From an uncultured Rubrobacteraceae bacterium (GTDB taxonomy: Bacteria; Actinomycetota; Rubrobacteria; Rubrobacterales; Rubrobacteraceae), in NCBI GenBank assembly GCA_902806095.1, contig CADCVF010000009.1, positions 1 to 52,718 on the forward strand: DNA of 52,718 bases, read 5' to 3'. A model generated the notes under the pieces. It was not told the origin of the DNA, did not search any database, and was given only the letters and a program-made list of their open reading frames with translations. Numbering within the stretch: the first letter of the stretch is position 1; each line of letters starts with the position of its first letter. Of this stretch, positions 1 through 52,718 are shown in pieces. The translations under genes and the position numbers were made by a program.

Positions 1-164
1 CTAACCGCCCGCCGCGCGGCCAGCAGCGCAAAGATCAAACCGCACAGTCCGCCGAGCGCAACGCCGCCCACGAGCGAGGCAAGCCCTATAGCCCAGATCA
101 CCGTCCCACCCAGGCATCCGACGGCGAGGCCGGCGATCATCCCTGTGGTGCGTGAGGAGTTCAT
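1..164 (-). CDS. Small glycine-rich membrane protein, partial (runs off left edge)
   Basis: The reading frame starts with an ATG at 164 whose ATGA overlaps the stop of the NADH dehydrogenase gene, so the two are translationally coupled. About 54 codons are visible. They encode hydrophobic stretches rich in Gly, Ala and Val (for example [20 protein letters not shown]), enough for two short transmembrane helices, and no stop is reached before the window ends. I do not recognise a family. The coupling suggests a small membrane partner of the upstream NDH-2, which itself has an unusual membrane N-terminus; that link is inference. The true length is unknown. Confidence 0.55.
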
Positions 165-1837
165 TTGTCCAACTCGATCGTTTGTACGATATCGCGGGGG
201 AAGAACAATTCGATGTTCCAATCCACGAACACGCGCACCTTGCGCTCCAGCCCCGGCAGCTTGGACAGGTAGACGGCGCGCCACATCATCCAGGCCAGCA
301 GCCCCGAGAAGCGCACGCCCTTGATCTCGGCGCACGCGGTCTGGTGACCTACGATGCACAGCGTCCCCAGCCCGCCGAAGCGGAAAGGCTCGGGTGGTTT
401 TCCGCGCACGCCGGCATGGATGTTGTGGGCCAGTGCGTAGGCCTCGCGCAGCGCGAACTGGGCCGTGGGCGGGCAGGGATCGCCAGTCTTTATGTCCGTC
501 ACGGCGGCGCAGTCCCCCGCCGCCCACAGGCCCTCGTGACCCGGCACGGCCAGGTTGTCGTCCACCACCACCGCGCCGCGCTTGTCGCGCTCGACCGGCA
601 GGTCCTTCAGCAGCGGGTTCGGCGTCGTCCCCGCCGTCCAGATCAGGGTCTCGGCGCGGATCTCCTCGTCGGAGTCCAGCACGACCACGCCCCGTCGCGC
701 ATCGGCCACCCGGGTCTCCAGCTTGAACGTCACGCCCCGCTCCTTCATGCGCTCCAGCGCGTAAGCGGCCAGCGATTCGCTCAACTCCGGCAGGATACGA
801 TCCCGCGAGTGGAGCACCATTACCCGCAATTCCTCGGCCGGGACGTTGGGGTAATAGGTCAGCATGCCGCGCACGAAGTCGTTCAGTCCGCCGGCGATCT
901 CCGCACCCGCGAACCCGCTGCCTGCCACGACGAAAGTCAGCAGAGCCTGGCGGGCCTCCGGGTCCGGCTCGCGGTCGGCGCGCTCAAAGACGTCGATGAC
1001 GTGATTGCGGATGCGGATAGCGTCCGAGAGCGTCTTGAAGTCGAAGGCCTCCTCCCGGAGGGCCTCCATACCCAGGTAGTTCGAGACGGAGCCCACGGCC
1101 AGCACGAGATGGTCGTAAGCTAATTCGTCGCCCTCGTTCGAACCGGCATCCTCTTCCAACAGCACCCTGCGCCGTTCCACGTCGATCTCGCCTACCCGCC
1201 CGCGGACGACGACGGTACGGCGTAGGCTCGTGCGCAGCGGGCTGCTGATGTGCGTGGGCTCCAGGCTGCTCGCGGCCACCTCGGCCAGCATCGGCGTAAA
1301 CAGCAGCGCGTTGGTATCGCTCACCAGCGTGAACTGCACCGACGGGTCGGCGCCGAACTTCCTCTCCAGGTGTTCGGCCACTCCCACGCCTGCAAAGCCG
1401 CCGCCCAGTATCACCACGCGCGTCTCGATCTCCCGCTCGGGCGGGGCAGGTGTATGCTCCGGACCCAGCCACCAGAGGGCCAGATCCCCCAGCGCCTGAG
1501 CCAGCAGCCCCAGAGCCGCGCCGTACAGGACCCAGCCCACCAACCCCGGGAACAGCGCCAGCATTCCCTCGGCTGTCCACTGCGGCTGCCGGCCCGCCAG
1601 CAGCGGCAGCGCGATCACGCTGACCCCCGTCCAGAGCGGCACGCCCAGCGCCGCGGCGGTCATACCGCTGTCCACGTACGCGTGCGGCGACGGACGAAAG
1701 GCCAGAGCATAGCCGACGCCTGTCAGGGTCCCCAACAGTAATGCCAGTAGGGTGTCACCCAGCGTCGCCACCAGGGCTACGCTGCTCATCCCGCCGGCCA
1801 GAAAACCGATCACCGCACGCCTCGCATACCTATTCAT
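161..1837 (-). CDS. ndh: Type II NADH:quinone oxidoreductase-like flavoprotein with membrane N-terminus
   Basis: This 558-residue protein belongs to the NDH-2/FAD-dependent pyridine nucleotide disulfide oxidoreductase family, which transfers electrons from NADH to quinone without pumping protons. Residues 1 to about 120 contain several hydrophobic helices absent from ordinary NDH-2. The FAD-binding Rossmann motif follows ([18 protein letters not shown], near residue 141), then the NADH-binding motif ([16 protein letters not shown], near 305). An AGD segment (AAGDCAAV) marks the second FAD contact. The C-terminus ([20 protein letters not shown]) is the amphipathic membrane-anchor type. The start at 1837 has GAGG four bases upstream. 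An 11-bp-period repeat array at 1870-1902 lies in its promoter region. Confidence 0.88.
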
Positions 1838-1869
1838 ATCCTCAAGTATCGTCCCGAATTATTGTGAGA

Positions 1870-1902
1870 AGCTTACGTGTTGCTTACGATTTAGTTACGG
1901 TG
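1870..1902. promoter_or_regulatory. Three 11-bp-period direct repeats upstream of ndh
   Basis: On the plus strand three consecutive 11-base units read AGCTTACGTGT, TGCTTACGATT and TAGTTACGGTG. The TTACG core recurs at exact one-helical-turn spacing. The array lies 33 to 65 bases upstream of the ndh start, where the -35 region would fall, and an AT-rich stretch (CAATAAT on the minus strand, near 1860-1866) could be the -10. Winged-helix OmpR/PhoB-family regulators typically bind such 11-bp direct repeats. Assigning it to such a regulator is inference. Confidence 0.45.
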
Positions 1903-2222
1903 TGCGTTGCCGGCTTTCCCCTGCAGCGGAAGGGTTCGGCATTGAAGGAGTTGGTCCCACACATCGTCTTCAACCAGAAAGCCCCACCGGAGAGCTACTT
2001 CCCAGGCCCCGAGCACTGGGTCACGGCAGCGCCGGAGTCTCCCGACGCCCCGCCCACGCCGGCCCTCACGAGCGGCCTGTGCCAGCCGCCGGTCCACGCC
2101 ATCGCCGCTCTACGAATTTAGCACTGTCCGGATCACGACTATGGCTGCCAGGAATTGAACACCGCCGTCATTGCGGAAATTCTTCCTCGGGCAACGAAAC
2201 GTACACGGAGAGCAGCTTCACC
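1903..2222. other. Intergenic stretch without recognisable gene
   Basis: Between the repeat array upstream of ndh and the cold-shock remnant I see no frame with recognisable homology, a good ribosome-binding site or a clear hairpin. A 68-codon minus-strand frame at 1891-2097 is Arg-rich and compositionally noncoding in appearance, so I do not call it. Confidence 0.5.
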
Positions 2223-2372
2223 CTACGGCTCACCATCCTTCCAGACGTTGCGTGCCGTGTGATCCGTCTCGTTCTCGACCAGTTCGAAGCTCACCGGCGT
2301 GCCCGCTTTCAGGGCGCGGTAGCCTTCACCCGGGATGGTGGTGAAGTTAAAGGCGGTCCGCTTCGAGTTGCC
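2223..2372 (-). pseudogene. Cold-shock domain (CspA-type) C-terminal remnant
   Basis: On the minus strand a frame reading FNFTTIPGEGYRALKAGTPV, then SFELVENETDHTARNVW, ends at a TAG at 2223-2225. This matches the second half of CspA-family cold-shock proteins (FVHFTTI, GYRTL.EGQ.V.FE, A.NV). The conserved N-terminal half with the RNA-binding motifs KGFGFI and the start VKWFN is missing. Upstream the frame runs into the 3' end of the antiporter gene with no start codon and no ribosome-binding site. I read it as a 5'-truncated pseudogene. Its boundary with non-homologous sequence is about 2372, but the exact breakpoint cannot be fixed by eye. Confidence 0.6.
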
Positions 2373-2388
2373 TCGGCCTGTGGTCAGG

Positions 2389-3603
2389 TCATCGAGTCCG
2401 TCTCGCTGGGTCGGTCGCGACCGGTTCTTTGCTGGCTCGTAGGAGCGTGAGGGCGCCGAGCGGGAAGAGCACCACCGACAGCAGCCCGGCCACCACCATG
2501 GCGGCCCCGGTCGCGGGACTCAGTATGCCCAACTCCATCCCAATCCCCGTGGCGGCGACGATAAACGGAAGCGAGGTCGCCTGCAAGAGCCCGGCCGCCA
2601 AAGAGCCCCTGTCACCGACCATCGGCCTGTACAGGAGCGCCGGCAACCCGCGGGCGAGCAGCAGGGCAAGGAGGAATACGGGCACCAGCGCGAACGCTGC
2701 CCCACCCGCGAACAGCGCTTGCACATCGAGCTGTATCCCGCTGGTGACAAAGAAGAAAGGTATGAAGACGCCGAAGCCTACAGCTTCGAGCTTCGTACGG
2801 AAACGCGGATGTGTCATCATCTTGTCCCGGTCCAGCAACCCGAGTACCGCGCCAGCGATGAACGCGCCCAGGATGACCTCCAGCCCCAGGAGTTGGGCGA
2901 GCGTGGCGAAGCCGAAGAGCAAGAGCAAGGCTCCCCGGACCCGAATCTGGGCACTGGAGTCCTGTAATCTTCTCAGGGCCGAGCTCAAACGGCTCGAGTG
3001 TTCGACCCCGCCCAGTGCCAGCCCTATGACCGTCACCAACAGGATGAAGCCCCCGATCAAAAGGAGCGTGGATCCAACGCTACTTGAATCCCCGGAGAAG
3101 AATAGCGACAGCAGGATGATCGCGCCGAAATCGGCTATCGACGAGCCTGCGATGACGAGTTGGCCGAGCGTGGTGCCGCCCTGTCCCGCATCGGTGAGCA
3201 CCGGGATCACGATGCCTAAGGAGGTCGCTGACAAGATGATCGCCACGAGCAGCGGAGCCTGGATGAAACCAGCAGCTTTGAGTACCCATGCGATGCCTAG
3301 CGCAACCGCCAGGGATAGCACGAATCCGGTGGCGGCACTTCGCAACAGCCCGCCCCGGAGGCGGGCGAAGTCGATCTCTAGCCCCGCCAGGAAGAGCAGG
3401 AACGCGAGCCCGATCAAAGCCAGGACCTGCAGCGGCAGGTCTACCTCGATGAACCCGAAGACCGCGGGACCGATCACGATTCCGGCAACTATCTCCAGAA
3501 CAACCGAAGGAAGACGCAAAGAGGGTACCAGGCCCAGGCCAAGCGGTACCAGGAAGGCGATCGCCGCGACAACGAGTACGCCCGTCAAAGAGATATCGGG
3601 CAT
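2389..3603 (-). CDS. Cation:proton antiporter, CPA2/KefB-like membrane domain
   Basis: The 404-residue protein is almost entirely hydrophobic, with about 11 to 12 predicted transmembrane helices. It carries the family signatures of a CPA2 exchanger core: PSVVLEIVAGIVIGPAVFGF near the N-terminus, FLLFLAGLEID, ILSATSLGIVIPVL, and the ion-pathway segment AGSSIADFGAIILL with the conserved acidic residue. It ends directly after the membrane core, so it lacks the cytosolic RCK/TrkA-N domain found in full KefB/KefC. It would exchange Na+ or K+ for H+ across the inner membrane. The ATG at 3603 follows GGAGGAG with long spacing; a TTG at 3606 is an alternative. It lies downstream of truncated transaldolase and transketolase genes on the same strand. 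Confidence 0.85.
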   Translation of the reverse strand: MPDISLTGVLVVAAIAFLVPLGLGLVPSLRLPSVVLEIVAGIVIGPAVFGFIEVDLPLQVLALIGLAFLLFLAGLEIDFARLRGGLLRSAATGFVLSLAVALGIAWVLKAAGFIQAPLLVAIILSATSLGIVIPVLTDAGQGGTTLGQLVIAGSSIADFGAIILLSLFFSGDSSSVGSTLLLIGGFILLVTVIGLALGGVEHSSRLSSALRRLQDSSAQIRVRGALLLLFGFATLAQLLGLEVILGAFIAGAVLGLLDRDKMMTHPRFRTKLEAVGFGVFIPFFFVTSGIQLDVQALFAGGAAFALVPVFLLALLLARGLPALLYRPMVGDRGSLAAGLLQATSLPFIVAATGIGMELGILSPATGAAMVVAGLLSVVLFPLGALTLLRASKEPVATDPARRTR

Positions 3604-3721
3604 CAAAGCTCTCGGCTCCTCCGCTGGCCGGATCTCCGGCTCATCGGGTTATTCTTTCGGTTCATTCGCCAGTTCCATAGTCGAGGGGCGTTGGCATCCA
3701 AACCCTTCATCGCGGTGCTCT

Positions 3722-3889
3722 CTATTTTTCGAAGATCGTGGGGTTCGAGGTGACGCCACGGACGCCGACGTCGATGGCCCGCTGCAATTCACCCTGCGTG
3801 ATCAACGACCGGCAGATGTAGTCGAGCCAGACGGCCTGGCCAAGGTCGGCGAGCTCGTGAGCCTTCGTTCTCGTTCTCTCTTTCTGCAT
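3722..3889 (-). pseudogene. tal: Transaldolase N-terminal fragment
   Basis: This 55-codon frame starts at an ATG preceded by a strong ribosome-binding site (AGAGGAGGAAC). It matches the first part of actinobacterial transaldolase: ELADLGQAVWLDYICRSLIT, then RGVTSNPTIFEK. Immediately after FEK, where the family continues with AI, a TAG stops it. Intact transaldolase is about 350 to 370 residues, and the catalytic Schiff-base lysine lies in the missing part. The downstream 120 bases hold no transaldolase-like sequence in any frame, so about 85% of the gene has been deleted. The remnant overlaps the stop of a 36-codon frame (TGATG). Confidence 0.8.
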
Positions 3890-3999
3890 CAGTTCCTCCT
3901 CTTGGGTTGGTAACTACGATCGGGCTGACCCTGTCGCCGTCGCGCCTTCGTGTGGTCGGTCGACTCGTAGTCGGGGAAGCGGGCACGATACCCGCGCAC
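3889..3999 (-). CDS. Short 36-codon frame with strong RBS between tkt' and tal'
   Basis: A GTG at 3999 is preceded by AAGGAGGAG at good spacing. The frame runs 36 codons (starting VRGYRARFPDYESTDHTK) and stops at a TGA that overlaps the transaldolase ATG. The spacing and overlap look like real operon architecture. The sequence is highly charged and I do not recognise it. It may be the relic of a gene deleted between the transketolase and transaldolase fragments, or a chance frame. Low confidence. Confidence 0.25.
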   Translation of the reverse strand: MRGYRARFPDYESTDHTKARRRQGQPDRSYQPKRRN

Positions 4000-4000
4000 T

Positions 4001-4417
4001 TCACTCCTCCTTATTCATGACTTGCACGAGGCTCTGATCCGGTGAGCCCGACGGGCGGACCATCACCTGGGCCCTTGCCGCCTCTACGACGCGCTCGGGG
4101 TGCCCAGGCGTTTTCGAGCCCCACTGCCGGAAGCGCTTGAGTTCCTCCAGTGGCAGGTCGTAGCCGTAGAGGTGCAGCAGCGCGTAGAGCAGCGTCGAGG
4201 CATGGCCGGGCGAGAGAACGAAGCGGTCCCGATCCGGCCAATCCGGGTTCTCCGGGTTGTGCTTGAGGAAACGGTCCCAAAGTGTATAGGCCATCGCCGC
4301 AGCCCCCATCGGCGTGCCGGGGTGGCCGGAGCCCGCCTTCTGGACCGTATCCACGGCCAGAAAACGTATGACGTTTATGCTGTTGCGGTCGACCAGGGCG
4401 TTCTCGGTGTTGATCAT
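4001..4417 (-). pseudogene. tkt: Transketolase N-terminal fragment
   Basis: From the ATG at 4417 the frame encodes the first ~105 residues of transketolase: [58 protein letters not shown] and [13 protein letters not shown]. These include the SGHPG and SPGHAS segments that contact substrate and thiamine diphosphate. After GHPE it switches to about 30 unrelated residues and stops (138 codons in all, against about 620 to 670 for the family). The GDG thiamine-binding motif and the whole pyrimidine and C-terminal domains are absent, so it cannot be an active transketolase. An in-frame ATG at 4504 overlaps the msrAB stop (TGATG); the family match starts at 4417. Confidence 0.82.
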
Positions 4418-4503
4418 GGCCCGCCTACTTTCCTCGATGTTTCGCAGCGAGCCGTCCTTCGGTTTCTTGGGCCCGTCCGCCAAGTGCGTCCCCTCGATCC
4501 GCA

Positions 4504-5568
4504 TCAGCGCCGCTGCAAGTCGAGCGCGACGCTGTTCATGCACCAACGTTGCCCGCCGGCCTCCTTCGGCCCGTCGTCAAAGACGTGTCCTACGTGGGAG
4601 TGGCAGCGGGCGCAGCGCGCCTCGGTGCGGACCATCCCGTGCGAGCGGTCCTCGACGAGCTCGACGGCATCCGGTGAGACGGCCTCGGTGAAGCTAGGCC
4701 AGCCGGTGCCCGAATGGTACTTCGTGCGGGCGTCGAAGAGTGGGTTGCCGCAGACCGCGCAGCGGTAGAGGCCATCCTCGTTGGCGTCTACGTACTCGCC
4801 GGAGAACGGCGGCTCGGTGCCCGCCTTGCGCAACACGGCGTACTGCTCAGGCGAGAGGCGCTCGCGCCACTCCGCGTCGCTGCTCGGCACCGGTCGAAGG
4901 GCATCGTCAGTCTCGCGCTGGGTGACCGTCCCTACCGAGCAGGCCACGCCGGTCCCCGCCAGCCCGCAGTAGCCGTCCGGCACCTTGTGCAGGTACTGCT
5001 GGTGATAGTCCTCGGCGTAGTAGAAGGGGCCAGCAGGGGCGATCTCCGTGGTGATAGGACGGAAGTTAGCGTGCCGCAGGGCGTGGTCGTACGCGCCGCG
5101 CGTCGCCTCAGCGGCCCGTCGCTGATCGTCGCCTGTGTAGTAGACGGCGGAGCGGTACTGCGTTCCGGCGTCGTTGCCCTGCCGCATACCCTGGGTCGGG
5201 TCGTGGGCCTCGAAGAAGATCGTGAGCAAGTCCTCGTAGGAGACCTTCGCCGGGTCGAAGACGGCGAGCACCGCCTCGGCGTGCCCGGTGCGACCCGAGC
5301 AGACTTCCTTGTAGGTCGGGTTCGGCGTGAAGCCTCCCGCGTAGCCTGCGGCGGTCGTGTAGATCCCATCGGTCTGCCAGAACAGGCGCTCGGCTCCCCA
5401 GAAGCAGCCGAGCGCGAACACCGCCGTCAGGAGGCCGTCGGGGAACGGCGGTCGGATCGGTGTGCCGAATACGGCGTGCTGCGCGGGGACGGCGAACGCC
5501 GGCCGGTCGCGGCCGGGCAAGGCCTTGCCTGGCGTGATCATCCTGGATTTGCGGCGGCCGAAAAACAT
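4504..5568 (-). CDS. msrAB: Fused peptide methionine sulfoxide reductase MsrA-MsrB
   Basis: This 354-residue bifunctional repair enzyme reduces both stereoisomers of oxidised methionine in proteins. Residues ~50-205 form MsrA, with the catalytic GCFWG motif and [17 protein letters not shown]. Residues ~225-354 form MsrB, with two CxxC zinc ligand pairs (CAVC and CARC), the segment [10 protein letters not shown] and the catalytic cysteine in [10 protein letters not shown]. The start at 5568 is preceded by ACGGAGGTAAGAGA. The gene appears complete and is the only full gene between the SDR remnant upstream and the transketolase fragment downstream. No export signal is evident, so it should act in the cytoplasm. 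Confidence 0.93.
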
Positions 5569-5647
5569 TCTCTTACCTCCGTAGGTTTCGTGGCTCTCCC
5601 CTGAGTCGGTCGAGGATGGAGCCGTTCGGGCGTCGGTTCGTCTATCG

Positions 5648-5956
5648 TCAGGCCCCTTGTCCCGCGCTCTGCATGAGCCCGCCGTCCATGTAGTAGGTGG
5701 ACCCGGTCACGTAGTCGGCCTCGTTGGAGGCGAGAAAGACGGCGAGGCGGCCGATCTCCGCGGGGAGGGCGGCGTGCTTCCAGGAGATGCTCTGGACCTG
5801 CTGCTCGCGGAACTCGGGGTCGTCTATCGTCTCCTGGCCGAAGGGTGTCAGCACCATGCCGGGCCCGATATTGTTGACGTTGATCTTGTGCGGGGCGAGC
5901 TCGAGGGCGAGGGTGCGGGTGAGGTTGCGGATCGCCCCTTTGGAGCAACATCCTCG
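5648..5956 (-). pseudogene. Short-chain dehydrogenase/reductase C-terminal half (fused to GH15 remnant)
   Basis: The frame contains SKGAIRNLTRTLALELAPHK, then INVNNIGPGMVLTPFGQETI and [12 protein letters not shown] before its stop at 5648. These are the helix carrying the catalytic Lys, the NN.I.PG loop and the YVTG..Y.DGG C-terminus of glucose-1-dehydrogenase-like SDRs. The N-terminal TGxxxGIG cofactor motif, the catalytic Ser and the Tyr of YxxxK are gone. Immediately upstream, near 5956, the sequence becomes glycoside hydrolase family 15 in a different frame. This is therefore the 3' part of a gene whose 5' half was lost in a deletion that joined it to the neighbouring gene. Confidence 0.78.
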
Positions 5957-6440
5957 ACTTCCAGAGGACATCCGGCGACCAGTTGAAGCTCGGCTGGACC
6001 GCCCCGGGCGACGACCCCGATCTCTGTCGGTAACACGAGCGGGGTGATAAGAGCATACTCCGGGCGCGGGACGAACTCCAACGCCATCTCGACCTCGCCC
6101 TCGACCCTCCGCAACAAGGCTGAGGAGCGCGAACACCGATGTCGTGTCCCCGGGCGCCGCTCTCCAACGCCAGGGCGTCCGTCACGGCAACCTGCCCCTG
6201 TGGGGTCCGAAACACCGTCCGCAGGACCATCGTGTCTCCCAGATAAGCTCGCTCGGCATCGAACTCCCCGAACGGGCGGATGGACCAGTGCCCGCCTTTC
6301 TCGTCCAGGAGGCGGGCGAAAACGGAGGGCGAGTCGAACCGTGGCGCGCAGTACCTGTCCACGGAGCCGTCTCGGCCTACCAGGGCGGCCGAATGGCAGT
6401 CGGATAGCAGAGCGAAATCCCCCACCGAGGCTTCAGTCAT
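5957..6440 (-). pseudogene. Glycoside hydrolase family 15 (glucoamylase/trehalase-like) N-terminal fragment, frameshifted
   Basis: The ATG at 6440 follows AAGGAGA and overlaps the stop of the preceding GH15 fragment (ATGA). The sequence matches the start of GH15 proteins: ALLSDCHSAALVGRDGSVDR, RFDSPSVFARLLDEKGG and VTDALALESGARGHDIG. Near 6120 the match jumps to another frame (LLRRVEGEVEMALEFVPRPE, then GGPAELQLVAGCPLEVED), which implies a one-base deletion. It then ends at the junction with the SDR remnant near 5956. Only about 160 of the ~600 family residues remain and the (alpha/alpha)6 catalytic barrel is missing. Confidence 0.75.
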
Positions 6441-6700
6441 GCCGCGTCTCCTTTCCGGAACCCGCGGCCGGTTGTACTGGCCGGCTCTCCGCACGAAGGT
6501 AGAGTTGCTGGCTGCGGACGTAGTCCCGAGGAAGCCAACTTGAAGTGTCCACCCTTCTCGTCGTCCAGGATGACGCCAAAGACGCTCGGGGCGTCCAACC
6601 TCGGGAGGCAGAGCCAATCCGTGGTCCCGTCGATCCCGACCAGCGCCGCCGTGTGCGGGTCGCCTATCACCTCGTGGTCCTCTGTGGGGAAGTATCCCAT
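6437..6700 (-). pseudogene. Second GH15-type N-terminal fragment
   Basis: This 87-codon frame begins at an ATG with a good site (GAGGAGAAAC), 15 bases after the 6-phosphogluconate dehydrogenase stop. Its first ~55 residues match the GH15 N-terminal region: EDHEVIGDPHTAALVGIDGT, TDWLCLPRLDAPSVFGVILD and DEKGGHFKL. The remainder (from about residue 56) is unrelated and reaches a stop that overlaps the start of the next GH15 fragment. Two tandem GH15 paralogues therefore once stood here, and the first has lost almost everything after its N-terminal signature. GH15 genes are often found with trehalose or glycogen metabolism, which would fit the adjacent pentose phosphate genes. Confidence 0.7.
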
Positions 6701-6715
6701 GTTTCTCCTCGTCCG

Positions 6716-7609
6716 CTACTTTTCCTCTATCGGGTGGCCGCCGTACTCGTGACGCATGACCGCCACCGCCTTCGCCCAGGGACGATCGGCGTCGCGGGAC
6801 TCGTAGAAGCCCCAGACTGCCTGGGCGAGCAGCGGGATCGGGACCTCCTTCTCCATCGCGTACTGGACGCCCCAGACCTGCTCGCCGGTGTCCTCGACCT
6901 GGGACTCGATCGAGGAGAGGTCACCGTACTCCCGGAACCCCACTTCCATCAGCTCTACCAGCCAACTCCGGACCACCGAGCCGTGGTTCCAGTTGTGGAA
7001 CAGGGCGGGCATGTCGAGCACGTATTCCGAGCGCATCAAGAGCTCGACTCCTTCCCCGATGGCCTGCACCATACCGAACTCGATCATGTTATGCATCAGC
7101 TTGACGAAGTGTCCCGACCCGGCCGGCCCCACATGCAGGTAGCCGTCCTCCACCGCGAGGTCCTCGAAGAGCGGTTTGACGAGCAAAAACGCCTCACCGT
7201 CACCTCCGACCATGAAGCACGCTCCCCGGCGCGCCCCCTTGACGCCGCCGCTCGTCCCGCAATCGAGGAAGTGTACGCCGCGCTCGCGGAGCTTCGCGTA
7301 GCGGCGTTTGGAGTCCTCCCAGTGGGAGTTGCCGGCCTCGACGATCACGTCCCCGGCCTCCAAGTGCTCGCCAAGCTCGTTCACGGTCTGCTCGGTCGGT
7401 TCCCCGGCGGGAACATAGATAAAGACGACGCGCGGCGACGGCAGGGCCTCGACGAGCCCGCTCAAAGAATCCGTGAACGTCACGCCCGCGTCTGCGAACT
7501 CCTCCCTCTTCCCGGACTTCGAGTATCCGACGACCTCGTGATTTTTCTCCAGGGCCTGGAGGGCGAGGTTCCCGCCCATCCGTCCTAGTCCGACGATGCC
7601 AATTTTCAT
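6716..7609 (-). CDS. gnd: 6-phosphogluconate dehydrogenase, decarboxylating (short form)
   Basis: This 297-residue enzyme oxidises 6-phosphogluconate to ribulose 5-phosphate and CO2 with reduction of NAD(P)+. The N-terminal Rossmann motif (MKIGIVGLGRMGGNLALQAL) is followed by the substrate-binding LDCGTSGGVKGARRGACFMV segment. The catalytic region GHFVKLMHNMIEFGMVQAIG contains the active-site Lys and His-Asn. The length matches the short GndA-type family rather than the 470-residue E. coli form. The start at 7609 follows GAGGAGAGGAG. It heads the minus-strand row of GH15, SDR, transketolase and transaldolase remnants, and looks like the surviving member of a pentose phosphate operon. Confidence 0.92.
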   Translation of the reverse strand: MKIGIVGLGRMGGNLALQALEKNHEVVGYSKSGKREEFADAGVTFTDSLSGLVEALPSPRVVFIYVPAGEPTEQTVNELGEHLEAGDVIVEAGNSHWEDSKRRYAKLRERGVHFLDCGTSGGVKGARRGACFMVGGDGEAFLLVKPLFEDLAVEDGYLHVGPAGSGHFVKLMHNMIEFGMVQAIGEGVELLMRSEYVLDMPALFHNWNHGSVVRSWLVELMEVGFREYGDLSSIESQVEDTGEQVWGVQYAMEKEVPIPLLAQAVWGFYESRDADRPWAKAVAVMRHEYGGHPIEEK

Positions 7610-7898
7610 GACTCTCCTCTCCTCTGGAATGGTTAAAGTTCCAGCCGTTCTAGTACCTCCAGATCTCTGCCCTCACTACCGTTCCGCTGTGTGTAACTCG
7701 CAGTAAGGCGCACTCCAGGCGGGTCCCCATGCCGGGACAAACTACCCTCCGCGGGACGTTGGTTTTCTAGCCGGCTTATCAACTTCGATTTCCAGGTCCC
7801 GGTTGCAAAGACCGTCGCTTGACTTGGATCCAGTCTTTAGCTTGCGTTTCATCCGTGGCGTAGATTGGACACGACGAATGTTACGCAGTCCTTGTCAA
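7610..7898. other. Upstream region of gnd, no gene seen
   Basis: About 290 bases between gnd and the IS630 remnant contain no frame I can support. The gnd promoter should lie here on the minus strand, but I could not pick convincing -35 and -10 boxes. Confidence 0.4.
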
Positions 7899-8337
7899 TC
7901 ACTTACAAGACTCTAAACAACTCAGCTCCGGCTTCCCGCAGCCGGGGAAATCCGAACAGTAGCGTCGAAGCGTCGGCACATCTACATCAAGGATGTCCCG
8001 AGGGAAGATCCACGAGCGTTGGTAAAGGGGGCCAGGCATTCTCGGAGAGCCATCGCCCGACGGTTGCTCCCGAGATATCGGCCACGACGAGACCCCGAGC
8101 CATCGTCTCCCGCGCCCCTTCGCCGGCACTCCAGCGGCTCAAGGGGACTCCGCTGGTGAACGGCAACTCACAAGCGATAGCCTTCACCTCCATCCTAGCT
8201 TCGGGGGAAAAGACCGGCGGTCTGCCGGAGCGGGGTCAAGTGTCCAACTTCTCCGCGATCTCCTTGTTGGAGGTTCCCTCGCCGGCTAACAGCACGATCC
8301 TGGTGAGCTCGGTGCGATAAGGACTTCGGGTGGGCAT
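7899..8337 (-). pseudogene. IS630-family transposase N-terminal remnant
   Basis: From an ATG at 8337 preceded by GGGAGAAGGG the frame reads RTELTRIVLLAGEGTSNKEI, the helix-turn-helix start of IS630-type transposases. A TGA at 8236-8238 interrupts it. The same frame resumes with PRSGRPPVFSPEARMEVKAI, then LSRWSAGEGARETMARGLVV and GATVGRWLSEN. About 25 family residues between the two parts are missing. Near 8040 the match shifts frame (RSWIFPRD). The catalytic DDE domain is absent. The element is dead and both ends are lost; no terminal inverted repeats were identified. Confidence 0.75.
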
Positions 8338-8492
8338 CCCTTCTCCCTTCTGGAGAGTGCGATGTTCACGGAAACACTATCGTGCGACGGAGAGAATCAA
8401 TCACAAAGAAATTCAGTCAGAGACCTCTTATACCGAATCCGGGTGAACAGTGACGCCAGCAGGCACGGACCTACGTCTTCTACTACCCGTGG

Positions 8493-8512
8493 ATTCCCGC
8501 TTTCGCGGGAAT
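8493..8512. repeat. REP-like perfect palindrome
   Basis: A perfect 8-bp inverted repeat with a 4-base loop, ATTCCCGC-TTTC-GCGGGAAT. It sits in intergenic DNA next to the transposase remnant. Its form resembles short mobile-type palindromes found in many bacteria (compare the ATTCCC-N8-GGGAAT dRS3 type of Neisseria). A second copy was not found in this window. Confidence 0.6.
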
Positions 8513-8582
8513 GACGAAGGGGAAGGGTCATAGTGTGTGCTCGCAACCGGAAAGCGAGACCATACAAGCGGATTCGGTATCA

Positions 8583-8690
8583 GCCGCCTTGTCAGCATGT
8601 CAGCCAGGGCCTTCGCGTGCGCAAGCTGAAGTGCTGACAAGCTGCCGAAGGCAGCGTGCTGAAATGCTTGAACGATTGCAACGCAAGGAG
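8583..8690. repeat. Dispersed GTCAGC-rich intergenic repeat, copy A
   Basis: The stretch contains GTCAGCATGTCAGCCAGG, CCTTCGCGTGCGCAAGC and, in inverted orientation, AGTGCTGACAAGCTGCCGAA. It shares pieces with copy B (12565-12625) and copy C (33744-33835), notably CAGCATGTCAGCACGCT, CTTGTCAGC and CGTGTGCGCAAG. It appears to be a head-to-head partial duplication of the same unit and lies upstream of the homocysteine methyltransferase gene. Function unknown. Confidence 0.45.
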
Positions 8691-8754
8691 TCCCTCTGCT
8701 AGGCTGCACGGACCTGTTCTAGCAACAGGGCGTACATACGGAAGGAGGGCTTTC

Positions 8755-9750
8755 ATGAGCGAGGGTATTCTGCAGCGGTTATCCGAGGGTGTCGTCCTGG
8801 GTGACGGGGGTTATTTGCTCGAGCTGGAGCGCAGGGGCTACGTGCAGGCCGGTCCTTTCGTGCCCGAGGCTAGCATCACACATCCGGAGGCCCTTGCCGG
8901 GCTACATCGGGAGTTCGTCGGGGCCGGGGTCGACGTCCTCCAGACGCTTACCTTCTATGCCAGCGAGGACAAGCTGGCGACGGTCGGGCTCGAGGGCAGG
9001 GTCGACGACATGAACCGCGAGGCCACCAGGATCGCACGGGGGGTCGCCGGCGAAGCCGAAAGTGACGTGCTCGTCGCGGGCAACCTGAGCTGCGCGTGGG
9101 TCTACCATCCCGAAGACCCAGAGACCCACCACCGCACCCGCGAGCTCTTCGACCGCCAGCTCGACGTGATGACCGGGGAGGGCGTTGACTTCGTCATCGC
9201 TGAGACCTTCAACTGGCTCGGCGAGGCCATTATCGCCGTCGAAGCCATCAAAGCCACTGGACTCCCTACGATGGTCACGATGGGCCCTGATAACGATCCC
9301 GACTCCTTCGAGGGCTATCCGCCTGGCGAGCAGGCAAGGCGTCTGGCCGATGCGGGCGCGGACATCGTCGGCGCCAACTGCTTTCGCTCTCCAGAGTACA
9401 TGCTCCCGATCATGGAGCAGATGCGCGCCGCCGTCCCCGATTCGGTCCACATGGCGGCCCAACCCGTCGCTTTCCATGGGACAGACGAAAGGCCTAACTT
9501 CGTCTCGCTCCCCGAGTTCCCGTACGAGTTGGAGAAGATAACCCTCCCCCGGGCCAAGATGGGCGAGTTCGCCCTGCGGGCCCGCGACCTCGGCTACAAC
9601 TACATAGGTTCATGCTGCGGCTCGGTCGCGGCCCACGTCAGGGAGATGGCCAGGGTGCTCGGCAAGACGTCCTCCGAAGAACGCGAGTGGCGTACGAAAA
9701 CGGGCATAGCCCAGTCCGGCTACGAGTTGCACCGTATGAAAGACCAGTAG
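8755..9750 (+). CDS. Homocysteine S-methyltransferase family protein (BHMT-like)
   Basis: This 331-residue zinc-dependent methyltransferase-fold protein is of the type that transfers a methyl group from betaine, S-methylmethionine or a related donor to homocysteine. The family landmarks are LGDGGYLLELERRGY at the N-terminus, GVDFVIAETFNWLGEA in the middle, and the zinc ligands in GANCF (about residue 209) and GSCCGS (about residue 290). The ATG at 8755 follows GGAAGGAGGGC. The next gene encodes a sarcosine/methylamino-acid oxidase, which suggests use of N-methylated compounds such as betaine. That substrate assignment is inference; the N-terminal-only architecture rules out a full MetH. Confidence 0.85.
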   Translation: MSEGILQRLSEGVVLGDGGYLLELERRGYVQAGPFVPEASITHPEALAGLHREFVGAGVDVLQTLTFYASEDKLATVGLEGRVDDMNREATRIARGVAGEAESDVLVAGNLSCAWVYHPEDPETHHRTRELFDRQLDVMTGEGVDFVIAETFNWLGEAIIAVEAIKATGLPTMVTMGPDNDPDSFEGYPPGEQARRLADAGADIVGANCFRSPEYMLPIMEQMRAAVPDSVHMAAQPVAFHGTDERPNFVSLPEFPYELEKITLPRAKMGEFALRARDLGYNYIGSCCGSVAAHVREMARVLGKTSSEEREWRTKTGIAQSGYELHRMKDQ

Positions 9751-9814
9751 GACCGCGAACAAAGGCGGCGAGCCCATTAGAGGGGGCCCACATGATCCTG
9801 GGCGGGAGGCGAGC

Positions 9815-11002
9815 ATAAACGAGACAGGGAAGACGGCGTTCGAGTACATCGTCGTGGGTTGCGGCGGCATAGGGAGCGCCGCCGTGTACTGGCTCTCCCG
9901 CGAGGCAGGCTCTGAGGTCCTCGGCCTCGAACAGTTTCACCTCGGTCACGACAGGGGCGGCTCGGAAGACCACTCGCGCATCATCCGCCTCTCCTACCAC
10001 GACCAGGCCTACACCGCCCTAACGCCTCATACCTACGAGGCCTGGTCCGAGGTAGAGGAGGAATCGGGCATACAACTAGTCTTTGAAACGGGCGGCCTCG
10101 ACCTCGAATCCGTGGAGGTCGAGCCCACATACGTCAACCACTACGCCGCTGCGATGGCGGCAGCGGGCATCCCTTACGAGGAACTCTCCGCAAACGAGGT
10201 AATGGACCGTTTCCCGCAGTTCACCCTCGATGGGAGCGTGCATGGCCTCTACCAGGCAGGGGCCGGCCTCGTGGACGCCGGCAAGGCTAACGCAGTACAC
10301 GTGGCCCTGGCAAGGGCCCGAGGCGCGACGGTCCTCGACGAGACGCCGGTATACGACGTTAGAGTAGTCGATGACGGCGTCGAGGTCGAGACGGAGGCGG
10401 GGACCTTCTCCGCCAGAAAGCTCGTCGTCGCGGCGGGAGCGTGGACCAACAGGGTGCTCGGTCATCTTGGGTATGGGATCCCCATTGAGTGTACCCAGGA
10501 GCAGGTGACGTACTTCAGGACGCCCCACTTGCGGGAGTTCGCGCCAGGGCGGTTTCCGGTCTGGATCTGGCACGGCGGCCCGGAATATACGTTTTACGGC
10601 CTTCCTGTCTACGGTGCGGTAGGCTCCAAAGCCGGCCAGGATACCGGCGGTGACGCAGTGACCGTGGACACCCGCACGTTCGAGCCAAATCCCCGCGTCC
10701 TCGCCACCCTGCGCGACTTTCTGGGGCGTTACATCCCCCGCTCGCTCGGGCCCGAGCTCTACACCAAGACCTGTCTCTACGACATGCCGCCAGATCGCGA
10801 GTTCGTGCTCGGCACCGTGCCAGGGATACCCCAGGTCAGCTTCTTCTGCGGTGCCGGACACGCGTTCAAGTTCGCCGGCATCGTCGGCAGGATCCTCTGC
10901 GAGCTCGCGCTGGAAGGCCGCACGCGCTACCGGATAGAGGCCTTCCGTCCCGACCGCAGGGCGCTAACGGATCCTGACTACGAACCGACCCTGACGATGT
11001 AG
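9815..11002 (+). CDS. Sarcosine oxidase / N-methyltryptophan oxidase family flavoenzyme
   Basis: The enzyme is a monomeric-sarcosine-oxidase-type FAD protein that oxidatively demethylates N-methyl amino acids, giving formaldehyde and H2O2. It has the FAD motif (EYIVVGCGGIGSAAVYWLS), the SRIIRLSYHD segment of the active site and FFCGAGHAFKFAGIVGRIL near the C-terminus. The Cys in that last segment is where FAD is attached covalently in relatives. The only standard start (GTG, 9854) would cut off the first beta strand of the FAD fold. Upstream, ATA at 9815 follows GGGAGG at seven bases and gives 395 residues, the family length, so I place the start there. That non-canonical start is uncertain. 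Confidence 0.8.
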   Translation: MNETGKTAFEYIVVGCGGIGSAAVYWLSREAGSEVLGLEQFHLGHDRGGSEDHSRIIRLSYHDQAYTALTPHTYEAWSEVEEESGIQLVFETGGLDLESVEVEPTYVNHYAAAMAAAGIPYEELSANEVMDRFPQFTLDGSVHGLYQAGAGLVDAGKANAVHVALARARGATVLDETPVYDVRVVDDGVEVETEAGTFSARKLVVAAGAWTNRVLGHLGYGIPIECTQEQVTYFRTPHLREFAPGRFPVWIWHGGPEYTFYGLPVYGAVGSKAGQDTGGDAVTVDTRTFEPNPRVLATLRDFLGRYIPRSLGPELYTKTCLYDMPPDREFVLGTVPGIPQVSFFCGAGHAFKFAGIVGRILCELALEGRTRYRIEAFRPDRRALTDPDYEPTLTM

Positions 11003-11008
11003 TGCCCG

Positions 11009-12541
11009 GTGACGGCCGCTGATCTCTACCTGGAGAACCTCGACCCGGCCTCCGTCGTCGCCGTCGCCAGACGAGGGGCGCGGGTGGCGATGGGCGATGA
11101 GGCGCGCGAGCGCGTTAGCGCCTCCCGCGACCGCGTCGAGCGAATAATCGGTGACGCCGTTCCAGTCTACGGGGTAACGACAGGCTTCGGGGCGCTCGCG
11201 AACACCAGGATCGCCGCAGAGAAACGCCTCGAACTCCAGCGCGCACTCCTCCGTAGCCATGCCGCCGGTATGGGACCGTTCATCGAACCTGAGATCGTGC
11301 GGGCCATGATGGCGATCAGGGCGAAGACCCTATCCGCAGGCTACTCTGGCGTCCGCCCGGACCTCGTAGACGCCCTGATGGCGTTCCTCAACGCGGACCT
11401 CACCCCAGCCGTCCCCGAACACGGCTCTATGGGCGCGAGCGGAGATCTCGCCCCCCTAGCCCACATCGGCCTCTGCCTAATGGGGGAAGGACTGTTGCTA
11501 GAACGTGGAGAACCAGTCCAGACCCGCGATGCTTTGGAGCGCGCCGGCATCCGGCCCTTAGGGCTCGCCACGAAAGAAGGTCTCGCCCTGATCAACGGGA
11601 CCGACGGTATGCTCGCGATGCTGCTGCTGTCGATCGAAGACCTTATAGTCCTACTGAAGACCGCCGATGTGACCGCGGCGATGTCCGTCGAGGCCCTGCT
11701 AGGCACCGACAGGGTCTTCCATGAGGACCTGCACTCCCTGCGGGCCCATCCCGGACAGCTCGCGAGCGCCCGCAACATCTCGAAACTGCTCTCCGGTAGT
11801 CTCATCGTAGCCTCCCACCGTGACTCGCCACACCTGGTCCAGGACGCCTACTCCCTGCGCTGCGCCCCCCAGGTCTACGGAGCGGCCAGGGATACGTTGG
11901 ATCACGCCTCGCTCGTAGCCCGCCGCGAGCTCGCCTCCGTCACGGACAACCCCGTTGTGCTGCCTGACGGTAGGGTCGAGAGCGTCGGGAACTTCCATGG
12001 TGAACCGCTCGCCCTCGTCCTCGACTTCCTCGCCATCGCCGCCTCCGAGGTCGGTGCGATCACGGAGCGCAGGATCGACCGTATGCTCGACCCGAAACGC
12101 TCGGAGGGCCTGTCCGCCTTCCTCAGCCCCCAACCAGGCGTCAACTCTGGGTTCATGATCCCCCACTACACGGCCGCGGCCCTCGCCGAGGAGAACCGCC
12201 GCCTCGCGAACCCCGCAAGTACAGGCTCACTCCCGACCTCGGCCATGCAAGAAGACCACAACTCGATGGGCTGGAGCGCAGGCCGCAAGCTGCGCCGGCT
12301 CCTCGAGAACGTCGCCAGCATCCTCGCCGTCGAAGCAGCCTGCGCGGCCCAGGCCCTCGACCTCCGCACCCCGCTGCAACCAGGCCACGCAACCAGCGCC
12401 GTCCTCGATCGTATCCGGCAAGACATCCCGTTCATCGGGGTCGACACTTTCATGGCCCTTCATCTAGACGCGGCGAAGAGCCTTGTCAGCTCGGGGGAAC
12501 TTGCACTAGCAGCCGAACGAGCCATCGGTCCCCTCGCTTAG
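11009..12541 (+). CDS. hutH: Histidine ammonia-lyase
   Basis: This 510-residue enzyme deaminates L-histidine to trans-urocanate, the first step of histidine degradation. The Ala-Ser-Gly triad that cyclises to the MIO electrophile is present in HGSMGASGDLAPLAHIG (near residue 145). The substrate region YGVTTGFGALANTRI and the C-terminal block TSAMQEDHNSMGW are also intact. The GTG start lies six bases after the oxidase stop with no strong ribosome-binding site, so translation may be coupled. No hutU, hutI or hutG is adjacent. A long hairpin begins at its stop codon. Confidence 0.93.
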   Translation: MTAADLYLENLDPASVVAVARRGARVAMGDEARERVSASRDRVERIIGDAVPVYGVTTGFGALANTRIAAEKRLELQRALLRSHAAGMGPFIEPEIVRAMMAIRAKTLSAGYSGVRPDLVDALMAFLNADLTPAVPEHGSMGASGDLAPLAHIGLCLMGEGLLLERGEPVQTRDALERAGIRPLGLATKEGLALINGTDGMLAMLLLSIEDLIVLLKTADVTAAMSVEALLGTDRVFHEDLHSLRAHPGQLASARNISKLLSGSLIVASHRDSPHLVQDAYSLRCAPQVYGAARDTLDHASLVARRELASVTDNPVVLPDGRVESVGNFHGEPLALVLDFLAIAASEVGAITERRIDRMLDPKRSEGLSAFLSPQPGVNSGFMIPHYTAAALAEENRRLANPASTGSLPTSAMQEDHNSMGWSAGRKLRRLLENVASILAVEAACAAQALDLRTPLQPGHATSAVLDRIRQDIPFIGVDTFMALHLDAAKSLVSSGELALAAERAIGPLA

Positions 12542-12565
12542 TGCAAAGGGGTTCCCTCTTTGCAC
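12541..12565 (+). terminator. Hairpin at the hutH stop codon
   Basis: GTGCAAAGGGG and CCCTCTTTGCAC form an 11-bp stem (one G-U pair) with a 3-base loop starting on the last base of the hutH stop. No T-run follows, so it is either a weak terminator or the edge of the dispersed repeat that begins here. Confidence 0.55.
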
Positions 12566-12625
12566 GCACGTCAGTACGCTCAGGCTTCGCCTTCGCTGGT
12601 CAGCTTTTTGTTCTCGCTGAAGAGC
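12565..12625. repeat. Dispersed GTCAGC-rich intergenic repeat, copy B
   Basis: CACGTCAGTACGCTCAGGCT, then CTTCGCTGGTCAGCTTT. It resembles copy C after the CPA1 antiporter gene (CAGCACGCTC, then CCTCCGCTTGTCAGCTTT) and parts of copy A. Like copy C it directly follows a stop codon, which fits a 3'-end element. Confidence 0.4.
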
Positions 12626-12809
12626 GGTCGCTTGTAGACGAGTGCTCGATGCGCAGGAGGTCGATACCTCTGCACTTAGCTTTAGAAACCGGTCGACGGG
12701 GTTGCCGATGGGATACCATAAGGACGGATGCCAACAGAGAACCATCACGGTAGGATCCCTGACGGCTACAATGAACACGCGCCCTTGATGGGGGGGTAGA
12801 GGACCTCTT

Positions 12810-14585
12810 CTGGACGGTAAGGAGACACCATCGGGAGCAGGGGCGCTCCGCAGGGCGCTCGCCTACCTCCGCTCCTACACCTGGGAGAGCAGTGCCGCGG
12901 TCCTTTCGCTGCTCCTGGTCTCGGGGGCAAACCTGGCGACGCCGCTACTCATCGGGCGCGCCATCGACGAGGGGATCGGCCCGCGGCGGCTCGGGGTCGT
13001 CTTCGTTGTGGTCGGGTGGCTGGTCGGGCTCGCACTTGCGCGTGGACTGTTCACGTTCTTGCAGGGGTACCTGGCGGAGAGGGCTTCGCAGGGGGTAGCG
13101 TATGACTTGCGAGATGACCTATTCGAGAGGATAGAGCGGCTCTCGTTTTCATACTACGACAGGGTCCAGACGGGCCAGCTCGTCACCCGCCTCACCAGCG
13201 ATGTGGAGCAGATCCGCACCTTCGCAGGCTCCGGCGTCGTCCAGCTTGCCAACGCCATCGTGATGCTCATCGGCACGACGGCATTGCTACTCTACCTCGA
13301 CTGGCAACTCGCCCTCGTAGCGCTGGCCATCGTGCCCGTCATCGCGCTCTTGCTCGTGCGGTTCGTCAGCAGGATCCGACCCCTCTTCAAGGAGGTCCAG
13401 CAGACCCTCGGAAAGCTCAACACCGTGCTGCAGGAGGACCTTCTCGGGGTGCGTGTGATCCGGGCCTTCGCCCGCGAGGACTATGAGACGGCCCGCTACA
13501 CATCAGTCAACGAGGAGTTGTTGGACAAGAACCTCACCACCGTGCGGGTGTTCTCGAACAACTTCCCTTTCGTGTTTCTGTTCGCCAACCTCGGGACGCT
13601 CGCGATCATCTGGTTTGGGGGCTGGCAGGTTATAGGGGGCAGGCTCTCGGTCGGAGAACTCATCGCCTTCAACACCCTGCTCGGCTTTATGCTGTTCCCG
13701 ATCCTCACGATAGGGTTCCTCTCGGCGAGTATCTCGCGCGCAGGAGCCTCATCCCAGAGGGTCTTCGATGTCCTCGACGCCCCCCTCGACGTAAAGGATG
13801 CCCCCGACGCCTCCATCCTCCTCCCCATCTCCTGCAGGGTAGATTTCGACCAGGTCTCGTTCCGCTACCCTGGCAGCACGCGCGACATCCTGGACAGCGT
13901 GTCCTTTACAGCCAGGCCAGGTCAGACCGTCGCCATCCTAGGGACTACGGGCTCGGGGAAGTCCACGCTCGTCAACCTCATCCCCCGCTTCTACGACGTG
14001 ACCAGAGGAGCCGTCAGGCTCGACGGCAACGACGTGCGCGACGTGACGCTATCGTCTTTGCGCTCCCAGATCGGGATAGTCCTCCAGGAGACGCGCCTCT
14101 TCTCAGGCACCGTGCGCGATAACGTAGCCTTCGGCAGACCCGACGCGACCGACGAGGAGGTCGTGGCGGCGGCCGAGGCGGCCCAGGCGGATACGTTTAT
14201 ACGGTCGCTCTCGGACGGCTATGATACTGTCATCGGCGAGCGGGGGATCGGGCTCTCCGGCGGACAGCGACAGCGGATCGCCATAGCCAGGGCGCTCCTC
14301 ATCGACCCGCGGCTCCTTATCCTGGATGACAGCACCTCGGCCGTCGACGCCGAGACGGAGGCCGCGATCCAGGAGACCCTGGACCGGCTCATGCGCGAGG
14401 AGCACCGCACGGTCTTCGTCATCGCCCAGAGGGTCTCCACGGTGCGAGACGCAGACCTGATACTGGTCCTCGACGAGGGCACTATCGCAGCGAGCGGCAC
14501 CCACGAGGAGCTCCTGCGCGAGAGCGAAATCTACAACGAGATCCTCGGTTCCCAACTGCTCTCACCCTCGGAATCAGCCGCATGA
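12810..14585 (+). CDS. ABC exporter half-transporter with degenerate ATPase site
   Basis: This is a multidrug-type exporter half: six-helix membrane domain (residues ~1-320) plus nucleotide-binding domain. Walker A is GTTGSGKST and the signature is LSGGQRQ. The Walker B region reads LLILDDSTSAVD, with Asp in place of the catalytic Glu, and the switch reads VIAQR, with Gln in place of the H-loop His. Together these mark the non-hydrolytic partner of a heterodimer (TmrAB/BmrCD type). The partner is the gene at 15670. Homology extends 66 codons upstream of the first standard start (GTG 13008). The frame is open back to 12789 without ATG, GTG or TTG. I place the start at CTG 12810 behind AGAGGA, tentatively. 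Confidence 0.85.
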   Translation: MDGKETPSGAGALRRALAYLRSYTWESSAAVLSLLLVSGANLATPLLIGRAIDEGIGPRRLGVVFVVVGWLVGLALARGLFTFLQGYLAERASQGVAYDLRDDLFERIERLSFSYYDRVQTGQLVTRLTSDVEQIRTFAGSGVVQLANAIVMLIGTTALLLYLDWQLALVALAIVPVIALLLVRFVSRIRPLFKEVQQTLGKLNTVLQEDLLGVRVIRAFAREDYETARYTSVNEELLDKNLTTVRVFSNNFPFVFLFANLGTLAIIWFGGWQVIGGRLSVGELIAFNTLLGFMLFPILTIGFLSASISRAGASSQRVFDVLDAPLDVKDAPDASILLPISCRVDFDQVSFRYPGSTRDILDSVSFTARPGQTVAILGTTGSGKSTLVNLIPRFYDVTRGAVRLDGNDVRDVTLSSLRSQIGIVLQETRLFSGTVRDNVAFGRPDATDEEVVAAAEAAQADTFIRSLSDGYDTVIGERGIGLSGGQRQRIAIARALLIDPRLLILDDSTSAVDAETEAAIQETLDRLMREEHRTVFVIAQRVSTVRDADLILVLDEGTIAASGTHEELLRESEIYNEILGSQLLSPSESAA

Positions 14586-14687
14586 AAGGAGCGCCTGGAA
14601 TAACAGGGAGGTGGACTCACTTTCTGTAGGATCGGAACGAGGAGTAAGCGTGAAGATAGGGATAACCGGCGCCGAGAGGAGAGGACC

Positions 14688-15236
14688 ATGAGCGAGACCA
14701 CAGACGAAAGGACCGCGAGAGACCGGATCTCCTTTCTGCGCACCCTGCGGGCCTTCCGATCGTTCCGACCCGATCCTGTCCCGCAGGAGATAATAGACGA
14801 CATACTGGAGGTGGCCCGCTGGTCAGGGAGTGCGTCCAACAAACAGCCCTGGGAGATCCTGGTAGTCCGCGAGCGGGACACGCTGCGCTCGCTGTCCTCG
14901 GTCGAGGGCTACGCCGGGCACCTGGCAGGGGCACCGCTCGGGATCGTCCTCATCATGGCCGGCGATCGGGCCGAGCAAGAAACCTACGACGAGGGGCGTC
15001 TCGCCGAGCGGATCATGCTAGCCGCCCACGCGCACGGGATCGGCTCGAGCATAGGTTGGATCGTCGGCTCCGGCAGGGACGCTGCTAAAGAGCTACTCGG
15101 CATACCGCAGGAGAAGGTGGTGCGGACCGCGATCTCCCTCGGCTACCCCGACGAGGGAGCCCGCAGATCCAGTGCCGGCCGCGGGCAGGCGCGCAAACCC
15201 CTGGGCAGGATTGTGCACGAAGAACGCTACGGTTAG
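14688..15236 (+). CDS. Nitroreductase family FMN protein
   Basis: This 182-residue protein has the nitroreductase fold: an N-terminal RAFRSFRPDPVPQEIIDDIL helix, the FMN-binding ARWSGSASNKQPWEILVV segment and EGRLAERIMLAAHAHGIGSS in the dimer helix region. Relatives reduce nitro compounds, quinones or flavins with NAD(P)H. It lies between the two halves of an ABC exporter and upstream of a DUF2255 gene. In Firmicutes a comparable enzyme (MhqN) belongs to a quinone detoxification operon with a ring-cleaving dioxygenase, and one such broken dioxygenase is found 3 kb downstream. The start follows GAGAGGAGAGGACC. Confidence 0.85.
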   Translation: MSETTDERTARDRISFLRTLRAFRSFRPDPVPQEIIDDILEVARWSGSASNKQPWEILVVRERDTLRSLSSVEGYAGHLAGAPLGIVLIMAGDRAEQETYDEGRLAERIMLAAHAHGIGSSIGWIVGSGRDAAKELLGIPQEKVVRTAISLGYPDEGARRSSAGRGQARKPLGRIVHEERYG

Positions 15237-15243
15237 GAGAACC

Positions 15244-15624
15244 ATGAACGATTCGTTCGACACCGAGACCCTCAGACTCCTTGACCAGACAGATGAGGTA
15301 CACGTCGAGACCCGTCGTGACGGTGATTCTGAAGAGCACCGTACGATCATCTGGGTCGTAGTCACAGGAGGCGAGGTCTTCGTGCGCTCCGTGCGCGGTA
15401 CCAAGGGGCGCTGGTACCGTGAGATCTCATCGAACCCTGAAGGGGCGCTGCACGTGGAGGACACTCGCATCCCCGTACGCGCCACCTCAGCGACCGACGA
15501 TACGACGGTGGATGCGGTGAGCGCTGCCATCAGGAGCAAGTACGAGGCGTCCGCGCCGGGGCCTACCGCGGCCATGGTGCGTTCCGAGGTACTGCCCACG
15601 ACCCTGAAGCTCTCACCAGCTTAG
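15244..15624 (+). CDS. DUF2255-family protein
   Basis: The 126-residue protein starts at ATG 15244, seven bases after the nitroreductase stop. It looks like the DUF2255/flavin-reductase-like small split-barrel group: LLDQTDEVHVETRRDGDSEE, then RTIIWVVVTGGEVFVRSVRG and GRWYREISSNPEGALHVED. These resemble deazaflavin- or FMN-binding pyridoxamine-oxidase-type barrels. The exact reaction is unknown. Its tight coupling to the nitroreductase suggests a shared redox substrate or cofactor; that is inference. Confidence 0.7.
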   Translation: MNDSFDTETLRLLDQTDEVHVETRRDGDSEEHRTIIWVVVTGGEVFVRSVRGTKGRWYREISSNPEGALHVEDTRIPVRATSATDDTTVDAVSAAIRSKYEASAPGPTAAMVRSEVLPTTLKLSPA

Positions 15625-15669
15625 AGCACTGACTCGTACACCTGAGGAAGCCGCAAGAGGAGGACGAAG

Positions 15670-17481
15670 ATCAGGGGCATTGAATCAATCGCAGGCACGC
15701 CGCAGGAGCGTGCCGACGACCGGGGTGCCACCACGCGGCGGCTCCTCGGAGAGCTGCGCCCTTACTCGGGCAAGCTGGCGCTCGTCCTCGGGCTCGTCTT
15801 GCTCGGGGCGGCGGCGCAGGCAGGTGGGCCGTGGCTGATCGGACGCGCCATAGACCGCCACATCCTGCCCGGCGACGTCGCCGGGCTCTCCAGGATAATG
15901 CTCGTTCTCTTCGGCGTGTATGTCGTCGGAGCCATAGCTTCGCGGGGCCAGGTCTACCAGGTCGGCTCCATAGGGCAGAGTCTTCTGGCCTCGATGCGGG
16001 CCAGGATCTTCGACAGGCTCCAGCACCTCCCCCTCGGGTTCTTCGACAGGAGGCCGGTAGGGGACCTGATGAGTCGCGTGACCAACGATGTCGACACCCT
16101 CAACCAGCTCTTCTCGCAGGGGCTCACCCAGCTACTTGGTTCCCTGTTCAGCCTCATCGGGATCGTCGTTGCGATGCTCTTCCTCGACTGGAACCTCGCC
16201 CTCGCTTGCTTCACGATCATCCCGATCATGCTCCTTTTGACGTCCTTTTTCGCGCGCCGCGCGAGACGCGCGTTCCGCCTGACGCGCGAGACGGTCGGGG
16301 ACGTGACAGCGGGCGTGCAGGAGGACATCGTCGGTGTGCGCGAGGCGCAGGCCTTCAACAGGACCGAGGAGAACATCGCCCGCTTCAGGCAGCGCAACGC
16401 CGCCAATCGCGACGCCAACGTGCAGGCTGTGGCGATCACCTCCGCCTTCGCCCCCACCATAGATATGCTCTCGACCCTGGCTACCGCGCTGGTCATAGGC
16501 TACGGCGGCTATCTCGTCTTCGCCGGCTCGCTCTCGGTCGGCATCCTGACGGCGTTCCTGATCTACGTCCAGCAATTCTTCCGCCCGATACAGCTCGCGT
16601 CCCAGGTCTACACCCAGGCCCAGGCCGCGGTCGCGGGCGCCGAGCGCATCTACCACATCCTCGACGAAGAGCCCGAAGCGGAAGACCCGCAGGACGCCCC
16701 GAAGCTCGGTGCCGCGAGCGGCCGCATCTCCTTCGAGCACGTGACTTTCGCGTACGACCCTGGCCGCCCCGTCCTGCATGACGTGGACTTCCGGGTCGAG
16801 CCAGGCATGACGGTCGCACTCGTCGGCCCGACGGGGGCAGGCAAGACGACGATCGCCAGCCTGATACCACGCTTCTACGACGCCACCGAAGGGAGGGTGC
16901 TCATCGACGGTAGGGACGTGACGAAGTTCGCCCGCAAAGACCTCAGGGCGAACATCGGGATCGTGCTCCAGGAGCCATTTCTTTTCTCTGGCACCATCGC
17001 GGAGAACATTGGATACGGCCGATCCGGCGACCCCTCGGAGGCGACCCGCGAGGAAGTCGAGGCCGCGGCCCGCGTGGTCAACGCCAGCGACTTCATCACG
17101 GCCCTCCCTGACGGCTACGATACGGTTCTGGGTGAGGGAGGCGGGGCACTCAGCCACGGCCAGCGCCAGTTGCTCTCTTTCGCAAGGGCGGTCCTGACAG
17201 ACCCGCGCATCCTCATCCTCGACGAGGCGACGAGCAACATAGACACGCGCACGGAGGCGATCATCCAGAGGGCCCTCGCCACGCTGCTTGCGGGCAGGAC
17301 GAGCCTCGTCATCGCCCACCGCCTGAGCACTATCCGAAACGCGGATCTCATCCTCGTCATAGAGGGCGGCAGCATGGCGGAGCGCGGTAGCCATGCAGAG
17401 CTTATACAGAAGAACGGCCTCTACGCGGACCTCTACCGCCGCCAGTTCCGTGAGCCCGTATCTTCAGGAGGACGGTCATGA
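15670..17481 (+). CDS. ABC exporter half-transporter with canonical ATPase site
   Basis: The second half of the exporter has a six-helix membrane domain and a nucleotide-binding domain with Walker A GPTGAGKTT, Walker B LILDEATSNID with the catalytic Glu, and an intact H-loop (VIAHRLSTIR). Its signature is altered to LSHGQRQ. In a heterodimer this altered signature would face the degenerate Walker site of the gene at 12810, leaving one active and one inactive site, as in TmrAB. Homology begins upstream of any ATG/GTG/TTG. An ATC at 15670 follows AGGAGG with a six-base spacer, which is ideal, and gives 603 residues. The TTG at 15799 would remove the first membrane helix. Confidence 0.87.
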   Translation: MRGIESIAGTPQERADDRGATTRRLLGELRPYSGKLALVLGLVLLGAAAQAGGPWLIGRAIDRHILPGDVAGLSRIMLVLFGVYVVGAIASRGQVYQVGSIGQSLLASMRARIFDRLQHLPLGFFDRRPVGDLMSRVTNDVDTLNQLFSQGLTQLLGSLFSLIGIVVAMLFLDWNLALACFTIIPIMLLLTSFFARRARRAFRLTRETVGDVTAGVQEDIVGVREAQAFNRTEENIARFRQRNAANRDANVQAVAITSAFAPTIDMLSTLATALVIGYGGYLVFAGSLSVGILTAFLIYVQQFFRPIQLASQVYTQAQAAVAGAERIYHILDEEPEAEDPQDAPKLGAASGRISFEHVTFAYDPGRPVLHDVDFRVEPGMTVALVGPTGAGKTTIASLIPRFYDATEGRVLIDGRDVTKFARKDLRANIGIVLQEPFLFSGTIAENIGYGRSGDPSEATREEVEAAARVVNASDFITALPDGYDTVLGEGGGALSHGQRQLLSFARAVLTDPRILILDEATSNIDTRTEAIIQRALATLLAGRTSLVIAHRLSTIRNADLILVIEGGSMAERGSHAELIQKNGLYADLYRRQFREPVSSGGRS

Positions 17482-17555
17482 CCTGACCCGAGAGGGCCGC
17501 TAGCTGTAATATTCGGGTTGGCGTTGGATATATCGGAGAGTGGGAGGAGTTTCAT

Positions 17556-18428
17556 ATGAGCGCGCTTCCGGAGAGAATACTGTTGCCGACCGACGGCTCG
17601 GAGGATGCCGTAAGGGCGACAGAGGCGGCCACGGACCTGGCTAAAAAGAGCGGGGCGGAGCTTCACGTAGTCCACGTCTGGCACGACGTGCGGGGGTTCG
17701 CCCACGACTTCGTCAAGAGGGAATTGAAGCGCCAGGGCCAGGAGATACTGGACGAGCAGGTAGAGAAGATCAGGGCCTCAGGCGGGGAAGTCGCGAAGGC
17801 CTATATCAGGAAGGGACGTACCTCCAACGAGGTAATCGCGCTCTGCAAGGAGATCGACGCCGGGCTCCTGGTCGTCGGCAGCCGCGGGCTTGGCACGGTA
17901 CAACGCATCCTGATGGGCAGCCAGTCCGAGGAGATCGTGCACCACGCCCAGGTCCCCGTGCTCGTACTTACAGGCGCAGAGGATTTCTGGCCCCCGGCCC
18001 AGATCGTCGTCGGCGAGGACTTCTCCGACGACGCGCGCAAGGCTGGAGAGCTCGCCGCCGGTATCGGCAAGCTCTACGACGCGGAGGGTCTGCTCGTCTA
18101 CTCTCATCCCGACCTACCAGAGGTTCCTCCTGGGGAGACGAGGTCAGCAGTCCAGAACCTCACGGAGATGCGCGAGCGGGACGAAAGCATGCTCGAAGAC
18201 AGGGCCGGCGCGCTGGAGGGGATACTGGGTAGCAGGCCACAGACCAGGATCTCCGGCGGCTATCCGGCCAACGTACTCCTCGAAGCCTCCCAGAGTGTGC
18301 GGCCCTCCCTCGTGGCCGTCGGCAGCAGGGGCCTGACGGGAATAATGCGGACCAGGCTGGGGAGCGTCTCGACCAAGGTCGTGACCGCCGCGCAAGGTCC
18401 GGTACTGGTCTATCCGCACGTCGAATAG
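17556..18428 (+). CDS. Tandem universal stress protein (two Usp domains)
   Basis: The 290 residues hold two Usp domains. The first (~5-140) begins [19 protein letters not shown] and ends with the ATP-binding loop [20 protein letters not shown]. The second (~145-288) begins [20 protein letters not shown] and ends [20 protein letters not shown]. Both G-rich loops match the ATP-binding GxxGxxxGS type. Universal stress proteins are cytosolic and modulate survival under stress; some Usp domains bind cyclic nucleotides, including c-di-AMP in KdpD. The start follows GGGAGGAG, and an AT-rich stretch (TGTAATATT) about 50 bases upstream may be a -10. Confidence 0.88.
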
Positions 18429-18447
18429 AGCAGCGCAAAGGAGAGTC

Positions 18448-18750
18448 ATGGCGTCTCAGACCACAGGAATCCACCATGTAACCGCCATCTCTGGCGGGCC
18501 GCAGCGCAACGTGGACTTCTACGCCGGCACCCTGGGCCCCAGGCTGATCAAGAACTTCCGTTCGATCTACTTCCGCGAGCCAGGCGGGGTGCCCTACGAG
18601 GTCGCCACAGACCCTCCTGGCTTCGCGGTGGAGGAGGACCCAGAACACCTAGGCGAAAATCTCGAGCTGCCGCCCTGGCTAGAGATCCGCCGCGACCGAC
18701 TCGAAGAGGTCCTCCCACCGTTGCGCATTCCGGCCGGAGAGAACGTATGA
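18448..18750 (+). pseudogene. Ring-cleaving dioxygenase (VOC family) with large in-frame internal deletion
   Basis: The 100-codon frame has a good site (AAAGGAG) and ATG. Its first ~35 residues ([20 protein letters not shown]) match the N-terminus of MhqO/LinE-type dioxygenases. It then jumps directly to the C-terminus ([19 protein letters not shown]). The intact homologue at 36680 in this window has about 225 residues between these points. The first metal-ligand His and the final Glu survive, but the His of the second VOC module (GVHHIAFRT in the homologue) is gone. It is probably inactive, although reading frame, start and coupling to the next gene (ATGA) are preserved. Confidence 0.78.
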
Positions 18751-19403
18751 GATCCGATCTCGATTTCACCCACCGCTACGTGCCTGGAGAAGATGAGTCA
18801 GGCTCAACACTGCTTGTGTTGCACGGCACGGGCGGAAACGAAGAAGACCTCGTACCGGTCGGACAAGCTCTTGCCCCGGGCGCTGCCGTACTCTCCCCCA
18901 GGGGTAAGGTCTCAGAGCACGGCGCCCCGCGCTTCTTCCGACGCCTCGCAGAAGGGGTCTTCGACCACGAGGACCTCCTTTTCCGCACGCACGAGCTCGC
19001 CGAGTTCGCGGAGGCCGCCTCCGAAGAGTACGGCTTCGACAGCTCGAAACTCGTCGCTGTCGGCTTCTCCAACGGGGCCAACGTGGCAGGGAGCACGATC
19101 CTGTTGCACCCGGGTCTGCTGCGGGCCGCGGTCCTGTTCAGGCCGATGGTGCCTTTCGAGCCCGATGTGACGCCGGATCTCTCAGGGATGCCCGTGTTCA
19201 TGGCAGCGGGGCGGTATGACCGCATGATCCCACCAGATAACACACAACGCCTAGCAGACATCCTGCTCGAAGCAGGGGCCGACGTGGACCTCCGCTGGCA
19301 CGACACAGGACACCCCCTGACTTACGATGATGTCAGCCAAGCGAAGAAGTGGCTTGCAGGCATACTGCCGAAGCTCTCCGAGGCCCAGGACGACAGACAG
19401 TAA
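18747..19403 (+). CDS. Alpha/beta hydrolase, MhqD/carboxylesterase type
   Basis: This 218-residue serine hydrolase has the nucleophile elbow GFSNGAN, the acid in [11 protein letters not shown] and the catalytic His in DTGHPLT. The oxyanion region is [15 protein letters not shown]. It matches the phospholipase/carboxylesterase subgroup that sits beside ring-cleaving dioxygenases (MhqD with MhqO in Bacillus). Its ATG overlaps the stop of the deleted dioxygenase. The hydrolase is complete, so it may have outlived its metabolic partner or serve the intact dioxygenase at 36.7 kb. Confidence 0.87.
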
Positions 19404-19489
19404 TCACCTACCCAAACGGCCAGGTTGCCGGGGGTGCTAGAATTTTTGTGGAGCGTCTGGATGATGTGCGGGCGCGATTTGAGGGATGA

Positions 19490-19507
19490 AACAATCATTT
19501 AACAATC
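19490..19507. promoter_or_regulatory. AACAATC direct repeat at 11-bp spacing upstream of REC-TrxR gene
   Basis: AACAATC occurs at 19490-19496 and again at 19501-19507, exactly 11 bases apart and 20 bases before the start codon. The spacing suits a response regulator of the OmpR/PhoB class. With only two units it could be chance. It is the only repeat I see in front of the signalling operon. A TAGAAT at 19437-19442 could be a -10. Confidence 0.3.
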
Positions 19508-19526
19508 GTATTTGAAGGGCAGGCAG

Positions 19527-21188
19527 ATGGCGAAGCCGGTGATACTGGCGGTTGACGACGACCCGCAGGTGCTGCGAGCCGTGGAGCGGGACCTCAGGCG
19601 CCGGTATGCTCGCGAGTACAGGATACTGCGGGCGAACTCGGGGGAGTCGGCGCTCGACACCCTGGGCAAACTCAAGCTTAGGGGCGACCCTGTGGCGCTC
19701 TTTCTGGTCGACCAGCGGATGCCGAAGATGACGGGCGTCGAGTTCCTGGAGGAGGCCATCGAGCGCTATCCCGAGGCCAAGCGTGCCCTGCTCACAGCCT
19801 ACTCGGATACAGAGGCCGCTATTCGTGCTATCAATGAGGTGGGCCTTGACTACTACCTGCAGAAACCCTGGGACCCGCCGGAGGAGACCCTGTATCCCAA
19901 TCTCGACGACATGTTGGGCGACTGGCGGGCCGACTACAGGCCACCTTTCACGGGGTTGCGAGTCGTCGGTGATCGCTGGTCCCCTGAATCGCACCGCACG
20001 CGGGAGTTCCTGGCCCGCAACCGTGTGCCTTACAGGTGGCTCGACGTAGAGGGGTCCGAGGAGGCGCGTGAGATCCTCACCAACGCCGACTCGAGAACGC
20101 CGAAGCTGCCACTCGTCGTCTACGAGGACGGCTCCTACGCCGAGGCACCCGAGAACCTGGAGATAGCCGAGAAGATCGGGCTGAAGACCCGCGCCGGGCA
20201 GCGGTTCTACGACCTGGTGATCGTCGGCGGGGGACCATCAGGCCTCGCGGCGGCGGTCTACGGGGCGTCAGAGGGCCTGAAGACCGTCCTTGTAGAGCGT
20301 GAAGCCCCAGGCGGGCAGGCAGGAACGAGCAGCCGCATCGAGAACTACCTGGGCTTCCCAGCCGGGCTATCGGGCGGCGACCTCGCGCGGAGGGCGGTGG
20401 ACCAGGCGAAGCGGTTCGAGGTCGAGATCCTGACGCCCCAGGAGGTTAGCATGGTGCGCGCAGAGGACCCTTACCGCATCGTGACGCTCGCTGATGGGAC
20501 GGAGATCTCTTGCTTCTCCCTGATCATCACGACCGGCGTCTCATATCGAAAGCTGGACGCTCCTGGTGTCGAGCGTCTCACGGGACGTGGCATCTACTAT
20601 GGTGCCGCCCAGACGGAGGCGCTTTCGTGCAAGAACGAGGACGTGTACATAGTCGGGGGGGCCAACTCGGCGGGCCAGGCCGCGATGTTCTTCTCCGGCC
20701 ACGCGCGCAAGGTGTTTATCCTCTACAGGGGCGACGACCTGAGGAAGAGCATGTCAGATTACCTGGTGCGCCAGATCGAGGACAGAGACAATATCGAGGT
20801 GCTCCTAGACACCAACGTGGTCGCTGTAGAGGGTAACGATCACCTGGAGCGGATAACCACGAAGAACACCAGAACGGGCGAGACCGAGACCGCACCGGCC
20901 CACTCGCTCTTCATCTTTATCGGGGCCGTGCCGACGACGGGGTGGCTCGATGGCGTCGTAGAACGCGACGAACGTGGCTTTGTGCTCTCGGGGCCGGATC
21001 TGATGCAGGAAGGGAAGCGTCCCGACGGCTGGCGACCCGATAGGGACCCGTTCCTGCTGGAGACGAGCGTGCCCGGCATCTTCGTCGCTGGGGACGTGCG
21101 CCACGGTTCGGTCAAGCGCTGCGCCTCCGCCGTCGGCGAGGGTTCCATCGCCGTCCAGTTCGTCCACCAGTACATGAGGGAGGTCTGA
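19527..21188 (+). CDS. Response regulator receiver fused to thioredoxin-reductase-like flavoprotein
   Basis: The 553-residue protein has three parts. Residues ~3-130 are a REC domain with acidic pair (AVDDDP), phosphoacceptor Asp (FLVDQRMP), Thr (LLTAYSD) and Lys (LQKPWD). Residues ~140-220 form a thioredoxin/glutaredoxin-like domain without a CxxC (GDRWSPESHRTREFL). Residues ~225-553 are thioredoxin-reductase-like, with FAD motif VIVGGGPSGLAAAVYGA, NADPH motif IVGGANSAGQAA and AGDVRHGSVKR. The redox CxxC of true thioredoxin reductase is replaced by LSCKNED. A phosphorylation-controlled NAD(P)H:flavin oxidoreductase or redox sensor is likely. It heads the operon with three histidine kinases that could phosphorylate it. 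ATG 19527 is favoured over TTG 19512. Confidence 0.9.
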   Translation: MAKPVILAVDDDPQVLRAVERDLRRRYAREYRILRANSGESALDTLGKLKLRGDPVALFLVDQRMPKMTGVEFLEEAIERYPEAKRALLTAYSDTEAAIRAINEVGLDYYLQKPWDPPEETLYPNLDDMLGDWRADYRPPFTGLRVVGDRWSPESHRTREFLARNRVPYRWLDVEGSEEAREILTNADSRTPKLPLVVYEDGSYAEAPENLEIAEKIGLKTRAGQRFYDLVIVGGGPSGLAAAVYGASEGLKTVLVEREAPGGQAGTSSRIENYLGFPAGLSGGDLARRAVDQAKRFEVEILTPQEVSMVRAEDPYRIVTLADGTEISCFSLIITTGVSYRKLDAPGVERLTGRGIYYGAAQTEALSCKNEDVYIVGGANSAGQAAMFFSGHARKVFILYRGDDLRKSMSDYLVRQIEDRDNIEVLLDTNVVAVEGNDHLERITTKNTRTGETETAPAHSLFIFIGAVPTTGWLDGVVERDERGFVLSGPDLMQEGKRPDGWRPDRDPFLLETSVPGIFVAGDVRHGSVKRCASAVGEGSIAVQFVHQYMREV

Positions 21189-21189
21189 G

Positions 21190-22611
21190 GTGCGGGAGGC
21201 CAAGGATGCGCGGGTCCTCGATTGCCTGCGCTCCGTGCCCCTCTTCCGGCAACTGCCCGACGAGAAGCTGGCCTGGATCCACGACCACGCAGAAGAGGTA
21301 AGGTTGGATGCAGGGACCGTGATCGCACGCCAGGGAGACCCGCCTGATGGCTTCTACGCCGTCATGGAGGGCGAGACCGAGTGGACCCGCAGGGTCGGCC
21401 AGGAGGACGTCTTCGTCGTCACGCTCGGGGAGGGTTCGATCTTCGCCGAGCTCATCATGGTCCTCGACGCCCCGTATCCCACGACCGGACACGCCCTCAC
21501 AGACGTCGGCTTGCTCAGGCTCGACGTGCCCTCCTTCTGGGAGATGCTCAGAGTTTGCCCCGAGGTCCTGCGCGGTATCCTAGCCACCTCAGTCGAACGC
21601 GCCGAACTGCACGAATCCGTCTCCCAGCAACATGGCAAGTTGATCTCGCTCGGCACCATGGCCGCAGGCCTCGCCCACGAACTGAACAACCCCGCTGCGG
21701 CCATAGGTCGCAGCGCCGCCGAAGCCCGCGAGGCCTTTCAGGACGCTTCGGAGAGAGCCGCGGAACTCGGAGGTCTCCCCCTCACCGAAGAACAACGCTC
21801 CTTCGTTGCCGGACTGCCCGCGGAGGCGGCGCGGAGGTCAGAGACCGCCGTCTCACTCGACTCGCTGGAAATGAGCGACCTGGAGGAAGACCTCGCCCTG
21901 TGGATGGAGGATCACGGCGTCGATGAGGGGTGGGAGATCTCCCCTACTCTGGCCGGCGCCGGGCTGGATACGGCCTGGCTCGAAGATCTCGCAGAGAGGG
22001 TGCCGGAAGAGGCGCTTGGCGGCGTTCTCGGCTGGCTGCGGGCGACGATGGCCGGTAGTGAGTTGCTGCGAGAGATCGAGGGCGGGTCTGCGCGCATCTC
22101 GGCGCTGGTCGGGGCGATCAAGACCTATACTCACATGGACAAGGCAGCCTCCAGGGAGGTCGACGTGCACGCGGGGTTGAACAGCACCCTGATCATGCTC
22201 GGACACAAGCTGAAGATGGGTGACGTGGAGGTCGTCCGCGACTACGAGAAGGACCTGCCCTATGTGTGCGGCCACGCCGGCGAATTGAACCAGGTGTGGA
22301 CGAACCTCTTGGATAACGCCATAGACGCCGTCGACGGCCAGGGCCGCATCACCGTCCGGACAGCCAGTGAGAACGGGAGGGTTATGGTCGAGGTCGCCGA
22401 CGACGGCCCAGGCATCCCCGAGGACGCAAGGGAACGCATCTTCGAGCCCTTCTACACGACGAAGGACGTGGGCGAGGGCACGGGACTCGGCCTCGATATC
22501 TCCTACCGCGTGGTCGTCGAGGACCACAAGGGGGATATCCGCGTCCTTTCCGAGCCCGGCGACACCCGCTTCCAGGTGCGACTCCCGATCTTCCCCGAGG
22601 ACCGCCCGTGA
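21190..22611 (+). CDS. Cyclic-nucleotide-binding-domain histidine kinase, copy 1
   Basis: This 473-residue soluble kinase starts with a GTG one base after the REC-TrxR stop. Residues ~10-135 form a cNMP-binding-type beta roll (GFYAVMEGETEWTRRV, GEGSIFAELIMVLDAPY). The Arg that binds the cyclic phosphate in cAMP-type domains is absent (PYPTTGHA), so cAMP binding is doubtful. The phosphoacceptor His lies in LGTMAAGLAHELNNPAAA. A ~150-residue insert precedes the second dimerisation helix (LVGAIKTYTHMDKA). The ATPase domain has the N-box GELNQVWTNLLDNAIDAVDG, ADDGPGIP and GTGLGLDIS. No membrane helices. It ends in a GTGA overlap with copy 2. Confidence 0.9.
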   Translation: MREAKDARVLDCLRSVPLFRQLPDEKLAWIHDHAEEVRLDAGTVIARQGDPPDGFYAVMEGETEWTRRVGQEDVFVVTLGEGSIFAELIMVLDAPYPTTGHALTDVGLLRLDVPSFWEMLRVCPEVLRGILATSVERAELHESVSQQHGKLISLGTMAAGLAHELNNPAAAIGRSAAEAREAFQDASERAAELGGLPLTEEQRSFVAGLPAEAARRSETAVSLDSLEMSDLEEDLALWMEDHGVDEGWEISPTLAGAGLDTAWLEDLAERVPEEALGGVLGWLRATMAGSELLREIEGGSARISALVGAIKTYTHMDKAASREVDVHAGLNSTLIMLGHKLKMGDVEVVRDYEKDLPYVCGHAGELNQVWTNLLDNAIDAVDGQGRITVRTASENGRVMVEVADDGPGIPEDARERIFEPFYTTKDVGEGTGLGLDISYRVVVEDHKGDIRVLSEPGDTRFQVRLPIFPEDRP

Positions 22612-24074
22612 CGACGTTCGACGAACTGCGCCGGATACCGCTGTTCGACGGTCTCTCCGACACAGATCTGGGCGGGGTGCTGGAACAAGGCACAGAGAAG
22701 GTCGTCCCCGCTGGCGAGGTCAACGGCAGGGAGGGAGAGCCGGTCGCGCACCTTTACGTAATCCTGGAGGGTGAACTCAGGATCACCAAGGAGGTGAACG
22801 GCGGCGAGGTGGTCATAAACACCTTCACGCCGGGCGCGTTCTTCGCCGAGGTGCCGCTGCTGGCGGGGACGCCGTTCCTCGCGACGGGAAGGGCGCTTAC
22901 GGACTGCCGGATGTTCCTGATCCCCAACGACCTCTTCAGGCGAATGCTGACGGAGTATCCTACCTTCAGCGACAGGATCCTTGAGACTATGGCCGAGCGA
23001 GTCCAGATCCTGCAGTCCGTCGCGGGCCAGCGCGAGAGACTGAACGCTCTAGGTACCCTCGCCGCAGGCCTCGCCCACCAGCTGAACAACCCCGCTGCGG
23101 CCGCCCGCCGCTCGGCAGAAGACCTGCGCGAGAGCCTGGAAGTGTTGCGCTCCACCGGAATGCGCCTGGCACGCACAACCGCTGGCGAGGAGTCGACGCC
23201 ATCGGCGCTCGAAGGGTTGGAACGGACGGTCGGCGACATCCTGAAGCGTTCCGAGGCGCAGGCCGAGAGGGTCTTCGATGAGTTGGAGCGGAGCGACCGG
23301 GAGGAGGAACTCGGCCTCTGGTTGGAGGATCGCGGCGTGTCGGAGGGCTGCGACATTGCCCCCTCCTTCGTCGCGGCCGGACTCGAAACCACGAGCCTCG
23401 AACCGATCCTGGAATCTGTGACGCCAGACCTGCACGCCGATGCGTTGCGTTACGTGCAGGCGGCGCTCGATGCGGCCTCTCTCGTCGGCGAGGTCGAGGG
23501 GAGCGCGCGGCGCATCTCCGGGATCGTGAAGACTATGGAGGGTTACTCCTACATGGATCGGACCCCCGTGCAAGAGGTCGACGTGAACGGGAGCCTCGAC
23601 GACACGCTGGCCGTGCTCGGCTACAGGCTCGAAGGTGTCGAGGTAGTCCGCGACTACGACCCCGATTTGCCCCGCGTCACGGCCTACGGCGGCGAGCTGA
23701 ACCAAGTGTGGACGAATCTCCTGGATAATGCCATAGACGCCGTCTCGGCCCTGGAAGGATCTGGCCGCATCAGACTGAGGACGGGCTGCGAGCGTGACTG
23801 CGTGCTGGTCGAGGTCGCCGACGACGGGCCCGGCATTCCGGAGGAGGATCACGCGCGCATCTTCGAGCCTTTCTTCAGCACCAAGGACGTCGGTAAAGGT
23901 ACCGGGCTCGGACTGGACGTGAGCTACCGCATCGTCGTGGGGCGCCACGGCGGGGACATCCACGTCATCTCGAGGCCGGGCGAGACTCGCTTCGAAGTGC
24001 GGCTGCCGGTAGATGGACCGGGCGACGCGCGGTCGGTCGACGGCAGGGACCTTCGGATGGAGGCGGGCTCATGA
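22608..24074 (+). CDS. Cyclic-nucleotide-binding-domain histidine kinase, copy 2
   Basis: This 488-residue paralogue of the preceding gene has the same order: beta-roll sensor (LYVILEGELRITKEVNGGEV, FTPGAFFAEVPLLAG), H-box (LAAGLAHQLNNPAAAARRSA), long insert, VKTMEGYSYMDRTPVQEVDV helix, and an ATPase domain with GELNQVWTNLLDNAIDAV, DDGPGIPEE and GTGLGLDVS. The cassette Glu is kept but the phosphate-binding Arg is missing (TPFLATGRA). The residue after the phosphoacceptor His is Gln instead of the Glu in copies 1 and 3, an exchange known to alter kinase/phosphatase balance in some HisKA proteins. The GTG start overlaps the previous stop, and ATGA joins it to copy 3. Confidence 0.9.
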   Translation: MTTFDELRRIPLFDGLSDTDLGGVLEQGTEKVVPAGEVNGREGEPVAHLYVILEGELRITKEVNGGEVVINTFTPGAFFAEVPLLAGTPFLATGRALTDCRMFLIPNDLFRRMLTEYPTFSDRILETMAERVQILQSVAGQRERLNALGTLAAGLAHQLNNPAAAARRSAEDLRESLEVLRSTGMRLARTTAGEESTPSALEGLERTVGDILKRSEAQAERVFDELERSDREEELGLWLEDRGVSEGCDIAPSFVAAGLETTSLEPILESVTPDLHADALRYVQAALDAASLVGEVEGSARRISGIVKTMEGYSYMDRTPVQEVDVNGSLDDTLAVLGYRLEGVEVVRDYDPDLPRVTAYGGELNQVWTNLLDNAIDAVSALEGSGRIRLRTGCERDCVLVEVADDGPGIPEEDHARIFEPFFSTKDVGKGTGLGLDVSYRIVVGRHGGDIHVISRPGETRFEVRLPVDGPGDARSVDGRDLRMEAGS

Positions 24075-25444
24075 TGCGCTCCACGCGGGAGGAGCAGAGC
24101 CTCACGCCCGAGCAGGTCGAGGCGCTCTTGCCCTACGGTATGGAGATGAGCCTGCAGACCGGAGACCTCCTCTTCGACGAGCGGTCCGTCGTTGACAGCT
24201 TCTACGTTGTGCTCGAGGGCGAGGTCGGGATCTCGCGCCTCGACGGCGCGGAGGAGATCCCGCTCGAGACTCACAGGACCGGCGAGTTCACCGGGGGGCT
24301 CGCGATACTTACGGGGAGAACCTCGATCCACAGGGCGAGGGCAGGCAAGCCGAGCCGCGTCCTCGAGGTCGACTGGGAGACCTTCAGGCGCGTGCCCGTC
24401 GAGCTTCCGGACGTGGCCGACGTCTTGATCTCTGGCCTGGCCAGGCGCATGCGCTATACGCAGCGGACCTACCGCCAACACGAGAAACTCGCGGCCCTGG
24501 GCAAGCTATCGGCCGGCCTCGCCCACGAGCTCAACAACCCCGCGGCCGCGGCGAGGCGGGCCTCCGAAGAGTTGGGCGGCGCGATCCTCGAGGCCCAGCT
24601 CACCGCGATCGGACACGACGAGCGCTTCTCCGCCGGCCAACGCGAGGCGCTCGTAGCCCTCCAACGCGAAACGGCCGAGGGCAACGAAACCCCACTCGAC
24701 CCGCTCGCCCTAGGCGACGCAGAGGATGAGCTCGCCGGGTGGTTGGAAGACCTCGGCTTCGATGAGCCGTGGAATGTGACGCCAGCGCTGGCGGCGGCAG
24801 GCGTTGACGTCGATCGTCTGGAGTCGCTGTCCGAGATACTCGATGACCGCCAGCTCGCCTGGGGTCTAGAGTGGCTCGCTTCGACGCTCGACCTCGTCGG
24901 CCTGGCCGGTGAGATCGGAACGAGCGCAGGACGCATCTCCGAGCTGGTCGGGGCGGTGAAGGAGTACACCTACATGGATAGGGCATCGCTCGGAGTGGTC
25001 GATGTGATCTCCGGCCTCGAGAACACCCTTACCATCCTCGGTCCCAGGTTGAAAAACGTCTCTTTGCGGCGGGAGTACGAGGAGAGCCTACCTGAGATAC
25101 TAGGACGCGGCGGCGAGTTGAACCAGGTATGGACCAACCTCATCGACAACGCGATAGACGCGGTGGACGGACGCGGTCTTATCACTATCAGGACGTACGT
25201 GGAAGGCGCGCGAGTGGTGGTCGAGGTCATCGACGACGGGCCTGGGATATCCCGCGAGGCGCAAGTCCACGTCTTCGAGCCTTTCTATACGACAAAGGAG
25301 GTCGGCGCCGGAACCGGGCTCGGGTTGGATATCGTGCGGCGGGTCGTTGCCGGTCACGGAGGCGAGATCTCGGTCCAATCGGAGCCAGGGGAGACCCGCT
25401 TCACGGTTCGGTTGCCAGTAGATACCACACAGAATGGAGATTGA
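24071..25444 (+). CDS. Cyclic-nucleotide-binding-domain histidine kinase, copy 3
   Basis: This 457-residue third paralogue has a beta-roll sensor (SFYVVLEGEVGISRLDGAEE, THRTGEFTGGLAIL), then LSAGLAHELNNPAAAARRAS with the phosphoacceptor His, the insert, VKEYTYMDRASLGVVDVISG, and an ATPase domain with GELNQVWTNLIDNAIDAVDG, DDGPGISRE and GTGLGLDIV. Here the cassette Glu has become Gly (TGGLAIL), while an Arg occurs nearby (TGRTSIHRA). The three copies therefore carry three different ligand cassettes on a conserved kinase core. This suggests separate signals feeding one regulator. The stop lies five bases before the diadenylate-cyclase gene. Confidence 0.9.
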   Translation: MMRSTREEQSLTPEQVEALLPYGMEMSLQTGDLLFDERSVVDSFYVVLEGEVGISRLDGAEEIPLETHRTGEFTGGLAILTGRTSIHRARAGKPSRVLEVDWETFRRVPVELPDVADVLISGLARRMRYTQRTYRQHEKLAALGKLSAGLAHELNNPAAAARRASEELGGAILEAQLTAIGHDERFSAGQREALVALQRETAEGNETPLDPLALGDAEDELAGWLEDLGFDEPWNVTPALAAAGVDVDRLESLSEILDDRQLAWGLEWLASTLDLVGLAGEIGTSAGRISELVGAVKEYTYMDRASLGVVDVISGLENTLTILGPRLKNVSLRREYEESLPEILGRGGELNQVWTNLIDNAIDAVDGRGLITIRTYVEGARVVVEVIDDGPGISREAQVHVFEPFYTTKEVGAGTGLGLDIVRRVVAGHGGEISVQSEPGETRFTVRLPVDTTQNGD

Positions 25445-25449
25445 TTTCG

Positions 25450-26037
25450 ATGGGTAAGACACAATTGTTCGAGGAGATCTGCTCTGAGAAGCGCCAGGTA
25501 AACACGCGGGTGCTCGAGCAGACCGTCTCGCTCGCGGTGGAGATCGCCCGCGAGGGCCGGGAGGGGCGAAAGATCGGGACGCTCTTCGTCGTCGGCGACT
25601 CGCGCGAGGTAACGAAGCGGTCCAAACCCATGATCCTCGACCCTCTGCACGGACACCCTGACGAGAGCAAGCAGATAGAGAACCCCGACATGCGGGAGAC
25701 CATCAAGGAATTGGCCCAACTCGACGGCGCCTTTCTCGTCTCGAACGCAGGCGTCGTGCTCTCGGCCGCCCGCTACATAGACGCGGCCTCGGACAGCCTC
25801 GAGCTGCCGCTCGGGCTGGGCAGCCGTCACATGGCAGGTGCTTCCATCTCCCGGCAGACGAGGGCCGTCGCCGTTGTCGTCTCGGAGAGCTCGATGGTCA
25901 GGATGTTCGACGACGGCGAGCTGGTCTCCGAGATCGTGCCCGAGCTCTGGATGATAGACGGCTACAGGAGCCGGATGGAGGGCCGCACCTTCACCCGCCG
26001 CGACGAAGATATGGCGGTGATTGGCCGTGCCGAGTAG
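25450..26037 (+). CDS. DisA_N-type diadenylate cyclase domain protein
   Basis: This 195-residue protein consists of a DisA_N/DAC domain, the fold that condenses two ATP to c-di-AMP. The two hallmark motifs are present: DGA in ELAQLDGAFLVSNAGVV (about residue 94) and the RHRxA-type loop as GSRHMAGASISRQTRAVAVV (about residue 125), followed by VVSES. The DNA-binding HhH domain of DisA and the membrane helices of CdaA are both absent. It is a soluble, stand-alone cyclase like those grouped under DisA_N in other Actinobacteria and archaea. GGAG lies 11 bases upstream of ATG 25450. It is the last signalling gene of the operon. Activity is inferred from motifs. Confidence 0.82.
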   Translation: MGKTQLFEEICSEKRQVNTRVLEQTVSLAVEIAREGREGRKIGTLFVVGDSREVTKRSKPMILDPLHGHPDESKQIENPDMRETIKELAQLDGAFLVSNAGVVLSAARYIDAASDSLELPLGLGSRHMAGASISRQTRAVAVVVSESSMVRMFDDGELVSEIVPELWMIDGYRSRMEGRTFTRRDEDMAVIGRAE

Positions 26038-26605
26038 GGCCGAGGAGGTGATCGACTTCTGGTTCGGACGTGAAGGCGAGCCAGGCTACGGCGAGTTCCG
26101 CGACGAGTGGTTCCGCAAAGACCCGGAGTTCGACGCCAGGGTCACGGAGCGGTTCGCCGATCTCTATGAGGAGGCTGCCGCAGGCGACCTCGACGACTGG
26201 CGCGACGACGCCAGGAGCTGCCTGGCGCTCGTCATCGTGCTCGACCAGTTCCCCCGCAACATGTTCCGCGGCGACGGACGCACCCACGCAGCCGACGGGG
26301 TGGCGCTCGAATCCTCCAGGTACGCGGTCGAGCACGCGCTGGACAGGGAACTCCCTGCTCTCCAGAGGATGTTCTTATACATGCCGTTCATGCACAGCGA
26401 GAACAGGCAGGACCAGCGCCGCTCCGTAGAGCTGTTCGGGCGGCTCGCGGATGAGCCAGGCGCGCCCGACGTAACCTCCTACGCCGCAGGGCACAGGGAG
26501 ATCGTCGAGCGGTTCGGACGGTTCCCGCACAGGAACGTGATCCTGGGCAGAGAGGCGAGATCTGAAGAGGCTGAGTTCCTGCAGACAGAGGGCTCTTCGT
26601 TCTGA
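26021..26605 (+). CDS. DUF924-family protein
   Basis: The 194 residues match the DUF924 (YP_/COG3803-like) all-helical family: AEEVIDFWFGREGEPGYGEF near the N-terminus, the central LVIVLDQFPRNMFRGD motif, the PFMHSENRQDQRRSVELF segment and GHREIVERFGRFPHRNVILG near the C-terminus. No biochemical role is established for the family. The TTG at 26021 (or GTG 26027) lies inside the 3' end of the diadenylate cyclase gene, so the two are coupled. Confidence 0.85.
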   Translation: MAVPSRAEEVIDFWFGREGEPGYGEFRDEWFRKDPEFDARVTERFADLYEEAAAGDLDDWRDDARSCLALVIVLDQFPRNMFRGDGRTHAADGVALESSRYAVEHALDRELPALQRMFLYMPFMHSENRQDQRRSVELFGRLADEPGAPDVTSYAAGHREIVERFGRFPHRNVILGREARSEEAEFLQTEGSSF

Positions 26606-26645
26606 GCAACAAGGCGGCGCGCAGTCCACATGGGAGACAGGCAGC

Positions 26646-28268
26646 TTGGCGAACATAGGCAATCCTCCGTGCGATGTAGGCGTCATACGTTCCCGGAAGG
26701 CAGACGCGCCGTGCGCGCCTAGCGCGGGTCCCTGGGTGCTCGCGGCGACGATTATCGGGTCGGCGATGGCCTTTATCGATGGCACGGTAACGAACGTCGC
26801 GCTCCCGCAGATACAGGAACGACTCGGGGCGACGGCCACCGACTCGCAGTGGATCGTCGAGTCCTACGCCCTGTTCTTGGCGGCCTTGATCCTGGTCGGC
26901 GGCTCCCTCGGGGACCATTACGGGCGCCGTCGTATCTTCACTCTGGGGATCGTCGTCTTCACGCTCGCCTCGGTGTGGTGCGGGCTCTCCACCAGCCCCG
27001 AGATGCTGATCCTAGCCCGCGCCGTACAGGGCGTGGGAGGCGCGATGCTCGTTCCTGGCTCCCTGGCTATTATCAGCGCCTCTTTCGACGGGGACGCGCG
27101 CGGGAAGGCCATAGGCACGTGGTCGGGGCTCTCGGGGGTAACGACCGCCCTCGGTCCTGTCCTCGGCGGTTTCCTGGTCGAGAACGTCTCGTGGCGGGCC
27201 GCTTTCCTGATAAACGTGCCGCTCGCCATCGCGGTACTGCTCATCGTCGCAAGGTACGTCCCCGAGAGCCGCGACCCCGACGCCAGAAAGCTCGATATTA
27301 TCGGCGCGGCGCTCGCGACGTTCGGGCTCGGCGGCGTGGTGTTCGGCCTGATCACCTCGGCAGAGGCAGGTTTCACCGACCTCGTGGTGATGCTCTCGCT
27401 CGGGCTCGGGGTCGCGGCTCTCGTTGGTTTCGTCGTGAGAGAGCGGCGGACGGAGGAGCCGATGATGCCGCTTAGTCTGTTCCAATCCAGGAACTTCACG
27501 GGGGCGAACCTCCTGACGATGTTGTTGTACGCGGGGCTCGGCGGGGCGTTGTACTTTCTGCCCTTCCTCCTGATCCAGGTCCACGGCTACTCGGCCACGG
27601 CGGCGGGTAGCTCGTTCTTGCCCTTCACTATCATCACGTTCCTGATCTCCCGGTGGGCCGGTGGCCTGGTAACCCGTTTCGGGGCTCGGCTGCCGCTGAT
27701 GATCGGCCCCGTCATAGCCGCCGCCGGCTTCGTGCTGTTCGCCCGGCCAGGATTGGGCGGCTCTTACTGGACGACGTTCTTCCCCGCTATCGTGGTGCTC
27801 GGCCTCGGGATGGCCCTCGTGATAGCGCCGCTTACGACGACGGCCATGAACTCGGTCTCGGGCAGTCACTCAGGCCTGGCCTCCGGCGTCAACAACGCCG
27901 TCTCCAGGACCGCCGGGCTGCTCGCGATCCCCGTGCTTGGTATCTTCGTCTTCCTGGTCTTTTCCGGCGGCCTCGACACCAGGGTGCAGAGCCTGGATCT
28001 CTCACCGCAGGCCCAAGAGCAGCTCGAGGCGGAGAAGGTGAACCTCGGCGGGGCGGAGGTCCCTTCCGGCGTAAGCCAAGAGACGGGGGTGAAGGTCGAA
28101 CGTGCCATCCAAGAGTCGTTTCTGGCTGGCTTCAGGCTCGCGATGTTCATAGCCGCGGGCCTGGCTGTCGCGAGCGCGGTCGCGGCGGCGGTCATAATGG
28201 AGGGCAAGGGCCGCACCGCCCAGACCAAGAGGATAGGCCAACATGAAGGCAAAACGGCACCCGCCTGA
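26646..28268 (+). CDS. MFS exporter, DHA2 family (EmrB/QacA type)
   Basis: This 540-residue integral membrane protein has about 14 transmembrane helices. Signatures include FIDGTVTNVALPQIQERLG in helix 1, GGSLGDHYGRRRIF (motif A) and the conserved LARAVQGVGGAMLVPGSLAI helix. Such proteins export drugs and dyes by H+ antiport. A poorly conserved ~60-residue loop precedes the last helix (~residues 430-495). It starts at TTG 26646 behind GGGAG, 40 bases after the DUF924 gene, so it may be the end of the signalling operon. It converges with the phosphotransferase gene. Confidence 0.88.
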   Translation: MANIGNPPCDVGVIRSRKADAPCAPSAGPWVLAATIIGSAMAFIDGTVTNVALPQIQERLGATATDSQWIVESYALFLAALILVGGSLGDHYGRRRIFTLGIVVFTLASVWCGLSTSPEMLILARAVQGVGGAMLVPGSLAIISASFDGDARGKAIGTWSGLSGVTTALGPVLGGFLVENVSWRAAFLINVPLAIAVLLIVARYVPESRDPDARKLDIIGAALATFGLGGVVFGLITSAEAGFTDLVVMLSLGLGVAALVGFVVRERRTEEPMMPLSLFQSRNFTGANLLTMLLYAGLGGALYFLPFLLIQVHGYSATAAGSSFLPFTIITFLISRWAGGLVTRFGARLPLMIGPVIAAAGFVLFARPGLGGSYWTTFFPAIVVLGLGMALVIAPLTTTAMNSVSGSHSGLASGVNNAVSRTAGLLAIPVLGIFVFLVFSGGLDTRVQSLDLSPQAQEQLEAEKVNLGGAEVPSGVSQETGVKVERAIQESFLAGFRLAMFIAAGLAVASAVAAAVIMEGKGRTAQTKRIGQHEGKTAPA

Positions 28269-28353
28269 GGTGAACATCTATAATGAGATTCATTGACTGT
28301 TCCAACGGCAGCGCCGTGAACGGCGACGCGGACGTCGTGGAGGCTTACGGCGG

Positions 28354-29355
28354 TTACCTTATCGAGCCCTTCGTGAGCGCCCCCGTGGGACGAGGAGCTC
28401 CTGGGGGTGGAGGCCGAAGTGAGAGCGTCGGCGGGCGGTCCGCGCGTACCGCATCCAGATGCGGGTCGAATTTTGCGCTGCTCATACGCGCCGTGCAGCG
28501 TTCGAGTCTCCCCAGAGCATAGCTCCAGAAGTCCTCCGCCGGGTTGTCTTTCGCGTGCTGGACGAAGCCCCAGAGAGACCAGTGGAGGTCGCTCATTGCT
28601 TTATAGAGCTCCAGACGCGAGTAGAGCGCAGGAGAAGCTGCGCCGTCGCAGTAGGCCTCCAGCATCAGGCGGTCTTGCTCCGGCCCGAACCCAGCCTCGA
28701 CGGAGAGGTCTCCAAGGTCCCACATCGGATCGTTCATGCCTGAGTATTCCCAGTCGATGAGATAGATGCGCGCTCCCGCATCCAGTAGGTTCCCAGGCCA
28801 CGGGTCATTGTGGCAGGGTACGAGCGGGACAGGGGAAGCCTCCAGCGCCAGGCGTACCGCCCTCGCCTTCTGTCCTACCTCGTAGTACTCCTGCGGCAGC
28901 GTCGGGGGCCATCCGCCTAAGAGCTTGACGTAGTCCTCGATCTCGGCGAAGACATCGAAGCGGGACGCGAAAACCTTTCTCAGGCGGTGAACCCGCTTGA
29001 GCAGCAGCGCTGCCCTGATCGGCGCCGCGACTTCCCTGCTCCAGTCCTGCTCCCCGTGCATAGAAATCCCTTCGACGAACCGGGTTACCATCGTGCCGTC
29101 TTCAGCATCGAAGTAAATAACCTCTACGTTGATACCGGCTGCTGCCGCAACCCTCGCGTTGTGCTTCTCTGCGGCCCGGTCTATATAGTCGGAGGTACCT
29201 TCTCCGGCGATCCGCAGCACGTAAGCTGCTGCACCCGCCGTCACCTTGTAAGAGACGTTGGTTAAAGTGCCGCTGAGTGGTTCGAGTTTGATCTCTTCTT
29301 GCCGTAGGTTCCTGAACAGGGGCACGCGCGCGAGCGCAGCATACACTCTCTCCAA
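28354..29355 (-). CDS. Choline/ethanolamine-kinase-like phosphotransferase
   Basis: This 333-residue protein has the APH/choline kinase fold. The nucleotide region is PLSGTLTNVSYKVTAG, the catalytic loop VPCHNDPWPGNLLDAG (His-x-Asp with downstream Asn) and the metal-binding DWEYSGMNDPMWDLGDLS. The last two are typical of choline kinase/LicA rather than aminoglycoside kinases. It would phosphorylate choline or a related amino alcohol. The favoured start is TTG 29355 behind GAGAGGAG; ATG 29397 is an alternative. The C-terminal ~30 residues are Pro-rich and unrelated to the family. An 11-bp-period array lies upstream. Confidence 0.85.
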   Translation of the reverse strand: MERVYAALARVPLFRNLRQEEIKLEPLSGTLTNVSYKVTAGAAAYVLRIAGEGTSDYIDRAAEKHNARVAAAAGINVEVIYFDAEDGTMVTRFVEGISMHGEQDWSREVAAPIRAALLLKRVHRLRKVFASRFDVFAEIEDYVKLLGGWPPTLPQEYYEVGQKARAVRLALEASPVPLVPCHNDPWPGNLLDAGARIYLIDWEYSGMNDPMWDLGDLSVEAGFGPEQDRLMLEAYCDGAASPALYSRLELYKAMSDLHWSLWGFVQHAKDNPAEDFWSYALGRLERCTARMSSAKFDPHLDAVRADRPPTLSLRPPPPGAPRPTGALTKGSIR

Positions 29356-29408
29356 TCCTGCTCCTCTCTTGTATCCGTTTAGAAAGGCGCTCCCCAACGC
29401 CCATGATG

Positions 29409-29452
29409 TGGTTAAACGATTGTAAACGCTATGTTAACCGTGCACAAACTGA
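29409..29452. promoter_or_regulatory. 11-bp-period direct repeats upstream of the phosphotransferase
   Basis: Consecutive 11-base units on the plus strand are TGGTTAAACGA, TTGTAAACGCT and ATGTTAACCGT, with a weaker GCACAAACTGA after them. The GTTAAAC/GTAAAC/GTTAACC core resembles that of the array at 30366-30409. The site lies 54 to 97 bases upstream of the TTG start and between two minus-strand genes. I read it as a binding site for the same winged-helix regulator. Confidence 0.5.
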
Positions 29453-29475
29453 GGAGCGTTCGAAACCTTGCGAGA

Positions 29476-30303
29476 CTATCTTCTGGAAGCGTAAACGATG
29501 GTTGCCTGGCCGATGTGGCCGCGCAGGGCGTCGTTGCGCGCCACATAGGTCTCTAACTCTCCTCGCTCGTCCAGCTTACGGAGCCTGGATAGCGCGTGGT
29601 CCAGGCGATCTCCGGCGACCAGCGACCAGACTGAATCTCCGTCCCGCCACTCCTGGTTCAGGGGACCGCGGGGGTCGAAGTAAGACTCGCCCTGTACCGT
29701 GGCGTCGACCGGCGCGAAGCTTCCCCGGTGCGCGAAACCGCAATCATCGAGGATTTCGAACAGCTCGTCGAGGGGGACGTAGCGGTTTCGGAGAGCATCG
29801 GCGGCCTCCGGGATCAGGGGGTAGTGCCAGTAGCCGTGGCGCAGCTGCTCTTGGGAGCAGGTGCTGACCGTGAGGATGCCGCCTGGCTTCAGAACCCTGG
29901 CAAATTCTCTGAAGGCCAGGCGATGGGCAGGGAATCCTTCTGAGGCATCGTCAGGGAGGTGGTGGAGTACCTGGTTGATCATGACCCCGTCGAGAGTCGC
30001 CTCCTCGAAGGGCAGCTCATCGATCCTCGAGGAATGGAAGGAGATACGGCCCTCTGCCCAGGCCAGCTTGCGCGCGGCGGCCTCGAGCATGCCTGGATTG
30101 AGGTCTACAGCCTCGATTCGTCCGACGTAACCGAGCAGCGCCTCGGAGTAGCTACCCGTGCCACACCCTGCATCCAGTATCACCGTCCGATCCAAAGGCA
30201 CCGGCGCGTGGGCGAGGCAGCCTATGATGACCTCGGTCCCGACCGGCTCCCTGGTCCTGTCGTAGTTACCGGATTTGTGCGTGTAGTTCTCGTAGCTGCT
30301 CAA
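29476..30303 (-). CDS. Class I SAM-dependent methyltransferase
   Basis: This 275-residue protein has the Rossmann methyltransferase motifs in order: motif I VILDAGCGTGSYSEALLG, the acidic motif II RIEAVDLNPGMLEAAARK, motif III region DGVMINQVLHHLPDD and motif IV/post-IV FARVLKPGGILTVSTCSQEQ. It is in the UbiE/arsenite-methyltransferase-like Methyltransf_11 group, and the acceptor cannot be predicted. It is transcribed divergently from the TIM-barrel isomerase gene. The four-unit 11-bp array at 30366-30409 lies 63 bases or more upstream, so both genes could be under the same regulator. Confidence 0.85.
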   Translation of the reverse strand: MSSYENYTHKSGNYDRTREPVGTEVIIGCLAHAPVPLDRTVILDAGCGTGSYSEALLGYVGRIEAVDLNPGMLEAAARKLAWAEGRISFHSSRIDELPFEEATLDGVMINQVLHHLPDDASEGFPAHRLAFREFARVLKPGGILTVSTCSQEQLRHGYWHYPLIPEAADALRNRYVPLDELFEILDDCGFAHRGSFAPVDATVQGESYFDPRGPLNQEWRDGDSVWSLVAGDRLDHALSRLRKLDERGELETYVARNDALRGHIGQATIVYASRR

Positions 30304-30365
30304 TCCGGCTATCCCCCCTCGGGTCCGTGTTCTCCTAAGATCATGTGAGCTTATACTACAGAGCC

Positions 30366-30409
30366 GGTTAAACCCAGGTTTTACCCATCGTTAACCTTTG
30401 TTTCACCCA
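30366..30409 (+). promoter_or_regulatory. Four 11-bp direct repeats (PHO-box-like) before a -10 without -35
   Basis: Four contiguous 11-base units read GGTTAAACCCA, GGTTTTACCCA, TCGTTAACCTT and TGTTTCACCCA; the consensus is approximately GGTTTAACCCA. The array ends where the -35 box of the downstream promoter should be. A TATACT (30428-30433) provides the -10 and no -35 hexamer is seen. This is the arrangement of PhoB/PhoP-type activators. The last unit contains GTTTCACCC, close to the GTTCACC units of Streptomyces PHO boxes. Assignment to phosphate control is inference. Confidence 0.65.
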
Positions 30410-30427
30410 AGGAAGTATCGGCGAGCC

Positions 30428-30433
30428 TATACT
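30428..30433 (+). promoter_or_regulatory. -10 box TATACT for the TIM-barrel isomerase gene
   Basis: TATACT lies 36 bases before the ATG at 30464. The position for a -35 (about 30405-30410) reads CCCAAG and is instead covered by the last repeat of the 11-bp array. Confidence 0.5.
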
Positions 30434-30463
30434 GCGCGCGATCTCGTGCGGCTCTAAGGGAGG

Positions 30464-31405
30464 ATGGACCGTATGGCCTTTCGGAGTGTGGGTACCAACC
30501 TGTCCCGACTGTATCTGGACAACCTCTGCCAGCTCTCGGAGGACCTCGAGACCCTGAAGGGCGCAGGATCGGATTTCGTCGAGATCTGGCCCCACCATCT
30601 TGGGGTCATTCTCGGCGGCAGCCTCGATGAGATCAGGCTAAGAGCGGTCAGGGACTCTCTGCTGGAGGCGGACCTGGCGTACACGGTGCACGCCCCGCTC
30701 GAGGTCAACCTCATGGATACAACCTCACCCGCCCTTCAGCGGGACATCCTCGACGCCAGCCTCCGGTTCGCGCACGTTATCGGCGCGGAGGTGGTAGTCT
30801 GCCACGCCGGCCAGCGGGTGGCCGCGCGCGACTTCAGGCACAGCATGAGTGACCAGCTCATCGCCGAACGCTCAGCCCTGCTGTGGGCTGGAGACCTGGC
30901 GGAAGATCTGGGCCTGGCTATCGTCGTCGAGAACTACTACCCCGAGCAGCCTATCCTGCGCGGCACGGTCTACGACTACTCGGTCTGGCCCTCCGAGCTG
31001 GCCGAGCAGATCCATAAGGTCCGGCATCCCGCTGTCGGCATCTGCCTGGATGTGGGACATGCAGCCCTCGCGGCGGGCGTCTTCGGCTTCGACTATATCG
31101 AAGAGTGCGCCGCCCTGGCACCACTCGTTCGCCACGTACACCTTCACGACAACCTGCAGAGGACGAACCTCACGGGTGAGCCGGCGGTCTCCGAGCACAC
31201 GGTCTACGGGCTCGGAGATTTGCACCTCCCACCAGGCAGAGGCACTATCCCGCTCGGGGACCTGTTCCGGCGGATGAACTTCGCCGAAAGCCCCTCGTGC
31301 TGCGTGGAGTTGTCCCCCGAGTACTTTTCCCAGGTCCCTGAGGCTCTCCACGCCGCCAGGGAGCTTGGCCTGGAGACAGCGTTCAGGGAGCGGGTGCCAG
31401 TCTGA
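30464..31405 (+). CDS. Sugar phosphate isomerase/epimerase-like TIM-barrel protein
   Basis: The 313-residue protein belongs to the AP endonuclease 2/xylose isomerase-like superfamily. Metal-site segments are visible: YTVHAPLEVNLMD, EVVVCHAGQRVA, AIVVENYYPEQP (Glu), VGICLDVGHAALAAGVFGFD (Asp, His), VRHVHLHDNL (His-x-His) and CCVELSPEYF (Glu). The metal ligands for a divalent ion appear complete. The substrate is unknown; relatives epimerise sugars or inositol derivatives. GGAGG precedes the ATG at 30464. The promoter carries the four-unit repeat array, so expression is probably activator dependent. Confidence 0.78.
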   Translation: MDRMAFRSVGTNLSRLYLDNLCQLSEDLETLKGAGSDFVEIWPHHLGVILGGSLDEIRLRAVRDSLLEADLAYTVHAPLEVNLMDTTSPALQRDILDASLRFAHVIGAEVVVCHAGQRVAARDFRHSMSDQLIAERSALLWAGDLAEDLGLAIVVENYYPEQPILRGTVYDYSVWPSELAEQIHKVRHPAVGICLDVGHAALAAGVFGFDYIEECAALAPLVRHVHLHDNLQRTNLTGEPAVSEHTVYGLGDLHLPPGRGTIPLGDLFRRMNFAESPSCCVELSPEYFSQVPEALHAARELGLETAFRERVPV

Positions 31406-31782
31406 GCCCGGTGTCAGCGCGGTTCGGGCTGAACTCAGTGCTAGAGCTGCCAGATGCGGGTTGCGTAGATTGATGGTACAACGGAGGCTATCCGAATACT
31501 CGACGAAAGGAACCTCGGATAGCCCACACTCATCATACTGAGCCACTCGAGCACCTGGAAGGGCCGTGTCCGTGCCCTTCTGCCTCATAGACGATGCTTA
31601 CGCCTCTCACGGCGTACCCCAAACACTTCCGAGCCATGAACAAGAGGACGACGTTACCCTGGTGACGCCAGAAGGTCTCACAGCGAGAGCACAGGCTCGA
31701 GCCACGGAGAGGTGGTGTATTCTCGACGAGAAGGCTTGAACCAGGCAGCAGATCACCTCTTCCGGAAAAGAGAGGAGCAACG
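31406..31782. other. Intergenic region with a stem-loop and unassigned sequence
   Basis: About 375 bases with no gene I can support. The one clear structure is the 10-bp inverted repeat at 31486-31524. Minus-strand frames in the remainder (around 31533-31780) contain short Cys and Arg/Lys-rich segments that might be relics of a transposase, but no motif is convincing. Confidence 0.4.
31486..31524. repeat. Perfect 10-bp inverted repeat with 19-base loop
   Basis: GGCTATCCGA pairs with TCGGATAGCC across a 19-base loop that contains CGAAAGGA. The loop length and this loop motif are shared with the hairpin at 39782-39826. No T-run follows, so a simple terminator is unlikely. Confidence 0.6.
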
Positions 31783-32091
31783 GTGCCGACGATGATCGTG
31801 CTGGTCAACCTGAAGGAAGACGTGACACCACAAGAATACGAGACGTGGCTCGAGGAGCGCTACGTCCCAGCAATACTCGACCTCGCCTCGGTTGACGAGT
31901 GGCTCGGCTACAGGGTGGGTGGCCTTCCTGAGTCGGGCGGCGAGCCGCCATACGAGTACGTCGTTTCGGTCGGAATCAGCGACCTGGAACAACTGGGCAG
32001 GGATATGGAGAGCGGGCAGGTACAGCAACTCCTGGGCGAGCTCGGCCGATACGCCCACGTTACGCAACTTATGACGGAGCGTTTTGTCTGA
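31783..32091 (+). CDS. REDY/HapK-like small protein
   Basis: The 102-residue protein starts at a GTG preceded by GAGAGGAG. It reads as an alpha+beta ferredoxin-like (dimeric barrel) fold of the REDY-like/HapK group: MIVLVNLKEDVTPQEYETWL, then PAILDLASVDEWLGYRVGG and YEYVVSVGISDLEQLGRDME. Homologues occur in prodigiosin-like pigment clusters and as stand-alone genes; the stand-alone function is unknown. It lies 23 bases before the CPA1 antiporter and probably shares its transcript. Confidence 0.65.
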   Translation: MPTMIVLVNLKEDVTPQEYETWLEERYVPAILDLASVDEWLGYRVGGLPESGGEPPYEYVVSVGISDLEQLGRDMESGQVQQLLGELGRYAHVTQLMTERFV

Positions 32092-32114
32092 GCCCGACTC
32101 AATGGAAGTGAGAG

Positions 32115-33746
32115 TTGCCCCAGATTGAGATAATCCTCGGTCTTCTCCTTGCGGTGGCGGCGCTTGCCACCCTCGCCACGCGGCTCGGGGTACCTTACCC
32201 GATCCTGCTGGTTCTCGGCGGATCGGCGCTCGGGTTCGTACCGGGGCTGCCGCCGGTGGTGCTCGACCCCGAGCTAGTATTCCTGTTGTTCTTGCCGCCC
32301 TTGCTTTACGTCTCGGCGCTCTTTACTTCGTGGCGCGACTTTCGGGCGAACGTCAGGGCGATCTCGCTGCTCGCCGTAGGACTCGTACTAATGACGACCA
32401 TCGTGGTCGCCGCAGTAGTCCACACCGTTACCGATCTGCCCTGGGCGGCGGCGTTCGTGCTAGGGGCGATCGTCTCTCCCACCGACGCAATCGCCGCCAC
32501 CACAGTAGCCCAGCGCCTCGGTGTGCCCCGCCGCATCGTCACGATCCTGGAGGGCGAGAGTCTCGTCAACGACGCCACTGGCATTGTCGCCTACCGAGTC
32601 GCCGTCGCCGCTGTGGTCACCGGCGCCTTCTCGGTCTGGGAGGCAGGCCTGCAGTTCGTCGTCGGCGCTGTGGGCGGGGTGGCCGTCGGCTTCGCAGTGG
32701 GTTGGCTCGTCGTCTGGACCCGCCGCCACCTCTCAGAAGACCCCTCAGTACAGAACACCGTCTCGCTGCTCACACCTTTCGTCGCGTACCTGGCCGCCGA
32801 AGAGCTGCCGCACACAGTGTGGGAAGCGCTCCATGGACTGTTCGGCGTTCCTGCGGATCTCCACTTCTCCGGCGTTCTCGCGGTGGTGACTACGGGGTTG
32901 TATCTGGGGCGCAAGGGGCCTTACATAATCTCATCGGGGACGCGCCTTCAGGGGTTCGCAACCTGGGAGCTGATAACGTTCTTGCTGAACGGTCTGATCT
33001 TCATCCTGATCGGGCTGCAACTAGGGAGCGTGGTAGAAGGGCTCGAGCAGTACTCGGCAGGCCAACTCATCGCCTACGCAGTCCTTGTGAGCCTGACCGT
33101 GATCCTCGTGCGCATGGTCTGGGTCTTCCCTGCTACGTATCTGCCACGGAAGGTCAGCCGCCGCATCAGGGAGCGAGACCCCTCACCTTCCTGGCGCAGT
33201 GTCTCGGTCGTAGCGTGGACCGGGATGCGGGGCGTTATCTCGCTGGCAGCGGCCCTCGCGTTGCCGTTCCAAACGGCGTCGGGGTTGTCATTTCCCGGGC
33301 GCGACCTGATCATCTTCCTGACGTTCTGCGTGATCCTGGCCACGCTCGTGGTCCAGGGTCTCTCCCTGCCCGTCCTGATCCGGGCCCTCGGTCTCGAGGA
33401 CGACCACATCGGGGACAAAGAAGAGACCCACGGCCGCATTCAAGTCGCTGAGGCCGCCCTGGAGCGCCTGGACGAACTTGGCGAGGAAGACTGGGTGCGT
33501 GAGGACACGACGGAGCGCATACGCGGGCTCTACACGTACCGCCGCAACCGGTTCGCTTCCCGCTTCGACGGCGATCCTGACGGCGTCGAAGAACGCTCGG
33601 CCGCCTACCAGCGTCTCATGGTCGAGCTGCTCGGGGCGCAGCGCCAGAGGCTCATCAGGATGCGCGACGAGGGCAGGATCGGGGACGAGGTCATGCACCG
33701 CATCGAGCGCGAACTCGACCTGGAAGAGTCGCGCCTGGAGTTGTGA
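32115..33746 (+). CDS. Na+/H+ antiporter, CPA1 family (NhaP/YjcE type)
   Basis: This 543-residue protein has about 12 transmembrane helices and a ~120-residue charged cytosolic tail. Key segments are VFLLFLPPLLYVSALFTSW, LGAIVSPTDAIAATTVAQRL with the conserved Asp, ILEGESLVNDATGIVAYRVA with the Asn-Asp ion-binding pair, and RGVISLAAALALP near the end. It exchanges Na+ (or K+) for H+ across the membrane. The helical tail (SAAYQRLMVELLGAQRQRLI) may be regulatory. The start is TTG 32115 behind GGAAGTGAGAG. It is followed by repeat copy C and converges with the iron alcohol dehydrogenase. Confidence 0.9.
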   Translation: MPQIEIILGLLLAVAALATLATRLGVPYPILLVLGGSALGFVPGLPPVVLDPELVFLLFLPPLLYVSALFTSWRDFRANVRAISLLAVGLVLMTTIVVAAVVHTVTDLPWAAAFVLGAIVSPTDAIAATTVAQRLGVPRRIVTILEGESLVNDATGIVAYRVAVAAVVTGAFSVWEAGLQFVVGAVGGVAVGFAVGWLVVWTRRHLSEDPSVQNTVSLLTPFVAYLAAEELPHTVWEALHGLFGVPADLHFSGVLAVVTTGLYLGRKGPYIISSGTRLQGFATWELITFLLNGLIFILIGLQLGSVVEGLEQYSAGQLIAYAVLVSLTVILVRMVWVFPATYLPRKVSRRIRERDPSPSWRSVSVVAWTGMRGVISLAAALALPFQTASGLSFPGRDLIIFLTFCVILATLVVQGLSLPVLIRALGLEDDHIGDKEETHGRIQVAEAALERLDELGEEDWVREDTTERIRGLYTYRRNRFASRFDGDPDGVEERSAAYQRLMVELLGAQRQRLIRMRDEGRIGDEVMHRIERELDLEESRLEL

Positions 33747-33835
33747 TGCTCTCGCATCAGCATGTCAGCACGCTCCGGCCATTCAGGCCTCCGCTTGTCA
33801 GCTTTCGTGTGCGCAAGTCTTGGCCGACCCGTTGC
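33744..33835. repeat. Dispersed GTCAGC-rich intergenic repeat, copy C
   Basis: It begins on the antiporter stop codon with the hairpin TGATGC-TCTC-GCATCA. It continues CAGCATGTCAGCACGCTC, CCTCCGCTTGTCAGCTTT and CGTGTGCGCAAG, which recur in copies A and B. It occupies the gap between convergent genes and may contribute to termination. Confidence 0.45.
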
Positions 33836-33866
33836 TGTTGTAGTCGCCGAGGGTAGTGAGCATCCT

Positions 33867-34895
33867 CTAGTACGCGGCCTTCAGAATCGCCAGTGCTTCT
33901 CCGGCCTCGTCACCGTACTCCCCTGCGATAGCTTCGAGATCCTCCTCAGGCACCCCTACCTCGCGCAGGCTGCCTGGTAGACCCAGTTCCTCGACCAGCG
34001 AAGCCACACGCCGCGGCGGGTCCTCGCCCAAGGCGTCCGAGAGATCTCTCCACCGCCCCTCGGGGATGCGTCTTCTGGCTACTTCGAGGCTCGGCGCGAG
34101 GGTGATGCAGGAGGTGATGCCGTGCGGCACCCTGTAGGTGGCCCCGATCCTACGCCCAAGCTCGTGCGAGAGACCCATCGGCGTGTTCATCGGCCCGAAG
34201 TAAGCGAGCCAGGAGGCGAGTTGCAGCTCTAGCCGCACATCCAGGTCCTCGGGATCGCGCCTCGAAAGCGGCAGGTACTCCATCAGGCGCCGTGCACCTT
34301 CGAGGCCGGTTACGTCGGTAACGGGATGGTCGCCGCCGTAGAGCCAGCCCTCGACAGCGTGGTCCAGGGCCCTAATACCGGTCGAGAGCCAGAGCTTCTC
34401 CGGCGTATAGACAGTAGCCTCGGGATCCAGCACAACGACCCGCGGAACGGTCTTAGGGTCGACGAAGCCTCTCTTCCTCCCCGCGCTCTCGTCCGTTACC
34501 CCTGCCCTGTTGGCCCATTCGGCGCCGGAAAGGGTCGTCGGGATCGCCACCTGTGTAGGATAGCCCAGCTGCCGCGCCACGGCCTTGGTGCCGTCTATTA
34601 CGCTGCCTCCGCCGACGCTGACGAGCAGGTCTGCTGCCGCCGCCTCCGCTTCGGCGGCTGCCTCCTCGACCTCCCCGCCGGGGGTATGCTGCCCGATACC
34701 GGCGAAGGTCCCTGCGTGCCTGCCGCCGAGCAACGCTTCGACGCGGCGGATGAGGCCGGTCTTCTCGTTCAGGCTGCGCCCGGTGATCACGAAGGCCCGA
34801 TCATAGGAGCGGGCCTCCTCTTCGAGCTTCTCCAGAGCATCGGCGCCGAAGTGGACGCGTGTGGTCTGAAGGAAGGTGTGGGTACCGCTTCTCAC
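33867..34895 (-). CDS. Iron-containing alcohol dehydrogenase / maleylacetate reductase family
   Basis: The 342 residues match the maleylacetate reductase branch of the iron-ADH family. The NAD(P)-binding segment is LLVSVGGGSVIDGTKAVARQ, followed by VAIPTTLSGAEWANRAGVTD. Metal-binding histidines are in GIRALDHAVEGWLYGG and RVPHGITSCI. Maleylacetate reductase finishes aromatic ring degradation via chlorocatechol or hydroxyquinol, which would suit the ring-cleaving dioxygenases in the window, but other alcohol/aldehyde substrates are possible. The GTG start at 34895 lies 39 bases after the NmrA gene on the same strand, so the two are probably co-transcribed. Confidence 0.83.
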   Translation of the reverse strand: MRSGTHTFLQTTRVHFGADALEKLEEEARSYDRAFVITGRSLNEKTGLIRRVEALLGGRHAGTFAGIGQHTPGGEVEEAAAEAEAAAADLLVSVGGGSVIDGTKAVARQLGYPTQVAIPTTLSGAEWANRAGVTDESAGRKRGFVDPKTVPRVVVLDPEATVYTPEKLWLSTGIRALDHAVEGWLYGGDHPVTDVTGLEGARRLMEYLPLSRRDPEDLDVRLELQLASWLAYFGPMNTPMGLSHELGRRIGATYRVPHGITSCITLAPSLEVARRRIPEGRWRDLSDALGEDPPRRVASLVEELGLPGSLREVGVPEEDLEAIAGEYGDEAGEALAILKAAY

Positions 34896-34934
34896 GGCCC
34901 CATGGTACCGCCGCGCGCGGCCCCAGGCGAGTGG

Positions 34935-35834
34935 TCAGCCCCCTGAGCGAGCCTCCGAAGCTACCGCGGCGTTCTCCCAGCCGCGGGCGCGTAGGTACTG
35001 CTCGAAGGAGACAAGCCCTGGGTATTCCTCTCTCAAGGCGGGGATGTCGGCCTCGTAGCCGTACTCGTTGAACCACCGGTACATGACGGCGTACTCCTCG
35101 CCCATCTGTTCCTCGAACCCTTCCCAGGGCACCTGGAAGTAGTCGACGTCGCGTCCGATCACCCGCGAGAACGTCCCTGCTATCTCAGGCATGGTCAACT
35201 CGTCCCCAGCGAGGTCTACCTCGCGCCCGATCCAAGTTTCCGGGTTCTCGAAGGCCATGGCGGCGAAGACGCCGATGTCCTCGACGTCGACCATCTGGAA
35301 AGGCTTTTCGGGATCCAACGGCTGGGGGAGCGTGCCGCCGAGGATCGGTTCCCTCATCATCTCCCAGTTCTGCATAAAGAAGACCGGGCGCAGTACCGTG
35401 TAGGGTACGCCGCTGGCACGCACGTGCTCCTCTACCTCCCACTTGCTTTCGAAGTGCGGGATGCCCGTCTCCGTGTGCGCGCTTCCGACCGAGCTATAGA
35501 CGTAGTGGTCGACGCCAGCCGCCTTCGCAGCGTCAGCGAGTAGCACACCCTGCTTTACCTCACCTTCGACGCCTGACTCCCAGAATTGCTGCACCGAGAA
35601 TACTCCATGGACACCCTCAAGCACCCGCTCGATGGACGAACGGTCCTCGAGGTCCCCGCTCACGACCTCGGCCCCAAGGTCAGCGACCACTCTCGCCTCG
35701 GACTTCTCCGGATCCCGGGTGAGCGCCCGTACGCCGAAACCCCGCTCCAGCAGGTTCCGCGCCACACCTCCACCCTGCTGGCCCGTGGCCCCGCTGACCA
35801 GGATCAAACGCCCCTCGTTGCTCCCGCCTTCCAT
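34935..35834 (-). CDS. NmrA-like NAD(P)-binding protein
   Basis: This 299-residue atypical SDR of the NmrA/HSCARG group has the cofactor motif LILVSGATGQQGGGVARNLL and helix VRALTRDPEKSEARVVADLG. The DHYVYSSVGSAHTETGIPHFESKWEVEE region carries the Tyr-less active site, with Ser and the H.ESK segment typical of NADP(H)-sensing NmrA proteins. Members act as redox sensors or as quinone/isoflavone-type reductases. The start has AAGGAGGAATC upstream. It is divergent from the TetR gene across a 150-base region with two palindromes, so it is a likely TetR target. Confidence 0.85.
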   Translation of the reverse strand: MEGGSNEGRLILVSGATGQQGGGVARNLLERGFGVRALTRDPEKSEARVVADLGAEVVSGDLEDRSSIERVLEGVHGVFSVQQFWESGVEGEVKQGVLLADAAKAAGVDHYVYSSVGSAHTETGIPHFESKWEVEEHVRASGVPYTVLRPVFFMQNWEMMREPILGGTLPQPLDPEKPFQMVDVEDIGVFAAMAFENPETWIGREVDLAGDELTMPEIAGTFSRVIGRDVDYFQVPWEGFEEQMGEEYAVMYRWFNEYGYEADIPALREEYPGLVSFEQYLRARGWENAAVASEARSGG

Positions 35835-35880
35835 GATTCCTCCTTCTTGCTGTCCGTGCTCCTGTCGCCTACATCGTCAA

Positions 35881-35907
35881 AAATGGACGTGAGTCCACTT
35901 TAAAGTG
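35881..35907. promoter_or_regulatory. Overlapping palindromes, candidate TetR operator
   Basis: TGGAC-GTGA-GTCCA (35884-35897) overlaps the perfect palindrome CACTTTAAAGTG (35896-35907). With flanking AAA and CTTT the first forms an AAATGGAC...GTCCACTTT dyad, the size and shape of a TetR-family operator. It lies in the divergent NmrA/TetR region, about 50 bases upstream of the NmrA start. Confidence 0.55.
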
Positions 35908-35940
35908 CGAGGGTAGCGCGGTAGACTGCCGGTGTCAAGG

Positions 35941-35992
35941 TCTTATGGAGAAGCCTTGTGGAAAGACCTTATAGAGGGGCCTTATAGAGGAT
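35941..35992 (+). repeat. Four tandem 13-bp repeats ahead of the TetR start
   Basis: Units are TCTTATGGAGAAG, CCTTGTGGAAAGA, CCTTATAGAGGGG and CCTTATAGAGGAT, each exactly 13 bases. The last one runs into the ATG at 35991. They may be slippage products carrying several purine-rich ribosome-binding-like cores, or a repeated operator half-site. Confidence 0.55.
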
Positions 35993-36662
35993 GGTAGTCG
36001 TGGAGCATGCGCGGATACAACACGAGGGGTGGATGTTGGACCATCTGGGGCGTCCGTCGGCCCATGAGGGGGAGCGCAGCGACGCGGCGCGCAACCGGCG
36101 TGTGATCCTCCAGACGGCCCGGACGCTCTTCGAGGAGCGCGGTGTCACGTGCGTCACGATGGAGGAGATAGCTAGGGCGTCTGGTGTCGGGAAGGGTACG
36201 CTGTACCGGCGCTTCCCGCACAAGGGCTTTCTGTGTCAGGCGCTTCTCGATGAGCCGACGAAGCAACTCCAAGGACAGACGTTGGAGATCCTGCGCGAAC
36301 CAGGGACGCCGGCCGTCGAGAAGCTCGACGCCTTCCTGAACCAACTTGTGGTCTTTACCGCGGAGAACCTTGACCTGCTCTACGGCGGTAACGAACCGTT
36401 GTGCGGGGCTGACCGTCTGGAGCGCTTCTCGCACCCGGCGTACGACTGGCGCCGCTCGACCGTCCTCGGGCTCTTGCGTGGCGCGGTCGACGAAGGAGAC
36501 GTAGACGCCGGGCTCGACCTCGAGTACCTGGCTACGGCGTTGCTTGCCCCACTCGACGTGGACCTGTATTACTACCAGCACAAGGTACAGGGGCTTCCGG
36601 TCTGGCGCATTAGTGGCGGAGTGCGTGCCCTTGTGCCGCGTACTGGAAGAAACGTTAGATGA
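35991..36662 (+). CDS. TetR-family transcriptional regulator
   Basis: This 223-residue regulator has an N-terminal helix-turn-helix (RRVILQTARTLFEERGVTCV, then ARASGVGKGTLYRRFPHKGF) and a helical ligand-binding domain of about 150 residues. The start at 35991 adds ~30 residues before the HTH. ATG 36033, just behind GAGGGGTGG, is a plausible alternative. The gene is divergent from NmrA and overlaps or closely precedes the dioxygenase gene, so it probably controls both directions in response to an aromatic or quinone-like ligand. The palindromes at 35881-35907 are candidate operators. Confidence 0.88.
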   Translation: MVVVEHARIQHEGWMLDHLGRPSAHEGERSDAARNRRVILQTARTLFEERGVTCVTMEEIARASGVGKGTLYRRFPHKGFLCQALLDEPTKQLQGQTLEILREPGTPAVEKLDAFLNQLVVFTAENLDLLYGGNEPLCGADRLERFSHPAYDWRRSTVLGLLRGAVDEGDVDAGLDLEYLATALLAPLDVDLYYYQHKVQGLPVWRISGGVRALVPRTGRNVR

Positions 36663-36679
36663 GCGATCGGAGGATAGCG

Positions 36680-37660
36680 ATGGAACTGGGCGGCCTGCAC
36701 CACATGACTGCGGTCACGACGAACGCCGCGGAGAATGTGGCATTCTATACCGACGTGCTCGGCTTGCGGCTCGTAAAGAAGACGGTCAATCAGGACGACG
36801 TCTCCGCCTACCACCTTTTCTACGGAGACGAAGTGGGCAACCCTGGCACCGAGATCACCTTCTTCGACTGGCCCCATCTGCGCGTGGCCCCCAACCATCC
36901 CGGCGCGGGCGAGGTCTCGACTACCGAGCTGCGCATCCCCGACCGAGCTGCGCTCGACTGGTGGACCGCGCGATTCCAGGATCTCGGCGTGGATAACAGT
37001 GGCATCGAAGAAGGTAAAGACCGGACTTACCTCGACTTCACCGACCCTGAGGGGCAGCGGCTTCGCCTCTCCGCCGACGAGGGCGAAGGAGCACAGGGCG
37101 GTGTTCCGTGGGAGGAGAGCCCCGTTCCGCGGGAGATGGGGATCAGGGGGCTCGGGGCTGTCGACCTGACGGTACGGGAGCTGGAGCCCACCGCGTGGGT
37201 TCTCAACGAGGTCCTCGGCTTCCGAAAGGTGGGTGAGCGCACAAACGGAGAAAGCCAGCGTGTAACCTTCGAGGTGGGTGCCGGGGGTCCTGGGACCACG
37301 GTTCGGGTAGTCGAGAAGCCCGATGCGCCATGGACCCATCTGGGGCGTGGCGGCGTGCATCATATCGCTTTCAGGACGCCGGATGACGAGGAGCACGCGG
37401 CGTGGAGGGAGAGGATCCGACGCTCAGGGCTCGGCGTAACCCCGCAAATAGACCGCTACTACTTCCGTTCGATCTACTTCCGCGAGCCTGGCGGGGTACT
37501 CTTCGAGATCGCCACCGACGGACCCGGCTTCGCCACAGACGAGGACGCCGCGCACCTCGGCGAGAGGCTCTCCCTCCCCCCATTCCTGGAGGAGCGAAGG
37601 GAGGAGATAGAGGCAGGACTAGATCCCATAACCGTGGAAGGCGGGACAGCACGAAGTTGA
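36680..37660 (+). CDS. Ring-cleaving dioxygenase, VOC superfamily (MhqO-like)
   Basis: The 326-residue protein contains two vicinal-oxygen-chelate modules. Metal ligands are visible in LGGLHHMTAVTTNAAENVAF (His, residue ~6), GRGGVHHIAFRTPDDEEHAA (His, ~220) and FREPGGVLFEIATDGPGFAT (Glu, ~270). The C-terminal LPPFLEERREEIEAGL helix is typical of MhqO/YkcA-like proteins, which cleave hydroquinone- or catechol-type rings with Fe(II) or Mn(II). ATG 36680 behind GGAGGA is favoured; ATG 36659 overlaps the TetR stop. It is the intact counterpart of the deleted gene at 18448. Confidence 0.9.
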   Translation: MELGGLHHMTAVTTNAAENVAFYTDVLGLRLVKKTVNQDDVSAYHLFYGDEVGNPGTEITFFDWPHLRVAPNHPGAGEVSTTELRIPDRAALDWWTARFQDLGVDNSGIEEGKDRTYLDFTDPEGQRLRLSADEGEGAQGGVPWEESPVPREMGIRGLGAVDLTVRELEPTAWVLNEVLGFRKVGERTNGESQRVTFEVGAGGPGTTVRVVEKPDAPWTHLGRGGVHHIAFRTPDDEEHAAWRERIRRSGLGVTPQIDRYYFRSIYFREPGGVLFEIATDGPGFATDEDAAHLGERLSLPPFLEERREEIEAGLDPITVEGGTARS

Positions 37661-37694
37661 AGATCTGGAGAGAAGGCTAACCAAGGAGGACAAG

Positions 37695-38222
37695 ATGGGT
37701 AATCTGGCGGCATTGTTATTGCGGGTGGTGCTCGGTGGACTGCTAGCGGGCCATGGCGCGCAGAAGCTGTTCGGCTCGTTCAGCGGTCCCGGTCTCGAAG
37801 GCACGAGCGGCTTCATGGAGATGCTCGGCCTCAAGCCGGGGCGTCCCTGGGCGGTTATGGCGGGGCTCTCGGAGTTCGGGGGAGGCGTACTCACGCTGCT
37901 CGGTTTCCTCAACCCGCTCGGTCCCCTGGGCGTCATCGGCTCGATGGCTATGGCGACGGTTACCGCCCACAAGGGCAAGCCGATCTGGGTCACAGAAGGC
38001 GGCGCAGAGCTACCCGTCACCAACATAGCGGCCGCGACGGCGCTCATCCTGAACGGTCCAGGAAAGTGGTCACTGGATCGCGCCCTGGGTCTGCGTCTCC
38101 CCGGATGGTTGGCGCCGCTCGGGCTCGTGGCCATCATACTTACCACCATCTACGGCGGTCCCGGCGGCGAGACCGAGCAGGACGAGGCCCGCGAAGGGGC
38201 GGCGGGGGACGGCGAAGCATAG
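37695..38222 (+). CDS. DoxX-family membrane protein
   Basis: This 175-residue protein has four hydrophobic helices. The DoxX signature is at the N-terminus: LLRVVLGGLLAGHGAQKLFG, then LEGTSGFMEMLGLKPGRPWA and a conserved AGLSEFGGGVLTLLGFLNPL. DoxX/MhqP proteins accompany ring-cleaving dioxygenases and nitroreductases in quinone-resistance operons, and bind or detoxify electrophiles or link thiol chemistry to the membrane. Here the gene sits 34 bases after the dioxygenase. Its stop overlaps a possible ATA start of the Nudix gene (ATAG). RBS AAGGAGGACAAG. Confidence 0.88.
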   Translation: MGNLAALLLRVVLGGLLAGHGAQKLFGSFSGPGLEGTSGFMEMLGLKPGRPWAVMAGLSEFGGGVLTLLGFLNPLGPLGVIGSMAMATVTAHKGKPIWVTEGGAELPVTNIAAATALILNGPGKWSLDRALGLRLPGWLAPLGLVAIILTTIYGGPGGETEQDEAREGAAGDGEA

Positions 38223-38854
38223 TAGGCGATAAACTCCCTGACCCGCAGTGGCTGCGGTGGAGCAGGCGCCTGCAAGCCATAGCCCAGGACGGCCTTACCT
38301 ATACGAAAGATGACTACGACCGCGGGCGCTACGAACAGCTCAGGGAGCTGGCGGCCGAGATACTCGTAGCCCACTCCACAGGGACGCTGGAGGAAGCCAG
38401 CGTCCTGCTCGCGGTCGAAACAGGCCCCGCGACCCCGAAGGTAGACGTTCGGGCCGCGGTGTTCAGGGAAGGCCGGATCCTGCTCGTCAAGGAACCAGGC
38501 GAAGGGGGTTGGTCCTTGCCTGGAGGCTGGGCAGACGTGGGCGAATCCCCGTCAGAAGCCGCAGCCCGCGAGACTCTGGAAGAGTCAGGCTACAGGGTGA
38601 GGCCTGCCAGGCTGCTCGCGGCCTACGACCGCGACAGGCACGCCCACCCGCCTATCCCCTACCACGTCTACAAGCTGGTGTTCTTATGTGAGATCCTGGA
38701 TGAGACCCCGTCGTCCGACGTGGACACCGAAGGAGCGCAATTCTTCGGCGAGGAGGAGCTCCCCGAGCTGTCCGTCTCCCGCGTCACCCCGGCCCAGATC
38801 GAACGGTTCTTCGAGTACCATCGTAACCCGAACCTCCCCACCGACTTCGACTAG
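38219..38854 (+). CDS. Nudix hydrolase with N-terminal Nudix-associated domain
   Basis: Residues ~1-65 form the N-terminal helical domain of the MutT/ADP-ribose-pyrophosphatase-like group (WLRWSRRLQAIAQDGLTYTK, YEQLRELAAEILVA). A Nudix fold follows, and its Nudix box (GX5EX7REUXEEXGU) is complete at WADVGESPSEAAARETLEES. It would hydrolyse a nucleoside diphosphate derivative. The domain starts right after the DoxX stop and there is no ATG, GTG or TTG before the homology. ATA at 38219, overlapping that stop as ATAG behind GGGGGACGG, gives 211 residues and is my best start. An upstream ATG in this frame (38066) would require 150 bases of overlap. Confidence 0.82.
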   Translation: MVGDKLPDPQWLRWSRRLQAIAQDGLTYTKDDYDRGRYEQLRELAAEILVAHSTGTLEEASVLLAVETGPATPKVDVRAAVFREGRILLVKEPGEGGWSLPGGWADVGESPSEAAARETLEESGYRVRPARLLAAYDRDRHAHPPIPYHVYKLVFLCEILDETPSSDVDTEGAQFFGEEELPELSVSRVTPAQIERFFEYHRNPNLPTDFD

Positions 38855-39153
38855 CGCTCGTACCGTAAACCCGTGGGCCGGGATGAATCTCCCTCGTGCT
38901 ATCGTATCTTGTGGGCCGCTAACGATCCCAGGCGTTCCAAGTGCAACGCGTCCAAAGCTCCGCTTCGGCGCAGTGACTGGCTCCAACGCCCAGGACCTCT
39001 CTAAGGCAGATCTACGAAGGTTTGTCTCAAGCCCAGTCTCGTGCTAGTGTTGGATCCGCTGGGGAATGCTACCGTGCTGAAGGAGGTCTTAGAGGGAGGC
39101 TACGTAGAAGATACCGGCAAGGCCTGACACCAATTCTGAAAGGAGACATCGAG
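38855..39153. other. Intergenic region, no feature identified
   Basis: About 300 bases without recognisable homology, hairpin or repeat. The promoter for the gene at 39154 is presumably near the 3' end but I cannot point to it. Confidence 0.4.
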
Positions 39154-39582
39154 TTGGGGACCTTCAATTCCACCAAAACCGTGCCCTACGTTGTTGACGA
39201 CCTTACCCCTGTTTCCCAGGATTTGATGCGTTATTTCGAAAGTCAAGACTTCGAGGCTACCGAGACGCACCTCCCCGCGGGAGGGGTGCAGGTCAGCATC
39301 CGCAGGGGAGGCACCTTCAAGGCCATCATAGGCATGAAGACCGCCTTAAACATAAAGGTAGAGCCCGTCGAAGGCGGGACCCAGGTGGACGCAGGCGTAG
39401 GCATCTTCGGTCAGCAGGCAATCCCTACGGTGATCACCGCGCTGGTTTTCTGGCCGGTAATAATCTCCCAGGTATGGAACATGGCACAGGAGGCCAAGTT
39501 GGACGAGGAGGCCTTGGGCGTCGCCGAAGAGAGCCTGAAAGCTCATTCTTCGGGAGCACCAAGCCCGATAGCTCAAACGTAA
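39154..39582 (+). CDS. Hypothetical protein with one C-terminal membrane helix
   Basis: The 142-residue frame starts at TTG 39154 behind AAAGGAG. Residues 1-85 look like a small alpha/beta domain (VVDDLTPVSQDLMRYFESQD, then GGVQVSIRRGGTFKAIIGMK and LNIKVEPVEGGTQVDAGVGI). One hydrophobic segment follows (AIPTVITALVFWPVIISQVW). The first part has the feel of tail-anchored proteins that carry an SRPBCC- or DUF1499-like strand region, but I do not recognise a family with confidence. It is monocistronic. Confidence 0.6.
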   Translation: MGTFNSTKTVPYVVDDLTPVSQDLMRYFESQDFEATETHLPAGGVQVSIRRGGTFKAIIGMKTALNIKVEPVEGGTQVDAGVGIFGQQAIPTVITALVFWPVIISQVWNMAQEAKLDEEALGVAEESLKAHSSGAPSPIAQT

Positions 39583-39887
39583 CTGCGTACGCAGAGTAAA
39601 CAGTCCAGATAAACCCGACCTGATGCCGCGTCAGGCGAAAGGATCGACCTTTCGCATGCCGCTCGACGTCCCATATAGCATATAGGATGGCGAGTACCCT
39701 CGGGCCGCTCTCATCATAGCCTGCGGCCGCGAGGTCAGTAACGAAGCAGTCTGGCGTCAACTAATATACGAACCGTGTCACACAGGGCTGCCGCGAGCCA
39801 TGCGAAGGGATCTGCGGCAGCCCTGTATCGTTAGTAGGACTCTTATAGACTCTTTCCTTGTCTCGGAACGACGGGGAGGTACAAGGG
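39583..39887. other. Intergenic region with a long hairpin
   Basis: About 300 bases that hold the 13-bp inverted repeat at 39782-39826 and otherwise nothing I can name. A minus-strand frame covering 39434-39760 has no recognisable homology and no ribosome-binding site, so I leave it out. Confidence 0.45.
39782..39826. repeat. Perfect 13-bp inverted repeat with 19-base loop
   Basis: ACAGGGCTGCCGC pairs with GCGGCAGCCCTGT over a 19-base loop holding CGAAGGGA. It ends 61 bases before the MFS start, so it could be a 5' leader structure as well as a terminator of the preceding gene. No T-run follows. It shares loop length and loop motif with the hairpin at 31486. Confidence 0.65.
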
Positions 39888-41129
39888 TTGTCGAGAGGCG
39901 ATCTCGGGCCAGAGTACAGAAAGCTGTGGGCGGCGAGCACGGTGTCAAACCTTGGCGACGGGGTCACTGTGGTCGCCGGACCGCTGCTAGTCGCTTCCCT
40001 GACCCGGGACCCGGTGCTGGTCGCCGGGATAGCTTTCGCCCAGCGGGTACCGTGGCTGCTCTTCTCGTTGGTAAGCGGCGCGCTAGTGGACAGGCTCGAC
40101 CGTCGGCGGCTGATGGTGGTGGTGGACGTGTTCCGTATGGTGCTGTTCGGTTTCCTCGGCTTGGCCGTGCTTATGGACTTCGTGAGCATCCCGCTGCTCT
40201 ACGCCGTCTTCTTCTTCATGGGTACGGCAGAGACGCTCTTCGATACGGCCTCGGTCTCCATCCTGCCCGCTGTGTTGCAACGCGATTGCCTGGAGAAGGC
40301 AAACGGCAGGTTGCTTGGAGGTCAGATCGTATCCAACGAGCTCGCCGCCCCGCCGCTGGGCGGCTTCCTGTTCGCCGTAGCGGCCTCCGTTCCATTCTTT
40401 CTGGATGCCGGCACTTTCGCTGCCGCCGCGGCGCTCGTGTTGTTTATGCGCGGCAACTTTCGGGTCGAACGTCAGGAAGGAACACCTCCAACCACGCTGC
40501 GTGCGGAGATCTCAGAGGGCATTAGGTGGCTATGGGGCAACAGGCTATTGCGCACCCTGGCAGTCTCGCTGGGGATCATGAACCTAACGATGACCGCCAC
40601 GATCTCGATCTTCGTGCTCTTTGCCCAAGAGCGGCTGGGTCTGGGCTCACTCGGTTACGGAGTGCTGCTCACCTCCGTGGCTGTCGGCGGGATCGCAGGA
40701 AGTCTTGCCGCAGAACGGCTCGTCGGGTGGCTCGGCGCGGGCACGATTATGCGGATAGGTCTCCTGATCGAAGCTGCGAGCACAAGCGTAATTGCTCTCT
40801 CGCACGAGCCGCTCGTGGTCGGGGTCATGCTCGCCCTCTTCGGCTTCCACGCCATCGTCTGGAACGTCGTTACCATCTCACTGCGCCAGCAGATCATCCC
40901 GGAGCGGTTGCTAGGGCGCGTAAATAGCGCCTATCGGCTGCTCGGGCTCGGCGGCATGTCCGCAGGAGCCATCCTCGGCGGCGTCCTCGCCCGTGGCTTC
41001 GGTCTCACCGCGCCGTTCTGGTTCGCCTCGCTTTCGGTAACAGTACTGGCAGTAGTAGTCTGGCCCATCCTCAGCAACGAGACGATACGAGCCACCCGCG
41101 AGAACGCACCCTCTGCCTCCGTTCAGTAA
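39888..41129 (+). CDS. MFS transporter, MFS_3/EntS-like
   Basis: This 413-residue protein has about 12 transmembrane helices and the pattern of the enterobactin-exporter-like MFS_3 family: ASTVSNLGDGVTVVAGPLLV, AQRVPWLLFSLVSGALVDRL followed by DRRRLMVVVD (motif A region), the TAETLFDTASVSILPAVL helix and LLGRVNSAYRLLGLGGMSAG. The substrate is unknown. TTG 39888 behind GGGGAGG is favoured over TTG 39858. A large hairpin precedes it. It appears monocistronic. Confidence 0.87.
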   Translation: MSRGDLGPEYRKLWAASTVSNLGDGVTVVAGPLLVASLTRDPVLVAGIAFAQRVPWLLFSLVSGALVDRLDRRRLMVVVDVFRMVLFGFLGLAVLMDFVSIPLLYAVFFFMGTAETLFDTASVSILPAVLQRDCLEKANGRLLGGQIVSNELAAPPLGGFLFAVAASVPFFLDAGTFAAAAALVLFMRGNFRVERQEGTPPTTLRAEISEGIRWLWGNRLLRTLAVSLGIMNLTMTATISIFVLFAQERLGLGSLGYGVLLTSVAVGGIAGSLAAERLVGWLGAGTIMRIGLLIEAASTSVIALSHEPLVVGVMLALFGFHAIVWNVVTISLRQQIIPERLLGRVNSAYRLLGLGGMSAGAILGGVLARGFGLTAPFWFASLSVTVLAVVVWPILSNETIRATRENAPSASVQ

Positions 41130-41302
41130 TCTCCATTTTGAGATCATGCCTCGCCACGAATCTGCTCTTTCGTCTCAATAGCCTCGTGTTCGCGCATGTC
41201 TTCTTTTCCAGGGCGTTTGTTCGACGTTCCAAGTGGAGGTGGCATGGCCACCCTCCCGAAAGTGCGGCAGCTGTTCAAGATACCCCGGCACCTCAGAACC
41301 AC

Positions 41303-41331
41303 TTTACTTTGCGGGCGGCAGGGTCTATACA
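41303..41331 (+). promoter_or_regulatory. Sigma70-type promoter for the MgtE-like operon
   Basis: TTTACT (41303-41308), a 17-base spacer and TATACA (41326-41331). Transcription would start near 41338. This excludes a GTG at 41335 as a translated start and supports GTG 41395 behind GGGAGGG. Confidence 0.5.
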
Positions 41332-41394
41332 TTCCCCGTGTCCGAGAGAGAGAAAAGACGGGTCAGGTGGCGAGAGGGCGGCCGGGAGGGTGGG

Positions 41395-42645
41395 GTGCGC
41401 GAGAGGCTGCGCAACCGGCCACGCCTGCGGCCCAAGGTCTACGGCTACCTCACAGAGGAGAAGGAGACCCTTCGTCAGGGGTTCGCCGCGCTGTTTCTCT
41501 CCTCGGCGGGGGAGCTGATCGCAGGCATCGTGCTCGCCAGCATCTCCGGCACGCTCGAAGAGCTCGTCGGGCTCGCGGTACTTATACCTGCGGCCATAGG
41601 GATGCGCGGCGCAATCTTCGGGGCCATGGGCAGCAGGCTCTCGACTTCCATTCAGACCGGCCTTTTCAGCTTCGACCTCAGGCGCGGCGTGCTCGCCGAG
41701 AACGTGCAGGCCGCGGCTGTTCTATCGCTCGTCTCTGGTGTGTTCCTCGCGTTCCTGGCGCGAGTCCTTTGCGGCATCCTCGGCGTCGAGACGGAGCTCT
41801 CGGTCGTCGACTACGTCATCATATCCACGGCGGGTGGGATCATTGCCGGCGTGCTACTGCTCGGGATCACGGTCCTCGTCGCCCGCCTCTCGGTAGCCCG
41901 CGGATGGGACATGGATAACATCGGGGCCCCGATGCTGACTGCGGCGGGGGATATCCTCACACTCCCCTCACTGGTCATCGCCACATACCTTATAGGCATC
42001 CCTGTCTTCTCCTCGGTCCTCGGGGCCGCGCTTGTCTTGGTGGCGGGGGCGGCGGGGTACTTCGGCCTCAGGGCTGGTGTCGAGAACCTCAGGCGCATCC
42101 TGGCTGAATCGTTCCCCATCCTGGCCATGACGGGGACCGTGACCATCCTGGTCGGCGTCGCGCTGCAGAACCGCGAGGAGCAGTTCACGACGCTGCTGGC
42201 CTTGAGCATACTCCTGCCAGCCTTTTTGCAGGAGGGCGGCGCCCTCGGCGGCATCCTCTCGAGCCGCCTCTCTTCGAAGATCCACCTCGGCCTTATAGCG
42301 CCGCGCGGGGTACCGCAGTTCGCGGCTTTCAGGGACTTCACGCTCACCTACATCTTCGCCGCAGGAGTCTACGTGTTTATCGGAGGTGCTTCGCACCTCC
42401 TAGCCGTGGCGCTCTTCCCGGAGGGGACGAGCCCTGGCTTCCTGGCGATGATCGGGATCAGCGCCCTTGCCGGCCTGATCGCCACAACGGCCGCGGTCCT
42501 CGCGGCTTACTATGGATCGACCATTAGCTACAGGCTAGGGTTGGACCCTGACACCTACGGCATCCCGATTATCACGGCGGCCGTGGACCTACTCGGCTTT
42601 ATGAGCCTTATAATAGCCCTTATCGTTTTCGGATTGGTGGGGTAA
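41395..42645 (+). CDS. MgtE/SLC41-type divalent cation transporter (two transmembrane domains)
   Basis: The 416-residue protein contains two related five-helix MgtE-type domains in tandem. The first has IPAAIGMRGAIFGAMGSRLS and MDNIGAPMLTAAGDILTLPS. The second has LLPAFLQEGGALGGILSSRL and PDTYGIPIITAAVDLLGFMS. These repeated Asp-containing pore helices are the Mg2+ pathway in MgtE/SLC41. Cytosolic N and CBS domains of bacterial MgtE are missing, as in SLC41 and archaeal forms. Regulation may instead come from the PhoU-RCK_C protein encoded three bases downstream. The start at GTG 41395 is chosen from RBS and promoter position; the frame is open further upstream. Confidence 0.85.
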   Translation: MRERLRNRPRLRPKVYGYLTEEKETLRQGFAALFLSSAGELIAGIVLASISGTLEELVGLAVLIPAAIGMRGAIFGAMGSRLSTSIQTGLFSFDLRRGVLAENVQAAAVLSLVSGVFLAFLARVLCGILGVETELSVVDYVIISTAGGIIAGVLLLGITVLVARLSVARGWDMDNIGAPMLTAAGDILTLPSLVIATYLIGIPVFSSVLGAALVLVAGAAGYFGLRAGVENLRRILAESFPILAMTGTVTILVGVALQNREEQFTTLLALSILLPAFLQEGGALGGILSSRLSSKIHLGLIAPRGVPQFAAFRDFTLTYIFAAGVYVFIGGASHLLAVALFPEGTSPGFLAMIGISALAGLIATTAAVLAAYYGSTISYRLGLDPDTYGIPIITAAVDLLGFMSLIIALIVFGLVG

Positions 42646-42648
42646 GAG

Positions 42649-43848
42649 ATGCGTGAGACGCGACCAAGGAACGTGAAGGAGATGCTGGTAGAGGCGAAGA
42701 ACACCTCGGAGCTTATGGTCGACCTCGCCTACGCGGCGATCTTCTACAACTCAGAGGACCTCTCCGAAGAGGTGTCCCACCTGGAGGAGCGCCTCAACGA
42801 CCTGGTCTTCGACATGCGCACGCTAACCATCCTGGCCGCTAGGAGTCCTGCCGATGCGGAACAGATGGCGGGAATCCTCCAGGTCGTCCAGGACATTGAG
42901 AAGATCGGCAACGCTGCCGTCGACATAGCCAAGATCGTGGTCAAGCGGCTAGGGATCCCGCCCGAGCTCCTTCACGATATCCCTGAGGCCGAAGAGATAC
43001 CCTCCCGCGTCCGCGTGCACGCGGATAGCGCCCTGGACGGCCGCTCTCTGGGCGAAGTCGACCTGCCCGTCGAGACGGGGATGCGCCCTATCGCCCTCCG
43101 CTCAGAAGACGACTGGAACTTCGACCCCGAGCCCGAGGACGTCCTTAGGGCCGGCGACGTACTCTTCCTGCAGGGCCCGCCAGAGGGCGTCTCCGAAGTC
43201 AGGGAGCTCGCCGGCGCCCGTCCGCTCGGAGACGCCCCTGAGCCCGCGTCGACCGCCGGCGAGCTCTCGGAGATCGACCGCGCGGTGGACATCCTGATCG
43301 AGATGAAGAACCTCTCCGAGGTGGCTGTCGGGCTCGCGTACTCGGCCCTGCTCTACGGAGACGCTGGACTTGCCCGTGAGGTGATCGCCATCGAGGATGA
43401 GATGGACGAGATGCGCTACCGGCTGGAGCGCTGGGTCCTGCTCGCCGCCCCCCGTGCGGAGGACTCTTCGCGTCTAAGGGGTCTCCTCCATCTCGCCACC
43501 GCCTCTGAGACCATCGCGGACTGTGCGATGGAGATGGTCTGGGTCGTGGAGAAAGGCGAAGAGGTCCACCCCGTGCTCTCCGCGGCGATCGGCGAGTCAG
43601 ATGAGATCGTCCTGAAGCTGACCGTCTCCCCAGAGTCCCCGGCCGACGGTAAGACATTGGACTCGCTCAAGATCGAGACCGAGACGGGGATGTACGCCCT
43701 CGCCGTGAACCGGGGCGGCCGCTGGACCTACAGGCCCCGCGATACGTACAGGCTGCAGGGCGGAGACTCGCTGCTCGTCACAGGCGCCCCCGAAGGCCTC
43801 GAACCCCTCGCCGAGCTCTTCGGCCAGGAGCTGGAGGACTCCTCCTAA
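42649..43848 (+). CDS. Duplicated PhoU-RCK_C (TrkA-C) regulatory protein
   Basis: The 399 residues consist of two copies of a PhoU-like helical domain followed by an RCK_C/TrkA_C domain. Copy 1: VKEMLVEAKNTSELMVDLAY and the helices to ~115, then SALDGRSLGEVDLPVETGMR with VLRAGDVLFLQGPPEG. Copy 2: AVDILIEMKNLSEVAVGLAY, then SPADGKTLDSLKIETETGMY and YRLQGGDSLLVTGAPEG. RCK_C domains bind ligands, among them c-di-AMP in KtrA and CpaA. The gene is coupled to the MgtE-like transporter, which lacks its own regulatory domain, so it is probably its cytosolic gate or sensor. The start follows the previous stop by three bases. Confidence 0.88.
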   Translation: MRETRPRNVKEMLVEAKNTSELMVDLAYAAIFYNSEDLSEEVSHLEERLNDLVFDMRTLTILAARSPADAEQMAGILQVVQDIEKIGNAAVDIAKIVVKRLGIPPELLHDIPEAEEIPSRVRVHADSALDGRSLGEVDLPVETGMRPIALRSEDDWNFDPEPEDVLRAGDVLFLQGPPEGVSEVRELAGARPLGDAPEPASTAGELSEIDRAVDILIEMKNLSEVAVGLAYSALLYGDAGLAREVIAIEDEMDEMRYRLERWVLLAAPRAEDSSRLRGLLHLATASETIADCAMEMVWVVEKGEEVHPVLSAAIGESDEIVLKLTVSPESPADGKTLDSLKIETETGMYALAVNRGGRWTYRPRDTYRLQGGDSLLVTGAPEGLEPLAELFGQELEDSS

Positions 43849-43962
43849 TTTGGGAGTGTTCCAAGAAGGCGTGCCCGGCCTCAAGGACTTCGGATTCTCC
43901 TGCTTCGTCCTCAACGCCATGATGTTCACCCTGCCAAAGACCAACTCAATGGAGAAACCCTC

Positions 43963-45855
43963 GTGAAGCGCACGGTGTTGCTAGTGGCGCTCCTTCTGCC
44001 GCTGCTGTGCGCGATGGGTTTCGGACGCGGCTCCCAGATGGATGAGACGGACGTGCTGGAGCAGGCTAGTTTTGTCCCGAAGTTGGAGGAGTACTACTCC
44101 AAGCCGAGCGTCGAGACTACAGCGGACTACGACGGCAGCAAGGACCTTTGGCTGGTAGTCCTCACGGAGCAGACTTCAGGGGAGGAGGTCGCCCGTTTCA
44201 GGGTCACCGACGATTCCGGAGCGGTGAGCGGGGTCGAGGTCTCGCCGAAGGCGGATGAGATCCAATACCCCAGGCTCTCGGAAGAGAGGGCGATCAAGCT
44301 CGCAGCCGCGAGCCCTGAGGTCAGGGAGGAACTCTCCAGTCACGGCCCACACAGCGCGGGGGCCGAGTATGAAGACGGCGCGTGGACGGTCCGCTACTAC
44401 GTCGACGAGAAGGGGGCGGTCGGAGGCAGGCCAACTGAGAAGGGCAAGGAGGTCGCCACCGTCGGGGTCAACGACAAGACCTGGGTCCTCGACTACGTGT
44501 ACACCGGTGATCAAGTCGGGTGGAACCTGGCCAGGGGCGTACGCGGCGCCTACGGCAAGCAGGCCAACTACTGGTGGGTCTGGTTACCGCTCGCGCTCGC
44601 TTTCGCCGCTGCTTTCTGGCGCACAGACAGACTGTTCGCCATTCGCAACCTGGACATCGTGGCGTTGCTCGGGTTCCTGGTCTCGCACGGCTTCTACAGG
44701 GAGGGGATAGTCCTCGAGGCCGTCGTCCTGTGGTACCCGCCGCTCGTCTACCTCTTCGTCAGGACCCTTCTCATGGGGTTCGGTATAGGAGAGAAGGTCG
44801 AGAAGACGAGCAACCTCCCGATGTGGCTCCTGATGGTGCTCGCCGGTCTCGCCGGCGGCCTCGTCCTGGGCCTCAACGTCGATTCCCGCGTTATAGACGT
44901 CGGCTACGCCGGGGTCGTCGGCGCCGACCGCATCCTGGAAGGCACAGTACCCTACGGCAACATGCCAGAAGACGTCGGAACAGGGGACACCTACGGCCCC
45001 CTCAACTACCTGCTCTACGTTCCGTTCGTCCTCATGTTCGGCTTCTCGGGAGAGTGGGATTTCCTACCAGCGGCCCACGCCCTTACGCTGTTCTCCTTCG
45101 TCGCGGGGGCGATGGCGCTGTTTATCTTGGGCTACAGGCTCTCGGGGAAAGAGGGGGCTGCAGCGCTTATCTTCGCCTGGGCGGCGTTCCCTTACACCGT
45201 GTACGCGACCAACAACAACACCAACGACATCATCGTCGCTGCCGTCTCGGCCATAGGGCTCGCGGCGGCCGCCTCGCCAATAGCGCGGGGGGCGAGCATC
45301 GCTGCCGGGTTCGCCGTCAAGCTCTATCCTCTCGTCCTCGGACCGTTATGGATCATGTACGAAGGGCGCAGGCGAAAGCCCATAGTAGATTTCGTACTCG
45401 GGGGTATTGGCCTCGTACTGCTCACGTTCTGGGTCATCCTGCTCGACGGGCATCCTTTCGAGGCGGCAAGACTCTTCTACGATAACACCCTCGCCTTCCA
45501 GGGCGATAGGATCAGCCCGTGGTCCCTGTTCAGCCAGGTCCCCCAGCTCGCGTTCTTGCAACGACCGCTGATGGCGCTCGCGATCTTCCTCGCCGTACTC
45601 GTCGCCTTCGTGCCGCGCAAGAAGTCTCTTCGCCGGCTCGCAGCACTCTCTGCGGCGCTCGTCATCGCCTTCCAGCTCACCGTCAACTACTGGTTCTACG
45701 CTTACATCATCTGGTTCGAGCCTTTCGTGTTCGTCAGCCTGCTGCTGGCGACCAATGAGAAGACGGCTCTCGATAGCAGTCAGCCGTCAGCTATCAGCGG
45801 TCAGCAAGATGGGGAGGAGAGCCTCGACCATGACGGGACAGAGCACGGAAGATAA
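43963..45855 (+). CDS. Glycosyltransferase-87/DUF2029-like membrane protein with exported N-terminal domain
   Basis: This 630-residue protein begins with a signal/anchor (VLLVALLLPLLCAMGFG) and a ~170-residue extracytoplasmic domain whose YPRLSEERAIKLAAASPEV and DDKT-like strands resemble PepSY domains. About 11 membrane helices follow. The loop VVGADRILEGTVPYGNMPED with DTYGPLNYLLYVPFVLMFGF is typical of polyprenol-phosphate-sugar-dependent GT-C/GT87 mannosyltransferases. The last ~30 codons are encoded by a TCAGC-rich repeat and overlap the next gene, so the original C-terminus probably ended earlier. The GTG start has GGAG eleven bases upstream. Sugar and acceptor are unknown. Confidence 0.75.
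   Translation: MKRTVLLVALLLPLLCAMGFGRGSQMDETDVLEQASFVPKLEEYYSKPSVETTADYDGSKDLWLVVLTEQTSGEEVARFRVTDDSGAVSGVEVSPKADEIQYPRLSEERAIKLAAASPEVREELSSHGPHSAGAEYEDGAWTVRYYVDEKGAVGGRPTEKGKEVATVGVNDKTWVLDYVYTGDQVGWNLARGVRGAYGKQANYWWVWLPLALAFAAAFWRTDRLFAIRNLDIVALLGFLVSHGFYREGIVLEAVVLWYPPLVYLFVRTLLMGFGIGEKVEKTSNLPMWLLMVLAGLAGGLVLGLNVDSRVIDVGYAGVVGADRILEGTVPYGNMPEDVGTGDTYGPLNYLLYVPFVLMFGFSGEWDFLPAAHALTLFSFVAGAMALFILGYRLSGKEGAAALIFAWAAFPYTVYATNNNTNDIIVAAVSAIGLAAAASPIARGASIAAGFAVKLYPLVLGPLWIMYEGRRRKPIVDFVLGGIGLVLLTFWVILLDGHPFEAARLFYDNTLAFQGDRISPWSLFSQVPQLAFLQRPLMALAIFLAVLVAFVPRKKSLRRLAALSAALVIAFQLTVNYWFYAYIIWFEPFVFVSLLLATNEKTALDSSQPSAISGQQDGEESLDHDGTEHGR
45776..45807. repeat. TCAGC-type tandem short repeat inside the 3' end of the GT87-like gene
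   Basis: The core TCAGC occurs four times at 7-8-base spacing (GTCAGCCGTCAGCTATCAGC, then GGTCAGC). It forms coding sequence for the tail SQPSAISGQQ. It is related in composition to dispersed repeats A to C. Confidence 0.5.
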
Positions 45856-46435
45856 CGGAGGGCCGATCCTGAACATCGAGGGAGATCTCGTGGCGCTTGG
45901 TCCTTTGAGGCGGGAGCTTCTGCCACTCTACCAGCGTTGGATCAACGACCCTGGCACCACGCGCACGCTGGCTCTCCCGCCGCACCCGGTGACGATGGAG
46001 AAAGAGCAAGACTGGTACGACCAGCAGTCGAAGGCGGAAGGCAACGTGCCGTTTACGATCTACGAGAAGGAGACCCTGCGGCCTATCGGCAACACCGGAT
46101 TGGACGGCGTTGATCACCGAAACCGCTCGGCCACCTTCGGTATCCTCATAGGCGAGCCTGAGTGTCGGGGCAAGGGCTACGGTACGGAGACGACGCTCCT
46201 AATGCTCGACTACGCGTTTAGTGCCCTGGGTCTGCACAACGTCATGCTCACGGTCTTCGAGTTCAATTCAGCAGGCATCAGAACTTACCAGAAGGCCGGC
46301 TTCAAAGAGATCGGCAGGCGGCGCCAATGCCGTATGATGGGCGGCAAGTTGTGGGATGAGATCCACATGGATTGCCTCAGCAGCGAGTTCGAGAGCCCCC
46401 TGCTCCGGCGGATCTACACTCCGGATGAGGGATAG
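45830..46435 (+). CDS. GNAT-family N-acetyltransferase (RimJ/RimL-like)
   Basis: The 201-residue protein has the GNAT fold of the RimJ/RimL Acetyltransf_3 group. It has an N-terminal LVALGPLRRELLPLYQRWIN strand-helix, the central beta strands (IGNTGLDGVDHRNRSATFGI), the acetyl-CoA P-loop ECRGKGYGTETTLLMLDYAF and the NVMLTVFEFNSAGIRTYQKA motif followed by GFKEIGRRRQ. It would acetylate a protein N-terminus or small amine. ATG 45830 is chosen because the match begins there; the frame is open upstream into the repeat. It overlaps the GT87-like gene by 26 bases. Confidence 0.86.
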   Translation: MTGQSTEDNGGPILNIEGDLVALGPLRRELLPLYQRWINDPGTTRTLALPPHPVTMEKEQDWYDQQSKAEGNVPFTIYEKETLRPIGNTGLDGVDHRNRSATFGILIGEPECRGKGYGTETTLLMLDYAFSALGLHNVMLTVFEFNSAGIRTYQKAGFKEIGRRRQCRMMGGKLWDEIHMDCLSSEFESPLLRRIYTPDEG

Positions 46436-46444
46436 AACCCTCTA

Positions 46445-47731
46445 CTACTCGCGTGCCGCTCTACCCTCTCGCCAGCGTTGCAGGCGGGCTTTGATCTCCG
46501 CCTCGGCCCCGCTCTCCTTCGGCCCGTAGTAGACACGGTCCGAGATCTCATCGGGCAGATACCTGTCGTTCATGCCTTCCGGCTCGTCGACGTGGGCGTA
46601 ACGGTAGCCCGAGCCATAGCCCTCCTCTTTCATGAGACCTGTTACGGCGTTGCGGAGGTGCATGGGAACCTCTGGTGTGTTCTCGCGGCGCACGTCGGCC
46701 AGCGCCGCGTTTATGCCGGCGTAGGCGGCGTTGGATTTGGGTGCCGATGCCAGATAGGTCGTAGCCTGGGCCAGGGGGATACGTCCCTCGGGCATCCCGA
46801 TGAGCCTGACGGCTTCAGCGGCCGAGACTGCTAGGGGCAAGCCGTGCGGATCGGCGTTACCGATGTCTTCTGAGGCCAGGATCACAAGCCGCCTGGCGAC
46901 GAACACTGGGTCCTCCCCCGCCTCGAGCATCCTGGCCAGGTAGTGCAGCGCAGCGTCGGGGTCGCCGCCGCGCACACTCTTGATGAACGCGCTGATGACG
47001 TCATAGTGCTCCTCGCGCCCGTACCTGAGCGCCCTCTGCCCCACAGCCCGTTCCACGTCAGCGACCCCGACCCGCTTTGTGCCTGCGGACGCTACCTCGA
47101 GGGCGTTGAGCATCCGCCGACCGTCACCACCGGCGAGGCGCAGCAGGTACTCGCGCGCATCATCGGAGACTTCGACCCCGAGCGCCTCGACACCCCTGTC
47201 GAGCAGAAGGCCGAGGTCCTCCTCAGTGAGCGACCGCAACCGGAGCACACGCGAGCGGGAGAGGAGCGGTGCAGTCACCTCGAATGATGGGTTCTCTGTA
47301 GTCGCGCCTATGAAGTCCACGAGCCCTTCTTCGAGGGCTGGGAGCAAGGCGTCCTGCTGGTTCTTGTTGAAGCGGTGTACCTCGTCCACGAAGACGAGTG
47401 TTCCGCGTCCCTCGTACTTGAGACGCTCACGGGCGCCGTCCAGCGCGGCCCTGAGGTCTTTTACCCCGCTCGTCACGGCACTGAGGGGCACGAACTCTTC
47501 TTCGACCGTGTTCGCCAGCACGCGGGCCAGGGTCGTCTTCCCTGTACCCGGCGGTCCCCAGAGGACGACCGAGCCGATCCTGCCTCGCTCGACGACCGAC
47601 CGTAGAGGTCCGCCCTCACCAGTCAGTTGTGGCTGTCCGACGACTTCGTCGAGCGTCGCGGGACGCAGCCGCTCGGCGAGCGGGGCGCGGCCGGCCAGGT
47701 TCTCCAGGCCAGATTCGTCGAAGAGGTCCAT
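46445..47731 (-). CDS. rarA: Replication-associated recombination protein A (RarA/MgsA) AAA+ ATPase
   Basis: This 428-residue clamp-loader-like ATPase acts at stalled replication forks. It has the N-terminal LAERLRPATLDEVVGQPQL box, Walker A in LWGPPGTGKTTLARVLAN, Walker B in LVFVDEVHRFNKNQQDALLP, sensor 1 IGATTENPSF and the arginine-finger region LLSRSRVLRLRSLTEED. The C-terminal tetramerisation domain follows (YDVISAFIKSVRGGDPDAAL, VFVARRLVILASEDIGNADP, and the AYAGINAALADVR segment). The start at ATG 47731 (MDLFDESGLENLA) fits the family; the open frame upstream has no family match. It is divergent from the membrane-protein array. Confidence 0.94.
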   Translation of the reverse strand: MDLFDESGLENLAGRAPLAERLRPATLDEVVGQPQLTGEGGPLRSVVERGRIGSVVLWGPPGTGKTTLARVLANTVEEEFVPLSAVTSGVKDLRAALDGARERLKYEGRGTLVFVDEVHRFNKNQQDALLPALEEGLVDFIGATTENPSFEVTAPLLSRSRVLRLRSLTEEDLGLLLDRGVEALGVEVSDDAREYLLRLAGGDGRRMLNALEVASAGTKRVGVADVERAVGQRALRYGREEHYDVISAFIKSVRGGDPDAALHYLARMLEAGEDPVFVARRLVILASEDIGNADPHGLPLAVSAAEAVRLIGMPEGRIPLAQATTYLASAPKSNAAYAGINAALADVRRENTPEVPMHLRNAVTGLMKEEGYGSGYRYAHVDEPEGMNDRYLPDEISDRVYYGPKESGAEAEIKARLQRWREGRAARE

Positions 47732-47803
47732 AAGATTAGTATATCCTTCGTACCGTCGAATCCCTCGCCGACTTCGTTCTGTGTAGCGTGCAAAGATCCG
47801 CTT

Positions 47804-47822
47804 CGTAACGCTTTCCGTAACG
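47804..47822. promoter_or_regulatory. CGTAACG direct repeat in the rarA/array intergenic region
   Basis: CGTAACG occurs at 47804-47810 and 47816-47822, 12 bases apart. It resembles the CGTAAC/CGTAAGC units in the ndh promoter, but the spacing is one base longer and there are only two units, so I rate it weakly. Confidence 0.25.
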
Positions 47823-47910
47823 ACTGGGAGACGGTAGTACTGTAGAGTGGCGTTGTGATGGAAGCGACAAGGGAACAAAGCCGGGGGACGGTGGTGCGCG
47901 CGTCGTCTTC

Positions 47911-49158
47911 TTGCTGGCCTGGTCATTGGCAGGTCTATGTGTGGCAATGTTCGTAGCCAGCATCGCGCTGCTCGTACTCGCCCGCTCAGCGCACATCCCA
48001 AGCAGTTGGGAAGCCAACCTCACCGTAGGTAACCTCTTGGGCGGGATACATTTCCTGATCTTCCCACTGGTTGGGGCCCTGATCGCCTCAAGGCGTCCCC
48101 GCAACGCGATCGGCTGGATCCTCCTGGCGGACGGTCTCTTGTGGATGTTCTTGGGTATGACGGACTACTACGCCGTCTACGGCGTAGCCAGTCCAGGCTC
48201 GGTCCCATTCCCTGTGGGGGTCGCCGGGATAAACAACTTCATGTGGGTGCCCGCCGTGGGACTACTGGGGACCTACGTATTCCTGCTGTTTCCCGACGGG
48301 AGGCTACCGTCCAGGAGGTGGCGTCCTCTGGCCTGGCTCTCCGGGACGGTAATCGTGCTGGTTAGTATCCTGGTCGGACTCACCCCAGGGCCATTGCAGA
48401 ACCTCGGGGGCGTACAGAACCCGTTCTGGTTGGAGGGTTACCCTTGGATGGAAACCGTAGCGTACATCATTCTGCCGTTATTGCCCCTGTGCATTCTCGC
48501 CTCCGTTCTCAGCCTCGTACTGCGTTACCGGCGCTCGAGAGGTGAGCAGCGTCAGTAGATCAAATGGATAGCCTTCGCTGCTTCTGTCGTCGGCTTCTTG
48601 TACCTGATCGCCATGGTTTTCGCATTCGTGTTCCCATCGGGGGGCTGGTTCCAGGCAGGCTCACCGTTGTGGTTGGACCTCCTTGGGTATGCGGCGCTGA
48701 GTAGCTTCACGCTGGTACCGATCGCCGTGGGATTCGCCGTCTTGCGCTACCGCCTCTACGACATCATCATCAACCGCGCCCTGGTCTACAGTTCACTCAC
48801 CATCTCGCTGGCACTGGTGTATGTCGGCTCAGTAGCTTCTTTGCAGTACGTCTTCCGCGCTCTGACCGGCGGCGACTCGCAGCTCGTCATCGTTGCCTCC
48901 ACCCTTGGGATCGCCGGGCTGTTCAACCCCCTGAGAAGACGTATCCAGTCCTTTATCGACCGTCGCTTCTACCACAAGAAGTACGACGCCGCCAAGACCC
49001 TCGCGGCCTTCTCCGCCAGACTACGGGACGAGACCGATCTGGACAGCCTGAACGAGCATCTCCGCGGGGTGGTACGTGAGACGGTTCGTCCAGCGCAGGT
49101 GTCCCTGTGGCTGCGACCGTCCAGCAGAATAGGTACCAACGAGGAATCGCGCCCATGA
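47911..49158 (+). pseudogene. Multi-spanning membrane sensor-like protein 1, interrupted by an in-frame amber stop
   Basis: One reading frame runs 47911-49158 with a single TAG at 48556-48558. Both sides match the paralogues in this array. Before the stop there are about six hydrophobic helices with a FLLFPDGRLPSRRWRPLAWL segment and RYRRSRGEQRQ. After it come IKWIAFAASVVGFLYLIAMV, then FAVLRYRLYDIIINRALVYS and the cytoplasmic end FIDRRFYHKKYDAAKTLAAF with ARLRDETDLD. The paralogues read RQQLKW or RQQIKW here, so a CAG codon became TAG. A standard start is not obvious: TTG 47911 is weak, and an ATG at 47858 is in another frame, so the 5' end may also be frameshifted. Function of the family is unknown. 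Confidence 0.72.
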
Positions 49159-50246
49159 TAGAAAGCCCCTATCCTCGGCCGTCTGCGGAGAATGGACCAG
49201 AAAGTGGAGACAAGCCAATGATCGTCAGGGCCGCGCGATTCGTCTCGTGGATAACGTTACCGGTGACGCTCGTTTTGATACTGGGAGGGATCTACCTCTC
49301 CAAGTTGAACGGTGATATACCGGGGGCTGCCGGGGTCGTGGTGAATGTACTACTCGGACTCGTGCTGCTCGGGTTCGTCGCGCTGGGGGTCCTCGTTGTC
49401 CACCGCCGTCCGGGGAACCCGGTTGGCTGGATCATCGCAGGTGCCATCGTGACGGCTGTCGCTTCGGATTTCGTGCAGAGCTACGGCGTCTACGCGCTCT
49501 ACACCGAACCGGGAAGCCTGCCCGGCGGCGCAGTGATGGCCTTGCTCTCGACCCTGATGTTCATCCCAGTGCTATTTGCCGCTCCGGCTCTACTGTTTCT
49601 GCTCTTTCCAAACGGCAACCTCCCTGGCCGGCGCTGGCGAGTGGTGTTGTGGCTCGTCATCCTGACCACCTGCACGACGATGGTGAGCGGTGCCCTCGAC
49701 CCGAAGCTGGATGACGCGCCCTTCAAAGGCGTTGTCAACCCGCTCGGTCAGGATCCACCCCGCACACTTATCGACACGCTCTCCACCATCGGATGGCCAG
49801 GGATGGCCGCGAGTTTCCTCCTGGCGGCCATTGCCATGATCCTGCGCCTGCGCCGGTCACGAGGCGTAGAGAGGCAACAGCTAAAGTGGATCGCCGCGAC
49901 TGCCGCGGTCCTACCCTTCGCGAGCGCCGCAGGGATCATAAGCTACTATCTTGGATACGAGACGGTCGGAGGGCTACTTGCCACCTTCTCCTTCGTTCCC
50001 GTACTCTTTGCGGCGGGCTACGACGTCCTTCGTTACCGACTCTACGACATAGACGTGGTCATAAACCGTACCCTCGTCTACGGCTCTCTCACCGTGATGC
50101 TGGCGCTACTCTACTTCGGAGGCGTGGCCGGACTGCAGCGTCTCCTGAGCCCGGTGGCCGGACAGGACAGCCAGCTGGCCATCGTCGCCTCGACCCTGGC
50201 CATAGCAGCGCTGTTCAACCCCTTGAGGCGGCGCATACAAGACTTC
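49155..50246 (+). pseudogene. Multi-spanning membrane sensor-like protein 2, C-terminus lost in a deletion fusion
   Basis: The ATG overlaps the stop of copy 1 (ATGA); ATG 49218 behind GTGGAG is an alternative. The copy has seven or more membrane helices (VSWITLPVTLVLILGGIYLS, FLLFPNGNLPGRRWRVVLWL), RRSRGVERQQLKWIAATAAV, DVLRYRLYDIDVVINRTLVY and IAALFNPLRRRIQDF. Where paralogues continue with FIDRRFYRKKYD, the sequence changes at about 50246 into the middle of copy 3 in another frame and stops at 50390 after a ~48-residue out-of-frame tail. The membrane part is intact; the ~80-residue cytosolic end is missing. Confidence 0.72.
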
Positions 50247-51102
50247 GCTCGGTGCCGTGATGTTCTTTCTGCTCTTCCCCGGCGGAAGGTTCGCGCCACG
50301 TTGGACACGCTGGCTCGCCGTGGCTTTCCTCGCCTTCCAGATCCCTGGCTACTTCTTCCCGAAGCTCTACTCTGTTCTCGGCCCTGGTAACGTGGAAGGG
50401 TTGGTGTTCATGGGCCTCGTCCTGGGTATGCTCGGCTCGCAGATCTACCGTTACCGTCGTGTCTCCAACCCGCGCCAGCAGCGGCAGACGAAGTGGGTAG
50501 TCGCCGGATCGGTGGTCGCGGTCTGCGCCCTGTTCGGCCTCCTGACCCCACTCTTCTTCTTTCCAAGAGCCCTGGGCACTAGTTCGCCTTTCATCCTATC
50601 CCTGGCCAGCGCACTCGTACCCCTGACCATGCTACTGATACCGCTCTCCATCGGCGTTGCGGTACTGCGCTCGGGCCTCTTCGATATAGACGTGGTCATA
50701 AACCGCGCCCTTGTCTACGGTTCTCTCACCGCTACGCTAGTTCTCGTCTACGTAGGCGGCGTCGTTGGCTTGCAGCGTCTCCTAGCCCCGCTCTTCGGTG
50801 AAAGCAACCAGCTCGCCATAGTCGCCTCTACTCTTGCCATCGCTGCTTTGTTCAATCCCCTGAGGCGGCGCATCCAGAGGATCATAGACCGACGTTTCTA
50901 TCGCAAGAAGTACGACGTCAGGAGGACGCTGGAAGACTTCTCGGCCAGACTACGCGACGAGACGGATCTGGAGCAGTTGAATGCGGACCTGCTCTCGGTC
51001 ATCTCGACGACTATGCAGCCGGCCCCTGTGTCGTTGTGGTTGACGCCAGCGAATGATTCCGGTCGCCATCGCTCGAAGTACGTTGGCGAGGCGACGGAAT
51101 GA
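50247..51102 (+). pseudogene. Multi-spanning membrane sensor-like protein 3, N-terminus lost in the same deletion
   Basis: The frame opens with SLGAVMFFLLFPGGRFAPRW, which is the middle of the family (compare FLLFPNGNLPGRRW in copy 2). The first three to four helices are absent. The rest is intact: RQQRQTKWVVAGSVVAVCAL, VAVLRSGLFDIDVVINRALV, FNPLRRRIQRIIDRRFYRKK and a cytosolic end with FSARLRDETDLEQLNADLLS and PAPVSLWLTP. A GTG/ATG at 50257-50262 could still start translation of the C-terminal part. The preserved FYRKKYD to WL region resembles a short GAF-like or coupling segment. Confidence 0.72.
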
Positions 51103-51107
51103 GCGGA

Positions 51108-51524
51108 TTACTCTCGCCACTCCTCGACTCGAAGGTCGCGAAACCCATCGTAGTCCGTCGGGTTAATGGTGACGAGGACGAGGTCATTCGTCCTGGCTAC
51201 GGCGGCGATCTGCCCGTCCGCGAACGGTGGAGTCCTCCCAGCCAAAGCCAGGCGTGCGCGTTCGGAAGCGTGCCACCGGGCGGCATGTCCATCGTAAGGC
51301 AGGATCTCGATGGAGGTAGCGACGACTCGCTGGAGATATTCCTCGATCGCCGCCCGCCTCTCGGAATCAGGAAGCCGGTAGCAGCCGAACAACAACTCGT
51401 GCCAGACGACCGAAGCGGTAGCGAGCTGGGCCTGATGGTTTCTGAGCCGCTCGAGGATTTTCGGGTTGGGCGCCGGGCGCAGTGGCTCGGAGATGATGTT
51501 GGTGTCCAGCAAGTACCGACTCAC
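51108..51524 (-). CDS. PIN-domain toxin, VapC family
   Basis: This 138-residue ribonuclease-type toxin has the PIN acidic residues in place: YLLDTNIISEPLR (first Asp), VWHELLFGC (Glu), and the C-terminal RTPPFADGQIAAVARTNDLV and LVTINPTDYDGF (Asp residues). VapC toxins cleave RNA (often tRNA) when not held by their antitoxin. The GTG start overlaps the antitoxin stop (GTGA), the standard coupling of a type II pair. It is inserted between members of the membrane-protein array on the opposite strand. Confidence 0.92.
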   Translation of the reverse strand: MSRYLLDTNIISEPLRPAPNPKILERLRNHQAQLATASVVWHELLFGCYRLPDSERRAAIEEYLQRVVATSIEILPYDGHAARWHASERARLALAGRTPPFADGQIAAVARTNDLVLVTINPTDYDGFRDLRVEEWRE

Positions 51525-51799
51525 AAGCGCGCCTCGCGCCCAGGGGAAGGGTCCCGCACCCCCTCGAAGACCTCCGGCTCGATGCCTAGCCTTGACAGAT
51601 CAACCGTCTCACGGAACGCCAGGTATGCATCCCAGAACTTCTCCCTGCCCACCGTGAGGCGACTGTACTCCCTGAGCGAGAGCATGACCGCCACCGGCTC
51701 CCCCCGGCGGGTCAGCTCGATGAGGTCGCGGCCCTCCAACTCGTGTACGATCGCTGCGAGATCGTGCCTGGCCTCCGCAATGGAATACCGCCTGGACAT
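51521..51799 (-). CDS. Phd/YefM-type antitoxin
   Basis: The 92-residue protein has the Phd/YefM DNA-binding N-terminus (RYSIAEARHDLAAIVHELEG, then LIELTRRGEPVAVMLSLREY). A charged, extended C-terminus (LGIEPEVFEGVRD) would thread into the toxin's active site. ATG 51799 follows GAGAGGGG; GTG 51802 is an alternative. It precedes and is coupled to the VapC toxin. As in other Phd-type pairs it is expected to repress its own promoter, and a dyad lies just upstream at 51815-51832. Confidence 0.9.
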   Translation of the reverse strand: MSRRYSIAEARHDLAAIVHELEGRDLIELTRRGEPVAVMLSLREYSRLTVGREKFWDAYLAFRETVDLSRLGIEPEVFEGVRDPSPGREARL

Positions 51800-51814
51800 C
51801 ACATACCCCTCTCA

Positions 51815-51832
51815 TAGCTATCTCGATGGCTA
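51815..51832. promoter_or_regulatory. Imperfect dyad, candidate antitoxin operator
   Basis: TAGCTATCTCGATGGCTA is an 18-base dyad in which seven of nine positions are symmetric. It is 16 bases upstream of the antitoxin start, where autoregulatory Phd/YefM sites occur. Confidence 0.45.
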
Positions 51833-51902
51833 TTTTAGCGTGGGTCGGGTACTCGTCAATGGCCGTTGGGATGGCGAGCCGAGGGTTGGTTCGAAAGAAG
51901 AC

Positions 51903-51986
51903 TTTGTCTGTACGGTGTGGGAGACGATATGGCTAGAGCCCATCCCGCTGTGGTTGCGGACGGCGGATCGCGACGTGGAAAGATGA
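51903..51986 (+). pseudogene. C-terminal remnant of a fourth membrane sensor-like paralogue
   Basis: The plus-strand frame ending at TGA 51984-51986 reads VWETIWLEPIPLWLRTADRD. It matches the terminal VVRETMQPA.VSLWLR segment of the array proteins. Only about 25 residues are recognisable. The stop overlaps the ATG of the next paralogue (ATGA), the same coupling as between copies 1 and 2. It therefore marks the 3' end of a paralogue whose body is gone and whose place is taken by the toxin-antitoxin pair. Confidence 0.55.
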
Positions 51987-52718
51987 GCACCCGCGCCGCA
52001 TCCAGATTGGCCTGGTCGTTGTGGGCGATCTCCGTGGCGCTGACGACAGTCGGTCTCCTTCTCCTGACACGGAACCTCTCTCATCCAGATGTCCACGTCT
52101 ATGACTACTGGCTAGAAAATACGCTTAGCGCAGTGCTGTTCTCGACCGTGGGCGCTTTCGTGGCCTCCCGCCGGCCTGAGAACCCCGTAGGCTGGCTCTT
52201 CTGCCTGCTCGGTCTCGCTTTCAGCATCAGCCACTCTAGTGCCCAGTACGCTATCTACGCTCAACTGGCGCAACCTGGATTGCTCCCGGCAGGTGGAGCG
52301 CTGGCCTGGATCTCCTCCTGGATACTTCCTCCGATTATCGGATTACAGGTATTCTCCTTCCTGTTGTTCCCCACCGGACGATTGCCAGGCAGTCGCTGGA
52401 TGTGGTTGGCGTGGCTGACCGTGGCTTCCGTGGTGGTGGGGACGATCTCCTCCGCATTCACTCTTGGAGCAAACGCTGGTCTTGGTCCGATTCAGAATCC
52501 GCTCGCTATAGAGGGCTTCTCCAACGTCTACGATGTGGTTCTGACTCTCCTGACCCTTCTGTTGGTCGCAGCGGCCTTCTCACCGTTCGTGCGACTGCGC
52601 CGTGCAGGAGGAGTGGAGCGACAGCAGATCAAATGGTTCGCTTACGCCGCGGCAGCAACTGTTGGCGGTATAGTCCTTGCATACATGATTCCCAACACGA
52701 TAGATACACCACCCTGGT
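51983..52718 (+). CDS. Multi-spanning membrane sensor-like protein 5, partial (runs off right edge)
   Basis: The ATG at 51983 overlaps the preceding remnant's stop. 245 codons are visible and uninterrupted. They include the family's N-terminal helices (LAWSLWAISVALTTVGLLLL), the AFVASRRPENPVGWLFCLLG segment, FSFLLFPTGRLPGSRWMWLA and RRAGGVERQQIKWFAYAAAA. The shape is that of the other array members, so the C-terminal cytosolic end with FIDRRFYRKKYD should lie beyond the window. No enzymatic domain is visible. The function is unknown; the membrane region resembles sensor modules attached to NarL-type kinases in some actinobacteria. Confidence 0.72.
   Translation, partial: MSTRAASRLAWSLWAISVALTTVGLLLLTRNLSHPDVHVYDYWLENTLSAVLFSTVGAFVASRRPENPVGWLFCLLGLAFSISHSSAQYAIYAQLAQPGLLPAGGALAWISSWILPPIIGLQVFSFLLFPTGRLPGSRWMWLAWLTVASVVVGTISSAFTLGANAGLGPIQNPLAIEGFSNVYDVVLTLLTLLLVAAAFSPFVRLRRAGGVERQQIKWFAYAAAATVGGIVLAYMIPNTIDTPPW

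Follow-up and report, generated by a model that had tools for sequence, protein, structure and literature searches.

The reading that we favour is that three adjacent histidine kinases of an uncultured Rubrobacteraceae bacterium sense differing ligands other than cAMP, or none, and together serve one flavoprotein response regulator in a single two-component system; on balance we think this probable. The genes lie in the window, by which we mean the whole stretch of DNA analysed (52,718 nucleotides), where five plus-strand genes are packed closely. The first encodes RR-TrxR (19527-21188, with an alternative TTG start at 19512), in which a receiver, a glutaredoxin-like segment and a thioredoxin-reductase-like flavoprotein are fused (Pfam Response_reg and Pyr_redox_2). 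It is followed by a trio of CNBD histidine kinases spanning 21190-25444, HK1 (21190-22611), HK2 (22608-24074) and HK3 (24071-25444), whose open reading frames overlap at the HK1/HK2 and HK2/HK3 ends and which all score above the Pfam cut-offs for cNMP_binding (PF00027) and HATPase_c. The fifth gene (25450-26037; Pfam DAC, 73.6 bits) encodes a DacZ-like, diadenylate-cyclase-like protein, and 3' of it stand a gene that we take to be DUF924-like and, after that, an MFS transporter gene. An Rfam scan of window positions 17000-30000 returned no match.

Cassette residues, conservation and predicted fold of the sensor domains

The sites that contact cAMP were located by alignment to E. coli CRP and to the published cassette consensus (PMC2246266). 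The HK1 cassette FAELIMVLDAPYPTTG (21442-21489, plus strand) is of the Tyr type, with Glu87 present, Tyr96 in place of the Arg and P52 at the β2-β3 loop site, while the Phe-type cassette of HK2, FAEVPLLAGTPFLATG (22842-22889, plus strand), has Glu81, Phe90 and V46 at the same three positions. The HK3 cassette TGGLAILTGRTSIHRA (24290-24337, plus strand) contains neither contact residue, Gly76 standing in place of the Glu and Ser85 in place of the Arg, with V40 in the loop. Two hallmarks about 45 residues apart are absent from HK1, HK2 and HK3 alike, namely the cassette Arg (equivalent to PKA Arg209) and the β2-β3 loop Gly (equivalent to PKA Gly169), and these two residues are reported to co-evolve (PMC2246266). 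An alignment artefact hiding the Arg was ruled out, the 9-residue spacing being canonical and free of gaps and the loop Gly being missing too. The Arg of 'GRA' in HK2 is at Glu+13, off the phosphate site, and Arg83, Arg88 and Arg90 of HK3 lie at +7, +12 and +14 relative to the Glu site. The earlier note had described the first two copies as keeping the Glu without the Arg, and the third as lacking the Glu with Arg residues nearby; the alignment bears out both descriptions. A further Arg, aligning with CRP Arg123 in the C-helix, is found in each kinase (R137 in HK1, R131 in HK2 and R126 in HK3) and in 76 of the 101 homologues described below, and its retention might leave a positive charge close to the pocket.

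Mean pairwise identity of the 17-residue cassette was compared with that of the rest of the domain among Rubrobacteraceae orthologues (5 for HK1, 6 for HK2 and 7 for HK3). The cassette is the more conserved part in HK1 (89% versus 64%), HK2 (89% versus 72%) and HK3 (72% versus 55%), and for HK1 the cassette's own sliding window is the only one of 105 to attain cassette-level identity. A degenerate or pseudo-sensor was ruled out on these values. Because the cassettes are conserved, the Arg is absent from most of the family and the three lineages are separate and old (see below), the cassettes look re-purposed and not degraded.

Structure prediction of the N-terminal domains, which the earlier note had suggested as a check, gave a CNB fold for HK1 and for HK3. 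In the AlphaFold models the fold is intact (domain pLDDT of 91.2 for HK1 and 88.0 for HK3), the cassette helix is present, and a long C-terminal helix is predicted to point towards the kinase. The best structural match of the HK1 model is cAMP-bound GlxR (Z 19.2) and that of the HK3 model is Vfr (Z 17.0), with cAMP-bound CRP, GlxR and PKA structures among the neighbours.

The wider kinase family and its canonical members

A scan of 84,980 species' genomes was narrowed to the best 80 loci, which span Cyanobacteria, Actinobacteria, Chloroflexi, Acidobacteria, Verrucomicrobia, Bacteroidetes, Proteobacteria, Planctomycetes, Armatimonadota and archaeal MAGs. Cassette residues were counted in 101 near-complete homologous kinases from about a dozen phyla. 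The phosphate site lacks Arg in 95 of these and holds it in 6; aromatics predominate (Tyr 28, Phe 20, Trp 4), the remainder being Ser (19), His (10), Ala (5) and a few others, and the cassette Glu is present in 54 of the 101. The canonical consensus GELSLLTGGPRSATVRA is not matched by HK1-3, and its Arg is found only in the 6 relatives and in a fourth kinase of the window's own genome. The loop Gly accompanies the Arg, occurring in 5 of the 6 Arg members versus 1 of the 95 others (Fisher p 4.5e-7, uncorrected for relatedness), an association behind which few independent events seem to lie. On a tree of the kinase core, built without the sensor domain, the Arg members cluster (2 changes versus a shuffled mean of 7.8), and HK1, HK2 and HK3 fall into three separate groups, each with its own orthologues. 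The absence of the Arg thus appears to be an ancient family trait, and the residue was probably not lost in the HK1-3 copies themselves. The earlier claim that the sensors have diverged stands as far as the three distinct non-canonical cassettes go; a loss of the Arg in these copies is the part that the family-wide counts do not favour.

Tandem kinases with differing cassettes also occur in cyanobacterial loci (for example L023). Two further cassette types were noted, an actinobacterial one that combines Tyr with a longer loop and an Ala in place of the Glu (L045, L054, L077 and 15 further loci) and an acidobacterial one reading GxLPFSRM (L039, L040, L081, L087, L089 and L092). In the 7-kb flanks, the kinases and RR-TrxR are the only gene families whose recurrence is convincing.

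Within the window's genome a clear Glu+Arg cassette is present in only 3 of 14 CNBD matches, so that lack of the Arg is not rare there. The fourth family kinase, on contig C46 (L014 6918-8381), has the canonical cassette GEMALLEQAPRSASV together with the loop Gly, is frame-broken within the sensor, and groups with the Arg-bearing members on the kinase-core tree; two further clear Glu+Arg CNBDs are located on contigs C11 and C52. The C46 kinase adjoins a class III nucleotidyl cyclase fragment. The genome contains 8 class III cyclase matches, and cyclic nucleotides may be present in the organism. In a relative (G026) an Arg-type kinase, likewise one of the clustered Arg members, adjoins an RR-TrxR that is 66% identical to the window's, so that canonical and non-canonical sensors occur beside the same kind of output.

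Kinase cores and the receiver-flavoprotein

HK1-3 have an H-box, and their N, G1 and G2 boxes are intact; the proposal that the kinase cores are conserved holds with one exception, the H-box of HK2. This reads HQLNNP (23076-23093) where the HK2 orthologues have HELNNP, a change unique to the window's HK2; the residue following the phospho-acceptor His normally assists phosphotransfer, and the kinase or phosphatase activity of HK2 may be changed. Across 82 family members, 206-241 residues (median 212) separate the phospho-acceptor His from the N-box Asn (21676-22317 in HK1, 23076-23729 in HK2 and 24524-25150 in HK3), a distance that in typical kinases such as HK853 and EnvZ is about 90-100 shorter. 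The DHp hairpin seems to be interrupted by a conserved insertion of about 100 residues, for which Pfam has no match.

In RR-TrxR the receiver's phospho-acceptor Asp (in VDQRMP) and Lys (in QKPWD) are intact, as are the dinucleotide motifs. Its gene neighbours a kinase gene in about 65 of the best 80 loci, across phyla, with several of the others cut by contig ends, and this gene order makes RR-TrxR the likely shared phospho-target of HK1-3. None of 68 full-length RR-TrxR homologues contains a CxxC: the glutaredoxin-like site is RWSPxSH and the thioredoxin-reductase site is YYGAAxTEA (YYGAAQTEA in the window protein, whose two CxxC-less sites are encoded at 19974-19994 and 20595-20621). Assignment as a thioredoxin-disulfide reductase (TIGR01292) was rejected, the score of 222 bits falling below the 343 cut-off and the active-site CxxC being missing; because the CxxC is absent, the protein is not a thioredoxin reductase by that enzyme's defining feature. 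As both redox cysteine motifs are lost, an NAD(P)H-flavin oxidoreductase or a flavin switch is the more likely role. Some TrxR-like ferredoxin/flavodoxin reductases lack the CxxC. Ferredoxin/flavodoxin reductases of the TrxR-like type are described in a published account (PMC10294844). In the open-access literature, where absence proves little, we found no paper on a receiver-thioredoxin-reductase fusion.

Candidate mechanism, alternatives and relation to known systems

In the two-component system that we favour, each kinase would begin with a CNB fold whose C-helix continues into the dimerisation/phospho-acceptor helix, a coupling comparable to that of CRP, where the same helix drives the DNA-binding arm. 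The pockets would have been remodelled: neither the phosphate Arg nor its coupled loop Gly is present, and the Arg site is taken by conserved, clade-specific Tyr, Phe or Ser. Pockets altered in this manner probably do not have cAMP or cGMP as their natural ligand. HK1 and HK2, with the ribose-contacting Glu, could hold a phosphate-free or aromatic small molecule, while HK3, without either contact residue, would most likely use another ligand or act ligand-free. All three would set the phosphorylation of the adjoining receiver-flavoprotein.

Loss of the Arg taken by itself is weak evidence against cAMP. A PKA RIα mutant of the same Arg keeps cAMP activation, with only about 5-fold lower sensitivity (EC50) (PMC6440977), and therefore Arg loss alone does not exclude cAMP. 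Continued binding of cAMP or cGMP, at lower affinity or with another residue such as the C-helix Arg meeting the phosphate charge, gains in plausibility from the mildness of that mutant, from the intact CNBD fold with cAMP-bound CRP, GlxR and PKA as nearest structures, from the Glu of HK1 and HK2, from the C-helix Arg retained in all three kinases and from the cyclases encoded in the genome. We nevertheless regard it as quite unlikely, since the case against cAMP appears stronger once the missing loop Gly, the conserved replacement residues and the canonical paralogue are added: both coupled hallmarks are absent from HK1-3, HK1 and HK2 have fixed bulky aromatics at their phosphate sites, the cassettes are conserved in their altered form, and the same genome retains a canonical paralogue. 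CNB-homology domains of channels offer a precedent for a plugged, ligand-free CNBD. A pocket plugged by its aromatic residue, the CNBD serving as a dimer or protein-interaction module with no diffusible ligand, would suit the hydrophobic residues at the phosphate site, the lack of both contact residues in HK3 and the long helix directed at the kinase in the HK1 and HK3 models. It would fit less well with the strong conservation of the cassette, which few parts of the domain match and which is easier to explain by a ligand than by a plug, and with three different clade-specific solutions, and we consider it unlikely.

Much less probable still is that the sensors bind c-di-AMP supplied by the downstream cyclase, although HK3 and the cyclase gene are separated by 5 bases and the latter lies 3' of HK3 in every relative read for both. 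The earlier note took this neighbour as a pointer to a dinucleotide ligand, a suggestion that we do not uphold: nothing beyond likely co-transcription links the cyclase to the sensors. Of the 39 genomes of the class 30 have its gene, in most cases with no HK3-type kinase, whereas any kinase of the HK1-3 family is found in only 13 of the 39, and one genome (G033) has the order alpha/beta-hydrolase, DAC, DUF924 without the RR-TrxR/kinase gene cassette. That gene cassette appears to have been deleted in two relatives, draft assemblies in which misassembly is possible, although the two breakpoints differ: in G002 (L153 3380-3545) the first RR-TrxR codons are joined to a remnant of the HK3 3' part, and in G001 (L162 3590-3790) parts of the receiver are joined to the last HK3 codons. 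Behind each apparent deletion stands an intact DAC gene, 88% (G002) and 85% (G001) identical to the window's. The gene is absent from loci of other phyla (in the flanks read of the best 80 loci), while the non-canonical cassettes extend over about a dozen phyla without it. On its class-wide presence and its intactness at the deletion sites, c-di-AMP coupling through the downstream cyclase was rejected. The DAC-like protein itself is shorter than the DacZ model (NF041371) and scores 132.7 against a cut-off of 430; it keeps DGA, but RHR has become RHM in all orthologues read (GSRHMAG in the window), and changing RHR to AAA abolished the activity of Mtb DacA (PMC3328451). The other, DisA-like cyclase of the same genome (contig C78, L107 546-1628) has RHL where RHR is expected.

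A bolder form of our preferred reading, which we put forward only tentatively and hold to be rather unlikely, is that the aromatic- and His-type kinases form a new sensor class for small molecules or cofactors that are not nucleotides (haem, flavin or an aromatic metabolite, for example). They would switch a flavin oxidoreductase that lacks the cysteines and is controlled by phosphorylation, and the tandem kinases would let three signals of different chemistry converge on one flavoprotein. CNB domains receive a cAMP-sensor annotation as a matter of routine, and this is a kinase family mostly without the cAMP signature, linked to an unstudied receiver-flavoprotein and keeping one canonical clade as a natural control. 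As one scaffold, beside the same output, comes in Tyr, Phe, Ser, His, Trp and Arg types, ligand switching in CNB domains could become directly measurable.

Among known systems the closest in architecture is the HisK CNB family of Kannan et al. 2007 (PMC2246266), which has the same CNB domain N-terminal to a histidine-kinase ATPase; its consensus is the canonical one given above, whereas HK1-3 have Tyr, Phe and Ser for the Arg and HK3 also lacks the Glu. The CBS-linked bacterial CNB family (Kannan family 22, consensus GERALLAGGPYSLTARA, PMC2246266) shares with HK1 a Tyr at the phosphate-Arg site and, unlike HK1, is fused to CBS domains and has no kinase. The kinetoplastid PKA regulatory subunit (PKAR), which is cAMP-independent and activated by nucleosides, resembles HK1 and HK2 in keeping the Glu and having a neutral residue for the phosphate Arg (PMC6440977), and the HK1 model has the T. 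cruzi protein (6hyq) as one of its structural matches (Z 17.2). It differs in its marker, a Glu at Glu+2 where HK1 has Ile89 and HK2 has Pro83, in that the Arg site is aromatic in HK1 and HK2, and in that their output is a bacterial kinase; with the Glu+2 hallmark missing, a kinetoplastid-type nucleoside pocket was rejected for both.

CooA, NtcA, CprK and FNR, the last a CRP-fold Fe-S sensor, share with HK1-3 the CRP fold and a non-canonical cassette, have non-nucleotide ligands and, unlike the kinases, are transcription factors. Ligands of non-canonical CRP folds include haem (CooA), chlorophenols (CprK), 2-oxoglutarate (NtcA) and nucleosides (trypanosome PKAR) (in part PMC2246266 and PMC6440977). 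HK1-3 were searched for the residues that mark CooA, NtcA and trypanosome PKAR, and have none of them. The CooA haem-ligand His stands where HK1 has Tyr, and NtcA, the best PDB sequence match of HK3 though a weak one (E 1.6e-7), has Arg at the cassette site and Val for the Glu where HK3 has Ser85 and Gly76; a role for HK3 as a 2-oxoglutarate sensor is not supported, the NtcA cassette Arg aligning with Ser85. The last comparison comes from the window's own genome, where on contig C4 (L106 932-2596) a CNBD with a non-Arg cassette (FLGELNMLTGQAMYLSA) is directly fused to a homologue of the TrxR-like module of RR-TrxR; a single protein without kinase or receiver, it is a one-protein counterpart of the two-component system.
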